From NCBI RefSeq assembly GCF_947495275.1, contig NZ_CANLYL010000012.1, positions 62,001 through 126,000 on the forward strand: a DNA stretch of 64,000 bases, in the 5' to 3' direction. The number at the start of each line of letters is the position of its first letter. Positions within the stretch are counted from its first letter, which is position 1. Of the stretch, positions 1 through 64,000 are shown piece by piece. The translations under genes and the position numbers were made by a program. Origin of the DNA: an uncultured Roseobacter sp. GTDB taxonomy: Bacteria; Pseudomonadota; Alphaproteobacteria; Rhodobacterales; Rhodobacteraceae. A model generated the notes under the pieces. It saw only the letters and a program-made list of their open reading frames with translations, did no database searches and was not told where the DNA came from.

Positions 1-213
1 CTGGACACCGAGATTAACCGACAGGAAGGAGGAGATGAAACCAATACCGGCGCCCAACTCGATAACCCGGTCGTCGCTCTTTATGAACTTTGGCGTGCCG
101 GACACCTCATCAAGTTCATATCGGTTCTTTCGAATGGAGCGTTCAATCTTCGGTGTGATAACGCCCTGGTCGAGTGGAATTTTGACCCCGTGGGTCTCTA
201 GGATTTCGGTCAA
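1..213 (-). CDS. FkbM-family SAM-dependent methyltransferase, N-terminal part only
   Basis: Only the first 71 codons lie in the window; the rest runs off the left edge. The translation contains an SAM-binding motif I (VIELGAGIGF) at about residues 48-57, preceded by a segment (ITPKIERSIRKNRYE) that resembles the lead-in of FkbM methyltransferases. The best start is a TTG at 211-213 whose TTGA overlaps the stop of the upstream glycosyltransferase-methyltransferase gene, so the two are probably translationally coupled. No ATG or GTG is available in this frame between the previous stop and the motif. FkbM enzymes usually O-methylate sugars or other small hydroxylated substrates; the substrate here is unknown. 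The family call rests on the motif and context and is moderately sure. Confidence 0.6.
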   Translation of the reverse strand, partial: MTEILETHGVKIPLDQGVITPKIERSIRKNRYELDEVSGTPKFIKSDDRVIELGAGIGFISSFLSVNLGVQ

Positions 214-1775
214 GGGGTCTGTCCAGTGCGGGTAATGACGGTGGAATATTTGCTGTGTTTTGCCAAAACCTCAACCGCGCCAAAGGATTTCATGGCACCT
301 ATGCCTCCCGACCCCTTGCGGATGTCCAGAACGATCGCGCCGCCCTCGCTGATTTGGTCGCTGAACAGGGTTTCATAGGTTTTTACAGGATAGTGAAATC
401 CACAAGATGCAAGGCTCAGTACCAGATCGAATTCACCCAGGTTATCCGTATCTTCTTTCTTGGGGTTTACCGTGGTGATCTTTTGGTCAGGAACACCGTT
501 CGCTTGCAGAAAGGCACGCGCTGTCGCGAGATCGGCATATCCAGCTGCCTTACTGCGTAGCCCGAACCGGCGTCCTTCACCTTCCTCGATATCGATGAGA
601 ACCAGATCACAACCGAACGTGCGGTACAGTACCAGCCCCGCAAAGGCATAGCCGCAGCCGATATCGGCGATACGGTGAGGCAGCCGTTCATCAAGGGATG
701 GCATGAAAAGATTACATTCGCGTGCGGCAATACCCACGGCGTCACGCAGTATACGTTCCCGATCAGCCTGTGCCTGTTCGAGCAGGGGGGCGTCATCCCC
801 TTCAAGCCAGCGGATTATCGTCTGGTTCGAATTTGCAAGTTCAGATCGTTGCAGCAGAATGTTCGCAACATCGTGGGTGCCGAACATGGAAAAATCCAGG
901 GCGCTCGGATCGATCGGCACGGTAGCGGTCTTGCTCTGTGGGGCGGGTGCAAAGAGATGCTGCGTCTTTACAGGATCAATCTCATGTTTTTGCAGCAACT
1001 CATGTACCAGACAGCCCGGGGTTGGGACACCTCCGTATTTTGCCGCTACGTTGCGAAATCGGCGGCCCCAAAAATGGATTGATAATGTATCCGCTTTCAA
1101 AAAGCTGCGCGCCTTGTTCAGGCGATTTGGGATCAGCACCGTACCCGCCTGTTTGAATGGAACGGGGTAGATGACGTGACCGGGTTGTGAATGTTTGACC
1201 TCTCCGGTCTCCCGTAGGAACCAGGTCAGCGCGTCTGGTCCCCAGACCCCCCAAGGCAACAAAGAGACATGTACGCCCTGTCCCTTGTTCTTTCGATCCT
1301 GTAGGTCCGCCTGCTTTTCGGGGCTGTACCAGGGGGGGATCGGGAATTCATCATCAGTGAACCGCAACATCGCTGCCAAGGTTTGGGAGGATTTGGGCAA
1401 CCTTAGAACACCATTGTTCACAATGGGTTTGTCATCAGAAATCCAGCCATGAAAATGATTTCCTTCGACAACCCACGGCTGGCAACAGAATGCATCGGTG
1501 TCGGCCCAGATGAAATCCGTCTTTTGCATCATGTGCAGCCGAAAGACATCTGCGTGGTATGCGGGGCTGCCGGTTTTTTTGTGACGCAGGATGCGATCTG
1601 CGGGCAAAATCTCATTTGCATCCGCAATCCTGGTGCCATCGGGGACACCCTCGACGTCATCATAGGTGAACAGCACCACGTCATGGTCATGATCCAGAAA
1701 GGATTTCAGGCAAAGCTGTTCCAGCCAGCTTAGCTCTTTCCCGACCCAGAGTGTTCCGATCGTTGGAAGTGACAT
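210..1775 (-). CDS. Glycosyltransferase-methyltransferase fusion protein
   Basis: A 521-residue protein with two apparent domains. Residues about 1-250 look like a GT32/capsular-type sugar transferase: an N-terminal strand (MSLPTIGTLWVG), a conserved YHADVFRLHMM helix and a DxD metal/nucleotide-sugar motif (WADTDAF). Residues about 345-521 look like a SAM-dependent methyltransferase with motif I IADIGCGYAFAGL and a following acidic strand (LVLIDIEEG). The gene overlaps the downstream FkbM-like methyltransferase by 4 bases and lies near another glycosyltransferase, so a role in a surface glycan or glycosylation is inferred. The sugar donor and acceptor cannot be told from sequence. A non-enzymatic C-terminal Rossmann domain is possible. 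Confidence 0.6.
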   Translation of the reverse strand: MSLPTIGTLWVGKELSWLEQLCLKSFLDHDHDVVLFTYDDVEGVPDGTRIADANEILPADRILRHKKTGSPAYHADVFRLHMMQKTDFIWADTDAFCCQPWVVEGNHFHGWISDDKPIVNNGVLRLPKSSQTLAAMLRFTDDEFPIPPWYSPEKQADLQDRKNKGQGVHVSLLPWGVWGPDALTWFLRETGEVKHSQPGHVIYPVPFKQAGTVLIPNRLNKARSFLKADTLSIHFWGRRFRNVAAKYGGVPTPGCLVHELLQKHEIDPVKTQHLFAPAPQSKTATVPIDPSALDFSMFGTHDVANILLQRSELANSNQTIIRWLEGDDAPLLEQAQADRERILRDAVGIAARECNLFMPSLDERLPHRIADIGCGYAFAGLVLYRTFGCDLVLIDIEEGEGRRFGLRSKAAGYADLATARAFLQANGVPDQKITTVNPKKEDTDNLGEFDLVLSLASCGFHYPVKTYETLFSDQISEGGAIVLDIRKGSGGIGAMKSFGAVEVLAKHSKYSTVITRTGQTP

Positions 1776-1900
1776 GGCCGCTCGCTCTCAGACCCAATAT
1801 ACAACAGCTATTCAGCTGAATTTTTTTGTTTTACTTTGCTGGCAGACCCAGACTCTGTCAATGCGGGCTCTCGGTTCTCCTCCGTTGCATCCACATTGTT

Positions 1901-4177
1901 TCAGTGAGTGGTTTTGCCTTTTTCGACGCTGAACCAGAAGTCGTCACCGGGATTTTTCTGTGCAATTTCATCCGGAATGACACCGGGACCGTTCAGAAAC
2001 ACATTCGCACCGAAATGCGCGTGCATGCGCGACAGATGCTTCAACTTGGTTCCCGTAAGCTCCTGAAAAAGAGATAGGAATTCTGGCTGTTCCTTCAACT
2101 CTTCAATTTTCTCTCGGTGTTTGTTGACGGAATGCGCATGAGCGGCGGCAATCTCGGGATCCTTCAGAAGCTTTGACATTTCCGCTTTCAGCGCAGGGAT
2201 CATGCGCTGGATGGAACGCTCTTCTTCGGCGTTGTTGTTCATTCTGAACCAGTAAGAAAGCCCCTGATCGCGATCAACATGATTTACGCGGCCCCGATCC
2301 CGCTTCACCAGAAAACTCTCTGCGCTGCGCACCGCGTAATGGTTGAGTTGAACCAGATCATAGCCAAAAGTGTCCATAGATGACCGCCAGCCGTTGCGAA
2401 ACATGTCTCGCGGCATGGGGATGCCGGAGCCGTTGACCCAGCTGATTTCTTCCCAAAGTTGAGGCTTTAGGCCCTTAGGTCTGTGCACGCCCAGTTTCTT
2501 AAATATTCCATCGTTGCGAAACAGCGTCTTGAAACCCCATGCTTGGTGCGGCTTGCGGGTGAGCTCATGGGCGCACCGGACAAATTCACCGATGATTGGC
2601 GTGTCGGCATATTCGCAGATGTCGCTGTTGCCAAATAGTCGCCAGGTCATTGAAATCATGTTGGCATCGCCAATCGCATCGAAGAGATCAGGCAACCGAC
2701 CAGCGCCGCATTTGATGTTGATGAATTCATCCACGTCCATGCACACAACCCAGTCGGCGCTGCGGATAACCGGTTCATCATCCGCAGCTCGAAGGGCTGC
2801 GTGCTGCGGTTTCAGATCCGTCGTCTTGAAGGGGTTTTCCCGATGCTGCACGATGCCTTTTGTTTCGAGCAATTGCAGCAGAGTGTCGGTGCCGTCTGTA
2901 CAATCGTTTGTGTAGACCAGAAAATCATCCACTCCGATCATCCGGTGATAGGCCAGCCATTCGATGATGAAGGGACCTTCATTTTTCATGGTCGTGACGA
3001 TGGCAGTCTTTGGTGCTTTGTTTTTCCGGTCGGTGGGCTGCTCTTCGGGAATACGTACCGGATTTGCCTTGAAATAGTTCTGAACCAGGTTGATCAGTTC
3101 AGGGGATTCGATCAGGCTGGTTTTTGGGACAATTTTTGAAATTGACACCGAGGGATGGCGCAATGCCATGCACCGGTAAAAGCGCCCGCGCACCTTGGTG
3201 TCTGGTTCGACACCAACCACCCTAATCAGACGCCAGATGCAATCACCGCGCGCTTTGTTCGGTGCAAGGCACCAGCGTCGCCGAATTTCGGTCGTGTCAA
3301 ATTGTGTACAGATGTGATCCGCAAACGTGGGTTGCGCCCCCTTCCGTACCCGCCAGGGATATGCCTGGACGCCTTCAAGGGGGATACAGCCGCTCGGCGC
3401 TTCAACGGCGCGGTCAAAAACAGATTTTCCACCTTCCCGAGCCAGAAGGTCGAAAAGGTCGATGTTCGCAACGGAGCGCGCGCGCGACAAAAAACGCGCC
3501 CTGATGATCTCGTAAATCAGGTATTCGCCGAGAGGCGCACGCCACGGGTCTTCCGGGGGGATTTCCATCCGATCTTTACCGGGTGCCCCGGGGGCGTTGA
3601 ACGGGTGTGCTTCCGCAGGCAGGCCCGCTTTGCCCAAGGGAACGCTGCAATGAAGAATGACAAGTCGCTTCAGACCGGCAATTTTTCGAGCTTTTTTGTT
3701 TAAACTCCGAACAAACCCCCGGTTATCTTTCGATGGGTTTTGGTCGAGAATAACGGCCCCGTCCATGCCATGTTGTGAAACATGATAGCGGAGCCAATCG
3801 GCCGCGGCCTCGACGGTTTCCCCATTCCGGACCGCAACCACAACGTTCAGATCGGCAAATAGTGCTCCTTCATCCTGGTGAAGCGTGATGTCGTGGTTTT
3901 GGCCACGGACCTCAAGTGTCGTGGTTTCTTGCAGCGGGTCGATCTCGATGTCGAGAACCGGTGCGCCACCGTAGTTGCGCAATATCCAGTTCTTGTCTGT
4001 TGATGAGGGCGAAATCCCTTCAGGCACCGTGCCGGTTTCAAAGAGAATCCGCGCATAGCGCTGGTCTCCTCTGGCGATCTTTACGGCCTCAAGTATCTTT
4101 GCCCCCTCGATTTCGACGGCGTTCAGTTCCCGTTCGAGAACCCTGTCATTGTTTTCTTCAGTGGTGCGTCTCGACAT
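1901..4177 (-). CDS. GT2-type glycosyltransferase (Glyco_tranf_2_4 family), probably two modules
   Basis: A 758-residue protein. The C-terminal module (about 390-720) has the family opening TTMKNEGPFIIEWLAYHR, a strand followed by NDCTDGTDTLL, and the metal-binding motif CMDVDEFI. The N-terminal half contains a weaker copy of the same layout (VVAVRNGE, then AADWLRYHVSQHGMDGAVIL near residues 110-145) but no DxD motif was found there, suggesting a degenerate first module. No signal peptide or membrane segment is evident, so a cytoplasmic or peripheral enzyme is likely. It shares strand with the glycosyltransferase-methyltransferase fusion, about 125 bases upstream of it. Acceptor and product are unknown. 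Confidence 0.65.
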   Translation of the reverse strand: MSRRTTEENNDRVLERELNAVEIEGAKILEAVKIARGDQRYARILFETGTVPEGISPSSTDKNWILRNYGGAPVLDIEIDPLQETTTLEVRGQNHDITLHQDEGALFADLNVVVAVRNGETVEAAADWLRYHVSQHGMDGAVILDQNPSKDNRGFVRSLNKKARKIAGLKRLVILHCSVPLGKAGLPAEAHPFNAPGAPGKDRMEIPPEDPWRAPLGEYLIYEIIRARFLSRARSVANIDLFDLLAREGGKSVFDRAVEAPSGCIPLEGVQAYPWRVRKGAQPTFADHICTQFDTTEIRRRWCLAPNKARGDCIWRLIRVVGVEPDTKVRGRFYRCMALRHPSVSISKIVPKTSLIESPELINLVQNYFKANPVRIPEEQPTDRKNKAPKTAIVTTMKNEGPFIIEWLAYHRMIGVDDFLVYTNDCTDGTDTLLQLLETKGIVQHRENPFKTTDLKPQHAALRAADDEPVIRSADWVVCMDVDEFINIKCGAGRLPDLFDAIGDANMISMTWRLFGNSDICEYADTPIIGEFVRCAHELTRKPHQAWGFKTLFRNDGIFKKLGVHRPKGLKPQLWEEISWVNGSGIPMPRDMFRNGWRSSMDTFGYDLVQLNHYAVRSAESFLVKRDRGRVNHVDRDQGLSYWFRMNNNAEEERSIQRMIPALKAEMSKLLKDPEIAAAHAHSVNKHREKIEELKEQPEFLSLFQELTGTKLKHLSRMHAHFGANVFLNGPGVIPDEIAQKNPGDDFWFSVEKGKTTH

Positions 4178-4478
4178 TCAAAATGTTCACAACTGTTGAT
4201 TTCAGGGCCTGTTTTCGAAGGTTGGCAGCTTGTTTGCCGCTTTGCTAGACCACTTTCCGGAGTCCCCTGAAGATTTTTGTCGATCATTGGCCTGAGGACG
4301 CAGGTGCGCCGCACCTCGGGCCTCGATCACTGGTGTCAGTCGGATGAATGGCAGGATTGGAAAGCTGAATGTTAAGGGCTCTGTAAGACCTGACTTGTAA
4401 GCAATGAGCATCCAAGACGGCACGCATTAGCCGCTGCTCCCGTAGGTGCCGTCCATTTACACATAAGAGGACTCTTCG
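4178..4478. other. Divergent intergenic region, no gene seen
   Basis: This 301-base stretch separates the divergent GT2-type gene and the chemoreceptor gene. Short reading frames cross it but none has a family-like translation or convincing start. A Shine-Dalgarno-like AAGAGGA precedes the chemoreceptor start. It presumably holds both promoters; no operator or sigma-28-type sequence could be identified with confidence. Confidence 0.5.
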
Positions 4479-7073
4479 ATGTCGCTTCTGAGCCGCTCCG
4501 GAAATCTGCCAAACGCTATCAACAGCCTGTTCGCTAAATGTGTTCTTATGGTGGTGGTCTGCGTGATTTCAGTGGTAGCGTCGGTTTCCTTCATAGAAAG
4601 TCGCATGACAAAGGAGCTGACCAGCAATACGCTTGGTGTTCGTGCTGGCGAAGTCACTGGGTTGATGGCCATGCAACTGGGCGGAGCCATCAAGTTTGGC
4701 AATGCTGTCGCGGTGGAAAGCCTCGTTAGCGGCGTGCTGGATGCCGCACAGCCCGACGCGGTAGGAGGTCTGGTTGTTCGGTACAACGGTGCTGTGCTCT
4801 ATAGTCGGGAATCCGCGGAATTTTCAGTTGAGAGGGCTCAGGCGCTGGCCCAAACCGCCCTTGAAACAGCGGAGGCAACCCTTTCTGAAGATGGGTTGAT
4901 GACAGCGTATCCGGTTGTGTTTGGTGATGCCAACGAGATCGCGGGTGTGGTTGTCACGGGATGGACCAAAACGCACCAACTGGCGCATTTGGCTGAAATG
5001 GAAAAGAAGGCTTTGGGTGCGGGCTTTGTCGTAATGCTGGTGGCGGTTGCGCTGTCAGCCTACTTCCTGCGCAGCCAGATTTCGCAACCGCTTGTGCGCA
5101 TCAAAGGCTCGATGGGGGCCATCGCGGACGCACAATATGATACGGAAGTTCCCTTCACCGGTCGCGGCGATGAGGTTGGTCAGATGGCGCGGAGCTTGGA
5201 CATGTTTCGGGAAACGCTGTCGCTTGCCAAAGAGGCCGAGCGTGAAAGTGCGTTTAAAAGTGCTGCATTTGTCGGATCTGCCGCGCCCATGATGATGGTG
5301 GATGAAACGCTCTCCATTCTGTTTATCAATCCGGCTTGCCAAACATTGTGCGACACATTGTCGGAAGATCTCAAGAAGGGTTGGCCGGATTTGGAAAACG
5401 GCAATGTTCTTGGGGCCAATATTTCCAATTTTGATGAATTGCAGGTTTTGGCCAACAGAATAAAGAGCGAGGGCTTCGATATTCTTCCGGTTTCCCACAT
5501 TGCCAAAATTGGCGGTGCGCTTGTCGAAATCAATATCAACGCGGCACTGAATGAAACGGGCGCGACAATCGGGGCCGTCATAGAATGGGCGGATCAGTCG
5601 GAGGCGGCTCGCAATGCAGCGGTGTTGAAAACCATTGATGAAAATCAGTTGCGCATTGAATTCGATGCGGATGGCAAATTGGTTGGTGCCAATGGGAACG
5701 TCGAAGCCATTCTGGGACTTCAGACGGGTGAGTATTCGACAATCAATTTGCGTGATCTCTTCATGGGTGCTGCGGATGGTTCCCAAAATGCCTCCGATCT
5801 TTGTTCGGAAGTATTGAGTGGCGCACCCGTTTTTGGTCGATTTGATGTAAAAGACGCTTCTGGAGAAAGCGATTTGGTTTTGGAAGGTAGCTTCTCCGCT
5901 GTTATGACTCCGGGTGGCCAGGTGGAAAGTGCAATATTCCTCGGCACGGATGTGACGAAAATCGCAGAATCCGAGGAAATGGCGGAAGCGGAAAAAGCGC
6001 GTGTGGCGGAGGAGCAGCAAAGTGTTGTGAGTGCGCTTGGAATTGGTCTGCAAAGTTTGTCGGAAGGGGATTTGACAAGCGAGATTACGTCAGTATTTCC
6101 AGAAGACTACGAAAAACTCCGCGCAGATTTCAATGCCGCAGTTGCTGCATTGAAAGAGGCGGTGGCCGCAGTCATGCAGAATTCGGATGCCATCCGAAAT
6201 GAGACCAGTGAAATTACTTCGGCAGCGGACGATCTGTCCAGACGGACAGAAAAACAGGCTGCAACTCTTGAAGAAACCGCAGCAGCACTGGATGAATTGA
6301 CAAGCTCCGTCAGATCCGCAGCTGAAGGCGCGGACGAAGCATCCTCAATGTCAGCAGATGCACAGTCGAATGCTGAGAAAGGCGGCGAGGTCGCAAGACA
6401 AGCTGTCGATGCAATGGACGAGATCAAAACCTCGTCCCAGGAGATTTCGAAGATTACGACGGTTATCGACGATATCGCATTCCAGACCAACCTTTTGGCA
6501 TTGAACGCTGGTGTCGAAGCAGCGCGTGCCGGGGAGGCCGGGCGCGGCTTTGCGGTCGTGGCCACGGAAGTGCGTGCTTTGGCACAGCGATCATCTGATG
6601 CGGCGCGAGAGATCAATGAACTCATTTCAAGTTCGGGAGATCAGGTTGAGAAGGGTGTTGATTTGGTTGACAAAACAGGCGCAGCCTTAGCTTCGATCGT
6701 GACATCGGTCTCAGAAATTTCTAAGCGGGTTTCTAACATTGCTGCGTCCGCGCGCGAGCAATCAGCGGGTTTGAACGAAATCAACACCGCAGTAAATGAA
6801 TTGGACCATGTCACCCAGCAAAACGCGGCAATGTTTGAAGAAACAACAGCGGCAAGTCATGCGCTGACCTCTGAAGCCGATGCGCTGGCAGCGGCAGTCG
6901 CCCGGTTCCGTTTGGACCTCTCACAGGTGGTTAGTGCCGCCCCCTCTTCCCCTGAGCGCGGAGAAGTAGAAACCCCCGAAAAAACAAGTAGGCCAGAGGG
7001 CTTGGTCGTCGGGAACGTTGCCTTGAAGGCTGACGAAAATATCGACTTGGATACCGGTTGGGAGGAATTTTAA
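4479..7073 (+). CDS. Methyl-accepting chemotaxis protein with PAS domains and C-terminal pentapeptide
   Basis: An 864-residue transmembrane chemoreceptor. A first membrane helix lies at about 21-39, a short periplasmic sensing region follows, and a second helix at about 179-197 leads into a HAMP domain (about 198-250). Two PAS-like modules (about 263-370 and 388-480) precede the signalling domain (about 560-810), whose hairpin tip reads [20 protein letters not shown], close to the family consensus. The protein ends in GWEEF, which resembles the NWETF-type pentapeptide that tethers the adaptation enzymes CheR and CheB. The gene stands alone between divergent and convergent neighbours. The ligand is unknown; the cytoplasmic PAS domains raise the possibility of redox or small-molecule sensing in addition to the periplasmic input. 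Confidence 0.93.
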
Positions 7074-7097
7074 AAGCGCTTGCAGAAGTTCGCGGCG

Positions 7098-8819
7098 CTA
7101 AGGATTCCTCGTTCCCGAAAACTTATGCTGCCAGTCTTCGCGTTGCTCATCAGTGATTTTTGCAAACAGAACTTCCGGGGTTTGGAATGAATGGCCACTC
7201 GAAAGGCGCTGCAAAAACTCTGCGATATCCTCCGGCCAAGAAGTCTTTTCGACATTGAGGCTGGCGAGAACACGGTCTGTGGTGTCTGGAAGATAAGGCT
7301 CAGATAGCACTGCATAGAGATGGGCCAAATTCAAACCCAATCTGGTTTGCATTGCGGCGCGTTCCGGATTTGTCTTGAAGGTGGTCCAAGGAGCGACAGT
7401 CTGAAGATATTCGTTTCCACATGCCCAAATCGCTCTAAGTTCCTGAGCGGATTTTCGCACTTCCATTTTTTCCATGTGCCGGGCGTATCGGTCGACACGC
7501 TCGGAAAGATCGTCAATCAGATTTATCTCTATCTCCCCATAGGACCCGCCCTGAGGCACTTCTTCGCCGAATTTGGAACGGCAGAATTTTGTGATCCTGC
7601 TGACAAAATTGCCAAGAACATCGGCGAGATCTTTATTGACGGAGGATTGAAAAATTTCCCAAGTGAATTCTGAATCGCTACTTTCTGGGGCATGGCTGAG
7701 CAACCACCAACGCCAGTAATCAGCCGGAAGCAATTCAAGAGCCTGATCCATGAATACACCGCGGCCCTGCGATGTTGAAAACTGACCCCCATCATAGTTC
7801 AGATAGTTGAAGGATTTGAGGTGGTCGACCATCTTCCAATTCTCACCAGATCCAATCAAGGTCGCCGGAAAGCTCAATGTATGAAAAGGAACGTTATCTT
7901 TACCCATAAATTGTGTGTAGCGGACATCTTCAGCACCTTTGTCGGTTCTCCACCAGCGCTGCCATTCGGCGTCTGTCAACCCATTTGCTTCAGCCCATTC
8001 GCTGGCGCAAGCGATGTATTCGATGGGAGCATCAAACCACACATAGAACACCTTGCCTTCCATGCCTGGCCAAGGTTGGGTTCCTCTTTGCACTGGAATA
8101 CCCCAATCCAGATCACGAGTGATACCGCGGTCTCGCAGCCCGTCGCCATCATGCAGCCACTTTTTGGCAATTGAAGTCGTAAGGATTGGCCATTCCGTCT
8201 TGGAATCGATCCAAGCGTCCAATTCGTCCTTCAACTCCGATTGTCGCAAATAAAGATGTTTTGTTTCCCGCACTTCCAGATCTGTAGATCCCGAAACCGC
8301 AGATCGTGCATCAATCAGGTCGGTTGGATCAAGCTGCTTCGTGCAGTTTTCGCACTGGTCGCCGCGTGCTTTATCATATCCACAATTCGGGCAAGTGCCT
8401 TCTATGTAGCGATCTGGTAAAAAACGGCCGTCCGCGATCGAGTAAACCTGTTTTTCGCTGACCTCACCGATCAACCCGGCATCGGCGAGCCGTCCTGCGA
8501 AATGCTGTGTCAGAGCATGGTTTTGTGGGCTGGAGGATCGCCCAAAATGGTCAAATGACAGGCGAAAGCCTTCGGCGATTCTGGCCTGAACTGCATGCAT
8601 TTCAGCGCAATACTCTGCGACAGGTTTACCGGCTTTGGCCGCGGCGAGTTCAGCGGGCGTTCCGTGCTCGTCAGTTGCACACAAAAAGAGCACTTCGTGC
8701 CCGCGCGCGCGCAGGTAGCGTGCAAAGAGATCGGCCGGCAATTGGCTTCCGATCAAATTTCCCAAATGTTTGATGCCGTTGATATAGGGAATGGCTGAAG
8801 TGATGAGATGGCGTGCCAT
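7098..8819 (-). CDS. metG: Methionyl-tRNA synthetase
   Basis: A 573-residue class I aminoacyl-tRNA synthetase that charges tRNA-Met. The HIGH signature appears as KHLGN in the N-terminal Rossmann fold, a zinc knuckle [17 protein letters not shown] sits at about residues 140-157, and the KMSKS loop is replaced by the FSTSQGRG form seen in many alphaproteobacterial enzymes. The chosen start ([12 protein letters not shown]) matches the family N-terminus and has an AAGG ribosome-binding sequence; a start 69 bases upstream would add an unconserved extension. There is no C-terminal EMAP-like tRNA-binding extension. It converges on the chemoreceptor gene with only 24 bases between the stops. Confidence 0.97.
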
Positions 8820-8907
8820 GGCAAAGCCTTTTTGATCGCGGAATTTGATCCCCTGTACCTCAGGTTTGCGCCAAGGGCCAGTTTTCATAGCGCAGCAAAG
8901 GGTAATA

Positions 8908-10137
8908 TTAATCTTGTGAATTCGCCCGGCTACGCCGCATGAGCCGCCCGATGGTAAAGGAGGTCCGTGGTGCGTAGGTGTAGCGTGTGCGATCTGCGGG
9001 CGACGGACGTACCCGCATGCGTGTCAGACCGAATGCGACGAGCAGGACATGCGCTCCAGCAATCATGATGAAGAGTGCCTTGGGCCCAAAAGCATCGATC
9101 AGGTACGAGGCGAAGTAGGGTGCTGCAATCGCGCCCAATGCGAAATAGAACATCAACGCGGCGGAAAGCTCCACCCGTTCTGCGTCGCTTGCAAAATCAT
9201 GTGCGTGGGATGCGGCCACTGAATAGATCGGGAATGTGGTCAAGCCAAAGAGGCCAGCAGTTAACATAACGCCCGTTGTGCCCAGACCAGAGGCGAAAAT
9301 TGTAATGGTCGAACTGGCAATGGCGGCAATCGAGAGCCAAATCAGCACCCAGCGACGGTCGAATTTATCGGCCAGCCAGCCCACGGGGTACTGCGCCAAG
9401 GCACCGCCCAAAACGAAGGAGGCCATGAAATACGCGATCTGATCTATGCTAAGGCCAACCTCCTGACCATAAACCGGCCCGACCATTCGAAAAGAAGCGG
9501 AGGACAGGGCCGCGGCAAGTACGCCAGCAGCCGCCAGCGGCGAGCGATCATAGGCAAGACGCGGGCGCAATCGCGGTGACGCCGGTGTTTCAGGTTGCCG
9601 CACGGTGGTCAGCGTCAGCGGCAAAAGAGCAGCACAACAGACAATCGCAAGCAAATTGTAGGATACGTAGCTGGCCGGTTCGAGAACCCCGATAATCAGT
9701 TGGGCGGCCATGGAACCGGTCATGTCGACAACGCGGTAAACCCCCATCGTGCGCCCACGCGTCTGATTTGTGACCTTTGCCTGTAGCCAGGCCTCGATGA
9801 CGGTATAGCATCCCGCGACACAGATCCCCGATGCGACGCGCATGAGAGCCCAAGCGTAGGGGTCGATAATGAGCATGTGGCTCATCAGTCCGATCGCGCC
9901 GGCGGCCGTAAATGCTGCAAAAGCGCGGGAATGCCCGACACTGCCCATCAGGCGCGGCGCCCACCAACACCCGATGAAAAAACCAAGGAAATGAGCGGAC
10001 CCCAGCAGGCCGATTTCTTTTTTCGAAAATTCCAGTTTGAGACCGGACAAGGCATCCAGTGGGCCAACGCCACCTGACGACAGCTGCAAAAGCAGGACCG
10101 AGAGAAACAGGGCGGCAAAGGAGATAAGTAAACGCAT
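8908..10137 (-). CDS. MFS transporter
   Basis: A 409-residue integral membrane protein with about 12 hydrophobic helices in two halves. An MFS-type loop ([14 protein letters not shown]) follows helix 2 and a second, [12 protein letters not shown], follows helix 8. The helices [16 protein letters not shown] and [19 protein letters not shown] are typical of the YcaD/UMF-like subgroup common in Rhodobacteraceae. It lies 88 bases downstream of metG's start on the same strand, but a shared transcript is not certain. Substrate cannot be predicted. Confidence 0.85.
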
Positions 10138-10203
10138 GACACGCCCAACCTAGCGAGTTGTCTGGGCTATCCTGTCAGTTATTCGACATCAGATGGGTCG
10201 TTT

Positions 10204-10800
10204 TCAGCCCCGGGCTCGAATTTCTGCACGGATATCGAGATTAACCGGGTCATCGACAAGCTTTGGGTATCCGACAGCCCCGAATGCCCGACGGCTTAGC
10301 GTTCCGTTCAGTTGTATGTTCAGGATGGACAGATCATTCGCTGCGGACCCGGCAGGACGCGTCAACGTCGCCGCCAATTGCAAAGGCCGCGTGATGCCCC
10401 TCAGGGTCAAGCGGCCGTCAATTCTGGCACCTTCGGAAATACGACCTGATTGGCCCAATATGATCTTGGTGGATTCGTATTGCACCAAGGGATAGGTTTC
10501 GGCGTCAAGCACGGATGCGCTGAGGAGTGCCTGAGTGACGAAGAGCATACCGGTCTTTGCAAAGCGAATATCCGAGGTAACATTGGCGCTGGAGGCTGCA
10601 AGGTTACCGGGGTCGACACGGATGTCGGCACTTTGCACGGGCACAGTTCCGGTTTGTTGTGTCCCGCTTACATTGAAAATGAACGCGACACGAGACCGGC
10701 CGGGCACAAGATCGTATCGCCGTGGTGCGGCAAACCCCGAGGTTGCCCACGCCGCCAAACCTGAAGCAACAAGCAGACGGCGGGAAATCAATAACGACAT
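10204..10800 (-). CDS. YceI-family periplasmic lipid-binding protein
   Basis: A 198-residue protein starting with a signal peptide (MSLLISRRLLVASGLAAWATSGFA) with a twin arginine near the N-terminus. The mature part shows the YceI lipocalin-like beta-barrel pattern: YDLVPGRSRVAFIFNVSG at the start, a central IDGRLTLRGITRPLQL strand pair and NGTLSRRAFG near the end. YceI proteins bind isoprenoid chains such as polyprenyl phosphate or quinones in the periplasm. It lies 66 bases upstream of the MFS gene on the same strand, so co-transcription is possible. The cargo is unknown. Confidence 0.88.
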   Translation of the reverse strand: MSLLISRRLLVASGLAAWATSGFAAPRRYDLVPGRSRVAFIFNVSGTQQTGTVPVQSADIRVDPGNLAASSANVTSDIRFAKTGMLFVTQALLSASVLDAETYPLVQYESTKIILGQSGRISEGARIDGRLTLRGITRPLQLAATLTRPAGSAANDLSILNIQLNGTLSRRAFGAVGYPKLVDDPVNLDIRAEIRARG

Positions 10801-11056
10801 GGCGAGGGGGCTCCTATGAGTTCCCCTTAGATATGATTTTGCGGTTGGTTACCAATATGTTCACGCGGTCTTGATCTGCATTCGGGAATTTGGGCGCGGC
10901 ACATTGCCAGTTTTGCTCCATTTCCTGCAGGGTAAAGCTGCCCCTATTTGGGGCATCTGTTTTGCGTATCTGGCGCGTTCGCCCGATTTTCAAACCTGCT
11001 TGCAGCGCGCTGGCGACAGGCTAGAGTTGCGCCAGATACAAAAGGAAATTCCCGCA

Positions 11057-12100
11057 ATGAAGATGAATCGATTGGGCCGCACCAATATCGAGGTTTCTGA
11101 GCTGTGTCTGGGGTCGATGACCTGGGGCACTCAGAACACAGCCGAAGAGGGGCACGCCCAAATCGACAGGGCACTGGATGCGGGTATCAATTTTATCGAC
11201 ACAGCCGAGATGTATCCCGTCAATCCGGTCAGTGCGGAGACTGTCGGGCGCACGGAGAGGATCATTGGGCTTTGGTTTGAACGCGACATGCGCCGGGATG
11301 AGGTTGTTCTGGCGACCAAACATTCCGGCGAGGGTCTTGCAATCGTTCGCGATGGCGCGCCGATTTCGTCACAGACAATACCCGAGGCGGTAGAGGGGTC
11401 ATTGCGCAGGCTGAAAACCGACTACATTGATTTGTACCAGTTCCATTGGCCCAACCGGGGCAGCTACATGTTTCGCAAGAACTGGACATATGACCCCTCG
11501 GGTCAACTCATGCTTGATACCAAGCAGCACATGGATGATGCGCTGGGCGCACTTCAGGATGAGGTTTCGAGGGGTACAATCCGCTCCTTCGGCCTGAGCA
11601 ACGAAAGCGCCTGGGGCACAACGAAATGGCTTGAGGCGTCAGAACGGACCGGCGGGCCACGGGTTGCGTCGGTTCAAAACGAATACTCCTTGCTGTGCCG
11701 TCTTTATGATACCGACATGGCCGAAATGAGCGTCCAGGAGGAAGTGTCTCTTTTGGCATTTTCGCCTTTGGCTGCGGGGTTGCTGACGGGCAAGTATCAA
11801 GAGGGCGCAGTCCCGCCCAAATCGCGCATGACGCTGAACGATGATCTTGGGGGGCGTAAAACGGACCGGGCTTTCGATGCTGTTTCCGCCTATCTGGAAA
11901 TTGCGGCGCGTCATGATCTCGATCCTATCCAGATGGCTTTGGCGTGGTGCAAGAGCCGTCCTTTCATGGGCTCGGTCATTTTCGGCGCAACGACAATGGA
12001 TCAGCTGGAGGTAAGTCTGGGTGCCGCTGATCTGTCTCTGGGGGATGAAGTCACTGCCGAGATTGACGCAGCACATCGGGCGCACCCAATGCCCTATTGA
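11057..12100 (+). CDS. Aldo/keto reductase, Tas-like
   Basis: A 347-residue NADPH-dependent aldo/keto reductase. The N-terminus MKMNRLGRTNIEVSELCLG is preceded by AAAGGA, which sets the start; a start 186 bases upstream would add an unrelated leader. The catalytic tetrad region INFIDTAEMYPV carries the active-site Asp and Tyr and matches the Tas subfamily, whose E. coli member also has AEMYPV. The C-terminus keeps the NADPH-binding SVIFGATTMDQLE. The natural substrate is unknown. It converges on the GlxA-type regulator with a 7-base overlap of the ends. Confidence 0.9.
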   Translation: MKMNRLGRTNIEVSELCLGSMTWGTQNTAEEGHAQIDRALDAGINFIDTAEMYPVNPVSAETVGRTERIIGLWFERDMRRDEVVLATKHSGEGLAIVRDGAPISSQTIPEAVEGSLRRLKTDYIDLYQFHWPNRGSYMFRKNWTYDPSGQLMLDTKQHMDDALGALQDEVSRGTIRSFGLSNESAWGTTKWLEASERTGGPRVASVQNEYSLLCRLYDTDMAEMSVQEEVSLLAFSPLAAGLLTGKYQEGAVPPKSRMTLNDDLGGRKTDRAFDAVSAYLEIAARHDLDPIQMALAWCKSRPFMGSVIFGATTMDQLEVSLGAADLSLGDEVTAEIDAAHRAHPMPY

Positions 12101-13041
12101 AGCTGCTTCCGTCTCGCGGATGCCGACTTGCCAAATCGCCGCGCGTAGGCGTGGGCGAAGCTTGATTGCGACGCGAAGCCGCTTCTCAGGGCCACTTCCT
12201 GAAGGGCTGTTGTGGTTTGGGTCACCAGTCTGTCCGCCTCGGTCAAACGCAGGTCAAGATAGTGTTTTTGCGGTGTTGTGCGGAGCTGGCTCCGGAACTG
12301 AAGTTGCAGGGCGCGCGCACTTACACCCAATCGCCGTGTGATTTCTTCGATGCTGACGGGGTCTTCGAGATGGGATTGCATGATCTCGTCAGCGCGTGCT
12401 GTCAAAGGGGAATGTCGCTTGCGCAGGGGATTGCGCATCTGCGGGCGGACTGATGATGCGTTTGCATCGTAAATAAAACTACCAGCGACCCGGTCGGCGA
12501 GTGCCGCGTCAAAGAGTGTCGAAATCAGATGTAACATCATGTCTATGGCAGGGGCCGCGCCCCCACTGGTCAACCGGTTCCCGCTGACGACAAAACGGGC
12601 ATCCGACACCGCCACATTCGGGAAAGTTCGGGCGAAGGCGTCGAGGTCCTCCCAATGCGTCGTGGCCATGTGATTATCCAGCAACCCGGCGCGCGCCATG
12701 ATCCACGGGCCCCCATCAATTCCAGCGACCAGCTTTGACGTTTTTGCCAAGCGTCGTAATCCGGCGAGCAGCGCGGGGGTGGCCTGTCGTTCAAGATCAA
12801 ACCCCGCCACGACAAGAAGCACGTCGCAATGATCGACAAGATGCAGGGGGCTAGCCGACACGGCAAGACCGCTGGTCAAAACCACATCTGACGTATTGGG
12901 TGTTGCAAACCGCCATTGAAAAAGCTTGGCGCCCGCCTGGCGATTTGCGGCCCGCATGGGATCAACGGCGGCGGCAAAGGACAATGTGTTGGTTTCATCC
13001 AGAACCAAAACAGTGGCATGAAGGTTATTTGCGAATTTCAT
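12094..13041 (-). CDS. GlxA-family AraC-type regulator, likely carnitine-responsive (CdhR-like)
   Basis: A 315-residue regulator. Residues about 1-180 form a DJ-1/PfpI-like ligand-binding domain (VLLVVAGFDLER, KLVAGIDGGPWIMARAGLLD) and about 210-310 an AraC-type double helix-turn-helix (ISIEEITRRLGVSARALQLQF and a second HTH with LQEVALRSGFASQSSF). The ATG at 13039-13041 follows an in-frame TTG that could also start. Its position, divergent and 76 bases from a 3-dehydrocarnitine cleavage gene, is that of CdhR, the carnitine-responsive activator of carnitine catabolism in Pseudomonas. The effector is inferred from this context, not from the sequence itself. Confidence 0.85.
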   Translation of the reverse strand: MKFANNLHATVLVLDETNTLSFAAAVDPMRAANRQAGAKLFQWRFATPNTSDVVLTSGLAVSASPLHLVDHCDVLLVVAGFDLERQATPALLAGLRRLAKTSKLVAGIDGGPWIMARAGLLDNHMATTHWEDLDAFARTFPNVAVSDARFVVSGNRLTSGGAAPAIDMMLHLISTLFDAALADRVAGSFIYDANASSVRPQMRNPLRKRHSPLTARADEIMQSHLEDPVSIEEITRRLGVSARALQLQFRSQLRTTPQKHYLDLRLTEADRLVTQTTTALQEVALRSGFASQSSFAHAYARRFGKSASARRKQLQ

Positions 13042-13117
13042 CAATAGTTTTTCGCATTAGAACAAGTGTGGTGGCGCCTTTTGCGCCACTTTTTGAGTCA
13101 ATACAAGGGAGACAGTC

Positions 13118-14032
13118 ATGCCACTGAATATGAACAATGAGGTATTTATCACCTGTGCGGTCACCGGTTCAGGTAGCACGCAGGATCGCAGTTCACATGT
13201 GCCCCGGTCCCCGAAACAAATTGCTGATAGCGCGATTGCTGCCGCCAAGGCGGGAGCTGCGATTGTCCACTGCCATGTCCGAGACCCTGAAACCGGGGCG
13301 CCCAGCCGCAAACTGACTTATTACCGCGAAGTGACGGATCGGATTCGCGACGCTGACGTCGACGTTGTCCTGAACCTGACTGCAGGTATGGGGGGAGACA
13401 TGATTTTTGGGGATGTCGAGAACCCCCTCCCGCTCAAAACTGATGGCACGGATATGATCGGTGCGAGTGCGCGGGTGGCACATGTGGCCGAGTGTTTGCC
13501 GGAGATTTGCACGCTCGATTGCGGAACCATGAATTTCGCTGAAGCTGATTATGTCATGACGAATACGCCGGGTATGTTGTCTGCGATGGGCCGCATGATG
13601 ACGGAGCTGGGGGTCAAACCGGAAATAGAAGCCTTTGACACGGGTCATTTGTGGTATGCAAAACAACTGGTTGAAGATGGGGTGCTGGAGGCGCCGGCGC
13701 TTGTGCAGCTATGTATGGGGGTCCCTTGGGGGGCACCCAATGATCTCAATACCTTCATGGCGATGGTCAACAACGTGCCGCCGGATTGGACCTTTTCGGC
13801 CTTTTCGCTGGGGCGCAATCAGATGGCCTATGTGGCCGCAGCCGTTTTGGCCGGGGGAAACGTCCGCGTGGGTCTCGAAGATAATCTCTGGCTGGAAAAA
13901 GGCGTTCTTGCCGAGAATTGGCAACTGGTTGAGCGTGCGCACTCCCTGATCGAAAATATGGGTGCAAGGGTTATTGGTCCAACCGAGGTGCGCGCAAGGC
14001 TGAACCTGATCAAACAGGCACCCGCCGCATGA
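13118..14032 (+). CDS. 3-dehydrocarnitine cleavage enzyme (BKACE family, DUF849)
   Basis: A 304-residue beta-keto acid cleavage enzyme. These zinc enzymes condense a beta-keto acid with acetyl-CoA, releasing acetoacetate and a CoA thioester; with 3-dehydrocarnitine the thioester is betainyl-CoA. Visible marks are the metal-binding HCHVRDP near residues 50-56, the TGHL segment in the barrel and the C-terminal VGLEDNLWL. The neighbouring carnitine dehydrogenase-thioesterase fusion makes 3-dehydrocarnitine the likely substrate. A good ribosome-binding sequence (AAGGGAGA) precedes the ATG. The stop overlaps the next gene's ATG, so translation is coupled. It is the first gene of a five-gene, plus-strand operon. 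Confidence 0.88.
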   Translation: MPLNMNNEVFITCAVTGSGSTQDRSSHVPRSPKQIADSAIAAAKAGAAIVHCHVRDPETGAPSRKLTYYREVTDRIRDADVDVVLNLTAGMGGDMIFGDVENPLPLKTDGTDMIGASARVAHVAECLPEICTLDCGTMNFAEADYVMTNTPGMLSAMGRMMTELGVKPEIEAFDTGHLWYAKQLVEDGVLEAPALVQLCMGVPWGAPNDLNTFMAMVNNVPPDWTFSAFSLGRNQMAYVAAAVLAGGNVRVGLEDNLWLEKGVLAENWQLVERAHSLIENMGARVIGPTEVRARLNLIKQAPAA

Positions 14033-14574
14033 TGAACATTTTCCGGGAGAAAGGCCGCTCTGCGTTGCGAAGACGTGCTGTCGGGCCATGCTTGGCGCTT
14101 TGCCTGACCGTTTCGATTGCCGCCTGTGTCCCCTTTGGCGCATCGGGGCCTACGAGCTATCGTGACGTAGATGCTCCAATCGGTGCAACGACGCGGTTCA
14201 ACGCAGCGGATTTTGCTGGTGAGTGGGTGTTGGTCGCCAGCTTTGCGCCGCGGCGCGAAGGCGCCGTTGCCTTTACCCATGATCCAGCGCGTCAAACCCT
14301 GACGTTGACCAGCGACGTGATCGCAGATCGGGCCGGTATCTATTTTGTGAGCGACCCGGGTGTGCTGCGCGACCCGGCCAGATCTGAAAACACGCTGGTG
14401 GTCATGTGGGTTGATGAAGCTTTCCGCACAGCGGCCATTGGTACGGTGGCCGGAGATTTTGGCGCGGTTCTGAACAGAGGTAGTGACACGCCGGGCGACA
14501 GGGCTGCGGCGGCCCGCGACGTATTGGCATTTTATGGCTGGGATATCAGTCAGCTGAGAAGGACTTTACCATGA
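14029..14574 (+). CDS. Lipocalin-like lipoprotein in the carnitine operon
   Basis: A 181-residue protein with a long basic leader and a lipobox-like SIAAC at about residues 29-33, indicating lipid attachment. The mature part has FAGEWVLVASF, a lipocalin GxW-like opening, followed by predicted beta strands. Blc-type lipocalins bind lipids or hydrophobic ligands at the envelope. The gene overlaps both the cleavage-enzyme gene and the dehydrogenase gene by 4 bases, so it is a true operon member, although no envelope protein is required by the known pathway. It may help capture acylcarnitines or membrane-derived substrates; that is speculation. Confidence 0.6.
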   Translation: MMNIFREKGRSALRRRAVGPCLALCLTVSIAACVPFGASGPTSYRDVDAPIGATTRFNAADFAGEWVLVASFAPRREGAVAFTHDPARQTLTLTSDVIADRAGIYFVSDPGVLRDPARSENTLVVMWVDEAFRTAAIGTVAGDFGAVLNRGSDTPGDRAAAARDVLAFYGWDISQLRRTLP

Positions 14575-16046
14575 CCCAGACGGCTGCGATCATTGGCGGT
14601 GGCGTAATCGGCGGTGGCTGGGCAGCGCGCTTTCTGCTGAACGGTTGGGACGTGCGCGTTTTTGATCCCGACCCGGAGGCACAGCGCAAGATTGGCGAAG
14701 TACTGGCCAATGCGCGGCGTTCGCTCCCGGGCCTTCTGGATGTTGCCCTGCCGCCCGAAGGCACCTTGTCGTTTCATGAAACGATCGCCGATGCTGTGAA
14801 GGGCGCGACGTGGATACAGGAAAGTGTCCCGGAGAGGCTGGATGTCAAGCATGCGGCCTTCGCGGAGATTCAGGCTTCTTGCGCCGCAGCGGCCGTGATC
14901 GGATCTTCGACATCTGGTTTCAAACCGTCCGAGTTGCAGCAGAATGCGAGAGAGCCGGGGCAAATCATGGTTTGCCATCCGTTCAACCCGGTCTACCTGT
15001 TGCCGCTGGTCGAAGTGGTCACGACAGCGCAATCAGATGCCGGGATCGTGAACATCGCAAAGGGTATCCTCGTCGATCTGGGCATGCATCCTTTGCACCT
15101 GAAGAAAGAGATAGACGCCCATGTCGCTGACAGGTTTCTGGAAGCTGTGTGGCGTGAAGCTTTGTGGCTCGTCAAAGACGGCATCGCCACCACCGAAGAG
15201 ATCGATGATGCGATCCGGTATGGGTTTGGTATCCGCTGGGCGCAGATGGGTCTCTTTGAGACCTACCGTGTGGCCGGCGGCGAAGCGGGAATGAAGCATT
15301 TCATGGCGCAATTCGGACCGGCGTTGAAATGGCCCTGGACCAAGTTGATGGATGTTCCAGAGTTCACAGATGAGCTCGTGGATTTGATCGCGGGCCAGTC
15401 TGATGCGCAATCCGGCCACCATTCAATCCGGGAGCTGGAGCGCATCCGTGACAACAACCTTGTTGCGATGATGCGTGCGTTGAAAGCACAGAACTGGGGG
15501 GCCGGGGCGCTTCTGGACGCTCAGGAAAAGAGCATCCGTGCCCGTTCGGTATTGGGCCAGAGTGCGGTGGAGGTCTCTGATCCATCAGCGCCTGTGTTGA
15601 CGATACATCGCGCGGTGCCGCTCGACTGGACAGACTACAACGGTCACATGAACGAAGCCAAATACCTGCAGGCATTTGGCGATGCGACGGATCGGTTCAT
15701 GGAACTGATCGGATGCGACGCCGAATACATCGCATCTGGCGGCAGTTATTTTACGGCCGAGACCCATATCAGGCATCTGGATGAAGTGCATGCCGGGGCG
15801 ATCATTGATGTGCGCACCCGCGTGCTGAGTGGCGGCGGCAAGAAGATGCACCTCTGGCATGAGATGTATGAAGGGGACCGGCTGCTGGCGACCGGTGAGC
15901 ATTTCCTGCTCCACGTCAGTCTGGAGACGCGCCGCCCCTCGGATGCCAGTCCGGAAATTGATCAGGCCTTGCGTCGGTTTGCTGAGGCTCAGGCAACGCT
16001 GCCCATGCCGGAGGGTGTCGGGCGGTCGGTAGGCGCGCGACCATGA
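14571..16046 (+). CDS. L-carnitine dehydrogenase-betainyl-CoA thioesterase fusion
   Basis: A 491-residue bifunctional enzyme. Residues about 1-320 are a 3-hydroxyacyl-CoA-dehydrogenase-type NAD enzyme: Rossmann motif AAIIGGGVIGGGWAARF, ESVPE, and GSSTSGFKPSE with the catalytic-loop CHPFNPVYLLPLVE. Residues about 340-470 are a hotdog thioesterase with the 4HBT signature DYNGHMNEAKYL. Known alphaproteobacterial fusions of this kind oxidise L-carnitine to 3-dehydrocarnitine and hydrolyse betainyl-CoA to glycine betaine, bracketing the step catalysed by the cleavage enzyme two genes upstream. It overlaps both neighbours by 4 bases. The fused layout and context make the assignment strong. Confidence 0.9.
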   Translation: MTQTAAIIGGGVIGGGWAARFLLNGWDVRVFDPDPEAQRKIGEVLANARRSLPGLLDVALPPEGTLSFHETIADAVKGATWIQESVPERLDVKHAAFAEIQASCAAAAVIGSSTSGFKPSELQQNAREPGQIMVCHPFNPVYLLPLVEVVTTAQSDAGIVNIAKGILVDLGMHPLHLKKEIDAHVADRFLEAVWREALWLVKDGIATTEEIDDAIRYGFGIRWAQMGLFETYRVAGGEAGMKHFMAQFGPALKWPWTKLMDVPEFTDELVDLIAGQSDAQSGHHSIRELERIRDNNLVAMMRALKAQNWGAGALLDAQEKSIRARSVLGQSAVEVSDPSAPVLTIHRAVPLDWTDYNGHMNEAKYLQAFGDATDRFMELIGCDAEYIASGGSYFTAETHIRHLDEVHAGAIIDVRTRVLSGGGKKMHLWHEMYEGDRLLATGEHFLLHVSLETRRPSDASPEIDQALRRFAEAQATLPMPEGVGRSVGARP

Positions 16047-16789
16047 AACGGGTTCTGGTCACCGCCGGCGCGTCTGGCATCGGCAGGGCGATGGGCGAGA
16101 GCTTCGCGCAAGCGGGTTACGAGGTCTGGGTTACGGATGTGGACAGCGCGGCGCTGTCATCCTGCCCCGAAGACTGGCACCGAGTGCAGGCGGATGTGAC
16201 GGATGAAACGGCGGTGCAGGAAGTTGTATCGCGGATGGCAAAGATTGATGTTCTGTGTGCCAACGCGGGCATAGCCGGTCCAACTGCCCGGATCGAGCAC
16301 ATTGCGCTTGAGGACTGGCGCGCCTGCATGTCCGTCAATGTCGAGGGAGCCTTTCTGGCCGCGAAACATGCGGCACCGCGCATGAAGGCGCAAGGGTCTG
16401 GCGCAATCATCCTGACCTCATCAACCGCGGGGCTCTATGGATATCCCAACCGCGCGCCCTATTCGGCTGCCAAATGGGCGGTGATTGGATTGATGAAAAC
16501 GCTGGCGATGGAGTTGGGACCACACGGTATTCGTGCCAATGCCATCTGTCCCGGCGCCGTCGAAGGGCCACGCATGGAGGGCGTTCTCGAACGGGAAGCA
16601 ACTGCCAAGGGCATGACACGCGATCAGGTCTATGCGGGTTATGCCAAGGGCACTTCGATGCAGAAATTTGTGCAAGCGCGTGATATCGCGAACATGGCGG
16701 TTTTCTTGGCCTCGGACGCAGCGCAACTGGTTTCAGGGCAGGTCATTGCGGTTGACGGCCACACGGAAAATCCAGACCCCAAACTGTGA
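16043..16789 (+). CDS. SDR-family oxidoreductase of the carnitine operon
   Basis: A 248-residue short-chain dehydrogenase/reductase. It has the cofactor motif TAGASGIGRAMGE at the N-terminus, the ANAG structural motif, a catalytic serine in LTSSTAG and the YSAAK active site. The acidic residue in VTDVDS at the end of the second strand favours NAD(H). It overlaps the fusion gene by 4 bases. Plausible roles are D-carnitine dehydrogenation or 3-hydroxybutyrate/acetoacetate interconversion, since acetoacetate is a pathway product, but the sequence does not choose between them. Confidence 0.8.
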   Translation: MKRVLVTAGASGIGRAMGESFAQAGYEVWVTDVDSAALSSCPEDWHRVQADVTDETAVQEVVSRMAKIDVLCANAGIAGPTARIEHIALEDWRACMSVNVEGAFLAAKHAAPRMKAQGSGAIILTSSTAGLYGYPNRAPYSAAKWAVIGLMKTLAMELGPHGIRANAICPGAVEGPRMEGVLEREATAKGMTRDQVYAGYAKGTSMQKFVQARDIANMAVFLASDAAQLVSGQVIAVDGHTENPDPKL

Positions 16790-16835
16790 ACCAGTTGCCA
16801 CTGGCGGGCAGCGCTGATCTGGTCCATGAGAAGCC

Positions 16836-17753
16836 ATGAGTTTTTTATCTCCGGATCTGTGGGTTATCGTGACCTTTGCGGCCGCGGTTTTCCAAACCCT
16901 GCGCTTCATTCTGCAAAAAGTGCTGGCGACGGCGACGCTTTCGCCCACCGGTGCCACATTCGCGCGGTTTTTGTATTCAGCACCGCTGATTGCGATCCTG
17001 ACGGCTGTTTATCTGCGGCTGACCGACCATGCCCTGCCATCAATGGGCCCAGCTTTCTGGGCTTATGCGATGTCTGGCGGGCTGGCGCAGGTCGTGGCAA
17101 CCATATGCGTGGTGACCCTCTTCAAATCACGTAACTTCGTGGTGGGTGTCACGTTGATGAAAACCGAAGTCATCCTATCCGTTGTGATCGGCCTGATCCT
17201 TCTCGGCGAAGGGGTGCACGGGTTGGCGTTCGGTGCGATTTCCCTAGGGCTGATCGGTGTACTTTTGCTGTCAACGCCACCGGGCGTCACCGGTTGGGGG
17301 TGGGCCTCGATGTGGAACAGCAGCGTAGGTCTGGGGCTCTCTTCGGGCGTTCTTTTTGCCGTTTCAGCGGTTTGTTATCGGGGCGCGTCACTGGAAATCG
17401 AAGCGTTCGACCCCATCGTACGAGCCAGTGTCACCCTGTCTGCGGTCACCGGTGCCCAAATGTTGGGCATGGCGCTCTGGTTGATGCAACGAGACCCGGG
17501 GCAGATCAACGCGGTCTGGCGCGCGCGCCGTGTCGCGAGCTGGATCGGATTGATGTCAATGGGGGGCTCAATGGGCTGGTTTATTGCCTTCACCTTGCAA
17601 ACTGCCGCCTACGTCAAGGCCGTTGGCCAGGTTGAACTGATCCTGAGTTTGTTGGCATCGGTTCTGCTGTTCAAAGAAAGACCGAGCAAGCGAGAACTGG
17701 CAGGTATGGCCGTATTATGCGTATCGATCCTGACGCTGATTCTGGTGGTCTGA
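16836..17753 (+). CDS. EamA/DMT-family transporter
   Basis: A 305-residue membrane protein with about ten hydrophobic helices arranged as two five-helix EamA repeats. The second repeat ends with QVELILSLLASVLLFKERPS, which is typical of the family. It begins 46 bases after the SDR stop and probably closes the carnitine operon. It could import or export a pathway compound, but drug/metabolite exporters of this family are poorly predictable. It converges on the Nudix gene. Confidence 0.8.
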   Translation: MSFLSPDLWVIVTFAAAVFQTLRFILQKVLATATLSPTGATFARFLYSAPLIAILTAVYLRLTDHALPSMGPAFWAYAMSGGLAQVVATICVVTLFKSRNFVVGVTLMKTEVILSVVIGLILLGEGVHGLAFGAISLGLIGVLLLSTPPGVTGWGWASMWNSSVGLGLSSGVLFAVSAVCYRGASLEIEAFDPIVRASVTLSAVTGAQMLGMALWLMQRDPGQINAVWRARRVASWIGLMSMGGSMGWFIAFTLQTAAYVKAVGQVELILSLLASVLLFKERPSKRELAGMAVLCVSILTLILVV

Positions 17754-17779
17754 TCCCGGGCGGCGTTAAATGCGATGTC

Positions 17780-18487
17780 TCAAGAGGGTCCGGGCACGCC
17801 GCGCAGACGCAAGAAGAGGCTCTCTTCGTCATCGTTTTTGAAGAAAGGTACGCTTTCCGGTGGCGCAGATCTTGTCACCCGGGCTTCGATCTCGGAGAGG
17901 ACCACTTCGGTGATGAAGGGCATATCAAAGCCCCTGACGTCTTGCAGGGGCACCCATTGCAGGTGAGAAAGCTCGTCAGATGCGGCTGAAAAATCATCCA
18001 GATCACCTGAGATGGCATCGGCATCAACCAGAAAAAACCGGGCATCAAAACGCCGCGGCCTTCCTGGAGGGGTCAACGCCCGGAAAACAAACTGCAGGGT
18101 CGTTGCTGAGGGTACGTGGCCGGTTCGGGCGTAATCCTGCCATTCTGATGGAACAGGTCCCGACCAGGGGCCTTTATGCCCGAGCACAAGGCCTGTCTCC
18201 TCCCACAGTTCGCGAATGGCGGCGATACACAAGGCGTGCGCCATCCCGGCATCGGCGTCTTCGGTCAGCCGTTGGTTGCACAGGTCCGGAAGAGAGCCCT
18301 CAAGCGGAATGTGCCGGTCTTCCGGGTCGACCGCACCGCCCGGGAAAACAAACTTGTTCGGCATAAAGGCGGCTTTGGCACCGCGTTGACCCATGAGTAT
18401 ACGCGGTTTGCTGTGTCGGTCGCGCAGGGCTATGATCGTTGCCGCGTCCCGAATGGCCGTTTTGTCTTCACTGGAGTTTGCTGGCAT
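17780..18487 (-). CDS. Nudix hydrolase
   Basis: A 235-residue Nudix-superfamily protein. The catalytic part of the Nudix box reads RELWEETGL at about residues 91-99, giving the metal-binding glutamates. FVFPGGAVDPED marks the preceding strand. A long insertion separates the usual Gx5E half of the box from the REUxEExGU half, as in NUDT19-like members. These enzymes cleave nucleoside-diphosphate-linked compounds, often CoA derivatives in this subgroup. The substrate is not defined here. DUF983 lies 30 bases upstream on the same strand and both are probably co-transcribed. Confidence 0.85.
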   Translation of the reverse strand: MPANSSEDKTAIRDAATIIALRDRHSKPRILMGQRGAKAAFMPNKFVFPGGAVDPEDRHIPLEGSLPDLCNQRLTEDADAGMAHALCIAAIRELWEETGLVLGHKGPWSGPVPSEWQDYARTGHVPSATTLQFVFRALTPPGRPRRFDARFFLVDADAISGDLDDFSAASDELSHLQWVPLQDVRGFDMPFITEVVLSEIEARVTRSAPPESVPFFKNDDEESLFLRLRGVPGPS

Positions 18488-18517
18488 GTTCCAACCTGTT
18501 CTGGCGGGGACGCCGGA

Positions 18518-18949
18518 TCAGTCTGGCTTGCCAAAGCCACCCATACCGCGCGCCCATTGGTAGCCGACAATGGCTCCCTTCAACCTGGGCAGAAGGTAGA
18601 GCGATAAGCCGACGCAGCCAACCGCAAAAATGGTGAAGAGTGTAAGCGGTTCGGGGCGCCATTTCACGAAAGCGAAATGCAGCAGCGGCGCCATCAGATG
18701 CCCGACCAGAAAGATCGTCAGGTAAGCGGGCCCGTCGTCAGCGCGGTGATGAAAGAGCTCCTCGCGGCAAACCGAGCAAGTATCATTGACCTTCAGATAG
18801 GATTTCAAAAGAGGGCCGCTTCCGCAGTTTGGGCACTTGCGACGCCAGCCCCGCAGAATGGAACGTTTGGTGTCACGTTCCTCTGTCTCGGTGACGCTGG
18901 GCGCTGGGGCGTGGGTCAGCCCGGAAGGCACTTGGGCGGTATCTGTCAT
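18518..18949 (-). CDS. DUF983 membrane protein with zinc-ribbon-like cysteines
   Basis: A 143-residue protein of the DUF983 family. Two CxxC pairs (CPNCG and CSVCREE) at about residues 38-60 suggest a metal-binding knuckle on the cytoplasmic side, followed by two hydrophobic helices (AYLTIFLVGHLMAPLLHF and LFTIFAVGCVGLSLYLL). The ending LKGAIVGYQWARGMGGF is characteristic of alphaproteobacterial members. The function is unknown. It shares strand and close spacing with the Nudix gene. Confidence 0.85.
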   Translation of the reverse strand: MTDTAQVPSGLTHAPAPSVTETEERDTKRSILRGWRRKCPNCGSGPLLKSYLKVNDTCSVCREELFHHRADDGPAYLTIFLVGHLMAPLLHFAFVKWRPEPLTLFTIFAVGCVGLSLYLLPRLKGAIVGYQWARGMGGFGKPD

Positions 18950-19142
18950 TGCTCACATCCTTTGGAGTGGCTTCTACATGCGCCTTTAGGATGGCAATTA
19001 AAAGGTGCTGTCCTGTCGCTGCGGCGGGATGTCGCGAAAATGGAAAATAAATTCGACGGAAATTGCTGCGCTGCACGTTCAAGGAATGTCCGGACCCAAA
19101 AAACGGGGTTTCCAAAGGGACGTAACGGTTAGGAGTAGTACA

Positions 19143-19598
19143 ATGAAGAATACAGTATTTATCGCTTTGATTGCAGCAACTTCCATAAGTCTGGCGGCTG
19201 GATCGGCCTTTGCAAAAGGTAATCGCCATGGCGCACCCATCGATTTCGAGATCCTCGATAGCGATGGCGACGGGAAGGTCACTCTTGAAGAGATGCAGGC
19301 ACATGGTGCCGCACGTCTGGCCAAGGTTGATGCGGATGGCGATGGGTTTTTGACCTTGCCAGAAATCGAGGCGGCGGCCAGTGAGCGCGCAAAGCAGCGC
19401 GCAAGCCGAATGATGGATCGTCTGGATGCTGATGAAGATGGCAAGATTTCGGCCGAGGAGTTGGAAAATTCCGGTCGCGCGGAGCGACGTTTCCAACGGG
19501 CGGATAAGGACGGAGATGGCGCTGTGACCAAAGCCGAGTTCGATGCGGCAATTGCCAAGATGAGAAAGCACCACAAGGGTGGGGCGCGTTCTGAGTAA
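19143..19598 (+). CDS. Secreted EF-hand calcium-binding protein
   Basis: A 151-residue protein with a signal peptide (MKNTVFIALIAATSISLAAG, cleavage near AFA) and four EF-hand loops: DSDGDGKVTLEE, DADGDGFLTLPE, DADEDGKISAEE and DKDGDGAVTKAE. Acidic residues occupy the calcium-coordinating positions in all four. The start with TAGGAG upstream is preferred over an upstream ATG giving a 46-residue leader without signal character. It lies directly before a sigma-factor/metal-sensor cassette on the same strand, so it may be a periplasmic calcium buffer or sensor linked to that system; this is inference. Confidence 0.87.
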   Translation: MKNTVFIALIAATSISLAAGSAFAKGNRHGAPIDFEILDSDGDGKVTLEEMQAHGAARLAKVDADGDGFLTLPEIEAAASERAKQRASRMMDRLDADEDGKISAEELENSGRAERRFQRADKDGDGAVTKAEFDAAIAKMRKHHKGGARSE

Positions 19599-19614
19599 AC
19601 AATAGTTTCGCTGG

Positions 19615-19644
19615 TGGCGGCATGCCTTGATCGGTGTGCCGCCA
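19615..19644 (+). terminator. Hairpin between the EF-hand and sigma-factor genes
   Basis: TGGCGGCA (19615-19622) and TGCCGCCA (19637-19644) form an 8-bp stem with a 14-base loop. No U-run follows, so it may be a weak terminator, an attenuator or mRNA-processing structure. It also argues against placing the sigma-factor start at the upstream GTG at 19634, which lies inside it. Confidence 0.35.
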
Positions 19645-19654
19645 GTATCTAACG

Positions 19655-20254
19655 ATGCTTTGGATGGATATGCCACGGGATACGCTTTCGACGCTGAGCG
19701 ATGACGCTCTGATGGTGCTTTACGCCAACGGCGATCCCGCTGCTGCACGCGCCCTCGCAGGGCGACTATTGCCCCGTGTTTTCGGCCAGGCGCGGCGGAT
19801 GCTCGGTGATGACGGTGAGGCTGAGGATGTCGCGCAGGAGGCAATGGTGCGGTTGTGGCGAATTGCGCCCCGCTGGCGACAGGGCGAGGCGCAGGTGAGC
19901 ACCTGGCTTTACCGGGTTTGTGCCAATCTGTGCACAGATCGGTTACGCAAAAGGCGCCATGTCGCCCTGGACGAGATCGCAGAACCGGAGGACCCGGTGC
20001 CGGGTGTCGAAAGAAAAATGCAGGAACGGTCTCGTGATGATGCGCTGCAAGGGGCTTTGAATGCACTGCCGGAAAGGCAGCGACAGGCCGTGATCCTGCG
20101 ACATATTGAGGGACTGGCAAACCCTGAAATAGCTGCCGTAATGGAAATCAGCCCACGGGCGGTGGAAAGCCTGACTGCGCGGGGTAAACGGGCGTTGGCG
20201 GCTCTTCTGGCCGGTAAACGTGCAGAACTGGGATACGACGATGACACCTCATGA
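19655..20254 (+). CDS. ECF-type RNA polymerase sigma factor
   Basis: A protein of about 199 residues with sigma region 2 (ARRMLGDDGEAEDVAQEAMVR and VSTWLYRVCANLCTDRLRKR) and region 4 (LPERQRQAVILRHIEGLANP, then IAAVMEISPRAVESLTARG). This two-region layout is that of extracytoplasmic-function sigma factors. Several ATGs (19655, 19664, 19670) could start it and no strong ribosome-binding site decides. The C-terminus overlaps the next gene by 14 bases. The downstream membrane protein and metal sensor suggest a CnrH-like system in which sigma is held by a membrane anti-sigma factor. Promoter targets are unknown. Confidence 0.87.
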   Translation: MLWMDMPRDTLSTLSDDALMVLYANGDPAAARALAGRLLPRVFGQARRMLGDDGEAEDVAQEAMVRLWRIAPRWRQGEAQVSTWLYRVCANLCTDRLRKRRHVALDEIAEPEDPVPGVERKMQERSRDDALQGALNALPERQRQAVILRHIEGLANPEIAAVMEISPRAVESLTARGKRALAALLAGKRAELGYDDDTS

Positions 20255-20609
20255 TGATGACGATATGACCCAGGTGGATCGGCTGCTGAAAGCGGCGCGT
20301 GATGGTGAACCGGACCTGCCATCAGGTTTGATGGCACGGGTTTTGGCCGATGCTGACGCGATCCAATCGCAACCGGCGCGCCCACCGATGCCAGCTCGAC
20401 CGCTTTGGGCGCGGCTGAGCGAGGCGCTTGGCGGGTGGCAAGGTATGGGCGGACTGGTCGCGGCAACCTGCGCTGGTGTGTGGATAGGGTTCAGCCCGCC
20501 TGCATCGGTTCCCGATGCGGGTGCCTTGATACTTGGGTATGAGGCGGGCGTGGAGGAGAGTTCGACAGCAGAATTGACCAGCTTTGGCTGGGATCTGGAC
20601 GAGGGATAG
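20241..20609 (+). CDS. Small single-pass membrane protein, candidate anti-sigma factor
   Basis: A 122-residue protein not assigned to a named family. The N-terminal 65 residues are acidic then proline-rich and probably cytoplasmic; a single hydrophobic stretch (MGGLVAATCAGVWIGF) at about 69-84 is followed by a short, acidic, presumably periplasmic tail. Start overlap with the sigma-factor gene and a 3-base gap to the metal-sensor gene place it where CnrY-type anti-sigma factors sit in cobalt/nickel resistance operons. Sequence similarity to CnrY is not evident by eye, so the role rests on topology and position. Confidence 0.55.
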   Translation: MTPHDDDDMTQVDRLLKAARDGEPDLPSGLMARVLADADAIQSQPARPPMPARPLWARLSEALGGWQGMGGLVAATCAGVWIGFSPPASVPDAGALILGYEAGVEESSTAELTSFGWDLDEG

Positions 20610-20612
20610 ATC

Positions 20613-21107
20613 ATGCAGACTGAAATGGAACGCAAGTCAGGCACGTCGCGTCGTATCAAGATATTGCTTGGCGTCTCACTGGCGTTGAATCTCGCTGTCG
20701 TGGGATTGGTGGCCGGAACTCTTTTGCGCCACGGTGAAGGCGGGCGCGGAGGGTTGCGGATGGCGGGATTGGGGGCTTATGGACTGCCTTACATGATGGC
20801 GCTCCCGCATCATGAACGGCGCGCGGTGATTCATTCCGCGCGCGAGGGGAGCCCGGAGGGGTTTCCAGATCGGGCTGCGCGACGGGCACTCTATGCGGAA
20901 GTCCTGAGCGCCTTGCGCAACGTTCCCTACGATCCTGAAAAACTCTCAAAGGCTGTCGAACGGCAGGCCGCGACGACGATTGCCGTGCAGGAAGCCGCAT
21001 TGGGCGCCTGGATGGAGGTTGTCGGCGGTATGACTGATGCAGAGCGTGAGAACTACGCTCAGGATGTCGAAGAAGTGCTGCGCCGAGGCCCCCGCCGACG
21101 CAAGTAG
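20613..21107 (+). CDS. Periplasmic heavy-metal sensor (Metal_resist/CnrX-like)
   Basis: A 164-residue protein with one N-terminal membrane helix (ILLGVSLALNLAVVGLVAG, about 16-34) and a helical periplasmic domain. The segments HHERRAVIHSAR, RRALYAEVLSALRN and a final helix ending DVEEVLRRG match the four-helix CnrX/CpxP-like pattern. CnrX senses Ni/Co and releases the sigma factor through the anti-sigma partner. GAGGGA precedes the ATG. It closes the three-gene cassette. Metal identity cannot be told; the paired histidines in PHHE are possible ligands. Confidence 0.75.
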   Translation: MQTEMERKSGTSRRIKILLGVSLALNLAVVGLVAGTLLRHGEGGRGGLRMAGLGAYGLPYMMALPHHERRAVIHSAREGSPEGFPDRAARRALYAEVLSALRNVPYDPEKLSKAVERQAATTIAVQEAALGAWMEVVGGMTDAERENYAQDVEEVLRRGPRRRK

Positions 21108-21131
21108 TCCTGGATGCTTCATCCGTCCTGC

Positions 21132-22535
21132 TCAGGCAGCAGGGCGGTTGAGATTGATCTGGTTCCGGCCCTGCATTTTGGCGGAATAGAGCGCTTTGTC
21201 AGCCGCATCCAGCAGCACATTGGCGTCGAGGGTTTCCGCGCGGTCCTGTTTGGACCGCAGCCCGCCGATGGTCACACCGATTGACACCGTCACCTTGATC
21301 GGTTCGTCTGCCCCGGGTACGATAAATCCGCGCCCGCCGATCTTGCGACACAATCTGCTGGCCGCGACACGGGCTTCCGTGAGCGGGGTTGCGGGCATGA
21401 CGATCAGGAATTCTTCGCCTCCGATCCGGGCCACGAGATCAACACCGCGCAAGTTATCCCGTAAGCGCTGGGCCGCTTCCACCAGCACAGCGTCTCCGGA
21501 AGCATGGCCATAAAGATCGTTGATCTGCTTGAAATGATCCAGATCAGCCACCATCACGGCAAAACTTCTGCCCGTTGCCGCGGCGTGTTCGGCCACCCGT
21601 GCCAGATGAGGCATGGCGTAACGACGGTTGTGCAGCCCGGTCAGCGGATCGGAAACAGCGGCTTTCAGCCCGGTGCGTACGGTTGCGCGCAACTGATCTG
21701 CAATACGCTTGCGTCGCAGCATCGCTTTGACCCGGAGCGTCAGTTCAGCGGCCTCGAAGCCGTCGGTCATCAGGTCATCGGCCCCTAAATCCAGCGCATA
21801 AGCCCCCAAGCCGGGATCCGGCCGGGACTGCAGCACCAAAATTCCGGCGTGGCGTGTTATCGCGGTGGCGCGAATGGCGGCAAGCAGGCGCAGAACGTCG
21901 CTGTTGCTGCCGTCATCTCCGGCCAGAGATAAGATGAACACATCGGGCACTTTGCCGGGAGAGAGGTCCCGCAGCGCAGTTTCCGGGGCGGTAAAGCTCA
22001 GGTCCGTGCGTAGGAGGGGTCTTAGCTGGCTGATCCAGCTATGCGCCGTGTTTGCGTCCGATCCCACCAGAACCGCGCGTCCCGGCGGACCGAAATCCAT
22101 GGTGTCTTCCGCAAAACCAAGGGCTCTTGAGGTATCGTCGCGCATTTGCCATTCCGCCGCAGAGTTGTGCGCGCGAATGAGGCTTCGAACGCGCGCCAAT
22201 AGAAGGGTGTCGTCAATCGGCTTCAGCATGACATCCTGAACGCCGGCCTCCAGAGCTTTGAGGCGAGAATCTGCATTGGGCCGGCATCCCACCACCATGA
22301 TCGGAATGGCGCGGGTCTGGGCGCTGCGGTGCAACCGGCGGCAAAGCTCAGCCGCGTCACAATCGGGTAGAGCCATGGCTGAAATGATCAAGTCGGGGTC
22401 ATGGCGAAGCGCTGCAACACAGGCCTCGTCGGCCGTTGCCGCCTGTACGACTTCGTAAAATGCCGAGGCAAGTTTTACTTTAAGTACAATGCGATTGGTC
22501 GAAATCGCGTCTACGATGAGAATTTTTCCCTGCAC
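21132..22535 (-). CDS. PleD-like diguanylate cyclase with two degenerate receiver domains
   Basis: A 467-residue protein with two receiver-like domains (about 1-120 and 150-275) and a C-terminal GGDEF domain (about 300-460) carrying GGEEF at about 371-375. The RGVD five residues upstream is an RxxD inhibitory site, so the cyclase should be active and product-regulated. The first receiver lacks the phospho-acceptor Asp: the strand reads LIISAMALP where PleD-type domains have an Asp four residues before the Pro. The second (VFILSLAGDD) also lacks it. The start is GTG with AAGGA upstream. Activity is probably controlled by something other than phosphorylation. It diverges from the DUF3572 gene. 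Confidence 0.88.
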   Translation of the reverse strand: MQGKILIVDAISTNRIVLKVKLASAFYEVVQAATADEACVAALRHDPDLIISAMALPDCDAAELCRRLHRSAQTRAIPIMVVGCRPNADSRLKALEAGVQDVMLKPIDDTLLLARVRSLIRAHNSAAEWQMRDDTSRALGFAEDTMDFGPPGRAVLVGSDANTAHSWISQLRPLLRTDLSFTAPETALRDLSPGKVPDVFILSLAGDDGSNSDVLRLLAAIRATAITRHAGILVLQSRPDPGLGAYALDLGADDLMTDGFEAAELTLRVKAMLRRKRIADQLRATVRTGLKAAVSDPLTGLHNRRYAMPHLARVAEHAAATGRSFAVMVADLDHFKQINDLYGHASGDAVLVEAAQRLRDNLRGVDLVARIGGEEFLIVMPATPLTEARVAASRLCRKIGGRGFIVPGADEPIKVTVSIGVTIGGLRSKQDRAETLDANVLLDAADKALYSAKMQGRNQINLNRPAA

Positions 22536-22623
22536 GCTCTTCGCGTCCTTTCAAGGGTGAACAACCGCTGTTCGACATTGCACTCAATTTGGTTAACAAA
22601 GGGTTGCGAATGTAACGCCAATT

Positions 22624-22920
22624 ATGGGTAGGTACGCCATGTACACGCGGGAATCCGCCGAGGTTCTGGCCCTCCAGATTCTGGGGTGGTTGGCAGGGAA
22701 TGAAGAGTTGCTGCCGGTATTTTTAGGAGCGACGGGCGCGTCTGAGACAGACCTCAGGGCAGGGGCAAGCGATCCTGCCTTTCTGGGATCCGTACTGGAT
22801 TTTATCACCATGGATGACGCCTGGGTTATCGCCGCATGTGATGCGATCGGCGCCAAATATGACAGTCCGATGCAGGCCCGTCAGGCCTTGCCAGGCGGGG
22901 AGCAGGTGAACTGGACATGA
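22624..22920 (+). CDS. DUF3572 family protein
   Basis: A 98-residue (or 93-residue, if the second ATG at 22639 is used) protein of the alphaproteobacterial DUF3572 family. It has no signal peptide or membrane segment. The pattern ESAEVLALQILGWLAGN followed by LDFITMDDAWVIAACDA is typical. The stop overlaps the next gene's ATG (ATGA), so it is coupled to the HAD phosphatase. The function is unknown. Confidence 0.8.
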   Translation: MGRYAMYTRESAEVLALQILGWLAGNEELLPVFLGATGASETDLRAGASDPAFLGSVLDFITMDDAWVIAACDAIGAKYDSPMQARQALPGGEQVNWT

Positions 22921-23612
22921 GCGGTATCAAAGGGGTCCTTTTTGACAAGGACGGCACGCTTTTCGACTTCGCTGCAACCTGGGAGGTCTGGGCGGTCGGG
23001 TTTTTGGAGCGCATGACCGGGAACACGGAAGACGCCGCACATCTGGGCGCGCAGATCGGCTTTGACTATGCAGCTCAGAGATTTTCACCAGATAGCCTCG
23101 TCATCGCGGGAACACCCGGAGAGGTTGCGCAAGCCCTGATGCCATTCCTGCCGGGGACCTCTTTTCAGGACGTCCTGAACATCTTGAACGAGGAGGCGGA
23201 GATGGCGCCGCAGGTCGAGGCGATCCCGCTGGTCCCGTTCCTGAACGATCTGAGCGCGCGCGGTCTGCGTCTTGGTGTTGCGACAAATGATGCCGAAGCA
23301 CCGGCGCGGGCGCATCTGAAGTCTGCCGGGGTGACCGAGTTTTTCGATTTCATCGCAGGTTTCGACAGCGGCCATGGGGCCAAACCTGACCCCGGTCAAC
23401 TGCTGGCCTTTGCTCAGATGTTCTCAATCGCCCCTGAGGCTGTTGTGATGGTGGGGGATAGTACGCACGACCTTATCGCCGGTCGCGCCGCCGGGATGCG
23501 ATGTGTGGGCGTCTTGACCGGTCTGGCGGAACGCCACGTCCTGGAGCCGCTTTCCGAGGTCGTACTAGACGATGTCGGCGGGTTGACGGACTGGATCGCG
23601 GCGCAGTCCTAG
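22917..23612 (+). CDS. HAD-family hydrolase, phosphoglycolate-phosphatase-like
   Basis: A 231-residue haloacid-dehalogenase-superfamily phosphatase. Motif I is LFDKDGTLFDF with the nucleophile Asp and acid/base Asp two residues on, motif II is GVATND, and motif IV is VMVGDSTHDLIAGRAAG. A helical cap lies between motifs I and II. Gph-type enzymes remove phosphate from 2-phosphoglycolate or related metabolites. The exact substrate is not defined. It is coupled to the DUF3572 gene by an ATGA overlap. Confidence 0.85.
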   Translation: MSGIKGVLFDKDGTLFDFAATWEVWAVGFLERMTGNTEDAAHLGAQIGFDYAAQRFSPDSLVIAGTPGEVAQALMPFLPGTSFQDVLNILNEEAEMAPQVEAIPLVPFLNDLSARGLRLGVATNDAEAPARAHLKSAGVTEFFDFIAGFDSGHGAKPDPGQLLAFAQMFSIAPEAVVMVGDSTHDLIAGRAAGMRCVGVLTGLAERHVLEPLSEVVLDDVGGLTDWIAAQS

Positions 23613-23735
23613 CAAGTTCAGACAATTCCATATGTAGTCAGCTCCTCAAAAGCGACGCATCACGTCGCAATTGAGACGGCGACGGCACCAGTGCTCTGCC
23701 CTTTATGAAAGGATCAGATGTGCAGGGAGCAAGAC

Positions 23736-25298
23736 ATGGCCAGATCATCGGATCGTCGCAGGACAAGAAGTGGCGGGCGCGCCGGCGCGGCAAACCGGCG
23801 CGGTACGGCCGTCATCGAGCAAATGCCCTGGAACCCGCCGGTCAATCTTGATCGACCGACGGAGCCTTTGACACCCGAAGGGGTCGAGGCAATTCATGAT
23901 GGTGCCATGCGCATTTTGGAAGAGATCGGTGTCGCCTTCCTCAATCCCGAAGCCGTAGATATTCTGCGCAAGGCGGGATGTGACATAGACGGCGAAAACG
24001 TCAGGATGGGCCGCGATTTCGTTATGGAGTGGGTTGCGCGCGCGCCTTCCGAATTCACCCTGACGCCGCGAAATCTCGATCGGCAAATCACCGTGGGCGG
24101 GCGGAATTTGCTCTTCGGTAACGTTTCTTCGCCACCCAACTACTGGGATATGGAACTGGGCACGAAGGTCCCGGGCACGCGTGAGATGTGTCGCAACCTG
24201 CTCAAGCTGACACAATATTTCAACTGTATCCACTTTGCCGGTGGGTATCCTGTAGAACCGGTCGACCTGCACGCTTCGGTCAGACACCTCGACGTCCTTT
24301 ATGACAAGCTTACCCTGACGGATAAGGTCATGCATGCCTACTCTCTGGGCAAGGAACGTGTCGAAGACGTCATGGAAATGGTGCGTATCGCGGGGGGGCT
24401 CACCCATGAAGAATTCGACGCCAGCCCGCGCATGTATACCAACATCAACTCTACCTCGCCGCTCAAGCACGACTTTCCGATGTTGGATGGCTGGATGCGG
24501 TTGGCGCGACGCGGACAGGGTCTGGTGGTGACGCCTTTCACGCTTGCAGGGGCGATGGCCCCGGTGACGATGGCAGGTGCCGTTGCGCAGTCTTTGGCCG
24601 AGGCCCTTTGCGCGGTTGTTCTGGCGCAAATCATCAATCCCGGATGCCCAGTGGCGATTGGCACCTTTACCTCGAACGTTGATATGAAATCGGGTGCGCC
24701 CGCGTTCGGCACACCGGAATACATGCGCGCAACCCAGATGACAGGGCAATTGAGCCGGTATTACGGTCTGCCGATGCGCTCCAGCGGTGTTTGTGCCGCG
24801 AATGTACCGGATGGTCAGGCGATGTGGGAGACGTCGAACAGCCTCTGGGCCGCTGTTCAATCAGGTACAAACATGATCTACCACGCTGCCGGCTGGCTCG
24901 AGGGCGGATTGATTGCCAGCCCAGAAAAGTTCATTATGGATTGCGAGATACTGCAGCAAATACAACGATATATGGACCCTCAGATCACGGAGACGGGCCC
25001 CGATGAAATCGCATTGGACGCGATCAAATCTGTTGGAAACGCTGGTCATTTCTTCGGAATCCAACATACGCAGGATCGCTATACCAGAGCCTTTTATCAA
25101 CCGTTCCTGAGCGATTGGAAGAACTACGAAGGGTGGGAGGTTGCAGGGGCTGTCTGGACGCCTGAACGCGCACATCTGATGTTCAAGGAGATCATTGGCA
25201 GCTTTGAGGCACCCCCGCTGGATATTGCCATTCGGGATGAGTTGGCGGATTTTGTTGCGCGCAGAAAGGCCGAAGGTGGCGCACCGACCGATTTTTGA
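23736..25298 (+). CDS. MttB-superfamily methyltransferase, non-pyrrolysine
   Basis: A 520-residue member of the trimethylamine methyltransferase (MttB) superfamily. The barrel signatures VGGRNLLFGNVSSPPNY, YTNINSTSPLKHD and TFTSNVDMKSGAPAFGTPEY are present. No in-frame TAG occurs, so it lacks the pyrrolysine of true TMA methyltransferases and falls with the MtgB-like group, which demethylates glycine betaine and other quaternary amines to a corrinoid protein. GGGAG before the chosen ATG favours it over one 18 bases upstream. No corrinoid protein gene is adjacent. The substrate is unknown; betaine released from carnitine is one candidate. Confidence 0.85.
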   Translation: MARSSDRRRTRSGGRAGAANRRGTAVIEQMPWNPPVNLDRPTEPLTPEGVEAIHDGAMRILEEIGVAFLNPEAVDILRKAGCDIDGENVRMGRDFVMEWVARAPSEFTLTPRNLDRQITVGGRNLLFGNVSSPPNYWDMELGTKVPGTREMCRNLLKLTQYFNCIHFAGGYPVEPVDLHASVRHLDVLYDKLTLTDKVMHAYSLGKERVEDVMEMVRIAGGLTHEEFDASPRMYTNINSTSPLKHDFPMLDGWMRLARRGQGLVVTPFTLAGAMAPVTMAGAVAQSLAEALCAVVLAQIINPGCPVAIGTFTSNVDMKSGAPAFGTPEYMRATQMTGQLSRYYGLPMRSSGVCAANVPDGQAMWETSNSLWAAVQSGTNMIYHAAGWLEGGLIASPEKFIMDCEILQQIQRYMDPQITETGPDEIALDAIKSVGNAGHFFGIQHTQDRYTRAFYQPFLSDWKNYEGWEVAGAVWTPERAHLMFKEIIGSFEAPPLDIAIRDELADFVARRKAEGGAPTDF

Positions 25299-25397
25299 TC
25301 AAACTGCGATAAATCCAACTCATTAGAATTGCACATGTTCGTCAAATCTTAACCGAAAAGCGCCATCGTTTCCTGTGTATATGGGAATGAGGACTTC

Positions 25398-25985
25398 ATG
25401 CACGGGCTTGTGAATAGGGCGATTCAACGCTTTGTCGTTGATACCTACGGGACTGCTCAATGGGCAGCCTCGGCCAAACGCGCGAATCTCGATTTTACCG
25501 AATTCGAGGCGATGTGGACCTATGAAGATGAGCTCACACCGCGGGTGCTTGCGGCAGTCTGTGACGTGCTGGACCGCCCCTACGACGAATTGATGGAGGA
25601 TATTGGGACCTATCTGGTGTCCCATCCAAACCTGGCCGCACCGCGTCGGTTATTGCGATTCAGCGGTGTCAATTTTGTTGAGTTTTTGCATTCGCTTGAC
25701 GATTTACACGATCGGGCGCGACTTGCCGTTTCGGATTTGATGCTGCCCCACCTTGAATTGCGTGAGCACTCGGCCAACAGCTATAGCCTCAATTGCCAAG
25801 GGGACCTCCCTGGCTATGGGCATTTGTTCACCGGGGTTTTGCGGGCGATGGCCGATGATTACGGGGCCTTGGTCTTTCTCGAACACAAGGGGTCGAAGGA
25901 CGGTGTCGAAACCGTCGCCATATCGCTGTTGGAGGCGGAGTTTGCAGAAGACAAGGGGTTCGAGCTGGGAGTTGGTGTGACGTGA
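25398..25985 (+). CDS. H-NOX (heme nitric oxide-binding) sensor protein
   Basis: A 195-residue H-NOX protein, a gas sensor that binds NO at a His-ligated heme. It has the family start MHGLVNRAIQRFV. The proximal ligand is His104 in LDDLHDRARL, and Pro117 matches the conserved distorting proline (+13). Counting without gaps from the His, the YxSxR heme-propionate motif is replaced by Cys133-x-Gly135-x-Leu137, an unusual change. The stop overlaps the start of the downstream diguanylate cyclase (GTGA), the arrangement known in Dinoroseobacter shibae, where NO modulates c-di-GMP synthesis. Whether this copy holds heme normally is open. Confidence 0.85.
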   Translation: MHGLVNRAIQRFVVDTYGTAQWAASAKRANLDFTEFEAMWTYEDELTPRVLAAVCDVLDRPYDELMEDIGTYLVSHPNLAAPRRLLRFSGVNFVEFLHSLDDLHDRARLAVSDLMLPHLELREHSANSYSLNCQGDLPGYGHLFTGVLRAMADDYGALVFLEHKGSKDGVETVAISLLEAEFAEDKGFELGVGVT

Positions 25986-27022
25986 CGAACTGTGAACTCT
26001 CTCAAAATTTGTTGAACGTCATGTGTCCCATGCACGTTGTCCTTGATCGAACCGGTCAGATCATCCATGCCGGTCCCACGGCAAGAAAACTGTTGTCTGA
26101 TCAAGAAATAGTCGGTCAAGCCTTTCTGAAACTGTTTGAGATCAATCGCCCACATGAGATTTCAACGATTGAGGGCCTGCTGGCGAAGGCTGGCAAGAAA
26201 TTGCATTTGCGGCTTCGGAATTATCCCAACCGCTCGCTCAAAGGGGTTTTGATGGAAGGCCCCGAGCGTGACCAGATGACGGTCAATCTGTCTTTCGGCA
26301 TTTCCGTTGTCGACGCCGTTCAGGATTACAAGCTGACGGCCGCAGATTTCGCGCCGACAGATCTTACAATTGAGATGCTCTATCTGGTGGAGGCGAAATC
26401 CGCTGCCATGGAGGCGTCACGTCAATTGAACCTCCGGCTTCAAGGCGCGCGGGTTGAGGCCGAGGCGCAGGCGCTTACCGATACTCTGACGGGCCTGAAG
26501 AACCGGCGCGCCATGGATCAAGCTCTCGAAGAATTGGTCGCGTCTGGCGATAATTTCGCGGCAATGTTGATTGATCTGGATTTTTTCAAAGCAGTCAACG
26601 ATACGCTGGGTCATGCCGCTGGCGACTTCGTTTTGGAAGAAGTTGCTTCAATAATGCTGCGTGAAACACGTAGTCGGGATGTGGTTGCACGTGTGGGAGG
26701 GGACGAATTTGTCTTGCTGCTCCGCGAGATTGACGATCCCGTCAAGGCTGAACGCATTGCAAAGAGGATCATAGACCTGCTTTCGGAGCCAATGATTTTC
26801 GAAGGACTGGAATGCAAAATCTCGGCGAGTGCAGGGACCGCGATGTCGTCGGATTACGACATCGTTTCTGCTGATCAGATGCTGATCGATGCCGACCTCG
26901 CACTCTATCAAAGCAAAAGAGATGGACGCGGTCGACATATGTTCTTCGTACCCAGTATGGTCGAAAACGGTACAAATCCGGTGCAACACCAAAAAGACGA
27001 TGCTTTGACAAAGCAAGCTTGA
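25982..27022 (+). CDS. H-NOX-associated diguanylate cyclase
   Basis: A 346-residue cytoplasmic protein. The N-terminal half (about 10-160) has a PAS-like HNOBA domain (VVLDRTGQIIHAGP, then AAMEASRQLNLRLQGARVEA coiled coil), the usual docking module for H-NOX. The C-terminal GGDEF domain (about 165-335) has VGGDEFVLL at about 239 and an RSRD inhibitory site upstream, so both synthesis and product inhibition look intact. The GTG start overlaps the H-NOX stop by 4 bases. The pair probably converts NO levels into c-di-GMP, affecting attachment or biofilm formation. Confidence 0.88.
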   Translation: MTNCELSQNLLNVMCPMHVVLDRTGQIIHAGPTARKLLSDQEIVGQAFLKLFEINRPHEISTIEGLLAKAGKKLHLRLRNYPNRSLKGVLMEGPERDQMTVNLSFGISVVDAVQDYKLTAADFAPTDLTIEMLYLVEAKSAAMEASRQLNLRLQGARVEAEAQALTDTLTGLKNRRAMDQALEELVASGDNFAAMLIDLDFFKAVNDTLGHAAGDFVLEEVASIMLRETRSRDVVARVGGDEFVLLLREIDDPVKAERIAKRIIDLLSEPMIFEGLECKISASAGTAMSSDYDIVSADQMLIDADLALYQSKRDGRGRHMFFVPSMVENGTNPVQHQKDDALTKQA

Positions 27023-27385
27023 TGGCTCCGTTCCGCGAAAGCTTCCTCCTCGGGCTGTCTTGAAGATCGGTACATCAACAGGACCCTGAAGAAACGTTCG
27101 AAGATCCAGCTCGTTCCAGTCACGCAAGAAAATCTCTGACTGCCCCATCAGGGTCGTTTCTCTTCAGAATGTCCAAGTGACTGGTTTTGTATGAGGTAGG
27201 AACGAACGCTGTTGTCAAACGCGCGTGTTTATTTCCGATGCCCGCAACGGGATTGGATTTTGAATCGCTGGAGTTGGAATGGATTTGGAAAAGCGTGGAC
27301 AATTCCGCTTCTAACTCACCGCGCCATATAACGGCCTCTCGATGAGAGAGAGAGAATGCTGTAAGATACTGATTTCAAGTAAAAA
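27023..27385. other. Intergenic region between the diguanylate cyclase and tRNA-Glu genes
   Basis: No supported gene lies in these 363 bases. A 60-codon minus-strand frame (27120-27302) exists, but it has no recognisable domain and no strong ribosome-binding site. A short GA repeat (GAGAGAGAGA) occurs near 27345. A promoter for something downstream could lie here but none was recognised. Confidence 0.4.
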
Positions 27386-27460
27386 TGGTAGCCCGTAGGG
27401 GAATCGAACCCCTCTTTCCAGGTTGAAAACCTGGCGTCCTAACCGATAGACGAACGGGCC
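27386..27460 (-). tRNA. tRNA-Glu (anticodon TTC)
   Basis: The minus-strand sequence folds as a tRNA: a 7-bp acceptor stem starting GGCCCGT, a D-arm, an anticodon stem CCAGG/CCTGG with loop TTTTCAA (anticodon TTC), a T-arm with GGTTCGATTCC, and an encoded CCA end. The first acceptor pair is G-U rather than G-C. The gene is isolated and its length is 75 bases. Confidence 0.96.
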
Positions 27461-27550
27461 ACTTGGCTGTGAGCGGTTGATTAGGCAATCCGTGCCTGCG
27501 GCGCAAGTGGAAATTTCACGATCTTGAAAGAAACTTGAGCAGGGGGTGCT

Positions 27551-29290
27551 TTAGGTCGGCGCGGCGTCTTCAAGCCGTAGCTGCACCGTTTTGCGCCCAC
27601 GCCAGGTATTGATATCCAACCGTCCCGCAAGATGAAAACGGGCGCCACCGTGGTTCTCGAGGGCGGGACCGATCTGGCCGTCGAAGGCACCAAAACAGAT
27701 CGCTTCCATCGTCGCACCAGCGCTGTCACCAAAAGTGATCTTCAGGTGCGTTTCTCCAACCCGTTTTGCAAACCGGATCGCCATATCCGCAAAAGCATAT
27801 CGGGGTGCTGCCGCACTGGCGCCAAAGGGGCCTGCCTGCTCGACCATCTCGGACAATTCAATCGTGGCAGCAGCGGGCATCAGCAGACCATCAAGCTTCA
27901 AATCCGCGGCGCCAACCAAATGCGCGCCCTGCTTTTCCAGTAATTCCGTGAGGCGCGCCATTGCCGCTTCGATCTTTTCTTCTGTCACCGTGAGACCGGC
28001 CGCCATCTTATGGCCGCCACCTTTTTCCAATAGCCCTTCTGCGGCCAGCCGCTGAATGGGTTGTCCCAGATCGATCCCCGAAACAGAGCGCCCCGACCCT
28101 TTGCCGATACCATTTTCAACCCCGATGACAATGCTCGGACGTCCGGAGGTTTCCTTTAGGCGCGACGCCACGATTCCCACAACGCCGGGGTGCCATCCCG
28201 GACCCGCTGCCCAGACCAGCGCAGCATCCAGCCCGCGCTGTTCGGCCTGTTCCAACGCAGCCGCGCGCACCGATGCTTCGATGTCCCGCCGTTCCGTATT
28301 GAGGACGTCTAGCCTTTCAGCAAGGGCTGTCGCTTCATGGGGGTCGTTTGTGGCCAGAAGTCTTGCGCCCAGATCCGCGGCACCTATGCGTCCGCCCGCG
28401 TTGACGCGAGGACCCAAAAGAAACCCCAGGTGATATGCCGTCGGGGCTGTATCCATGCGCGCAACATCGGCAAGGGCCGCCAAACCGGGTCGCGACCGTT
28501 GGGCCATAACGCGCAACCCCTGGCGCACAAATGCGCGGTTGATGCCAACAAGCGGGGCGACATCTGCAACGGTTGCCAAAGCAACCAGATCAAGCATCGC
28601 CATCAGATCCGGCCCGACCTTGCCAAGTGTGCGCAGCTGCCGGCCCAATTCGACCAGGATCAGAAAAACAACTGCGGCGGCGCAAAGATGCGATAGTGCG
28701 CCGGTTTCATCTTGCCGGTTCGGATTTACGACCGCGTATGCCGGGGGGAGGGTCTCATCCCCAAGGTGATGATCGAGCACCAGCACATCGGCTTGCTTCG
28801 CGGCAGCGATCGGACCATGGGATAGGGTGCCGCAATCAACGCAGATGATCAAATCATGGCTGGCTGCCAATTGCGCCATGGCTGTGTCGTTGGGGCCGTA
28901 TCCTTCGTCAATCCGGTCCGGCACATAAAGGGTCGCCTGACGCCCCAACGCGCGCAGCCAGTTTAACAGCAGCGCCGCAGAAGCGCCGCCATCCACATCA
29001 TAATCGGCAAAAACGGCGATTTTTTCGCGCTTTTCAGCGGCTGCCAGGATGCGCGCCGCAGCTTTCTCTGCATCTTTCAGGGTATGCGGATCCGGCAGCA
29101 GGTCCCGGAGGGACGGCGTAAGAAAAGCTTCCGCCTCTTGCGGCGTCACGCCGCGACGGGCGAGGATTTGCGAAACCGGACGGGGCAGGCCGGAATGCTG
29201 AGAAATAGTTTCTGCGGCTCGGTCAACCTCCAGGGCCGGCCCCACCCACCGGCGACCCGTCAGGCTCTTTTCAACGCCGAGAAAGCTCAC
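27551..29290 (-). CDS. recJ: Single-stranded-DNA-specific exonuclease RecJ
   Basis: A 579-residue 5'-3' ssDNA exonuclease of the DHH phosphoesterase family, acting in RecF recombination and mismatch repair. Metal motifs include FADYDVDGGASAALLLNW, the LVLDHH signature at about residue 175, and VNAGGRIGAADLG. The C-terminal half holds the DHHA1 motif GKGSGRS followed by an OB-like domain. Translation starts at a GTG preceded by AAGGGAG. It lies 64 bases downstream of glpX on the same strand, giving the gene order hom-glpX-recJ common in this family. Confidence 0.96.
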   Translation of the reverse strand: MSFLGVEKSLTGRRWVGPALEVDRAAETISQHSGLPRPVSQILARRGVTPQEAEAFLTPSLRDLLPDPHTLKDAEKAAARILAAAEKREKIAVFADYDVDGGASAALLLNWLRALGRQATLYVPDRIDEGYGPNDTAMAQLAASHDLIICVDCGTLSHGPIAAAKQADVLVLDHHLGDETLPPAYAVVNPNRQDETGALSHLCAAAVVFLILVELGRQLRTLGKVGPDLMAMLDLVALATVADVAPLVGINRAFVRQGLRVMAQRSRPGLAALADVARMDTAPTAYHLGFLLGPRVNAGGRIGAADLGARLLATNDPHEATALAERLDVLNTERRDIEASVRAAALEQAEQRGLDAALVWAAGPGWHPGVVGIVASRLKETSGRPSIVIGVENGIGKGSGRSVSGIDLGQPIQRLAAEGLLEKGGGHKMAAGLTVTEEKIEAAMARLTELLEKQGAHLVGAADLKLDGLLMPAAATIELSEMVEQAGPFGASAAAPRYAFADMAIRFAKRVGETHLKITFGDSAGATMEAICFGAFDGQIGPALENHGGARFHLAGRLDINTWRGRKTVQLRLEDAAPT

Positions 29291-29354
29291 CTGATCTCCC
29301 TTGGGGTCATTCTTGCGCTCAGGGAGGGCATCTCGATCTCTTCTCCGGTTGCGA

Positions 29355-30323
29355 TCAGCTGGCGTGGACCGGTGTGCGATAGTTGATGCGGCGTACCGAG
29401 CCGGTCTTGGACCGCATGATCAGCGTTTCGGTGGTCATCCAACCTGGCTCACGTTTGACCGCGGGAAGAATGTTTCCGTCGGTGACGCCTGTGGCGGCAA
29501 AGATCACATCTTCGGTGACCATGTCATCGCGGCGGTAGATTTGGTCGAAATCGGTAATGCCCGCTTTCCGCGCTCGACCGCGTTCATCATCGTTGCGAAA
29601 GAGCAACCGACCATACATCTGGCCGCCCATGCATTTCAATGCGGCTGCCGCCAGAACGCCCTCTGGGGCACCGCCGGCGCCCATATACATGTCAATGCCG
29701 GTTGACGGGTCGGCACAGTGCATCACACCGGCAACATCGCCGTCGGTGATCAGCCGAATGGAAGCACCGGTAGCGCGAACTTCCTTGATCATTTCTTCAT
29801 GGCGGGGACGTTCCAGAATGCATACGGTTACATGCGCCGGGTCGCAGGCCTTGGCCTTTGCAAGGGCCGTAACACGTTCGCCCGGCGACATATCGAGGGT
29901 GACAACATCTGTGTCATAGCCGGGACCGATTGCCAGCTTGTCCATGTAGACGTCGGGGGCATGCAGCATCGAGCCGCGAGGCCCCATCGCAATGACGGTC
30001 AGGGCGTTTGGCATGTCCTTTGCTGTCAGCGTTGTGCCTTCGAGCGGATCAAGTGCGATGTCAACGCCCGGTCCGTTGCCGGTGCCTACCTCCTCGCCGA
30101 TGTAAAGCATGGGGGCTTCATCGCGCTCGCCCTCACCGATGACGACAACACCGGCGATATCAAGCATGTTAAGCTGTTCGCGCATGGCGTTGACCGCCGC
30201 TTGATCAGCTGCTTTTTCGTCTCCGTGACCAACCAGACGGGCAGAAGCCAAAGCGGCGGCTTCAGAAACCCGGGCAAGCCCAAGAGAAAGCATACGGTCC
30301 TGAAATTCGGCATGGGAAGGCAT
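29355..30323 (-). CDS. glpX: Class II fructose-1,6-bisphosphatase GlpX
   Basis: A 322-residue GlpX-type enzyme that hydrolyses fructose 1,6-bisphosphate in gluconeogenesis, and sedoheptulose bisphosphate in some bacteria. Metal and phosphate motifs are GEGERDEAPMLYIGE (about 62-76) and DPLEGTT (about 93-99). The length fits the family. As the only FBPase seen here it would support growth on organic acids and osmolytes. It is co-oriented with hom (71-base gap) and recJ. Confidence 0.96.
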   Translation of the reverse strand: MPSHAEFQDRMLSLGLARVSEAAALASARLVGHGDEKAADQAAVNAMREQLNMLDIAGVVVIGEGERDEAPMLYIGEEVGTGNGPGVDIALDPLEGTTLTAKDMPNALTVIAMGPRGSMLHAPDVYMDKLAIGPGYDTDVVTLDMSPGERVTALAKAKACDPAHVTVCILERPRHEEMIKEVRATGASIRLITDGDVAGVMHCADPSTGIDMYMGAGGAPEGVLAAAALKCMGGQMYGRLLFRNDDERGRARKAGITDFDQIYRRDDMVTEDVIFAATGVTDGNILPAVKREPGWMTTETLIMRSKTGSVRRINYRTPVHAS

Positions 30324-30394
30324 GAAATCGTCCTTGTTGGGTGTTTGTTATGGTGTCAGATCTAGCTTTACGAGACCGTACAGACAACCGTTAG

Positions 30395-31681
30395 TCATAC
30401 CGCCTCGATGCGCAGCGCAACCGGGCTGCCCGCCAGAACGTCCGTTGATTGCATGGCATCAAGCGCGGTGCGCAATGCGTCGGGCGTGGTTTTATGTGTT
30501 ACGATCAGGACCGGCGCGGAAGTATCTTCATGACCGTATTGCCGCATCCGGTCGATGGAAACGCCCGCTTCGCCCAGGACTTTAGCGACCTTCGCAAGGG
30601 CACCGGGTTTGTCGTCGAGCGACATGCGCAGATAGTAGGGCGCGGGCAGTTGTGTTCTGGCGGGTGTGGCGGTCGTCAGTTGACCGGCAGGCAGGCCAAA
30701 TACCGGACCGCGCCAGCCTTTGGCGATGTCACAAACGTCCGCCATGACGGCGCTGGCGGTGGGGCCTTCGCCCGCGCCGGGTCCGCGCAGGACGATCTGA
30801 CCCACGGCATCCCCTTCCAGCACAACCATGTTGGTGCCGCCATCAAGCTGCCCAAGAGGCGAGCTGTCCGGAACCAGGCAGGGCTGCATCCTTTGTTCGA
30901 GCCCACGGCCGGTTTTCTGCGCGACACCAAGAAGTTTTATCTTGTATCCCATATCAGCGGCCGCACGAATGTCTTCGATGCTGACGCGGTCAATGCCTTC
31001 CAGCACGATCCCGTCGAAATCCACCTTGGTGCCAAAAGCAAGAGTGGCCAGAATGGCCAGTTTGTGGGCCGCATCAATGCCGCCCACGTCCAGCTGGGGG
31101 TCGGCCTCCAGATATCCAAGCCCGTCGGCTTCCGCAAACACTTCAGCGTAGCTCAGCCCCGCGGTTTCCATCCGTGTCAGGATATAGTTGCATGACCCGT
31201 TCATCACCCCCATGACGCGCGTTACGTCATTTGCAACCAACCCCTCAGTCAGGGATTTGATGACCGGAATGCCGCCAGCGACCGCAGCCTCGTAGCGGAG
31301 CGCGCACCCCTTTTGTTCGGCAGCTTCTGCCAGTGACTGCCCATGCATAGCCAAAAGCGCCTTGTTGGCTGTCACGACATCTTTGCCCGCAGCGAGTGCT
31401 GCCTCGACGGCCTTCTTGGCGGGCCCCTCGTCGCCACCAACAAGCTCGACGAAAACATCGACGTCGTCGCGGGTGGCCAGAGAAACGGGATCATCTTCCC
31501 AATCGTAGCTGCCAAGCGCCACGCCGCGATCCTTGGATTTGTCACGCGCCGAAACGGCCGTGATCAGAATTTGCCGACCGGTACGCGCGCTCAACAAGTC
31601 GGCGTGCTGCCGGATGATCCGAACCACGCCCACGCCCACGGTGCCCAATCCGGCGATTCCAAGGCGAAGAGGTTCAGGCAT
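30395..31681 (-). CDS. hom: Homoserine dehydrogenase
   Basis: A 428-residue NAD(P)-dependent enzyme making homoserine for threonine and methionine synthesis. It has the Rossmann motif LGIAGLGTVGVGVVRI at the N-terminus, the GKDVVTANKALLA segment with the catalytic lysine, GIPVIKSLTEGL in the substrate-binding domain, and a C-terminal ACT domain (about 350-428) for allosteric control, probably by threonine. AAAGGA precedes the chosen ATG; an upstream start would add 24 unconserved residues. It heads the hom-glpX-recJ set. Confidence 0.96.
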   Translation of the reverse strand: MPEPLRLGIAGLGTVGVGVVRIIRQHADLLSARTGRQILITAVSARDKSKDRGVALGSYDWEDDPVSLATRDDVDVFVELVGGDEGPAKKAVEAALAAGKDVVTANKALLAMHGQSLAEAAEQKGCALRYEAAVAGGIPVIKSLTEGLVANDVTRVMGVMNGSCNYILTRMETAGLSYAEVFAEADGLGYLEADPQLDVGGIDAAHKLAILATLAFGTKVDFDGIVLEGIDRVSIEDIRAAADMGYKIKLLGVAQKTGRGLEQRMQPCLVPDSSPLGQLDGGTNMVVLEGDAVGQIVLRGPGAGEGPTASAVMADVCDIAKGWRGPVFGLPAGQLTTATPARTQLPAPYYLRMSLDDKPGALAKVAKVLGEAGVSIDRMRQYGHEDTSAPVLIVTHKTTPDALRTALDAMQSTDVLAGSPVALRIEAV

Positions 31682-31764
31682 GACTACAATTCCTTTGAAG
31701 AGTGGCAGGAGAGTTGTTTCGCGCCCTTTAACCCGTTCGGCCTGCCCGTGCAACGCGCTTGGGT

Positions 31765-32049
31765 CTATTGCAGGCTTTCTTCCAAACGGTTGCGTTCTTC
31801 GCTTGCCAAAACCGAGCCGCGTAACCTGTTGGCACGTGCTTGCAAACCCGACGCCCTTGCTTGCAACTGTTCTTCTTCGGCAGCCAAATCTGTTTCCGAT
31901 GCGACCACCTGGCTCAGCAACGGATCCAAGGGCACGAGGTCCGGGTAATCGGCTGCCTCAGCCTCGGCGCCGGTGGCGTTTTCGACTTCGGGGAACTGCG
32001 TGCAGCCCGTGGTCAACAAAACCAAAATTATCAGGGCTTGAATGCGCAT
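31765..32049 (-). CDS. Small lipoprotein with C-terminal coiled coil
   Basis: A 94-residue protein with a short signal sequence (MRIQALIILVLLTTGC) whose lipobox LLTTGC predicts lipidation of Cys16. The second half is rich in Glu, Gln, Arg and Leu with the near-repeat LQARASGLQARANRL, suggesting a coiled coil. No family is recognised. It lies just upstream of hom, on the same strand, with an 83-base gap. An envelope structural role is possible. Confidence 0.65.
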   Translation of the reverse strand: MRIQALIILVLLTTGCTQFPEVENATGAEAEAADYPDLVPLDPLLSQVVASETDLAAEEEQLQARASGLQARANRLRGSVLASEERNRLEESLQ

Positions 32050-32116
32050 GAGGCGAACTCCGTCTGGTCTTTCCACTCTTGCCCGAAGCGGCAACAGGGC
32101 GCAAGAAGGGTTGTTT

Positions 32117-32130
32117 TGAACGTTCGTTCA
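32117..32130. promoter_or_regulatory. Palindromic TetR-type operator
   Basis: TGAACGTTCGTTCA consists of half-sites TGAAC and GTTCA around a GTTC spacer. It lies 15 bases upstream of the TetR-family ATG and between that gene and the divergent lipoprotein gene. Such sites commonly serve autoregulation. It was identified by symmetry and position only. Confidence 0.55.
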
Positions 32131-32144
32131 GTTAACGTGGTGGT

Positions 32145-32741
32145 ATGGCTCGCACGGCAGGATCACATTCAGGCACAACCGGCCCCAGGGTGCGCGATGC
32201 GGCGATGACGCTTTTTGCGCGTCACGGTTTTGCGGCGGTCTCAATGCGGCAGATTGCAAGCGAAGTGGGCGTGCAGGTTGGTGCGCTTTACAATTACACA
32301 CCTGACAAGCAAACACTGCTGTATGATCTGATGCGTGGACATTTGGATGCTTTGCTGGAGGCATTTACGGATGACCCGACAAGGAAGCCCGAAGAGCGCC
32401 TGCGCAGCTTTGTGCAATTCCACATTCAGTTTCATCATGAGCGCCCAGATGCCGTTTTCATCGCATATATGGAATTGCGAAACTTGACGCCGGAAAATTT
32501 CTCCCGGATCGAAATCCTGCGAAAGACCTATGAAGACCGGTTAGAGGCCATTTTGCATGCAGGTGTTGCTTCAGGAGACTTTGATGTTCCTGACACGAAA
32601 ATCGCAACGCTTGCGGTTATTGCGATGTTGACGGGCGTAAACACGTGGTTTCGCGCAGGCGGTCGCCTTTCGCTGAAAGACGTTGAAGGGCAATACTGGC
32701 AAATGGTGCGAAAGGCGGTTCTGGCGCAGCGCCGTGATTGA
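32145..32741 (+). CDS. TetR/AcrR-family transcriptional regulator
   Basis: A 198-residue repressor. The N-terminal helix-turn-helix is typical of TetR: RDAAMTLFARHGFAAVSMRQ, then IASEVGVQVGALYNYTPDKQ. The C-terminal ligand domain (about 80-198) is helical, with HIQFHHERPDAVFIAYMELR, like fatty-acid or CoA-ester-responsive members. A palindrome directly upstream suggests autoregulation. No target operon is adjacent apart from the lipoprotein gene divergent to it and the small membrane protein downstream. The effector is unknown. Confidence 0.88.
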   Translation: MARTAGSHSGTTGPRVRDAAMTLFARHGFAAVSMRQIASEVGVQVGALYNYTPDKQTLLYDLMRGHLDALLEAFTDDPTRKPEERLRSFVQFHIQFHHERPDAVFIAYMELRNLTPENFSRIEILRKTYEDRLEAILHAGVASGDFDVPDTKIATLAVIAMLTGVNTWFRAGGRLSLKDVEGQYWQMVRKAVLAQRRD

Positions 32742-32874
32742 AGGGTGTCAGCGCCCCTCATTTAATCAACATATGTGATGCATTACATGATATATATTCG
32801 TTTTAAGAATTTGTTGCCTGCCTCTATATCGAGGGGTGTCCGCTTATCGGGCAAGTTTCGAAGAGGATGATCAC

Positions 32875-33099
32875 ATGGTTTATGAAACGACTATACCGGG
32901 CAAAAGACTGGCCAATCGTGCGATAGCAAATTTCTCGCAGGCCGTTCTCTTGGTTGGGTTTGGGGTTCTGTTTGGATTGATTCTGGCTCAGGCACCGGAG
33001 CGGTCCGCTTCAGCGAATTGGGAAGACGGGCTACAGGTTGACCCCATTCATGGCGAAGACTGGCACGGAAATGTGCGGCGATCTTCTTCACCGCGGTGA
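32875..33099 (+). CDS. Small single-pass membrane protein of unknown function
   Basis: A 74-residue protein with one hydrophobic helix (AVLLVGFGVLFGLILAQA, about 23-40) between a basic N-terminus and a polar C-terminus. GAAGAGGATGA precedes the ATG, favouring it over an upstream start. The 3' end overlaps the converging reductive-dehalogenase-like gene by 12 bases. No family was recognised. It could be a membrane partner of a neighbour, but its opposite orientation makes that weak. Confidence 0.5.
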   Translation: MVYETTIPGKRLANRAIANFSQAVLLVGFGVLFGLILAQAPERSASANWEDGLQVDPIHGEDWHGNVRRSSSPR

Positions 33100-34341
33100 C
33101 GACTGATTTGCCCACCAATCATTCGGTTTCTTGCGGCCGCCGCGTTTTCGGTCCAGCCAAAGCGCGACGGCCCGTAAGGGGGATAAGGCGATCCGAAGCC
33201 AGAGCCGGTTTTGCCATTTGCTGAAATCTCGGTTGAACGGGCAGACACGCATGCAAATGGCGCAATCCGATGCGAGTTTGGCCCAGAACCCAAAACACTT
33301 CTCGGCATCAGACGTCCACTTTCGCACGCCCTTTAATGCAGAAATATTGGCTCCTCCGATCTCGGGCGCGCCAAATGGCAATGCTTTAACGGGGCAGGCT
33401 TCCGCGCATTTGGTGCAGATATCGCAAAAGGCCCTAACGCCCAAAGGACGCGGCGTGTCGTGTTCCAGGGGGAGTGAGGTGAATATCTTGGAAAAGCGCA
33501 AGCGGGGGCCATACTCAGGGCTGATCACCAGTTGATTGCGGGCATATTCGCCCAGCCCGGCCTTGAGAGCATAGGGAATGACCAATGCGGTATCGTTCAT
33601 CGAAGGGACGGCCTCGTACCCCAGGTTGCGGATATAGGCGGCGATCTGCATCACAGTCGCGGCCTCCTGACTATAGGCGCGCCCGGTGGCAGCCCCTGCC
33701 AGAGCTGCTGGATATGTGGCAACCAGATCGGCGTCCATTTCGTGTCCCAGAACGATGACGGATGTGATGCCTTCGGGAAGATCATTCGGGACCTCAGACA
33801 TGTCTCTGACGTCCACACGGGCGCTGTAGTGCCAACGCGGGTCGATCGCGGTGATGCCGCAAAGGTCAGCTTTAAAGAACTTCGATATGCGTTTGATCTC
33901 TTTTGACATTTCTGCCGGGCTATCAACATTGACCTTCTCGGGCGCCACAGGCGTGTCCGAGCTGATGGGGGCTTGAAACCCTTCCCGGCGACCGTCCTGT
34001 GCATGTCGGTCGGTCATGATGTCAGAAATCAGCCACGAGGCATTTCTCAACGCAAAATCACGCTGGCCAAATCCGTCTCCGCGCCTTGGAATGGCTTCCA
34101 TCCGATAGGAGGCAAAAAATGCATCTGTCTGTTTGGTCTGAACCGACGAATCCCAAAAAGCGCGCGTAAAGATGTCGTTTTTCTGCGCAAACGGTTCGAA
34201 GGCATCGGTGGTTTCGATGCCGGCCTGAGCATCAGAGGCGTGTGGCGTTGAAGTATCCTGCATGCTGGCAAGCCTACGCAGCGGATTGAATGCGTCAATG
34301 TCTAAGGTCGCAAACAGACGCGACTCAGAGACATCGGCCAC
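33088..34341 (-). CDS. Reductive-dehalogenase-like (RdhA) iron-sulfur protein
   Basis: A 417-residue protein matching the RdhA core: an N-terminal RDFALRNASWLISD, the block GYEAVPSMNDTALVIPYALK, and two [4Fe-4S] binding motifs, Cys306-309-312-316 and Cys349-360-363-367. Known RdhA enzymes use cobalamin to remove halogen from organohalides. Tyr223, before a helix ending AAYIRNLGY, sits where the catalytic Tyr of PceA-type enzymes lies. There is no twin-arginine signal, membrane-anchor gene or fused ferredoxin reductase, so it is probably a cytoplasmic, non-respiratory enzyme needing a separate electron donor. QueG was considered, but the second cluster spacing (KCFGFW, then C10 later) is RdhA-type. 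The start is GTG; an ATG at residue 27 is an alternative. Confidence 0.72.
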   Translation of the reverse strand: MADVSESRLFATLDIDAFNPLRRLASMQDTSTPHASDAQAGIETTDAFEPFAQKNDIFTRAFWDSSVQTKQTDAFFASYRMEAIPRRGDGFGQRDFALRNASWLISDIMTDRHAQDGRREGFQAPISSDTPVAPEKVNVDSPAEMSKEIKRISKFFKADLCGITAIDPRWHYSARVDVRDMSEVPNDLPEGITSVIVLGHEMDADLVATYPAALAGAATGRAYSQEAATVMQIAAYIRNLGYEAVPSMNDTALVIPYALKAGLGEYARNQLVISPEYGPRLRFSKIFTSLPLEHDTPRPLGVRAFCDICTKCAEACPVKALPFGAPEIGGANISALKGVRKWTSDAEKCFGFWAKLASDCAICMRVCPFNRDFSKWQNRLWLRIALSPLRAVALWLDRKRGGRKKPNDWWANQSSPR

Positions 34342-34378
34342 ATCAACTGACGCAAATTATAGATGTCTGGAGACTGTG

Positions 34379-35323
34379 ATGAAGGTAGGTTTCATTGGCT
34401 TGGGAAACGTTGGTGGCAAGCTCTGCGGCTCCCTCATCCGCAACAAGATCGATGTGCAGGTGCATGATTTAAATGCGGAATTCGTGTCAGAAAAGGTGGC
34501 CCTCGGCGCGCAGGACGGGCAAAGCCCCAGTCAGATGATGCAGGCCTGTGATGCGGTAATCACCTGCTTGCCGACGCCCGCTGCCTCTTCAGCCGTTCTT
34601 GAAGAAATGTTGCCACATGTGCAGCCGGGCAAGATCTGGATGGAAATGTCGACGACTGATGCTGCCGAGGTCAAACGTCTCGCAGCCCGTGTTGCTGAAC
34701 GCGGTGGATCAGCGGTGGATTGTCCGGTTTCCGGGGGGTGTCACCGCGCCGACACCGGCAATATTTCCATCTACGCCGGCTGTGATCGCGCGACCTTTGA
34801 TCGTGTTTTGCCGATCCTAACCTGCATGGGGCGGCGTATTCTGCACGTGGGCGATGTCGGAAATTCCAGCGTTCTCAAAGTGATGACCAATTATCTTGCC
34901 ACCGCGAACCTGCTGACACTATGCGAGGCCCTGACGGTCATGAAGGCCGCCGGAATGGATTTGGGCATGACATACGAGGCGATTGCCATGTCTTCGGGCA
35001 CGTCGTTTGTGCACGAAACGGAGAGCCAACTGATCCTCTCGGGCTCTCGTGACGTGAACTTCACTATGGATCTCGTGCAAAAGGATATCGGTCTGTTCCA
35101 AAAACTGGCGGATACCTTTGACGTGCCTTTGGAAATTTCGCCTTTGCTCATCGAAATGATGTCCGACGGGCAACGCAGATATGGGGATCGCGCGCAATCC
35201 AATCGCATGATCGAACGATTGGAAGAAGCGACAGGCCTAAGCGTTCTCGCACCGGGCTTTCCTCAGGAACTCGTGGATGACGAGCCGGAAGAGCCCGGAT
35301 ACGAGGTGACACCTAATCGCTAG
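34379..35323 (+). CDS. Beta-hydroxyacid dehydrogenase (3-hydroxyisobutyrate dehydrogenase family)
   Basis: A 314-residue NAD(P)-dependent dehydrogenase. The nucleotide motif [15 protein letters not shown] is at the N-terminus, CPVSGG binds substrate, and the catalytic lysine lies in [11 protein letters not shown]. Family members oxidise 3-hydroxyisobutyrate, or reduce tartronate semialdehyde or similar. The ATG at 34379 begins the Rossmann fold directly; a start 117 bases upstream would run into the divergent neighbour. It diverges from the RdhA-like gene with 37 bases between, so the two may share control, but a joint pathway is not established. Its stop overlaps the converging serS end by 4 bases. 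Confidence 0.88.
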
Positions 35324-36612
35324 ATCAGAGCGCCGTTCGCAGACAGCGTGGTCTTGCCCGCGAGATAGGGCGCCAGCACATCGGGCAGTCTGACGGACCC
35401 ATCGGCCTGTTGGCCGTTCTCCAGAACCGCGATCAGGCAGCGCCCGACGGCCAATCCTGATCCGTTGAGCGTGTGCACGAATTGTGGTTTGCCGCCGTCT
35501 GCGGGTTTGAAACGGGCATTCATGCGCCGGGCCTGAAAGTCACCTGTGGTGGAGACAGACGAAATCTCGCGGTATGCGTTCTGACCGGGCAACCAGGCTT
35601 CGATATCGTAGGTGCGCCGCGCGCCAAAGCCCATATCACCGGTGCACAAAATGACCGTGCGGTAAGGGATGCCAAGCCGCTCCAGCAGGTCTTCGGCACA
35701 GCGCAGCATGCGCTTTTGTTCATCGTCCGACGCATCGGGATGGGTGATGGAGACCATTTCCACCTTTTCAAACTGGTGCTGGCGCAGCATGCCTGCCGTA
35801 TCACGCCCCGCCGATCCGGCCTCCGAACGGAAACAGAGCGTGTGCGCGGTCATGCGGCGGGGCAGGTCACTTTCCTCAAGCACATCACCGGCCACGGAAT
35901 AGGTCAGGGTGACCTCCGAGGTCGGGATCAGCCACCAGCCGTTTGTCGTCTGGTAGCTCTCATCGCCGAATTTTGGCAATTTGTCCGTACCGTACATCGC
36001 GTCGTCGCGCACCAATACCGGTGTCTGATGCTCGGTCAGCGCATTTTCATCCACATGAGTGTCGATCATGAATTGCGCCAGCGCGCGGTGAATGCGGGCA
36101 ACGGCCCCTTTGAGCATGACAAAGCGCGCCCCGGATGTTTTCGCCGCCGTCTCGAAGTCCATCGAGGCATTAACACCGGCAATCTCATAGTGCTCCTTTG
36201 GCGCAAAATCGAAGGTGGGCAGTTCCCCCCAACGGGCCACTTCAACGTTGTCTTCTTCATCGGCGCCTTCGGGCACGTCCTCCGCCGGGATATTGGCAAT
36301 GCGCGCCAGCATGTCTGTCAGTTTGGCGTCCAGTTCCTTAGCTTCGGCCTGCATGGTCGCGACCTCGGCCTTCTTGTCGCCAACCAGGGCGCGTAGCCGC
36401 TCAAATTCAGCCTCATCACCGGCAGCTTTGGCGGCACCCACCTGTTTGGACGCCTTGTTCTGCTCGGCTTGCGCGGTTTCAGCCGCGCTGATCTTGCCGC
36501 GGCGCGCTTCATCCAAAGTAAGGATATCCGAGGAAATTGCAGCATCGCCACGTCGCGCCAGAGCGGCGTCAAAGTGTTCGGGGTTTTCGCGAATGGCACG
36601 GATGTCATGCAT
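35320..36612 (-). CDS. serS: Seryl-tRNA synthetase
   Basis: A 430-residue class II synthetase that charges tRNA-Ser and serves selenocysteine tRNA where present. It begins [20 protein letters not shown], followed by the long antiparallel coiled-coil arm (about 30-100). Class II motif 2 appears as [20 protein letters not shown], and motif 3 near the end as [16 protein letters not shown]. The family N-terminus fixes the start; an ORF extension of 168 bases upstream is not conserved. It diverges from yajC. Confidence 0.97.
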
Positions 36613-36887
36613 GGCGGCTGTCCTTCGTCTGAGTCGTCTTTGCCACGAGCTTATGACCGATCTTTTACCGACACGTAACCAAGAGTTTGAGTTTTGACGA
36701 CTGCGAATGGGCTGCCGCGTTGCACGCCAAGCTACATAAGGGCGTTTTTGCGCTTGCCAGAGGGCGGATGCGAAGCTCAACTAACCTGCACAGGGTCCCT
36801 TGCAAAGCAGCGTCACAGACCATAGGTTCCGCCAAAATTCGGAGCCAGCATCTGCCGGGTCTCGATCACTCCAGAAGGACATTTTAC

Positions 36888-37166
36888 ATGGAAGCTTTCG
36901 CACAATTTGTGCCCCTTATTCTGATCTTCGGGATCATGTATTTTCTGCTCATCCGGCCTCAGCAAAAGAAGGTCAAGGAACATCAGGCGATGGTCTCCGC
37001 ATTGCGCCGGGGTGATCAGGTGGTTACGCAGGGCGGCATCATCGGAAAAGTTGCCAAGGTCAAAGACGATGGCGAGCTGGAACTTGAGATTGCCGATGGC
37101 GTGAAAGTGCGTGTGGTGCAATCCACCATTGCGACCGTCCTCTCCAAGACCGAACCGGCGAAGTAA
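36888..37166 (+). CDS. yajC: Sec translocon accessory protein YajC
   Basis: A 92-residue protein with one N-terminal membrane helix (FVPLILIFGIMYFLLIRPQQKK) and a small cytoplasmic domain containing ALRRGDQVVTQGGIIGKV, the family hallmark. YajC associates with SecDF and YidC at the inner membrane. AGAAGGAC precedes the ATG. It lies 33 bases upstream of secD in the usual yajC-secD-secF order. Confidence 0.96.
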   Translation: MEAFAQFVPLILIFGIMYFLLIRPQQKKVKEHQAMVSALRRGDQVVTQGGIIGKVAKVKDDGELELEIADGVKVRVVQSTIATVLSKTEPAK

Positions 37167-37199
37167 TACCGCCCTTCAACGCTTTGAAAAGGCGTCCTT

Positions 37200-38861
37200 A
37201 TGCTCCAGATTGATCTTTGGAAACGGATCACGATTTGGCTGACCTGCGCGGTCGGGTTGTGGCTCGCCGTTCCAAACGCCTTTTACACGAATGTTGAAAA
37301 ACACAATGATGCGGTCGCCGCGATCGAGTTGGGCGGCAGCGCAACCGAATTTGCCGGTGATCTGAGCCTTTGGCCTGAATGGATGCCTTCTGGGCTGGTA
37401 AATCTGGGGCTTGACCTGCGTGGTGGTGCCCATTTGCTGGCCGAAGTTCAGGTGGAGGATGTCTACGAGGCGCGGATGCAAGCGTCATGGCCGGAGCTAC
37501 GCCGGGCGCTGGCGCAGGAGCGCGCGACCATTGGCACCATTCGGCGCCAACCCTCTGATGATGATGAGTTGCGTATCCGCATCAGCCAGCCGGAAAATAT
37601 GGCGCAGGCGCTGGAGATCGTGCGCGGTCTCGCGCGTCCGGTTCAGACCCTCACGGGCGTGGGGGCAAACGACATTGAAGTGCGCGCTGAAGATGATGTG
37701 CTGATCGTTAATCTTTCTGAAGCGGAAAGACTGGCGACGGATGAGCGCACCATCCAGCAAAGCCTTGAGATCATTCGCAATCGTATTGATGAGGCCGGAA
37801 CGCGCGAGCCAACGATCCAGCGTCAGGGCGCAGACCGGGTGCTCATCCAGGTTCCGGGCATCGGTTCGGCGGCAGAGCTGAAGAAATTGATCGGAACCAC
37901 GGCGCAGCTTACTTTCAACCCGGTTGTCACGCGCGGAACCGACCCTGATGCATCGGCGGGTATCGGCAACAAGATTGTTCCATCGATCGATGAGCCAGGC
38001 ACATTCTACACCATCGAGGCCGCCGCGGTGGTCACAGGCGAAGAGCTTGTTGATGCACAACCGGCATTTGACCAAAACGGCCGTCCGGCGGTGAATTTCC
38101 GGTTTAATACCTCTGGCGCGCGCAAATTCGGCGACTACACCGCGGAGAATATCGGGTCCCCCTTCGCCATTGTCCTTGACGATGAAGTTGTCAGCGCCCC
38201 GACGATCCAAAGCCATATTCCGGGCGGGTCAGGTATCATCACCGGCCGCTTTACGGTTGAGGAATCGACCCGTCTGGCCGTGCTGCTGCGGGCAGGGGCC
38301 TTGCCTGCGGAACTGGTGTTTCTGGAAGAGCGCACGATTGGCCCTGAACTTGGCCAGGACAGTATCGACGCCGGCAAGATTGCGACGGTCGTGGCCTTCG
38401 CGGCGGTGCTGGTGTTCATGTTTCTCAGCTACGGCCTCTTCGGGTTCTTTGCCAATATCGCACTGATCATCAACATCGGGCTGATTTTTGGCCTGCTCAG
38501 CCTCATCGGGGCCACGCTGACGCTGCCGGGTATCGCGGGCATCGTGCTGACGGTCGGGATGGCGGTGGACGCAAATGTGCTGATCTTTGAGCGTATCCGC
38601 GAGGAACTCAAAACGTCCAAAGGACCTGCGCGCGCCATTGAGTTGGGCTACGAGAAAGCCCTTAGTGCCATTCTGGACGCCAATATCACGACTTTCATCA
38701 CAGCGGTAATACTCTTCGCAATGGGCTCCGGTCCGGTGCGCGGTTTTGCGATTACGCTGGGTCTGGGCATCCTGACATCCGTCTTCACGGCAATTTTTGT
38801 GACCCGGCTTTTCGTGGTCATGTGGTTCGAGCGCAAGCGCCCGAAAACAATCGAGGTCTGA
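37200..38861 (+). CDS. secD: Protein translocase subunit SecD
   Basis: A 553-residue inner-membrane protein. It has an N-terminal helix, the SecD/F motif LVNLGLDLRGGAHLL, a large periplasmic region, and a C-terminal block of five helices with VGMAVDANVLIFERIREEL, typical of the RND-like proton-driven core. SecDF uses the proton gradient to pull preproteins across the membrane. SecF follows after a single base. Confidence 0.97.
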   Translation: MLQIDLWKRITIWLTCAVGLWLAVPNAFYTNVEKHNDAVAAIELGGSATEFAGDLSLWPEWMPSGLVNLGLDLRGGAHLLAEVQVEDVYEARMQASWPELRRALAQERATIGTIRRQPSDDDELRIRISQPENMAQALEIVRGLARPVQTLTGVGANDIEVRAEDDVLIVNLSEAERLATDERTIQQSLEIIRNRIDEAGTREPTIQRQGADRVLIQVPGIGSAAELKKLIGTTAQLTFNPVVTRGTDPDASAGIGNKIVPSIDEPGTFYTIEAAAVVTGEELVDAQPAFDQNGRPAVNFRFNTSGARKFGDYTAENIGSPFAIVLDDEVVSAPTIQSHIPGGSGIITGRFTVEESTRLAVLLRAGALPAELVFLEERTIGPELGQDSIDAGKIATVVAFAAVLVFMFLSYGLFGFFANIALIINIGLIFGLLSLIGATLTLPGIAGIVLTVGMAVDANVLIFERIREELKTSKGPARAIELGYEKALSAILDANITTFITAVILFAMGSGPVRGFAITLGLGILTSVFTAIFVTRLFVVMWFERKRPKTIEV

Positions 38862-38862
38862 T

Positions 38863-39831
38863 ATGCGTCTGAGACTGGTCAAGCAGAACACGAACTTCGA
38901 TTTCTTCAAGCGCTGGAAGATGTGGCTGGGCATTTCAGGCCTTATGATGGTTGTCGCCTTTGCGTCCTTCATGATCCAGGGTCTGAATTTTGGCATTGAC
39001 TTCCGGGGCGGCACGACGATCCGGACCGAGAGCCCGATGCCGGTCGACATTGGTGTCTATCGCGACGCCATCGCGACGCTGGAGCTGGGTGACGTGTCGA
39101 TCACCGAAGTGTTCGATCCGACATTTGAGGCGGATCAGAACGTGGCGATGATCCGTATTCAGGCGCAAGATGGGCAGGAAGCCGTGACAGCGGATGTCAT
39201 CGAGGCTGTCGAGCAAGCACTGAAAACCGTGCGCCCGGACATCAAATTCATCTCGGTGGAATCAGTGGGTCCAAAGGTTTCGGGCGAGCTGATCCAAACC
39301 GCCGCCATTGCGGTTGTCTTGGCCATCGGGGCTGTGCTTGTCTACATCTGGCTGCGGTTTGAATGGCAGTTTGCCCTTGGCGCGGTGCTGGCCCTGGTGC
39401 ACGACGTCATCCTCACAATCGGGGTCTTTTCCGAGGTGCAAATCCGCTTTGACCTTGCGATCATTGCGGCCCTTCTGACCATCGTCGGCTATTCGCTGAA
39501 CGATACCGTTGTCGTTTTCGACCGAGTGCGGGAGAACCTGCGCAAGTTCAAGAAAAAGCCATTGGCCGAGGTGCTGAACATTTCGATCAATGAAACATTG
39601 AGCCGGACGTTCATGACCTCTTTTACTACCTTGCTGGCGCTGATTGCGCTCTTCGTTCTTGGCGGCGATGTGATCCGCGGGTTCGTTTTTGCCATGATCT
39701 GGGGCGTGATTGTCGGTACTTACAGCTCAATCTTCGTCGCCTCCGCCGCCCTGCTGTATCTGGGCGTGAAACGGGACTGGTCCAAACCAGACGCAAACGC
39801 CGGGAACCAATACGCCAATATAGATGCCTGA
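38863..39831 (+). CDS. secF: Protein translocase subunit SecF
   Basis: A 322-residue partner of SecD with an N-terminal helix, the GIDFRGGTTI motif, and five C-terminal helices with VGYSLNDTVVVFDRVRENL. The gene starts one base after secD ends and overlaps the TauE-family gene by 8 bases, so all are co-translated. Confidence 0.97.
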   Translation: MRLRLVKQNTNFDFFKRWKMWLGISGLMMVVAFASFMIQGLNFGIDFRGGTTIRTESPMPVDIGVYRDAIATLELGDVSITEVFDPTFEADQNVAMIRIQAQDGQEAVTADVIEAVEQALKTVRPDIKFISVESVGPKVSGELIQTAAIAVVLAIGAVLVYIWLRFEWQFALGAVLALVHDVILTIGVFSEVQIRFDLAIIAALLTIVGYSLNDTVVVFDRVRENLRKFKKKPLAEVLNISINETLSRTFMTSFTTLLALIALFVLGGDVIRGFVFAMIWGVIVGTYSSIFVASAALLYLGVKRDWSKPDANAGNQYANIDA

Positions 39832-40576
39832 CGCACTGGCGCAGGTCTTCACGACCCCGGGACTGATCTGGCTGTTTGGCGCGGTTGTGGCCGCTGGTCT
39901 GGTGCGCGGGTTTGCGGGATTTGGCAGCGGCATGATCATCATGGCCGTGGGATCGTCGGTTCTGGAGCCGGTCTCTGCCGTGATCTTCATGATGATGGCG
40001 GAATTGCTTGGACCTTTGCCAAATCTGCGCGCCGCGTGGCGCGACGGTGCGCCGCGCGATGTCGGCCGGTTGATGATCGGGGCAACGCTCGCCGTCCCTG
40101 TCGGTATCTGGTTTCTCGCAAACGTGTCGGGCGATGCATTCGGCTGGGTGGTTTCCATCACCGTGCTTGCGCTATTGTCCCTGCTGATGACCGGCTGGCG
40201 GTACAAAGGGGAACTGACCCCAAGACTGACCGTGGGAACAGGCGCACTCGGCGGGCTCATGTGTGGATTTGCGGGTGTCCCGGGCCCCCCGGTCATCATG
40301 CTCTATATGTCCAGCCGACTGCCAATCGCTGTCATTCGCGCCAATTTCCTGCTCTATCTTCTGGCCATTGACGTGGTCATGATCGCGGTTTTCTGGGGCA
40401 GTGGCTTGTTCGTCTGGGAAGTAGCGGTCCTTGGATTGATCGCAGGCATTCCGAATGTGATTGCAAATATCATCGGCGCGCGCCTTTTTGACCCTGACGC
40501 CGAGGCGCTTTTCCGCCGTGTGGCCTATCTGGTCATTGCCGCATCGGCTATTCTGGGCTTGCCGATCTGGAAATAG
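39824..40576 (+). CDS. TauE/SafE-family sulfite exporter-like permease
   Basis: A 250-residue membrane protein with about eight helices. The repeats ARGFAGFG-like (LVRGFAGFGSGMIIMA) near the start and GLMCGFAGVPGPPVIMLYM in the middle are TauE/SafE hallmarks. The family exports sulfite, sulfonates or other organic anions. It overlaps secF by 8 bases and is followed by the Mth938-like gene after 8 bases. A link to sulfonate breakdown is possible, but none of those genes is nearby. Confidence 0.87.
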   Translation: MPDALAQVFTTPGLIWLFGAVVAAGLVRGFAGFGSGMIIMAVGSSVLEPVSAVIFMMMAELLGPLPNLRAAWRDGAPRDVGRLMIGATLAVPVGIWFLANVSGDAFGWVVSITVLALLSLLMTGWRYKGELTPRLTVGTGALGGLMCGFAGVPGPPVIMLYMSSRLPIAVIRANFLLYLLAIDVVMIAVFWGSGLFVWEVAVLGLIAGIPNVIANIIGARLFDPDAEALFRRVAYLVIAASAILGLPIWK

Positions 40577-40584
40577 GAGGGCCC

Positions 40585-40938
40585 ATGCGTCTCAATGAAA
40601 TCTCATTTACCGATGCAAAACCGGTCGAAGGTTACGGGCCGGGGTTCTTTCGGATCGGAGGTAAGGTTCTTCAGGGCCCGATCCTCGCGGGGCCGCGTGG
40701 CACACAGTCATGGGGCGGATACAAGGATAGCGCCTGCCTGTTGGATCTGGTGGATGACATCGATGTGCTCTTCGTGGGAACCGGGGCGGAAACGGCCCAT
40801 TTGCCCACAGAGTTACGCACGCAACTCGAAGAGGCGGGGATGGGCGTTGAGGTGATGGCAACACCTGCTGCCTGCCGCACGTACAATGTTCTGCTGAGTG
40901 AAGGTCGCCGTATCGCTCTGGCCATGATCCCGGTGTGA
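40585..40938 (+). CDS. Mth938-like domain protein (DUF498)
   Basis: A 117-residue small soluble protein of the Mth938/NDUFAF3-like family. Marks are GYGPGFFRIGG, VEVMATPAACRTYNVLLSEGRRI and a C-terminal hydrophobic strand. The eukaryotic relative aids complex I assembly; the bacterial role is undefined. The gene is conserved downstream of secDF in many alphaproteobacteria and lies within the secF-ccmA stretch here. Confidence 0.85.
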   Translation: MRLNEISFTDAKPVEGYGPGFFRIGGKVLQGPILAGPRGTQSWGGYKDSACLLDLVDDIDVLFVGTGAETAHLPTELRTQLEEAGMGVEVMATPAACRTYNVLLSEGRRIALAMIPV

Positions 40939-40980
40939 TCGGGCTTTTGTACATCTGTGCAATCGGCTAACGCTGGCAAT

Positions 40981-41598
40981 ATGGTATTGGAAGTGCGCGA
41001 TCTGAGTGTTGAGCGGGGGGGTATACCCGTTTTGACAGGCCTGTCATTCGACCTTGCAGCAGGGCAGGCCCTGATCTTGCGGGGTCCAAATGGAGCCGGG
41101 AAAACCACACTTCTGCGCACATTGGCGGGGCTGCAACCCGCGCTTTGCGGGGAGATCAGCGGAACCCAGGAGACCATTGCCTATTCAGGTCATTCGGACG
41201 GTCTGAAAGCGATGCTGACCGTTGCGGAAAATCTTACCTTTTGGGCAGAGGTCTTTGGCCAGAAAGGGATTGATCGGGCAATGAAGGCCTACGCGTTGGA
41301 GCCGCTGGCGGAGCGTCTCGCCGGCACCCTGTCTGCGGGACAAAAACGCAGGCTTGGCCTTGCGCGACTGCTGGTCACGGCCCGCCCGATCTGGATGTTG
41401 GATGAACCAACGGTGTCGCTCGATACTCAGGCGGTTGCCCAGTTTGCCCAAGCCGCGCAGGCTCATCTGATGTCAGGTGGTGCGGCGTTGATCGCGACGC
41501 ATATCGACCTTGGCCTTGAAGCGCAGGTTCTCGATGTCGCGCCCTACCGGGCAAGGCTTGATGCGAAAGCCGGTGCCAGTGACGAGGCCTTCCTGTGA
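40981..41598 (+). CDS. ccmA: Cytochrome c biogenesis ABC transporter ATPase CcmA
   Basis: A 205-residue ATPase with Walker [10 protein letters not shown], signature [15 protein letters not shown] and Walker [12 protein letters not shown]. With CcmB, CcmC and CcmD it releases holo-CcmE during heme delivery to apocytochromes c. The ATG at 40981 fits the family N-terminus ([14 protein letters not shown]); a GTG 24 bases upstream is an alternative, and neither has a strong ribosome-binding site. It overlaps ccmB by 4 bases. Confidence 0.93.
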
Positions 41599-42251
41599 AA
41601 GCACTGCTGATCAGAGACCTCAAGCTGGCGTTCCGGGCGGGCGGTGGGTTTGGCCTTGGACTGGCTTTCTTCCTGATCGTTACGGTTCTGGTCCCGTTCG
41701 GGGTCGGTCCGCAATCGGAGCTTCTGGCCCGGATCGCGTCAGGCATATTATGGCTCGGCGCTTTGCTGGCCTGCCTGCTGTCACTGGACCGGCTTCTGGC
41801 ACTGGACTGGGAGGACGGTACGCTGGACCTGCTGGCCACCTCGCCATTGCCCCTTGAGGCCGCGCTGAGCACCAAAGCCCTGGCCCATTGGCTCACGACA
41901 GGTCTGCCACTGGTTCTGGCATCACCGGTTCTGGGCATACTGCTGAATCTGCCGGGAGCGGGATATTTCTGGCTGGTGATCTCGTTGCTGCTTGGAACGC
42001 CAGCCCTGTCTGTCATTGGTATCTTTGGCGCGGCGCTGACCGTTGGCGTCAAACGGGGTGGCTTGTTGCTGTCGCTGCTGGTCCTGCCGCTTTATGTCCC
42101 GACACTCATTTTCGGGGCCGAAGCAGCCCGGCGCGGCGCAGCGGAGCTCGACCCAACCACGCCCCTGTTGATGCTGGCCGGGATCACGGCCGGTACAATC
42201 GCCGTCATGCCTTTTGCCTCGGCCGCTGCCTTGCGGGTGAACTTGCGGTGA
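41595..42251 (+). CDS. ccmB: Heme exporter protein CcmB
   Basis: A 218-residue membrane protein with six helices and the family segment [20 protein letters not shown]. It is the permease partner of CcmA. The start is GTG within a GTGA overlap with ccmA's stop, a mark of coupled translation. CcmC follows after 52 bases. Confidence 0.94.
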
Positions 42252-42303
42252 TCGCGGCCATTTGTCCATTGAGCCGCGTCCGGCAAGCGATTAGGTAAAG
42301 CGC

Positions 42304-43032
42304 ATGTCTTTGTGGGAATATGCCAATCCGGTTCGTTTTCTGAACTTAAGCGCGCGCGTTTTGCCTGTGTTTTGGGGGCTCGCGGTGGCCTGTCTAATCG
42401 TTGGGCTGATCTGGGGGTTTTTCTTTACGCCGGATGATTTCCGCCAAGGCTCCACGGTCAAGATTATCTACCTGCATGTGCCCTCAGCGATGATGGCAAT
42501 CAATGCCTGGGTGATGATGCTGGTGGCCTCGTTGATCTGGCTGGTCCGCCGTCATCACGTGTCAGCGCTGGCAGCCAAGGCAGCCGCTCCTGTTGGCGTG
42601 GTCATGACGCTGATCGCTCTTTTTACCGGTGCTATCTGGGGGCAACCCATGTGGGGCACCTGGTGGGCCTGGGATCCGCGGCTGACATCGTTCCTGATCC
42701 TGTTCCTGTTCTATCTCGGCTACATTGCGCTCTGGGAGGCCATCGAAGATCCGGATACGGCGGCGGATCTCACCTCTGTGCTGTGTCTTGTTGGCTCGGT
42801 TTTTGCGGTGCTTTCACGATACGCTGTGAACTTTTGGAATCAGGGCCTGCATCAGGGCGCTTCACTGAGCCTCGACAAGGAGGAAAACGTGGCAGACGTG
42901 TTCTACATACCCCTGTTGGTCTGCATCGCGGGTTTCGTGCTATTGTTTATTGCTCTGGTCCTGTATCGCACGGGCACTGAAATCCGCCTGCGGCGGACCC
43001 GGGCGCTTCAGGCGCGGGAGGGGCGTGCCTGA
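42304..43032 (+). CDS. ccmC: Heme-handling protein CcmC
   Basis: A 242-residue membrane protein with six helices. The tryptophan-rich heme-handling motif WGQPMWGTWWAWDPRLTS is present, together with the periplasmic His positions (HVPSAMM and NQGLHQG). CcmC loads heme onto CcmE. Its stop overlaps the first base of ccmD. Confidence 0.96.
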   Translation: MSLWEYANPVRFLNLSARVLPVFWGLAVACLIVGLIWGFFFTPDDFRQGSTVKIIYLHVPSAMMAINAWVMMLVASLIWLVRRHHVSALAAKAAAPVGVVMTLIALFTGAIWGQPMWGTWWAWDPRLTSFLILFLFYLGYIALWEAIEDPDTAADLTSVLCLVGSVFAVLSRYAVNFWNQGLHQGASLSLDKEENVADVFYIPLLVCIAGFVLLFIALVLYRTGTEIRLRRTRALQAREGRA

Positions 43033-43187
43033 TGCCCGATCTGGGGAAATATGCAGACGCGGTCCTGTCGGCCTACGGTGTGTCGTCGTTGCTGCTATTG
43101 CTTCTCGTGATCTTTACGTTACGCAAGGGCCGCGCTGCGCGTCAGGCACTGGAAGATGTGGAAAAAAGGAGCAAGACAAATGGCTAA
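43032..43187 (+). CDS. ccmD: Heme exporter protein CcmD
   Basis: A 51-residue protein starting at the ATG of TGATG, where the ccmC stop overlaps by one base. It has one hydrophobic helix (SSLLLLLLVIFTLRKG, about 18-33) after MPDLGKYADAVLSAYG, followed by a basic cytoplasmic tail with RAARQALEDVEKRS, the usual CcmD pattern. CcmD bridges CcmABC and CcmE. Its end overlaps ccmG by 8 bases. Confidence 0.92.
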   Translation: MPDLGKYADAVLSAYGVSSLLLLLLVIFTLRKGRAARQALEDVEKRSKTNG

Positions 43188-43722
43188 GGTCTCTCCCCTG
43201 ATGATCGCACCGCCGCTTCTGTTCGCGGGCTTTGTTGCTCTTGCGGGGATCGGCATGTTTCGGGACGATCCCAACCGCTTGCCGTCCACAATGATCGGCC
43301 AACCTGCGCCCGGGATTACCGAAGACGCATTGGGGGACTACCCGCCCGTTACACCACAGGCGATGGCGACAGGTCAGGTCACATTGGTCAATTTCTGGGC
43401 GAGCTGGTGTCCGCCGTGTCGCGCCGAACACCCCAATCTGCTCAAAATGGCCAGTGAGGGGATGCCGATCATAGGGGTGAATTTCAAAGACACCGAAGGC
43501 CCCGCAAGCTCGTATCTGGATGACGATGGGAACCCCTTCAAAGCAGTGGCTTACGATCCTCAGGGACGCACTGCCATTGATTGGGGCGTTACCGCGCCGC
43601 CGGAAACCTTCATTCTGGATGCGGACGGCACAGTCTTGTTTCGATTCGCCGGCCCCTTGGTGGGCAGTGACTACGAACAGCGCTTCCTGCCCGCTCTCGA
43701 AAAGGCGATGTCGGGCGGGTAA
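43180..43722 (+). CDS. ccmG: Thiol-disulfide interchange protein CcmG/DsbE
   Basis: A 180-residue membrane-anchored periplasmic thioredoxin. An N-terminal helix (about 6-25) precedes a thioredoxin fold with the redox motif WCPPC in NFWASWCPPCRAEH, then GVNFKD and a cis-Pro (APPETFIL). It reduces the cysteines of apocytochrome c before heme attachment. The ATG at 43180 sits inside the ccmD end. No ccmE, ccmF or ccmH is present in the window. It converges on acnA. Confidence 0.95.
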   Translation: MAKVSPLMIAPPLLFAGFVALAGIGMFRDDPNRLPSTMIGQPAPGITEDALGDYPPVTPQAMATGQVTLVNFWASWCPPCRAEHPNLLKMASEGMPIIGVNFKDTEGPASSYLDDDGNPFKAVAYDPQGRTAIDWGVTAPPETFILDADGTVLFRFAGPLVGSDYEQRFLPALEKAMSGG

Positions 43723-43760
43723 ACCCTCCCAACGCGTGCATGACAGGCCCTGCGGTTTTT

Positions 43761-43795
43761 CGAAAAGGCTTTGGACTGATGTCAAAGCCTTTTCG
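43761..43795. terminator. Perfect 13-bp hairpin between convergent ccmG and acnA
   Basis: CGAAAAGGCTTTG and CAAAGCCTTTTCG pair perfectly around a 9-base loop. It lies between two convergent gene ends, where a bidirectional terminator is expected. No long U-run follows on either strand, so factor-dependent termination or mRNA protection is also possible. Confidence 0.6.
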
Positions 43796-43807
43796 AGTCT
43801 TTGAAGC

Positions 43808-46495
43808 CTAGGCCGCCTGCGCCAGATTACGCAGCACGTAATGCAAAACGCCGCCGTGTTCGATGTATTCGATCTCGATCGCGGTATCGATCCGGCATTT
43901 CAGGGTGATCTCTTTGGTGCTGCCGTCGCCCATGGTGATGGTGCAGGGCACTTCTTGCAGAGGTTGGATCGTATCGAGGCCGGAGATCGAGACGGTTTCT
44001 TCGCCTGTCAGGCCCAGCGATTTACGGGTGTCACCGCCGGTGAATTCAAAGGGGACCACGCCCATACCGACGAGGTTGGAACGGTGGATTCGCTCGAAGC
44101 TTTCCGCGATCACCGCCTTGACGCCCAGAAGGGCGGTGCCTTTGGCAGCCCAGTCACGCGAGGACCCCGCGCCATATTGCTCGCCGCCAAAGATCACCAG
44201 GGGCGTGCCCGCTTCCTGATAGGCCATTGCAGCGTCATAGATCGACGTCTGGTCGCCATCGGGGCCTTTGGTATAGCCGCCTTCGACGCCTTCCAGCATC
44301 TCGTTCTTGATGCGGATGTTGGCAAAAGTGCCGCGCATCATCACCTCGTGGTTGCCGCGCCGGGAGCCGTAGGAGTTGAACTCGCGCTGCGGCACCTGAC
44401 GCTCAATCAGGTATTTGCCCGCAGGTGTCGTGTCCTTGAACGATCCGGCTGGGGAAATGTGATCGGTCGTGATCATATCGCCGAGAATGGCCAGCACCGA
44501 GGCGTTCTCGATGTTGCTGATCGTGCCGGGTTCTTTGCCCATGCCTTGGAAATAGGGCGGGTTCTGCACGTAGGTCGAGGACACCGGCCAGTCATAGACC
44601 TTGCTGTCCGTGGTGCTGACGCCCTGCCATTTGTCGTCGCCCTTGAAGACGTCGGCGTATTTGGTCTGGAAGGCTTCGCGCGTGACCGTCTGTTCGACCA
44701 GTTCGGCCACTTCCTGGCTCGTGGGCCAGATGTCTTTCAGGAAGACGTCATTGCCATCCTTGTCGGTGCCAATGGCGTCTTCGGCAAGGTTGATGTCCAG
44801 TGTTCCGGCCAGCGCATAGGCCACTACCAGCGGTGGTGAGGCGAGATAGTTAGCGCGCACATCCGGGCTGATCCGGCCTTCGAAATTACGGTTGCCCGAC
44901 AACACCGATGTGGCCACCAGATCACCTTCGGCTATGGCGTCCGACAGCTCTTTCTGGATCGGGCCAGAGTTGCCGATACAGGTGGTGCAGCCGTAGCCCA
45001 CGAGGTTGAATCCGATGCTGTCGAGGTCTTCCTGCAGGTTGGCGGCCTCAAGATAGGCAGAGACGACCTGAGACCCCGGCGCCAGCGATGTCTTGACCCA
45101 GGGCTTGCGGTTCAGTCCCAAAGCGCGCGCTTTGCGTGCCACGAGGCCCGCACCAATCATCACGTAGGGGTTCGAGGTGTTGGTGCAGGAGGTGATTGAA
45201 GCGATCACGACCTTGCCGCTTTCCATGGTGTAGTCTTCACCTGCGACGGCCACTTCCTTGCCCATCGGGCGTTTGAAGGTTTCTTCCATTTCGCGGCGGA
45301 AGGCGGTCTGCCCCTGATCCAGTGCCACATAGTCCTGCGGGCGTTTCGGGCCGGAGATCGCAGGCACAATGGTGCCCATATCAAGGTGCAATGTGTCTGT
45401 ATAAACAGGGGCGTAGTCGTCGCCGCGCCAGAAACCATTTTCCTTGGCATAGGCTTCGACCAGCGCGATGCGGTCTTCGTCGCGGCCTGTCGTGCGCAGA
45501 TAGCGCAGGGTTTCGTTGTCAATCGGGAAGAAGCCGCAAGTCGCCCCGTATTCCGGGGCCATGTTGCCGATGGTCGCGCGGTCCGCCAGCGGTAGACGGT
45601 CCAGACCTTCTCCGTAGAATTCGACGAATTTGCCCACGACGCCCTTGGCGCGCAGCATCTCTACCACTTTCAGCACAAGGTCCGTGCCTGTCGTGCCTTC
45701 CATCATGGAACCGGTCAGCTCAAAGCCAATGACCTCGGGGATCAGCATCGAAATCGGCTGACCCAGCATGGCCGCTTCGGCCTCGATACCGCCAACACCC
45801 CAGCCCAGAACCGCAGCCCCGTTGACCATGGTTGTGTGGCTGTCAGTGCCAACCAGAGTGTCCGGGTAGGCCACTTCGGCGCCGGTCTGATCCGTGTCGG
45901 TCCAGACGGTTTGCGCCAGATATTCCAGGTTCACCTGGTGGCAGATACCGGTGCCGGGGGGCACGACGCGGAAATTGTTGAATGCTTTTTGCCCCCACTT
46001 GAGAAAGGTGTAGCGTTCCATGTTGCGCTCATACTCGCGGTCGACATTCATTTGGAAAGCGCGCGGGTTGCCAAATTCGTCGATCATGACCGAGTGGTCG
46101 ATCACCAGATCGACCGGGTTCAGCGGGTTGATCTTTTCCGCGTCACCGCCAAGGCTGATGATCGCGTCGCGCATCGCGGCGAGGTCAACAACGGCTGGCA
46201 CGCCGGTGAAATCCTGCAACAGCACGCGGGCAGGGCGGTACGCAATCTCGCGCGGGTTTTTGCCGCCTTTTTGCGCCCATTCGGCGAAAGCTTTGATGTC
46301 GTCGGTGGTAACCGTCTTGCCATCTTCGAACCGCAGCATGTTCTCCAGCACCACTTTGAGGGCGGCGGGCAGTTTGGCGAAATCGCCCAGACCGGCCTTG
46401 GTTGCGGCGGGAATGGAGTAATAGTCAACGCTTTGCGTACCGACCTGTAGTGTCTTGCGTGTCTTGGAGGTGTCGTGACCAACGGTAATGGGCAT
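43808..46495 (-). CDS. acnA: Aconitate hydratase
   Basis: An 895-residue AcnA-type aconitase converting citrate to isocitrate in the TCA cycle. Iron-sulfur cluster cysteines are in ITSCTNTSNP and YGCTTCIGNSGP, and the DSHTTMVNG loop is conserved. The C-terminal swivel domain has GAGSSRDWAAKGT. Length and order of blocks match the AcnA/IRP group. It is a single-gene unit with GAGGAAG upstream of its ATG. Confidence 0.97.
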   Translation of the reverse strand: MPITVGHDTSKTRKTLQVGTQSVDYYSIPAATKAGLGDFAKLPAALKVVLENMLRFEDGKTVTTDDIKAFAEWAQKGGKNPREIAYRPARVLLQDFTGVPAVVDLAAMRDAIISLGGDAEKINPLNPVDLVIDHSVMIDEFGNPRAFQMNVDREYERNMERYTFLKWGQKAFNNFRVVPPGTGICHQVNLEYLAQTVWTDTDQTGAEVAYPDTLVGTDSHTTMVNGAAVLGWGVGGIEAEAAMLGQPISMLIPEVIGFELTGSMMEGTTGTDLVLKVVEMLRAKGVVGKFVEFYGEGLDRLPLADRATIGNMAPEYGATCGFFPIDNETLRYLRTTGRDEDRIALVEAYAKENGFWRGDDYAPVYTDTLHLDMGTIVPAISGPKRPQDYVALDQGQTAFRREMEETFKRPMGKEVAVAGEDYTMESGKVVIASITSCTNTSNPYVMIGAGLVARKARALGLNRKPWVKTSLAPGSQVVSAYLEAANLQEDLDSIGFNLVGYGCTTCIGNSGPIQKELSDAIAEGDLVATSVLSGNRNFEGRISPDVRANYLASPPLVVAYALAGTLDINLAEDAIGTDKDGNDVFLKDIWPTSQEVAELVEQTVTREAFQTKYADVFKGDDKWQGVSTTDSKVYDWPVSSTYVQNPPYFQGMGKEPGTISNIENASVLAILGDMITTDHISPAGSFKDTTPAGKYLIERQVPQREFNSYGSRRGNHEVMMRGTFANIRIKNEMLEGVEGGYTKGPDGDQTSIYDAAMAYQEAGTPLVIFGGEQYGAGSSRDWAAKGTALLGVKAVIAESFERIHRSNLVGMGVVPFEFTGGDTRKSLGLTGEETVSISGLDTIQPLQEVPCTITMGDGSTKEITLKCRIDTAIEIEYIEHGGVLHYVLRNLAQAA

Positions 46496-46721
46496 AAGAG
46501 GCTTCCTCTGGCTTGAGCTGGATCATCTTGTGGGTTGCGCGTTCAATGCCCTATGGGAGAGGGCAGTTCAACTGGAATCAGTGCTGTTTTGCAGAAATGT
46601 ATACCATTGTGTACCGTTTCAAGGCAAATGGGCTCTCAATCTCTCAAGAAACCTTGATTGGCCATTACAGCGCAGAGAAATTACGGTGATGCAAAGGCCC
46701 AATGGCCAAATGAGGAATCAC

Positions 46722-47417
46722 ATGATCCGTTTGTTCAAAGGTATTGCAGCGCTTTGCGTTATGGCAGCGCCGGTATTTGCGCAAAACTCGCCGGTGGTTG
46801 TCGAGTTGTTCACATCGCAGGGGTGTTCGTCCTGCCCGCCAGCAGATGAGATGCTGCACGCACTGGCTGAGCGGGACGATGTTATCGCTCTGGCCCTTCA
46901 TGTAGATTATTGGGACTACATCGGCTGGAAAGATGAATTTGCCGATCCTCGCAACGCAGAACGTCAACGGGCCTATGCGACGGTCGCGGGACGGCGGTCG
47001 ATCTACACACCGGAAATGATTGTCAATGGCGTCACCGACATCGTGGGGGCAAAGCCGATGGAGGTGTCCAAGGCAATCGCAATCCACAAGGAATATCCCC
47101 AGGCGGTCAAGGTGAATGCGACCCGCGCGGGCGACCGCGTGCAGATTGATGCGGAGGTGTTACGTTCGGGCACCGGGCCGATGGTGGTTCAGTTGTTGCG
47201 CTACCGACCTGAGCGGGAATCCCGCATTACGCGGGGCGAGAATGCCGGCCGCACAATTACTTATGCGAATGTGACGCAGGATTGGAACGTGGTTCGAGAA
47301 TGGGACGGGCGAGCGCCTCTCTCCATGTCCGCCATGGCACCGGGCGAAGCTCCGGCCGTAGTCCTTATTCAGGCCGCTGACATGGGGCCAATTCTAGCGG
47401 CAGCACGTGTTGAATAA
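46722..47417 (+). CDS. DUF1223 secreted thioredoxin-like protein
   Basis: A 231-residue protein with a signal peptide (MIRLFKGIAALCVMAAPVFA). The mature domain starts VVVELFTSQGCSSCPPAD, the DUF1223 CxxC hallmark, and continues with LALHVDYWDYIGWKDEFA and YTPEMIVNG. The thioredoxin-like fold suggests periplasmic redox work, but no substrate is known. The start follows TGAGGAATC; a longer frame upstream is discarded because it lacks signal-peptide character. Confidence 0.88.
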   Translation: MIRLFKGIAALCVMAAPVFAQNSPVVVELFTSQGCSSCPPADEMLHALAERDDVIALALHVDYWDYIGWKDEFADPRNAERQRAYATVAGRRSIYTPEMIVNGVTDIVGAKPMEVSKAIAIHKEYPQAVKVNATRAGDRVQIDAEVLRSGTGPMVVQLLRYRPERESRITRGENAGRTITYANVTQDWNVVREWDGRAPLSMSAMAPGEAPAVVLIQAADMGPILAAARVE

Positions 47418-47460
47418 GGGCCGTTGGTCCTTGCACCTAACCCGACATTCCAGCGCAGGC

Positions 47461-48528
47461 CTAGTCTTCGTCGCCGTCATCGACGACCAGTAGAAGTTCC
47501 CCAGCAGTTTCCATTTCGCGAATTGTGCTGACAATACTTGCGGTCGCCTCTTCCATTTCCGACGCCTTGACCTTTTCTCGTTCCTCGACCTCTTCACGAA
47601 GCTGGTCAGCCATTCGGCCGGACATGTTTTCAAGGATGAAATTGGCTGATTCCGACATGCCCGCCGCTTCGGCGCCCGCCAGTGCGGTAAGCAACATATC
47701 CTGATCCAGCTCGCGCACAACTCTTGGAATATCGCGTGGCGCGATCCGTTTGGGGATGTTGGCGAAGGTGAAGATGGCCTTACGCACAAGATCCGCAAAT
47801 CCCGCGTCGGTCTCGTCGAGGCCTTCCAGAACATCGTCTCTGGTGATAGATTGTGTCGAATTCAATATGGCGCCAACCCGTTCCACCGGGCCACTGTCAA
47901 ACGCTTTGAGCGGTTCGGCGTCGAGCTGGGTCGCTAATGAAAGACCAATTCTGTCCACGGCATCGGGTGTCACGGCGCTGGTTTGAGATACTGCGTATGT
48001 TATTTGTCGCGCTTTTGGTCCGGGCAGTTTGCCCAGAAGTTCTGCGGCGCGGGCAACGCTAATCTTGGACAGCAAAACGGCGGCGACTTCGGTGCTTTCG
48101 TTTTCCAGTACGGGCAAAAGTCTTTCCGCGCTCAGATCCTTGAGCCGCGCCCAGGGGTCGCCATATTGACGTACGCCCGCCTCCTTGCGCAGCCGCGCGG
48201 CAGTCTGTTTCGAAATCCGGCCGTCCAGAGAATCGAGAGCCCCCGCGATGCCACCGGGAAAGGACAGACCAATGCTTTCAAGTTCATTTGCAAACTCGGA
48301 GACTACGCTGGACAGGGTATCGCGATCCACCAGTCGCATCGACCCCATCTGCTTGGTCAATTGCGCTTGCAACTCATCGGGCAGGTCCTCAAGCGGAATA
48401 TCCGCCCCTTCGTTCAGGAGAAGCCGAACAACAACTGCCGCCTTTGCCTTGCGGCTTAGCGAAACAGGTGTTGGATTTCCCGCACCCGGCAAAGCCGGGA
48501 ACGGAGCCATAGGAACCATATCTGTCAT
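47461..48528 (-). CDS. fliG: Divergent flagellar motor switch protein FliG
   Basis: A 355-residue protein with FliG's three-domain layout. The N-terminal domain has SLSRKAKAAVVVRLLLNEGA and ends near residue 120. The middle domain contains LENESTEVAAVLLSKI, a close match to the family EHPQ-like helix, and the C-terminal torque domain contains RKAIFTFANIPKRIAPRDI and AEAAGMSESANFILENMSGR. FliG transmits force from the stator to the rotor C-ring. No other flagellar gene lies in the window, so the gene sits apart from the main cluster, as in several Rhodobacteraceae. Confidence 0.82.
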   Translation of the reverse strand: MTDMVPMAPFPALPGAGNPTPVSLSRKAKAAVVVRLLLNEGADIPLEDLPDELQAQLTKQMGSMRLVDRDTLSSVVSEFANELESIGLSFPGGIAGALDSLDGRISKQTAARLRKEAGVRQYGDPWARLKDLSAERLLPVLENESTEVAAVLLSKISVARAAELLGKLPGPKARQITYAVSQTSAVTPDAVDRIGLSLATQLDAEPLKAFDSGPVERVGAILNSTQSITRDDVLEGLDETDAGFADLVRKAIFTFANIPKRIAPRDIPRVVRELDQDMLLTALAGAEAAGMSESANFILENMSGRMADQLREEVEEREKVKASEMEEATASIVSTIREMETAGELLLVVDDGDED

Positions 48529-48590
48529 CTTGACCCGCCTGTCTTTGAACTCCTTTTGTTCTGACAGAAAAAGGTAAAGATTGGCTGAAA

Positions 48591-49115
48591 TCAGTAGCTA
48601 TAGGTTGTGCCGGTTTCCAATGCATTGCGCAGCGAGGTTTCTGACCATGTACCGGCCCCACCATGGGCGCGAATGGCCCGCAGTTGCACCATCGCTCCTG
48701 CGGCATCACCGGCCTCGACCAAGCCTTGGCCCATGTAGGATCGCGCCAGGATATTACCAGGGTCTTGATCAATCGCTTTTTGATAGAAAACCATACCCAG
48801 ATCAACATTGCCCAGCTTGCGATGTGTAAAGCCCATATACGTCAGGCGTCCGGGGTCATTTTCAGGCATCTCGTCGAGAATTGCCTGCGCATCATGATAG
48901 CGACCCGCATAGGCGAGTTGGCGTACAGCAAGATACAGTTGATCGCGTTGCAAACTGCTTTCTTGCGGATTGACACATTTTTTCGATTTCTTGTCGTAAA
49001 CCTGTGCGCCTTCACAAGTGACGGCAGGCTTTGGGGGTGGGGCATCGTTATCGCCCCCGTTCGCCAACACGGCCGTGGGCAGCGAGAAAGCGGCAATAAG
49101 AAAAAAACGCGTCAT
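48591..49115 (-). CDS. Secreted TPR-containing protein
   Basis: A 174-residue protein with a signal peptide (MTRFFLIAAFSLPTAVLANG). A short cysteine segment (CEGAQVYDKKSKKCV, about 34-48) is followed by two or three tetratricopeptide-like helix pairs (YAGRYHDAQAILDEMPENDP; LGNVDLGMVFYQKAIDQDPG; ARSYMGQGLVEAGDAAGAMV). The cysteine segment has the same spacing as in the small secreted protein upstream. A periplasmic scaffold role is possible. Its function is unknown. Confidence 0.72.
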   Translation of the reverse strand: MTRFFLIAAFSLPTAVLANGGDNDAPPPKPAVTCEGAQVYDKKSKKCVNPQESSLQRDQLYLAVRQLAYAGRYHDAQAILDEMPENDPGRLTYMGFTHRKLGNVDLGMVFYQKAIDQDPGNILARSYMGQGLVEAGDAAGAMVQLRAIRAHGGAGTWSETSLRNALETGTTYSY

Positions 49116-49169
49116 TCCAAAACTCCTAACTCAAACAACGTCTGTAACTGTATAACGCGTCAGCAGGCG

Positions 49170-49205
49170 GTTTTATTCAATCACTCTGACGTGATCGAAT
49201 AAAAC
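49170..49205 (-). terminator. Hairpin between the small secreted protein and TPR genes
   Basis: On the plus strand GTTTTATTCAATCAC (49170-49184) pairs with GTGATCGAATAAAAC (49191-49205) around a 6-base loop, with one C-A mismatch. It lies 10 bases downstream of the small minus-strand gene's stop. No U-run follows, so it may be a terminator or an intercistronic stabiliser. Confidence 0.45.
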
Positions 49206-49214
49206 GCACGCAGA

Positions 49215-49376
49215 TCAGCTGGTGGTATTGGTCACGCAGGTGCCTGTTTCGGAATCGTAAACCATGCCTTCAGCGCAGGACATGGTCACTTTCTGTCCGT
49301 AGTTGCAGCCTTCAGCGAAGGCCAGAACCGGGGCAAGCGTCAGGACCACCGCAGCGGCCAAAGTCTTGATCGTCAT
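49215..49376 (-). CDS. 53-residue secreted cysteine-motif protein
   Basis: A short gene translating to a signal peptide (MTIKTLAAAVVLTLAPVLAFA) and a mature peptide of about 32 residues that starts EGCNYGQ and ends CVTNTTS. It has an AAGGAG ribosome-binding site 8 bases before the ATG. The segment CAEGMVYDSETGTCV has the spacing C-x4-VYD-x5-CV, identical to the TPR protein next to it. Three cysteines in the mature part suggest disulfide formation. It is well supported by start signals and motif, but no family is recognised. Confidence 0.75.
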   Translation of the reverse strand: MTIKTLAAAVVLTLAPVLAFAEGCNYGQKVTMSCAEGMVYDSETGTCVTNTTS

Positions 49377-49470
49377 TGCGGGTCTCCTTGATTGGTAGGC
49401 TCAAGGTAGCAGTGATCTGCATCGGGTCAACAAAAATGCCTCTCACGCAGCACTGTTGATCTGTTGGCGC

Positions 49471-50775
49471 TCAATCCTTGAACACCCGTCCAAAGATCGT
49501 ATCCACATGTTTGGTGTGATAGCCGATGTCGAATTTCTCTTCGATCTCCGCCACACTCAGCGCCGCCAGAACATCCGCATCGCCCAAAAGTTCTGTTTTG
49601 AAATCCTTGCCTTCTTCCCAGACTTTCATCGCATTGCGCTGCACCAGCTTATAGGCATCTTCGCGGCTGACACCGGCCTGTGTCAGGGCCAGCAGGACCC
49701 GTTGGCTCATCATCAGCCCACGGAATTTGTTCATATTGGCCAGCATGTTGTCGGGATAGATGACCAGTTTGTCGACTACGGAGGTCAGGCGTGCCAGCGC
49801 GAAATCCAGCGTGATCGTTGTATCAGGCCCGATGTTGCGCTCAACGGAGGAGTGCGAGATGTCGCGCTCGTGCCAAAGCGCCACGTTCTCCATCGCAGGT
49901 ACGACCGCCATGCGCACCAGACGCGCAAGCCCTGTGAGATTCTCAGTCAGCACCGGGTTGCGTTTGTGCGGCATGGCCGAAGAGCCTTTTTGCCCGGCGG
50001 AGAAAAACTCCTCCGCCTCCAGCACTTCGGTGCGCTGCATGTGGCGAATCTCGGTCGCGATGTTTTCAATGGAGCTGCCGACAACGCCGAGCGCTGCAAA
50101 GAACGCAGCGTGACGGTCGCGCGGGATCACCTGGGTGCTGATCGGCTCCGGCGCCAGCCCAAGTTTGGCGCAGACGTGTTCTTCCACGCGCGGGTCGATG
50201 TTGGCAAAGGTGCCGACGGCCCCGGAAATGGCACCCGTGGCAATCTCGTCGCGCGCGCGCTCCAGACGGGTAAGGTTGCGGTCCATTTCCGCATAGAACC
50301 GCGCAAAGGTCAGACCCATGGTGGTGGGTTCTGCGTGAATGCCGTGGCTGCGCCCGATGCGCACCGTGTCCTTATGCTCCAGAGCGCGGCGTTTCAGGGC
50401 GGCCAGCAGGGCTTTCATATCGGCGATCAGAATGTCGGCGGCGCGGGTCAGCTGAACGTTAAAGCAGGTGTCCAGCACGTCTGACGAGGTCATGCCCTGA
50501 TGCACAAAACGCGCCTCGTCACTGCCCACATGTTCGGCCAGATGGGTCAGAAAGGCGATGACATCATGTTTGGTGACGGCCTCGATCTCGTCGATGCGGG
50601 CCACGTCGAATTCGACATCCCGGGCTTTCCATACGGCTTCGGCGTTTTCGCGCGGGATCACACCCAGATCGGCCATGGCGTCGCAGGCATGGGCCTCGAT
50701 CTCGTACCAGATGCGGAATTTCGTTTCAGGGGACCAGATCGCGACCATGTCAGGGCGGGAGTAACGGGGGATCAT
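49471..50775 (-). CDS. purB: Adenylosuccinate lyase
   Basis: A 434-residue enzyme of the fumarase/aspartase superfamily acting at two steps of purine synthesis. The superfamily signature is GSSAMPHKRNP, and other conserved blocks are HQGMTSSDVLDTC and RSHGIHAEPTTMGL. The start MIPRYSRPDMVAIWSPE matches the family. An upstream extension of 80 codons is not conserved. It diverges from the small secreted protein gene that follows. Confidence 0.97.
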   Translation of the reverse strand: MIPRYSRPDMVAIWSPETKFRIWYEIEAHACDAMADLGVIPRENAEAVWKARDVEFDVARIDEIEAVTKHDVIAFLTHLAEHVGSDEARFVHQGMTSSDVLDTCFNVQLTRAADILIADMKALLAALKRRALEHKDTVRIGRSHGIHAEPTTMGLTFARFYAEMDRNLTRLERARDEIATGAISGAVGTFANIDPRVEEHVCAKLGLAPEPISTQVIPRDRHAAFFAALGVVGSSIENIATEIRHMQRTEVLEAEEFFSAGQKGSSAMPHKRNPVLTENLTGLARLVRMAVVPAMENVALWHERDISHSSVERNIGPDTTITLDFALARLTSVVDKLVIYPDNMLANMNKFRGLMMSQRVLLALTQAGVSREDAYKLVQRNAMKVWEEGKDFKTELLGDADVLAALSVAEIEEKFDIGYHTKHVDTIFGRVFKD

Positions 50776-50857
50776 CGGCTCACCTTTTTGGTATTTGCTT
50801 GGGATTGCCGCGCTCATAGACTGACCCGGCAGGGGCCACAAGGCGGGAGCAGACGAA

Positions 50858-51190
50858 ATGAAGAGTTTGATGGCGGCGATGCTGATATTTTGCCCGGTTC
50901 TGGCCGGTGCCGAGGAGTGGACGGCGCTGTCAGGCGACCAGATCAAAACCGTTTTGACCGACCGGAAACTGCAATATGCGACCGCATGGCAGGATTTTCG
51001 CGCGTCCGGGCGCACGCTCTACAATGCGGGCGCGGACAGTTGGGGATACTGGCGCGTGCAGCAGGATCAATATTGCAGCCAGTGGCCGCCCTCTGATCTC
51101 TGGGCCTGCTATGATATGGCACAATCCGGCGACAGGCTGCGGTTTATCGGGCAGGGCGGGGACATCACCGATGCGGAATATGCCGACTGA
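50858..51190 (+). CDS. Small secreted protein of unknown function
   Basis: A 110-residue protein with a signal peptide (MKSLMAAMLIFCPVLAGAEE). The mature part has WTALSGDQIKTVLTDRKLQY and YCSQWPPSDLWACYDM, with two cysteines and many aromatic residues. This pattern recurs in small Rhodobacteraceae periplasmic proteins, but no named function is known. The 3' end overlaps the DUF6314 gene by 20 bases. Confidence 0.7.
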   Translation: MKSLMAAMLIFCPVLAGAEEWTALSGDQIKTVLTDRKLQYATAWQDFRASGRTLYNAGADSWGYWRVQQDQYCSQWPPSDLWACYDMAQSGDRLRFIGQGGDITDAEYAD

Positions 51191-51593
51191 GCCCGCGCCC
51201 CGCGTTTTGGAAGATTTCGAAGGCGCATGGGGCATCACCCGGCACATCACTCACGCCGATGGTACAACGGCAGAATTCACCGGCACAGCGCAGTGGACGC
51301 ACGATCCGGGCGGATTGATTTACCGCGAGATCGGCAAATTGCAGATGGCACAGGGGCCTGCCTTTCAGGCAGAACGTCAGTATCTCTGGCGGCCCGGCCT
51401 GAACGTTTATTTCGATGACGGCAGATTTTTTCACAAGGCGCCCGAACGCGGCGGTGATGCTACGCATTGGTGTGACCCGGATACTTATCATGTCACCTAT
51501 GATTTTTCCCGCTGGCCGGATTTCACCGCCACCTGGAAGGTGTCCGGGCCGAAGAAATCCTACACAATGCGCAGCCAATACAAGCGCTGTTAG
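51171..51593 (+). CDS. DUF6314 family protein
   Basis: A 140-residue protein (137 if the ATG at 51180 is used). It has an N-terminal LEDFEGAWGITRHITHADG and conserved WTHDPGGLIYREIG, RQYLWRPG and FHKAPERGG, consistent with a small beta-barrel of the DUF6314 group. The start overlaps the upstream gene's end; GGGCGGGG favours the first ATG. The function is unknown. Confidence 0.75.
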   Translation: MRNMPTEPAPRVLEDFEGAWGITRHITHADGTTAEFTGTAQWTHDPGGLIYREIGKLQMAQGPAFQAERQYLWRPGLNVYFDDGRFFHKAPERGGDATHWCDPDTYHVTYDFSRWPDFTATWKVSGPKKSYTMRSQYKRC

Positions 51594-51668
51594 CGCAAGA
51601 GGCCTTGCGCTAATGCTGCGGCTGCGGCATTCAGGGAGCAAGAAATTCTCAACGGGAGACATCATTCC

Positions 51669-52268
51669 ATGCAATTGTCCGCTTCTCATTCCGTTCTGGC
51701 AGAGGTTTTCGGGCCATCCGAAGGTGCTGCACGGCGCGTCAAACAGGCCGCCTTGGTGGTTCTGGGCATCATGTTGCTGGCGGTGGCCGCCAAGATCAAA
51801 GTGCCTATGTGGCCGGTGCCCATCACCATGGGGACCTTTGCCGTTCTCACCATCGGTGCTGCATATGGTGCCCGTCTCGGGTTGGTGACGATCCTCGGGT
51901 ACATGATTATCGGTGCCTTGGGTTTTGACGTTTTCGCGGGCTCCACGGCTGAGAAGTTTGGTCTGGAATACATGATGGGTGGCACTGGCGGTTATCTTGT
52001 GGGCTACGTCATGGCGACCGTTTTGCTGGGCGCTCTGGCGCAACGCGGCTGGGACCGTTCTGCGGGCGGGATGGCCGTTGCTATGCTGCTCGGCAATGTG
52101 TTGATCTATGTTCCAGGGCTTTTGTGGCTCGGCACCCTTTACGGTTGGGACAAACCGATCCTTGAGTGGGGTCTGACGCCCTTCCTGCTGGGCGATTTCC
52201 TGAAACTGGCGCTTGCCGCGGCGCTTTTGCCTGCGCTGTGGAAATTGATCGGGACCGCGCGCCGGTAG
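51669..52268 (+). CDS. bioY: Biotin transporter BioY
   Basis: A 199-residue membrane S-component of the biotin ECF transporter. It has VPMWPVPITMGTFAVLTIGA, the GFDVFAGSTAEKFGLEYMMGGTGGYLVGY block and six hydrophobic helices. BioY can work with an ECF module (BioMN), but none is near. No BioR-type operator was recognised upstream. A strong terminator follows. Confidence 0.95.
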   Translation: MQLSASHSVLAEVFGPSEGAARRVKQAALVVLGIMLLAVAAKIKVPMWPVPITMGTFAVLTIGAAYGARLGLVTILGYMIIGALGFDVFAGSTAEKFGLEYMMGGTGGYLVGYVMATVLLGALAQRGWDRSAGGMAVAMLLGNVLIYVPGLLWLGTLYGWDKPILEWGLTPFLLGDFLKLALAAALLPALWKLIGTARR

Positions 52269-52296
52269 GCAACAGTCTCAAACGCTTGCAAAAGAA

Positions 52297-52325
52297 AAGC
52301 CAGTGCCTGCGCACTGGCTTTTTTT
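52297..52325. terminator. Rho-independent terminator after bioY
   Basis: AAGCCAGTGC pairs with GCACTGGCTT around a CTGC loop, followed by TTTTT on the plus strand. The opposite strand also has a T-rich run (TTTTCTTTT) after the stem, so it can serve both bioY and the convergent hydrolase-OsmC gene. Confidence 0.92.
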
Positions 52326-52346
52326 ATGACCATATTATGTTTAGAC

Positions 52347-53561
52347 CTATTCGACCAGTTCGGTGATGACTGTTGAGCTGCGTTCCAAAGTGCGGTGCAC
52401 TGGGCATTTATCTGCAATTTCAAGCAATCTCGCGCGCTGTTCTTCGCCGAGTTTCCCAGAAAGGGAAATCCTGCGCCGCCAGGTGTCAATTTTCTCGCCC
52501 ACAGAGGTCTCGGCATCTTGGGCGTGCACCTTGTTGTGGCTGACATCGACAGAGACATGGTCCAACGGCCAGCCCTTGCGCCGCGCATACATCCGGATTG
52601 TCATCGAGGTGCATGCCCCCAAGCCCGCAGACAGAAGACCATAGGGGGACAAGCCCTTGTTCGTGCCCCCATAAGCCAAAGGTTCATCCGCCAGCAAATG
52701 ATGTCCGTCAGATGAGGTGATGTCATTCAGATAGCCAGCGGGATCAGCCTCCGAGACCCGCAAAACGCCCTCAGGCGCACCGGGCGGCGGTGCAGGTTGC
52801 TTCAGCGCGATATAACGCTGTGCCCATGTGGCGATTACCTCTGCTGCATATTCGGCATCCTCAGGTCGGCTGATCAGGTGATCAGCGCTGTCCAGCGTTA
52901 CAAAGCTCTTGGGGTGCTTCGCAGCCAGGAAAATCTGGCTTGCGTTATCAATGGACACAATTTCGTCCCGTGGCGCATGCAATACCAGCAGCGCGGCATC
53001 AAGAGCGCCGATCGATGGGGTGAGTTGACCCTGGGCCACATCCTCTATGAAGCCTTTACCGATCCGGAAAGGGCGCCCTCCAAGCGATACTTCGGCCACG
53101 CCTTTGGAGATGATCTCCGGTAGGGCGTCAGCGAAATTATGGGTCACGTGTTCAGGATCAAAAGGGGCGCCAAGAGTGGCTACAGCTTTGACATTATCCA
53201 GTTGTGCTGCCGCCTTCAGGACAGCCGCGCCGCCCAGAGAATGCCCGATGATCAGCGAAGGCGTCATCCTCCGGGCCTTCAGGTAGCTGTTCGCGGAAAT
53301 CAGATCATCGACGTTGGAGGTAAAGGAGGTATTGGAAAACTCACCTCCCGAGTGGCCTAGTCCCGTGAAATCGAACCGCAAAACAGCGATGCCAAGCGAG
53401 GACAGTCGCGCGGAGATACGGCGCGCTGCAGGGATATCCTTCCCGCAGGTGAAGCAATGGGCAAAAATCGCGGTTGCGAGATGTGGACCCTCGGGCAAAT
53501 CCAGTCGGGCCGAAAGGTCGGAGCCGTCATGGCCCGGAAATTTGATACGTTCAGTGGGCAT
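52347..53561 (-). CDS. Alpha/beta hydrolase-OsmC fusion protein
   Basis: A 404-residue two-domain protein. Residues about 1-255 are an alpha/beta hydrolase with GHSLGGAAVL (nucleophile Ser), an acid in LVLHAPRDEIVS and a His in SADHLISRPED. Residues about 265-404 are an OsmC/Ohr-like domain with the conserved LLSAGLGACTSMTIRMYARRK and a second Cys in KCPVHRTLE, the peroxidatic pair of organic-hydroperoxide reductases. Fusions of this layout are known in proteobacteria. A role in peroxide or toxic-ester defence is inferred. Confidence 0.9.
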   Translation of the reverse strand: MPTERIKFPGHDGSDLSARLDLPEGPHLATAIFAHCFTCGKDIPAARRISARLSSLGIAVLRFDFTGLGHSGGEFSNTSFTSNVDDLISANSYLKARRMTPSLIIGHSLGGAAVLKAAAQLDNVKAVATLGAPFDPEHVTHNFADALPEIISKGVAEVSLGGRPFRIGKGFIEDVAQGQLTPSIGALDAALLVLHAPRDEIVSIDNASQIFLAAKHPKSFVTLDSADHLISRPEDAEYAAEVIATWAQRYIALKQPAPPPGAPEGVLRVSEADPAGYLNDITSSDGHHLLADEPLAYGGTNKGLSPYGLLSAGLGACTSMTIRMYARRKGWPLDHVSVDVSHNKVHAQDAETSVGEKIDTWRRRISLSGKLGEEQRARLLEIADKCPVHRTLERSSTVITELVE

Positions 53562-53674
53562 GGCAGCGCTCCTTCACCTCCCAGAGTGGGGATCATTGAA
53601 AGGAGAGGCAAGGTCTGTGTTACGGTTCTCACGCGGAGGTGACGACGCGCGCGTATTTCCCGGCGTTACAAGAA

Positions 53675-53701
53675 AAAACGCGCCCCGAAATCGAGGCGCG
53701 T
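53675..53701 (-). terminator. Rho-independent terminator after the VPLPA-CTERM gene
   Basis: On the minus strand ACGCGCC pairs with GGCGCGT around a 10-base loop, followed by TTTTTT. It lies 26 bases downstream of the VPLPA-CTERM stop. Confidence 0.85.
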
Positions 53702-53726
53702 CCCAGTAATAACGTCTTTTCCGACT

Positions 53727-54419
53727 TTAGGCGTTCTTGCGAGCCTTGCGACGAGCAAGTGCGCCAAAGCCGCCCATGGCACCCATCAGCAATAGCGCGG
53801 ACGCTGGCAGAGGAACGGCCGGGACGCCGTCGCCTTCAACGAGCAACCGGGAGGGGTTACCGTTGGCCGCCGCGTAGATCAGGTTGAACTCGCCACCGGT
53901 GAACGTCTCGGTTCCGGTTTTGGGTGTGGTCCGGATTCCGGTGGGATTGGCGAAGCTGAAGAGGGCTGCGCCGTCATCATAGATGCTGAAACCATCGTCA
54001 TGTGTCACCACCGTCTCAAAGGCGTTCTCATACACCTCCGTGAAGGAAAAGAGCGTGGTGGTTTGGAAACGTGGGTTGCTCAACCGCAGGCCGCCCACGC
54101 CCGCGTCCAGACCAGAAACGTTACCGAGCGCATTGGTCGCCAGAAAATCGGAAATCGTTTCGAGATCCTGATTAGTCGGGTTCGGTACGAAGAAATCGAG
54201 TGAGCCGGAATAGGTGAAGGTGTCTTTGCGTGTTTCATCTGCAGCCGCATAGCGTGCATTGAAATTCTCGATATTTGCCCGCGCACCGGAGCCGGAGCCG
54301 CCCGCATTGAAGTTGACAACTTTCACTTCAAAAATGCCGGAAAGCGTGGCCGCTTGGGCGCCGGATGCAAATGTTGCGATGGAAAGTGCGGCGGCAGCCG
54401 CGATTGCTGCTAGTTTCAA
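53727..54419 (-). CDS. VPLPA-CTERM sorting-domain protein
   Basis: A 230-residue secreted protein. A signal peptide (MKLAAIAAAAALSIATFASG) leads a beta-rich mature region, and the C-terminus has the VPLPASALLLMGAMGGFGAL motif, helix and basic ARRKARKNA tail of the VPLPA-CTERM group, likely cleaved by an exosortase-type enzyme. The start is TTG, supported by a consensus AGGAGG 8-9 bases upstream. It is a single-gene unit closed by its own terminator. Its role at the cell surface or in matrix is inferred. Confidence 0.87.
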   Translation of the reverse strand: MKLAAIAAAAALSIATFASGAQAATLSGIFEVKVVNFNAGGSGSGARANIENFNARYAAADETRKDTFTYSGSLDFFVPNPTNQDLETISDFLATNALGNVSGLDAGVGGLRLSNPRFQTTTLFSFTEVYENAFETVVTHDDGFSIYDDGAALFSFANPTGIRTTPKTGTETFTGGEFNLIYAAANGNPSRLLVEGDGVPAVPLPASALLLMGAMGGFGALARRKARKNA

Positions 54420-54717
54420 AATAGAGCCTCCTACTCGTTACAGCCGAGGTCTTTGGACCCCGAAACACAGCCGACCTCACAACCACCCTGGTAGCGAGAC
54501 CGGAATTCTGGTCGATCTCTACAGGGACCGCAGAGCGAGCAAAAGGGGAATTTTTAAGATTTTTCCTCTATTTGCATAAAATTATCGTTAATCGTATCGG
54601 GCCTGAGAACAATGCGCGTTTGGCAAGGGAACTGGTTCAATTTGTCCAAACCAACGACCGCAAAAACAGGGCGTTGGTGGTCGAATTCGCTTGCAGGGAT
54701 TCGCCCAGGCCCGCAGG

Positions 54718-56058
54718 CTATTGCCCCATCAGGGCGGGATCAAAAGGATAGGTCGTGAGGTTTTCGAACCCGGTCTCTGTGATCAATACCTGATCTTCGA
54801 GTTTGATGGAGAAATCACCGCCCTCTGCAGAGACCAGAGCTTCGACACAAAGTGTCATGCCGGGTTCCAGCGCGTAGTCGTAGGCGCCTTCGACAGCGTG
54901 ATCGGGGTAGGCGACAAGTGGCCATTCGTCACATAATCCCACCCCATGCATCAGGCAGCCGTATTTCTGTTTCTGAAACTGCTCATCCAGCAGATGTGTT
55001 CCGGCGGAAAGCTCGGGGATCATCACACCCGGCTTGAGCATCTCCATATTGGTCATGATGTGCTCCACCCCGTGCTGCATTGCATAGATCATGTCCGGGC
55101 GGGGCTTCTTGTCGCCAATCCACCAGCTGCGCGAGATATCTGTGCAAATACCATAGCTGCCAACCAGATCAGTATCGAAGCTGATGATCTCGTTTTGCTG
55201 ACATATGCGTGGGCCGCATTCCTGAAACCATGGATTGGTGCGGGGCCCGGATGACAAAAGCCGCGTTTCGATCCATTCGCCGCCCCGGCGCACGTTTTCG
55301 GCGTGCAGGATCGCCCAGATATCGTCTTCGCAGGTCGTCCCGTCACCCACGCGGGAACGGGCAAAGTCTTCCATGCAGCGCACGGCCACTTCGCAGGCAT
55401 GTGATGAGCAGCGCATTGCCTTGATCTCATCAGGGCCTTTGACCGAGCGGGATTTCTCGGTCACTTCCTCGCCGTCCATGACCTCGAAACCCTGAGCTTC
55501 CAAAGCGCGCAACCCGTGCAGCATAACCTTGTCAACCGCGAGGCGTTTCTCCGAAGGCGCATGCGCATCCAGCAATTGCCGGACTTCATTGGCAAAACTG
55601 TTCGCCGCCAGATCAACCTTATCACCGCGATCAAAGTAGAAGAGATCCGCACCCGACCTCTGTTCGCGCACCAAGGGATTAAATTCGCTGAGAAAAGGCG
55701 AATTTTTGTAATCCCACATCACCATATATCCATCCGCGCAGAGCAATACCGCGCGAAACGGGTTATGGGTGTTCCACAGCTGCATGTTGGTGCTGTCAGT
55801 CGCGTAGCGAATGTTCAGCGGATCAAACATCAAAAGACCGGCATAGCCGCGTGCGACGATATGTTGGGTCAGACGTCCATGCCGGTAAGCCCGCATAGCA
55901 TTGAGATCAGGCAATTCCAAACCTGCGGCCGCCCATTCATCAAACGCCAGTCTTGTCGGTCCGATTTCCACGCGGTCCATATCGTTTGGACTGCCATCGC
56001 CCAAAGTTGGCCCCCTGTTCGGGTCAATCTTGCGACTGTCGCGGTAATGCTGGTTCAT
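54718..56058 (-). CDS. dddP: Dimethylsulfoniopropionate lyase DddP
   Basis: A 446-residue M24-metallopeptidase-fold enzyme that cleaves DMSP to dimethyl sulfide and acrylate. All six metal ligands of characterised DddP enzymes fall at the same numbers: Asp295, Asp297, Asp307, His371, Glu406 and Glu421. The Roseobacter signatures NIRYATDSTNMQLWNTHNP and MHGVGLCDEWPLVAYPD are present. The N-terminus MNQHYRDSRKIDPNRG matches known DddP starts. It stands alone; no acrylate-use genes (acuI, acuK, prpE) or DMSP transporter are adjacent. Confidence 0.96.
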   Translation of the reverse strand: MNQHYRDSRKIDPNRGPTLGDGSPNDMDRVEIGPTRLAFDEWAAAGLELPDLNAMRAYRHGRLTQHIVARGYAGLLMFDPLNIRYATDSTNMQLWNTHNPFRAVLLCADGYMVMWDYKNSPFLSEFNPLVREQRSGADLFYFDRGDKVDLAANSFANEVRQLLDAHAPSEKRLAVDKVMLHGLRALEAQGFEVMDGEEVTEKSRSVKGPDEIKAMRCSSHACEVAVRCMEDFARSRVGDGTTCEDDIWAILHAENVRRGGEWIETRLLSSGPRTNPWFQECGPRICQQNEIISFDTDLVGSYGICTDISRSWWIGDKKPRPDMIYAMQHGVEHIMTNMEMLKPGVMIPELSAGTHLLDEQFQKQKYGCLMHGVGLCDEWPLVAYPDHAVEGAYDYALEPGMTLCVEALVSAEGGDFSIKLEDQVLITETGFENLTTYPFDPALMGQ

Positions 56059-56330
56059 GTCGGCCTCGTCGGATCAAGCTTGGGTCAAGATTGCGCGGAA
56101 TCACTGGGCCAGGTTTGCCCGAATGCGACACGGCGAGGGGTCGTTTTTCTGCGGACAAGCCCGGTTCGCGCTGGCAAACGCCCGAAATTCTGCAATGCAA
56201 ACGTCAAGAAACATGGGTGATTTGTCGTTGGGAACCGGAAACAGTCTTTGAGTAGATCGCCCCGAATGGATCAGAACAGAGCCGGGGCGGCATATTGCCA
56301 ACTACACCGCCCTTTTTGTCGCTGCGCGGC

Positions 56331-56774
56331 TTACGCCGCTGACCAATGATCGTGCAAAACCACATGGGGTGTGCCGTCCGAGGTTTTCTGCGCGCTACAG
56401 CCCGATGCATCGACCACACAGGTGATCTGCTGGCGCAACGCGGAGAAGTGCGCCGATTTCACCACATCTACCGGCGCGTCAAATCGCAGGGTTAATCCCC
56501 AGTAGTCACGCCCCCGCGCATTTGCCGCTTTCACCAATCCGGTAAAAGGGTGTCCTAGGTATCGGCCTGAGACCGCCTGCCCCGGGCGATAGGTTGGTTG
56601 CGGTGTGTTTTTTGCCATCGCACAGAGCGTATTCCAGTCGCGCGCACCCCATTGGTGGGCCACCGCCTCGAGCGCTTGTGAATGGGTTATTTGATGGCCG
56701 TTGGTGGCAAGTCCAGCGCGCAATCGTTTCGCCTGCGCCTTGAGCGCGTCACGAGAGGGAAGAGATACATCCAT
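56331..56774 (-). CDS. Glyoxalase-superfamily-related small protein
   Basis: A 147-residue protein whose N-terminal half (DALKAQAKRLRAGL, then HSQALEAVAHQWGARDWNTL) matches a small helical module found beside glyoxalase-like domains. The C-terminal half has YLGHPFTGLVKAAN and a strand-rich stretch. AGGAGAC before the ATG supports the start. The function is unknown. Confidence 0.65.
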   Translation of the reverse strand: MDVSLPSRDALKAQAKRLRAGLATNGHQITHSQALEAVAHQWGARDWNTLCAMAKNTPQPTYRPGQAVSGRYLGHPFTGLVKAANARGRDYWGLTLRFDAPVDVVKSAHFSALRQQITCVVDASGCSAQKTSDGTPHVVLHDHWSAA

Positions 56775-56960
56775 TTTCGTCTCCTGTCGGTCGCGAGAGA
56801 AGGACGGGGTTCGCATTGCCATGCCTGAGACGACCAGGGAAGGATCAGAACAGAATATCGATGCGTGACTTCACCAAGGTGCGAACGGCAGGGGCCACGG
56901 GACCCTATGCCGCGCGTCATAGGCTTCTGTGCGAGCCAAAGCAAGGACAAGCGCAATATT

Positions 56961-57314
56961 TCAGCGATCCATATCCGCCAGATAAATGCGCACGGCTTCC
57001 TGAACATGACGAAACCGATCGCCCCCCAGATGTTTGCCACCGAACCAGCGGGTTACGATGATCAGATGCTTGTGCAGCGCTTCTCGTTCGAGCATGCGCA
57101 GGATGACCAATCCGGCTCCGGATTCGCCGTCATCGTTTTTGAGTGGTCCGTTCTCGGTCAGCAATGCCCAGGTATTATGCGTGGCTTTGGCAAACTTCTT
57201 TCTGCGCAAAAGCGCTTTGATCAGCGCTTTTGCTTCCGCCTCATCAGCGCAGGGCGCGCCTGATACCGCGTATTTTGAGCCTCGGTCGCTGATGATATTT
57301 TCAAGAACGCGCAT
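56961..57314 (-). CDS. YigZ/IMPACT-family protein
   Basis: A 117-residue protein of the YigZ/IMPACT N-terminal family. It has KKFAKATHNTWALL, a central NDDGESGAGLVIL and VTRWFGGKHLGGDRFRHV, all family marks. The domain is shorter than E. coli YigZ, which has a C-terminal extension. The start MRVLENIISDRGSKY is preferred over a longer frame with no similarity. It follows glnA downstream on the same strand but beyond a terminator. Confidence 0.85.
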   Translation of the reverse strand: MRVLENIISDRGSKYAVSGAPCADEAEAKALIKALLRRKKFAKATHNTWALLTENGPLKNDDGESGAGLVILRMLEREALHKHLIIVTRWFGGKHLGGDRFRHVQEAVRIYLADMDR

Positions 57315-57373
57315 GGAGATTGGGTAGCTTAGCCCGCCGCATCCCGCAAGCGGCGCATCGGGATCATCGACGC

Positions 57374-57405
57374 CAAAAAAAGGCGCCCCGCAGGAGGGCA
57401 CCTTT
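57374..57405 (-). terminator. Rho-independent terminator after glnA
   Basis: On the minus strand AAAGGTGCCC pairs with GGGCGCCTTT (one G-U pair) around a short loop, followed by a T run. It lies 42 bases downstream of the glnA stop and upstream of the YigZ gene. Confidence 0.85.
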
Positions 57406-57446
57406 CTGAAAACAACGTTTGAGCCGGAGGGTATCTCCGCGAGGTC

Positions 57447-58850
57447 CTAGCAGCTGTAGTACATTGCGAACTCAACCGGGTGCGGCGTATGTTCGTAGCG
57501 CTCGATCTCTTCCATTTTCAGCTCGATGTAGCCATCGATCTGGTCCTTGGTGAACACATCACCTTTGAGCAGGAAGTCATGATCCGCCGTCAAAGCTTCC
57601 ATCGCTTCACGCAGGGAGCCACAGACAGTCGGGATACCTTCCAGTTCTTCCGCCGGCAGGTCATAGAGGTTCTTGTCCATCGCCTCACCCGGATCAATCT
57701 TGTTCTGGATGCCGTCCAAACCAGCCATCAACAGGGCCGCAAAGGCCAGGTAGGGGTTGGCGGATGGATCGGGGAAGCGCGCCTCGACGCGTTTGGCCTT
57801 GGGGCTTTCGGTCCATGGGATGCGTACACAGCCTGAACGGTTACGGGCCGAATAGGCGCGCAGAACAGGGGCTTCAAAGCCCGGGATCAGGCGCTTGTAG
57901 CTGTTGGTGCCGGGGTTGGTGAAAGCGTTCAGCGTCTTGGCGTGCTTGAGGATGCCGCCGATGAAATAAAGCGCTTCCTGGCTGAGATCGGCATATTTGT
58001 CGCCCGCGAAAACCGGTTTGCCGTCTTTCCAGATCGACATGTTCACATGCATGCCGGTGCCGTTGTCGCCCGCGATGGGCTTGGGCATGAAAGTAGCCGA
58101 TTTGCCATAGGCGTGGGCCACGTTGTGGATCACATATTTATATTTTTGCAGTTCGTCGGCCTGCTTGGTCAGGCTGTCGAAGATCAGGCCGAGCTCGTGC
58201 TGGCAGGAGGCTACCTCGTGGTGGTGCTTGTCCACCTTCATGCCCAGACGTTTCATGGTCGACAGCATCTCGGAGCGCAGATCCTGGCTTTCGTCAATCG
58301 GGTTCACCGGGAAATAGCCGCCCTTAACGCCGGGACGATGCCCCATGTTGCCCATTTCATAATCCGTGTCGGTGTTCCACGAGCCGTCCGAAGCATCCAC
58401 CTCATAGGAGACCTTGTTGATGGTGTTGGAATACTTGACGTTGTCAAAGAGGAAGAATTCCGCCTCCGGCCCCATGTAGGCGACGTCACCAATGCCGGTG
58501 GACTTCAGATATTCCTCAGCCTTCTGGGCCGTCCCGCGCGGATCACGCTCATAGGCTTCCCCGGTGTCCGGCTCCACAACGGAGCAATGCACACAAAGGG
58601 TTTTTTCTGCGTAGAAGGGGTCGATATAGGCACTGTTTACATCAACCATCAGCTTCATGTCAGAGGCTTCGATGGATTTCCAACCCTCGATGGAGGAGCC
58701 ATCAAACATGAAGCCCTCTTCAAGGAAATCCTCATCGACCTGATCGGCCATCAGCGTCACATGCTGTAATTTACCGCGTGGGTCGGTGAAGCGGACGTCA
58801 ACGTAATCGACGTCTTCGTCCTTGATCATGTTCAGGAGTTCAGTGCTCAT
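57447..58850 (-). CDS. glnA: Glutamine synthetase, type I
   Basis: A 467-residue GSI-type enzyme that makes glutamine from glutamate, ammonia and ATP. It has [29 protein letters not shown], the [18 protein letters not shown] loop and the [10 protein letters not shown] active-site block. Tyr in [10 protein letters not shown] corresponds to the adenylylation site, so GlnE-type control is expected. It forms an operon with glnB, which precedes it by 45 bases. Confidence 0.98.
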
Positions 58851-58895
58851 TCTCTTATATCCCTTTGCAATGGAATGATGGTGTGTCGGCGCGGA

Positions 58896-59270
<375 letters not shown>

Positions 59271-59401
59271 TCATTTCGCTCCAGAGTGGTCCATGCATTG
59301 TCGTTATCTGAAAGCGGCCCAGGAGGGTTTTGACCGCACGCCGCCCATTTCCAGAGCATGTCGCACAAAAAATAAGCAGAATTGAATCGCGAAGGATAGC
59401 A

Positions 59402-60994
59402 ATGACTGAATTATTGACCGCAAACCAGATGCGAGCCCTCGAAAACGCCGCCATCGAGTCGGGCAAGGTGTCGGGATTGGAACTCATGGAACATGCCGGG
59501 CGGGGCGTGGTCGACGCGATTTTCGAAGAATGGCCGGAGCTTGCGAAATGCTCTCACCGCGCGCTCGTGTTGTGTGGTCCGGGCAACAATGGCGGCGATG
59601 GATTCGTGGTGGCGCGATTGTTGCACCTCTGGGGCTGGGATGTGGAGGTGTTCCTCTACGGTGATCCTGAGACCCTGCCGCCGGATGCGAAGGCGAATTA
59701 CAAGCGGTGGCGGGAGATCGGCGCTGTGAATTCTGCCTCGGCCAATCTGGACCTGCGACAAGATTTGCTGGTGGATGCGCTGTTCGGCACAGGATTATCA
59801 AGACCAATCGAAGATTCCGAACTTTGCGAAGTTCTGAGGCTGTTCGATGGCGCCACTGATGCGCGGGCAAAATCTGATGTGGGAAGGTCGGATGCGCATG
59901 TGCCGCCCAGAACTGTCGCAATCGACGTTCCGAGCGGAATTTGTGCAGATAGTGGTCGCGTTCTGGGTGGGGTGCCTGAACACGGGCTTCGCTGCGGGCG
60001 GGCCATGCTGACCGTGACGTTTCACCGTCATAAGTTGGGTCATGTTCTACAGGATGGAGAGTATTATTCGGGTCGCTTGGTGGTAAAAGATATCGGTTTG
60101 CCACCGCAGGAACAAAACCCGCCGGGTATTGTCCTCTCGGCGCATCAGGAGCCTCAATGGCTGAAGAAGGTGTCAGCAGACCACAAATACACCCACGGCC
60201 ACGCCCTGGTCCTGTCTGGCGGACCAGGAAAAACCGGTGCCGCGCGGCTGGCAGCGCGGGCGGCGTTACGGATCGGAGCGGGCCTGGTGACGCTGGGGGT
60301 GCCGGGTGCCGCGCAGATGGAGGTTGCGAGCCAGATCACCGCGCTGATGCTCAAGCGGACCGACGATGATGCAGCACTTTCACAGGCGCTGGAAGACGAG
60401 CGTATCAACGCGCTGTGTCTTGGGCCCGGGTTCGGGACGGGCACTCGCGAACGGGCGCTCATCCTCGCGGCTTTGCGAGCCAAACGGCCTACGGTGCTGG
60501 ATGCTGATGCCTTGTCCATTCTGTTTTTCGATGAGGGCGATGCGCTTTTCGGCAAGCTCCACGACACATGCGTGCTGACCCCGCATGGGGGCGAGTTTGC
60601 ACGGATGTTCCCGGATATTGCCGAGAAGTTGAACGCGTGCGCGATCAACGGTCCGGCCTTTTCGAAGGTGGACGCGACGCGAGAGGCGGCGAAACGGGCA
60701 GGGTGTGTGGTGCTCTACAAGGGGCCGGATACCGTGATCGCCGCTCCGGACGGGCGATGTGCCATCAACTGGGCCCGATACGAGCGCGCCGCGCCTTGGC
60801 TTGCGACCGCCGGGTCAGGCGATGTGTTGGCGGGGTTCATTACCGGGCTTCTGGCACGCGGGTTCGACCCTATGCGGGCAGCTGAGGTGGCGGCGTGGTT
60901 GCACGTGGAATGCGCGCGTTCGTTCGGTTCGGGAATGATTGCCGAGGATATTTCCGACGAACTGCCGAAAGTATTCCGGAGCCTGACGATCTAG
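59402..60994 (+). CDS. nnr: Bifunctional NAD(P)H-hydrate repair enzyme Nnr
   Basis: A 530-residue fusion of an NAD(P)H-hydrate epimerase (YjeF N-terminal domain, about 1-215, with LCGPGNNGGDGFVVARLL) and an ADP-dependent dehydratase (about 240-530, with LVLSGGPGKTGAARLAARAA, HGGEFARMFPD and ATAGSGDVLAGFI). It repairs damaged NAD(P)H. AAGGA precedes the ATG. The end overlaps the convergent Hint-domain gene by 4 bases. Confidence 0.96.
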   Translation: MTELLTANQMRALENAAIESGKVSGLELMEHAGRGVVDAIFEEWPELAKCSHRALVLCGPGNNGGDGFVVARLLHLWGWDVEVFLYGDPETLPPDAKANYKRWREIGAVNSASANLDLRQDLLVDALFGTGLSRPIEDSELCEVLRLFDGATDARAKSDVGRSDAHVPPRTVAIDVPSGICADSGRVLGGVPEHGLRCGRAMLTVTFHRHKLGHVLQDGEYYSGRLVVKDIGLPPQEQNPPGIVLSAHQEPQWLKKVSADHKYTHGHALVLSGGPGKTGAARLAARAALRIGAGLVTLGVPGAAQMEVASQITALMLKRTDDDAALSQALEDERINALCLGPGFGTGTRERALILAALRAKRPTVLDADALSILFFDEGDALFGKLHDTCVLTPHGGEFARMFPDIAEKLNACAINGPAFSKVDATREAAKRAGCVVLYKGPDTVIAAPDGRCAINWARYERAAPWLATAGSGDVLAGFITGLLARGFDPMRAAEVAAWLHVECARSFGSGMIAEDISDELPKVFRSLTI

Positions 60995-61509
60995 GCCGCG
61001 TGTTGCCCCCGGTTCGAAACGGCATCATCGGCAGATGCCACTTCCAATCCGTTTGCATAAAGCACTCTCGGCGCCCCGCAATATATGCGATGCAGTGTCA
61101 GCAGCTGTTCGCCATGGTCCTGAATAAACTCATCATCTACCAAGGCGAGGGCTGCAATCATCGCTTGAGGTTGCCCCAAAAGAGAATTTGCGCGCCAATC
61201 CCGGATCAGGACCATCTGATCTGCAGGCAAGAGCACATCGTGATCAGGCTGCAGCGCCCCGAGTGAGCCCGCGGATATCTGGATCGCTTGTGTAACAAGA
61301 TCGACTGTTTCCAACTGCGAGACTGAGACTGCGCCGCCGTTGCGGGTCATCACGTCATCACCCGCCTTCAGGTCTTGGACGGCCATTTCGGTATCCGGCG
61401 TGCGGATTTTGGTGCCGGTAATCAATCCCGCGAACGGGGATATTGCTTGCAAGCGCTGCCCTGCAGGACGGTAGCTTCCGTCCACGCGCCCGGCCATTTT
61501 CGGCTCCAT
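60991..61509 (-). CDS. Hint-domain protein
   Basis: A 172-residue protein whose core is a Hint_2 domain. FAGLITGTKIRTPD resembles the Hint cleavage-site strand and DLKAGDDVMTRNGG is the domain signature, followed by QPDHDVLLPADQMVLIRD. In other Rhodobacteraceae the domain often sits at the end of large secreted proteins; here it is free-standing with no signal peptide. The Cys at the usual cleavage position is absent (Gly), so self-splicing is unlikely. The function is unknown. Confidence 0.7.
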   Translation of the reverse strand: MEPKMAGRVDGSYRPAGQRLQAISPFAGLITGTKIRTPDTEMAVQDLKAGDDVMTRNGGAVSVSQLETVDLVTQAIQISAGSLGALQPDHDVLLPADQMVLIRDWRANSLLGQPQAMIAALALVDDEFIQDHGEQLLTLHRIYCGAPRVLYANGLEVASADDAVSNRGQHAA

Positions 61510-61649
61510 GGGCGTTATCCTTTCAAACCTGCCTCTAGGTCAACGTCACCCTAGGTCAAATCTTCCGTAAAGTCTTTGACTTTTTACTCTCGCCAGTCGC
61601 GACAGGGTTTGCTAGGAAGCGCGCGTTCCGGTGTCGTACGCCGGGCCGT

Positions 61650-61734
61650 GCGGGTGTGGCGGAATTGGTAGACGCACCAGATTTAGGTTCTGGCGCCGCA
61701 AGGCGTGGGGGTTCAAGTCCCTTCACCCGCACCA
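61650..61734 (+). tRNA. tRNA-Leu (anticodon TAG)
   Basis: An 85-base class II tRNA: acceptor GCGGGTG/CACCCGC, D-arm, anticodon stem CCAGA/TCTGG with loop TTTAGGT (anticodon TAG), a variable arm GGCGCCGCAAGGCGT, T-arm GGTTCAAGTCC, and an encoded CCA. A serine-recombinase remnant starts within 10 bases of its 3' end. Confidence 0.97.
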
Positions 61735-61741
61735 AAACAGT

Positions 61742-62087
61742 TTCTCTGGATCGAAATTACCCCTGAAACCTTGAATGATTTGGTGATTTCGGGTGTTCTA
61801 GGTCTCTGATTTCGGAAGTAGGTGGCGCGGTCCGCAAACACCGGATTAAGCACCAGCTGGCGCATTGCGATGTGGCCATTCTCTCATATTATCCAAGGGC
61901 TTGCGAGAAACGTCCGGGTCGGTTCCAGTTTTTCTTCGAAACAGCCAACCGGAACCGTCTGATTTTCGAGCTGATCACGCGAACGAGCCTGTTCGTCCAG
62001 CATAAAAGTCAGTTTCTCTTCGTAGGCAAGGAGGACGGCGTCGTTCGTGGTGGAGGCTAAACGGACAACAATTTCATATTTTGATGC
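61742..62087 (-). pseudogene. Decayed serine recombinase C-terminal fragment
   Basis: One minus-strand frame reads LAYEEKLTFMLDEQARSRDQ, then VGCFEEKLEPTRTFLASPW, then a TGA stop at 61884-61886, and continues in the same frame with ENGHIAMRQLVLNPVFADRA and RNQRPRTPEITKSFKV. This is the C-terminal part of a large serine recombinase; the stop falls where these proteins usually have Trp (ANPWKLWE-like). The N-terminal catalytic domain is missing and an upstream in-frame stop precedes the fragment. The frame runs into the tRNA-Leu 3' end. It is a trace of an old element. Confidence 0.75.
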
Positions 62088-62190
62088 TGGTCAAAGGCTC
62101 GGACCTTGCCGCATGTTTAGCCGACAGGCGTTGGGAAGGTGTTTTTTCCGCCCAAAGAAGTGACCGCAAGACATTGGAAGGCATGATGGC

Positions 62191-62898
62191 TCACAACGCA
62201 GTGCTCTCCGCCAGGTCATCGAGCGACAGCGTTGCCTTTTGCCCGCGCAGTTTGACCGCTCCGCGTTCCATGACCACAAAGGCATCCCCCAGGCTGTGGG
62301 CAAAAGACAGGTACTGTTCGACGAGAACGATGGCGATATTACCGCGTTCTTTCAGAATGCGAATGGTCTCGCCGATCTGCTGAATGACATTGGGCTGGAT
62401 GCCTTCTGTTGGCTCATCCAGCAACAGCACCTTTGGGTTCGACACCAGAGCGCGGGCAATTGCGAGTTGCTGCTGCTGACCTCCCGATAAATCGCCACCA
62501 CGCCGGTTGAGGAATTTCTTCAAAATGGGGAACAGTTCAAAGATTTCGTCCTTCACCTTCCGTTCCATACTCGGCAGGCAGGCAAATCCAGTCTCTAAAT
62601 TCTCTTGCACCGTCAGAAAGGGAAAAATCTCGCGCCCTTGTGGGACATAGGCGACACCCTTTCGCGCCAGATCAAAAGCCTTTAACCTGCCGATGCTCTG
62701 CCCATCCAGGACGTAATCACCGCCCGAGCGTGGATGTGTGCCTGCCAATGCCTTCAAAAGGGAAGTCTTGCCGACCCCGTTGGTGCCCATCACACAGGTG
62801 ACTTCGCCAAGAGCGGCCTCGAAATCTACACCGTTCAGGATCTGACTGCCACCATAGTGCAACGTCAGCTCCCGGATTCTGAGGAAACTATCGGCCAA
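62191..62898 (-). CDS. urtE: Urea ABC transporter ATP-binding protein UrtE
   Basis: A 235-residue ATPase with Walker A GTNGVGKTS, signature LSGGQQQQLAIARAL and Walker B VLLLDEPTEGIQPN. The run YVPQGREIFPFLTVQENLETG is characteristic of UrtE rather than LivF. The start is TTG, overlapping the urtD end by 11 bases, with GAGGTG upstream. With UrtD, UrtC and UrtB it imports urea. It is the last gene of the urt operon here. Confidence 0.87.
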   Translation of the reverse strand: MADSFLRIRELTLHYGGSQILNGVDFEAALGEVTCVMGTNGVGKTSLLKALAGTHPRSGGDYVLDGQSIGRLKAFDLARKGVAYVPQGREIFPFLTVQENLETGFACLPSMERKVKDEIFELFPILKKFLNRRGGDLSGGQQQQLAIARALVSNPKVLLLDEPTEGIQPNVIQQIGETIRILKERGNIAIVLVEQYLSFAHSLGDAFVVMERGAVKLRGQKATLSLDDLAESTAL

Positions 62899-63628
62899 GG
62901 TACACCTCGATCACTTGCTGGTTCTGGGTCACATGATCAATGTAGCCTTCGGCCAGAACCGACCCCTCGTGCAGCACCGTTACCCTGCAGTCTAACCGTC
63001 TCACGAAATCCATGTCATGTTCTACAACCACCACAGCACGCGACTTCGCTGCGTCGCGCAAAATCTGAGTGGTTTTCTTGCGCTCGGCCAGGGTCATCCC
63101 TGCCGCAGGTTCGTCCACCAGCAACAGTTTTGGTTCTTGCGCCAATAGCATTCCGATCTCCAGCCACTGCTTCTGCCCATGCGACAGCTCTCCGGATTTC
63201 ATCGAAAGAACAGGGCCCAGGCCAATAACGTCTGCCAGTTCGTCGACCCGGGCAAAATCCGATGCTTCAGGTTTGAACAGCAGAACGGAAAGGGGCGATC
63301 GCGCCTTCTTCAGTGCCATAATCAAGTTGTCCTGAACGCTTTGATCCTCGAATACTGTGGGCCGTTGAAACTTGCGCCCGACCCCCGCCGTGGCGATCTT
63401 GCTCTCGGACTTGCCCAACAGAGATACCGGGGGCTCGCCCCAAAGAACGCTGCCCTCGTCGGGCCGGGTCTTGCCAGTTACCACGTCCATAAAGGTAGTC
63501 TTGCCCGCGCCGTTTGGCCCGATGACTGCCCGCAACTCGGCTTTGCCGATGCTGAATGAGAGATTGTTCAGCGCCTTGAACCCGTCAAAGCTGACTGAGA
63601 CCCCCGAGACTTCCAGAAGTTGGCTCAT
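62888..63628 (-). CDS. urtD: Urea ABC transporter ATP-binding protein UrtD
   Basis: A 246-residue ATPase with Walker [10 protein letters not shown], signature LSHGQKQWLEIGMLL (the family form) and Walker B LLLVDEPAAGMT. DVVTGKTRPDEGSV is typical of UrtD. Its ATGA overlaps the urtC stop. A start 174 bases upstream would extend into urtC and is rejected. Confidence 0.88.
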   Translation of the reverse strand: MSQLLEVSGVSVSFDGFKALNNLSFSIGKAELRAVIGPNGAGKTTFMDVVTGKTRPDEGSVLWGEPPVSLLGKSESKIATAGVGRKFQRPTVFEDQSVQDNLIMALKKARSPLSVLLFKPEASDFARVDELADVIGLGPVLSMKSGELSHGQKQWLEIGMLLAQEPKLLLVDEPAAGMTLAERKKTTQILRDAAKSRAVVVVEHDMDFVRRLDCRVTVLHEGSVLAEGYIDHVTQNQQVIEVYLGR

Positions 63629-64000
63629 GCGTCGGCTTCCTTTTCCCGGAGGGAGCCGTGATCGGGGCCCAAGTCCTGACCATGCCGGTTCGGATTGCGC
63701 CGCGCGGCCAATAGATCGAACAACCCTCCAATGCCTTTGGGAGCGAACAGGGTGACTGCCACGAAGGACAAACCCAAAAGCACTGTCCACCAATCCACCC
63801 ACTGGATGCGGTATTCAAGGATGTTTAAATCGGGTGCCTGTCCTCCGGTGAACCAGCTCGATAAGAGCGAAACAAAAGCCGCACCGATGACGGCTCCGTA
63901 AAGCCGCCCACGCCCGCCAATCGCGACCCAGACTGCCAGATAGATAGAGGCAATCGGTGCCAGCTCGGCCGGGTTGATGATCCCTGCCTGCGGATAATAG
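63625..64000 (-). CDS. urtC: Urea ABC transporter permease UrtC, C-terminal part
   Basis: The last 124 codons of a permease lie in the window; the start lies beyond the right edge. The fragment has GIINPAELAPIASIYLAVWV, VAIGGRGRLYGAVIGAAFV and the final helix LLGLSFVAVTLFAPKGIGGL of UrtC/LivM-type permeases, ending in a charged tail. The stop overlaps urtD's ATG. With urtD and urtE it defines the end of a urea-uptake operon continuing to the right. Confidence 0.87.
   Translation of the reverse strand, partial: YYPQAGIINPAELAPIASIYLAVWVAIGGRGRLYGAVIGAAFVSLLSSWFTGGQAPDLNILEYRIQWVDWWTVLLGLSFVAVTLFAPKGIGGLFDLLAARRNPNRHGQDLGPDHGSLREKEADA

Follow-up and report, generated by a model that had tools for sequence, protein, structure and literature searches.

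A probable single-domain reductive dehalogenase gene in a Roseobacter genome and its relationship to a characterised marine debrominase

The analysed stretch of DNA (the window, 64 kb in length) carries on its minus strand a reductive dehalogenase (rdhA)-type frame that occupies positions 33088-34341 and comprises 417 codons when read from a GTG start. Translation probably begins at codon 27, an ATG at 34263, since the frames of several orthologues are closed upstream in its vicinity: the frame at locus L001 starts at query residue 26, that at L003 one residue ahead of residue 25, and many at about residues 21-28 of the long frame. The gene would thus extend from 34263 to 33088 (minus strand, stop codon at 33088-33090) and encode about 391 aa, while the upstream extension to the GTG (34264-34341, minus strand) is probably untranslated. 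Both [4Fe-4S] cysteine sets named in the preliminary description were located at the expected residues of the long frame, i.e. C306, C309, C312 and C316 (residues 306-319; 33385-33426, minus strand) and C349, C360, C363 and C367 (residues 349-368; 33238-33297, minus strand), as was its candidate catalytic residue Tyr223, here regarded as the candidate proton donor (codon at 33673-33675, minus strand; all three coordinate pairs by arithmetic), which corresponds to chain position 246 of PceA (4uqu) and to Y426 of NpRdhA. The blocks ALRNASW and NDTALVIPYALK, also claimed there, are both present in the frame. Orthologues were collected from 80 loci with named records (out of 95 found), whose products display 62-83% identity to the window protein, and in an alignment of the window protein with 42 of these the eight cysteines together with T219, Y223, N249, R282 and W353 are invariant (43/43 sequences). 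Given this identity across 80 loci and a best PDB match of 1.2e-45, the frame is, as judged by sequence comparison, not a chance ORF.

Divergently oriented to rdhA lies a gene for an oxidoreductase of the 3-hydroxyisobutyrate dehydrogenase family (34379-35323, plus strand; PF03446 and PF14833), whose role is not shown, while a convergent gene for a TetR-family regulator (32145-32741, plus strand; PF00440 and PF17932), regarded as a neighbour only, is followed by a homoserine dehydrogenase gene and, next to the latter, by frames that we take to be GlpX and RecJ. A tblastn survey of the 80 loci identified homoserine dehydrogenase in 48, the TetR gene in 46, GlpX in 42, the 3-hydroxyisobutyrate dehydrogenase-family gene and RecJ in 41 each, and a pirin gene in 37. 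None of the 11 tested neighbours was identified in 21 of the loci, short contigs among them (e.g. L028, 3.8 kb), and within these 21 no cluster except rdhA recurred in more than four loci, as assessed by an ORF calling that is greedy and noisy in GC-rich DNA and missed rdhA in 2 of the 21; the counts quoted are those of tblastn. The neighbour block is therefore read as inherited gene order rather than as a functional unit, and since no neighbour is common to all contexts, the survey indicates that no dedicated electron donor is encoded alongside rdhA. An operon partner in the role of electron donor was considered and dismissed, the block being mostly housekeeping in nature and missing from those 21 loci. 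Where present (L036:9323-10249 and 36 further loci), the pirin gene follows rdhA in the same orientation, separated from it by a variable distance; none was found anywhere in the 64-kb window. Additionally, the end of rdhA is overlapped on the other strand by an ORF of 87 aa (32836-33099, plus strand) in which a single hydrophobic stretch is visible by eye; 13 further loci have similar sequences (36-58% identity) close to rdhA, and some of these loci probably represent the same species twice. Plasmid carriage and recent acquisition of foreign DNA were likewise explored and discarded: among 72,556 plasmid records a single one, a Sulfurospirillum plasmid, matched at E 1e-20 (34.8% identity) and none carried an orthologue, and the GC content of rdhA (0.565) and its GC3 (0.63) match the window (0.570) and the six neighbours (GC3 0.55-0.70), respectively.

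Assignment of the protein to a family was evaluated by profile searches. The NCBIfam reductive dehalogenase model TIGR02486 scored 163.2 bits with the 417-aa frame, just over its cut-off of 160.35, while the QueG model TIGR00276 scored 48.9 bits, far under its cut-off of 200. The ferredoxin domain models Fer4_16 (37.5 bits) and Fer4_7 (32.1 bits) exceeded their own cut-offs, as expected for the cluster region, and neither these nor QueG scored better than the reductive dehalogenase model TIGR02486; a better score of either would, according to the preliminary description, have refuted its RdhA assignment. The Pfam model it had recommended, PF13486, reached 18.7 bits over residues 196-292, below the cut-off of 24.3; this shortfall counts against a clean Pfam call, and RdhA membership rests on the other tests and on the tested relative described below. 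Both [4Fe-4S] cysteine sets are accompanied in the window protein by the candidate catalytic tyrosine with an arginine or lysine, in this case Arg282. Sequence and fold comparisons placed the same proteins in the same order: phmmer against the PDB retrieved the dehalogenase 8q4h first, followed by PceA 4uqu (1.5e-43), NpRdhA 4ras (2.4e-28) and QueG (2.9e-10), and Foldseek, applied to an AlphaFold model, returned 8q4h and PceA first (from 2.6e-21 on, this value being that of 8q4h, TMq 0.66), then NpRdhA (best 4.7e-13) and QueG (best 5.7e-5). The model, computed without cofactor from the 43-sequence alignment, is mediocre (mean pLDDT 69.5, pTM 0.77, with low confidence around the clusters), yet it is predicted to adopt the class III cobalamin core fold, which is in line with the cobalamin-enzyme-like structure that had been anticipated. 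An epoxyqueuosine reductase (QueG) paralogue would have this fold in common and would account for the 48.9 bits; however, that score lies far under the QueG cut-off and below the TIGR02486 score, position 282 is Arg as in PceA rather than the Phe of a QueG-like frame, and the genome encodes that separate frame elsewhere (361 aa, C3:449368, 29% identity; called QueG-like from length and motif), making such a paralogue exceedingly improbable.

The closest point of reference for a reductive dehalogenase of this kind is Ros_A3X954 of Roseobacter sp. MED193, a purified debrominase published in 2026 and, in PMC13101508, described as having no Tat signal. Locus L036 derives from the same strain, and translation from its ATG at frame index 142 yields 395 aa, with the motifs located at 283 and 337; because strain and motif positions agree with those published (283-294 and 337-345, PMC13101508), L036 very probably encodes Ros_A3X954. 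The L036 protein is 74.4% identical to the window protein across 391 columns, and both are single-domain RdhAs lacking a Tat signal and carrying the motifs CDICTKCA.ACP and CAICMRVCP. They differ in their surroundings: a pirin gene immediately follows at L036 but is absent from the window, and no counterpart of the window's divergent dehydrogenase was found in the 8 kb covered on that side of L036. In addition, the host of Ros_A3X954 is a different species from the window organism. According to PMC13101508, the enzyme contains 8.06 mol Fe, 5.64 mol S and 0.11 mol Co per mol protein and converts 2,6-dibromophenol to 2-bromophenol with a kcat of 1.1 per s and a KM of 71 uM. Its substrate screen as given there covered six organohalides only, of which one was converted, at 11% cobalt occupancy, and the enzyme is stated to be highly sensitive to oxygen, with loss of activity, the data for which are not displayed in that source. 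The same source cites Ng and Silver (2024) for A0A2T7UTL8 of Pararhodobacter aggregans, which is 72.2% identical to Ros_A3X954 and acts on 2,4,6-triiodophenol. Cobalamin binding and dehalogenase activity have thus been shown for a 74% identical relative (PMC13101508). The notion that a non-fused, Tat-less type was undescribed is overtaken by this publication, and the literature matches listed contain no further description of the type. Conversely, marine halogenated aromatics, put forward as a possible target, gain support by analogy from the turnover of 2,6-dibromophenol (PMC13101508).

PceA of Sulfurospirillum multivorans (4uqu) and the 8q4h dehalogenase represent the best sequence and fold matches of the window protein in the PDB. 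The phmmer alignment with 4uqu is ungapped at an offset of 23, such that T219, Y223, N249, R282 and W353 face the same letters at 242, 246, 272, 305 and 376. Across the pocket positions T219, G220, Y223, R282 and W353, PceA has T, A, Y, R and W, while NpRdhA has S422, M423, Y, K488 and R552; by these residues the pocket of the window protein follows PceA. Both PceA and 8q4h are respiratory, the latter being titled a membrane-bound complex, unlike the window protein, which has neither a Tat-like signal nor an adjacent RdhB. The catabolic enzymes NpRdhA, BhbA and JtRdhA dehalogenate ortho-halogenated phenols and, in PMC10463259, are described as lacking Tat; they thus resemble the window protein in this respect and in the shared tyrosine. 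Catabolic RdhAs are characterised there by a vestigial second cobalamin domain and, in most cases, a fused reductase (PMC10463259), and the window protein has neither: its 391 aa fit one core only, the frame stops after the cysteine sets, and no recurrent ferredoxin neighbour was found beside rdhA in the 80 loci. In NpRdhA, the aligned core spans 346-615 of the 704-aa chain, the first half of which shows no significant match to the window protein (i-E 43). The proposed distinction from both respiratory and fused catabolic types consequently stands for the window protein, but not the use of NpRdhA as an example of the fused type, since NpRdhA belongs to a clade without a reductase domain according to PMC10463259.

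The relationships among these proteins were explored in a tree of 56 rows, built from the core region only and including four respiratory-type rows. The window protein belongs to a 13-row clade together with L036, whose motifs it shares (support 100/99), and this clade lies inside a set of 23 single-domain proteins (99/97). The 23 rows group with 8q4h (93/77), 4uqu (95/86) and L137 (95/83). A separate group (100/99) comprises the NpRdhA-like and fused proteins and also takes in L125 (93/81) despite its respiratory-type label; L125 and L137 were labelled from length and position. L079 and L080, labelled as orthologues at 62-63% identity, group with three other single-domain rows (91/80) outside the set of 13. 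Long branches were observed for QueG, L125, L137 and both PceA rows. Forcing a single cytoplasmic clade, which was named after the tree had been seen, gave a tree 21.5 log units worse with a p-AU of 0.0642, and is thus not rejected at 5%. Pocket residues and tree favour PceA-like over NpRdhA-like ancestry, and a separate respiratory-type ancestry is no more than favoured because of this p-AU value, the four respiratory-type rows and the several long branches.

Proximity to PceA in tree and pocket could be taken to indicate an enzyme of organohalide respiration, exported or linked to the membrane through an unlinked RdhB. The features at the locus argue against this, and they agree with the statements of the preliminary description that a Tat signal and an RdhB anchor gene are absent. 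The sole RR pair within the first 80 residues (22-23) is not followed by a hydrophobic stretch on inspection of the sequence and precedes the likely start at codon 27. Furthermore, no same-strand membrane-like ORF adjoins the gene after rdhA at this locus; the only candidate for an RdhB or other small partner beside the gene, and its sole small membrane-like ORF, is the 87-aa ORF on the opposite strand, which was rejected. The combination of Tat signal and RdhB partner that typifies respiratory RdhAs is thus missing at the window locus, and the published relative is described without Tat and as active when purified from E. coli (PMC13101508). We therefore consider a respiratory role very unlikely.

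Very probably, the window protein is a cobamide-dependent reductive dehalogenase with a single domain, which resides in soluble form in the cytoplasm and cleaves bromine (or iodine) from the ortho position of halophenols, its substrates probably being natural marine compounds; the marine life of the window organism is deduced from its named relatives. We infer the activity, location, electron donor and natural substrate of the window copy along the following lines. As in the family at large, the two [4Fe-4S] clusters would pass electrons singly to base-off cobalamin, the reduced cobalt would attack at the halogen, and Tyr223, helped by Arg282, would supply a proton, so that halide and a less halogenated phenol would be released, the latter of which could enter ordinary ring degradation. 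As no partner gene accompanies rdhA, its product would most likely draw electrons from an NAD(P)H reductase by way of a ferredoxin or flavodoxin that serves the cell in general. Parts for such a general supply exist, given that the window genome has 10 ferredoxin-like matches (none above the FdxA cut-off), eight matches to a ferredoxin-reductase-type NAD domain (all above cut-off) and CobN above cut-off, the last of which also makes cobalamin synthesis in this organism plausible.

Alternatively, an enzyme with the RdhA fold might catalyse a different natural reaction, for example another C-O, C-N or epoxide reduction, with debromination in vitro as a side activity. That the protein is highly conserved among roseobacters (62-83% identity across the 80 loci, some of them titled Planktomarina) and that no aromatic-degradation gene was seen among the recurrent neighbours in these loci would be compatible with this, as would the oxygen sensitivity reported for Ros_A3X954 in PMC13101508. 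On the other hand, a catalytic efficiency (kcat/KM) of 1.5e4 per M per s with 2,6-dibromophenol at 11% cobalt is not obviously that of a side activity (values from the same source), and the patchy occurrence of the gene even within the genus fits an accessory catabolic trait, which renders a non-dehalogenating reaction improbable. Roseobacters are presumed to be aerobic bacteria. The oxygen sensitivity of the relative thus counts against the dehalogenase reading as well, and activity of the window protein in vivo is not proven.

With respect to distribution, matches of 81-82% identity were identified in 5 of 10 other genomes of the window's genus, and matches of at least 60% identity in 25 of 149 genomes of a family sample, the window's own included (a hand count from the listing, with G113, G116 and G155 partial or broken). 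All 10 other genus genomes and the window's own also showed a match in a frame whose 1,073-1,106 aa correspond to the size of fused RdhAs. The rdhA gene is thus an accessory trait that frequently co-occurs with the fused-length one. Being closely related to a characterised marine debrominase, the window protein represents a known kind of enzyme rather than a new system and may be annotated as a debrominating, cytoplasmic reductive dehalogenase. The analysis extends this tested type to many marine bacteria and suggests that no dedicated electron-transfer genes accompany it, thereby making testable in culturable roseobacters how electrons are fed to the enzyme and how an oxygen-inactivated enzyme serves presumed aerobes. 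More speculatively, the single-domain cytoplasmic RdhAs of marine Alphaproteobacteria might have arisen independently, as a second origin of dehalogenases in the cytoplasm, in which a respiratory PceA-type enzyme lost its Tat export and RdhB, kept the PceA pocket, drew on general ferredoxin and came to act in low-oxygen niches of surface-ocean aerobes in natural bromophenol cycling, a scenario that we hold to be possible but somewhat doubtful.

Two further observations concern other RdhA-like proteins. The window genome encodes a second RdhA of the fused type (1,089 aa; C2:115,378-118,647, equivalent to L094:7379-10648) with the cysteine motifs and a C-terminal reductase-like part, close to frames whose sequences suggest a TRAP transporter and a GMC-type oxidoreductase. 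Additionally, a third RdhA-like group (L109, L111-L115, L122-L124 and L148) consists of frames of 310-442 aa that score 86-120 bits with TIGR02486, below its cut-off; all 10 members retain the Tyr and the Arg, and all 10 are missing the Pro of the GPR motif.
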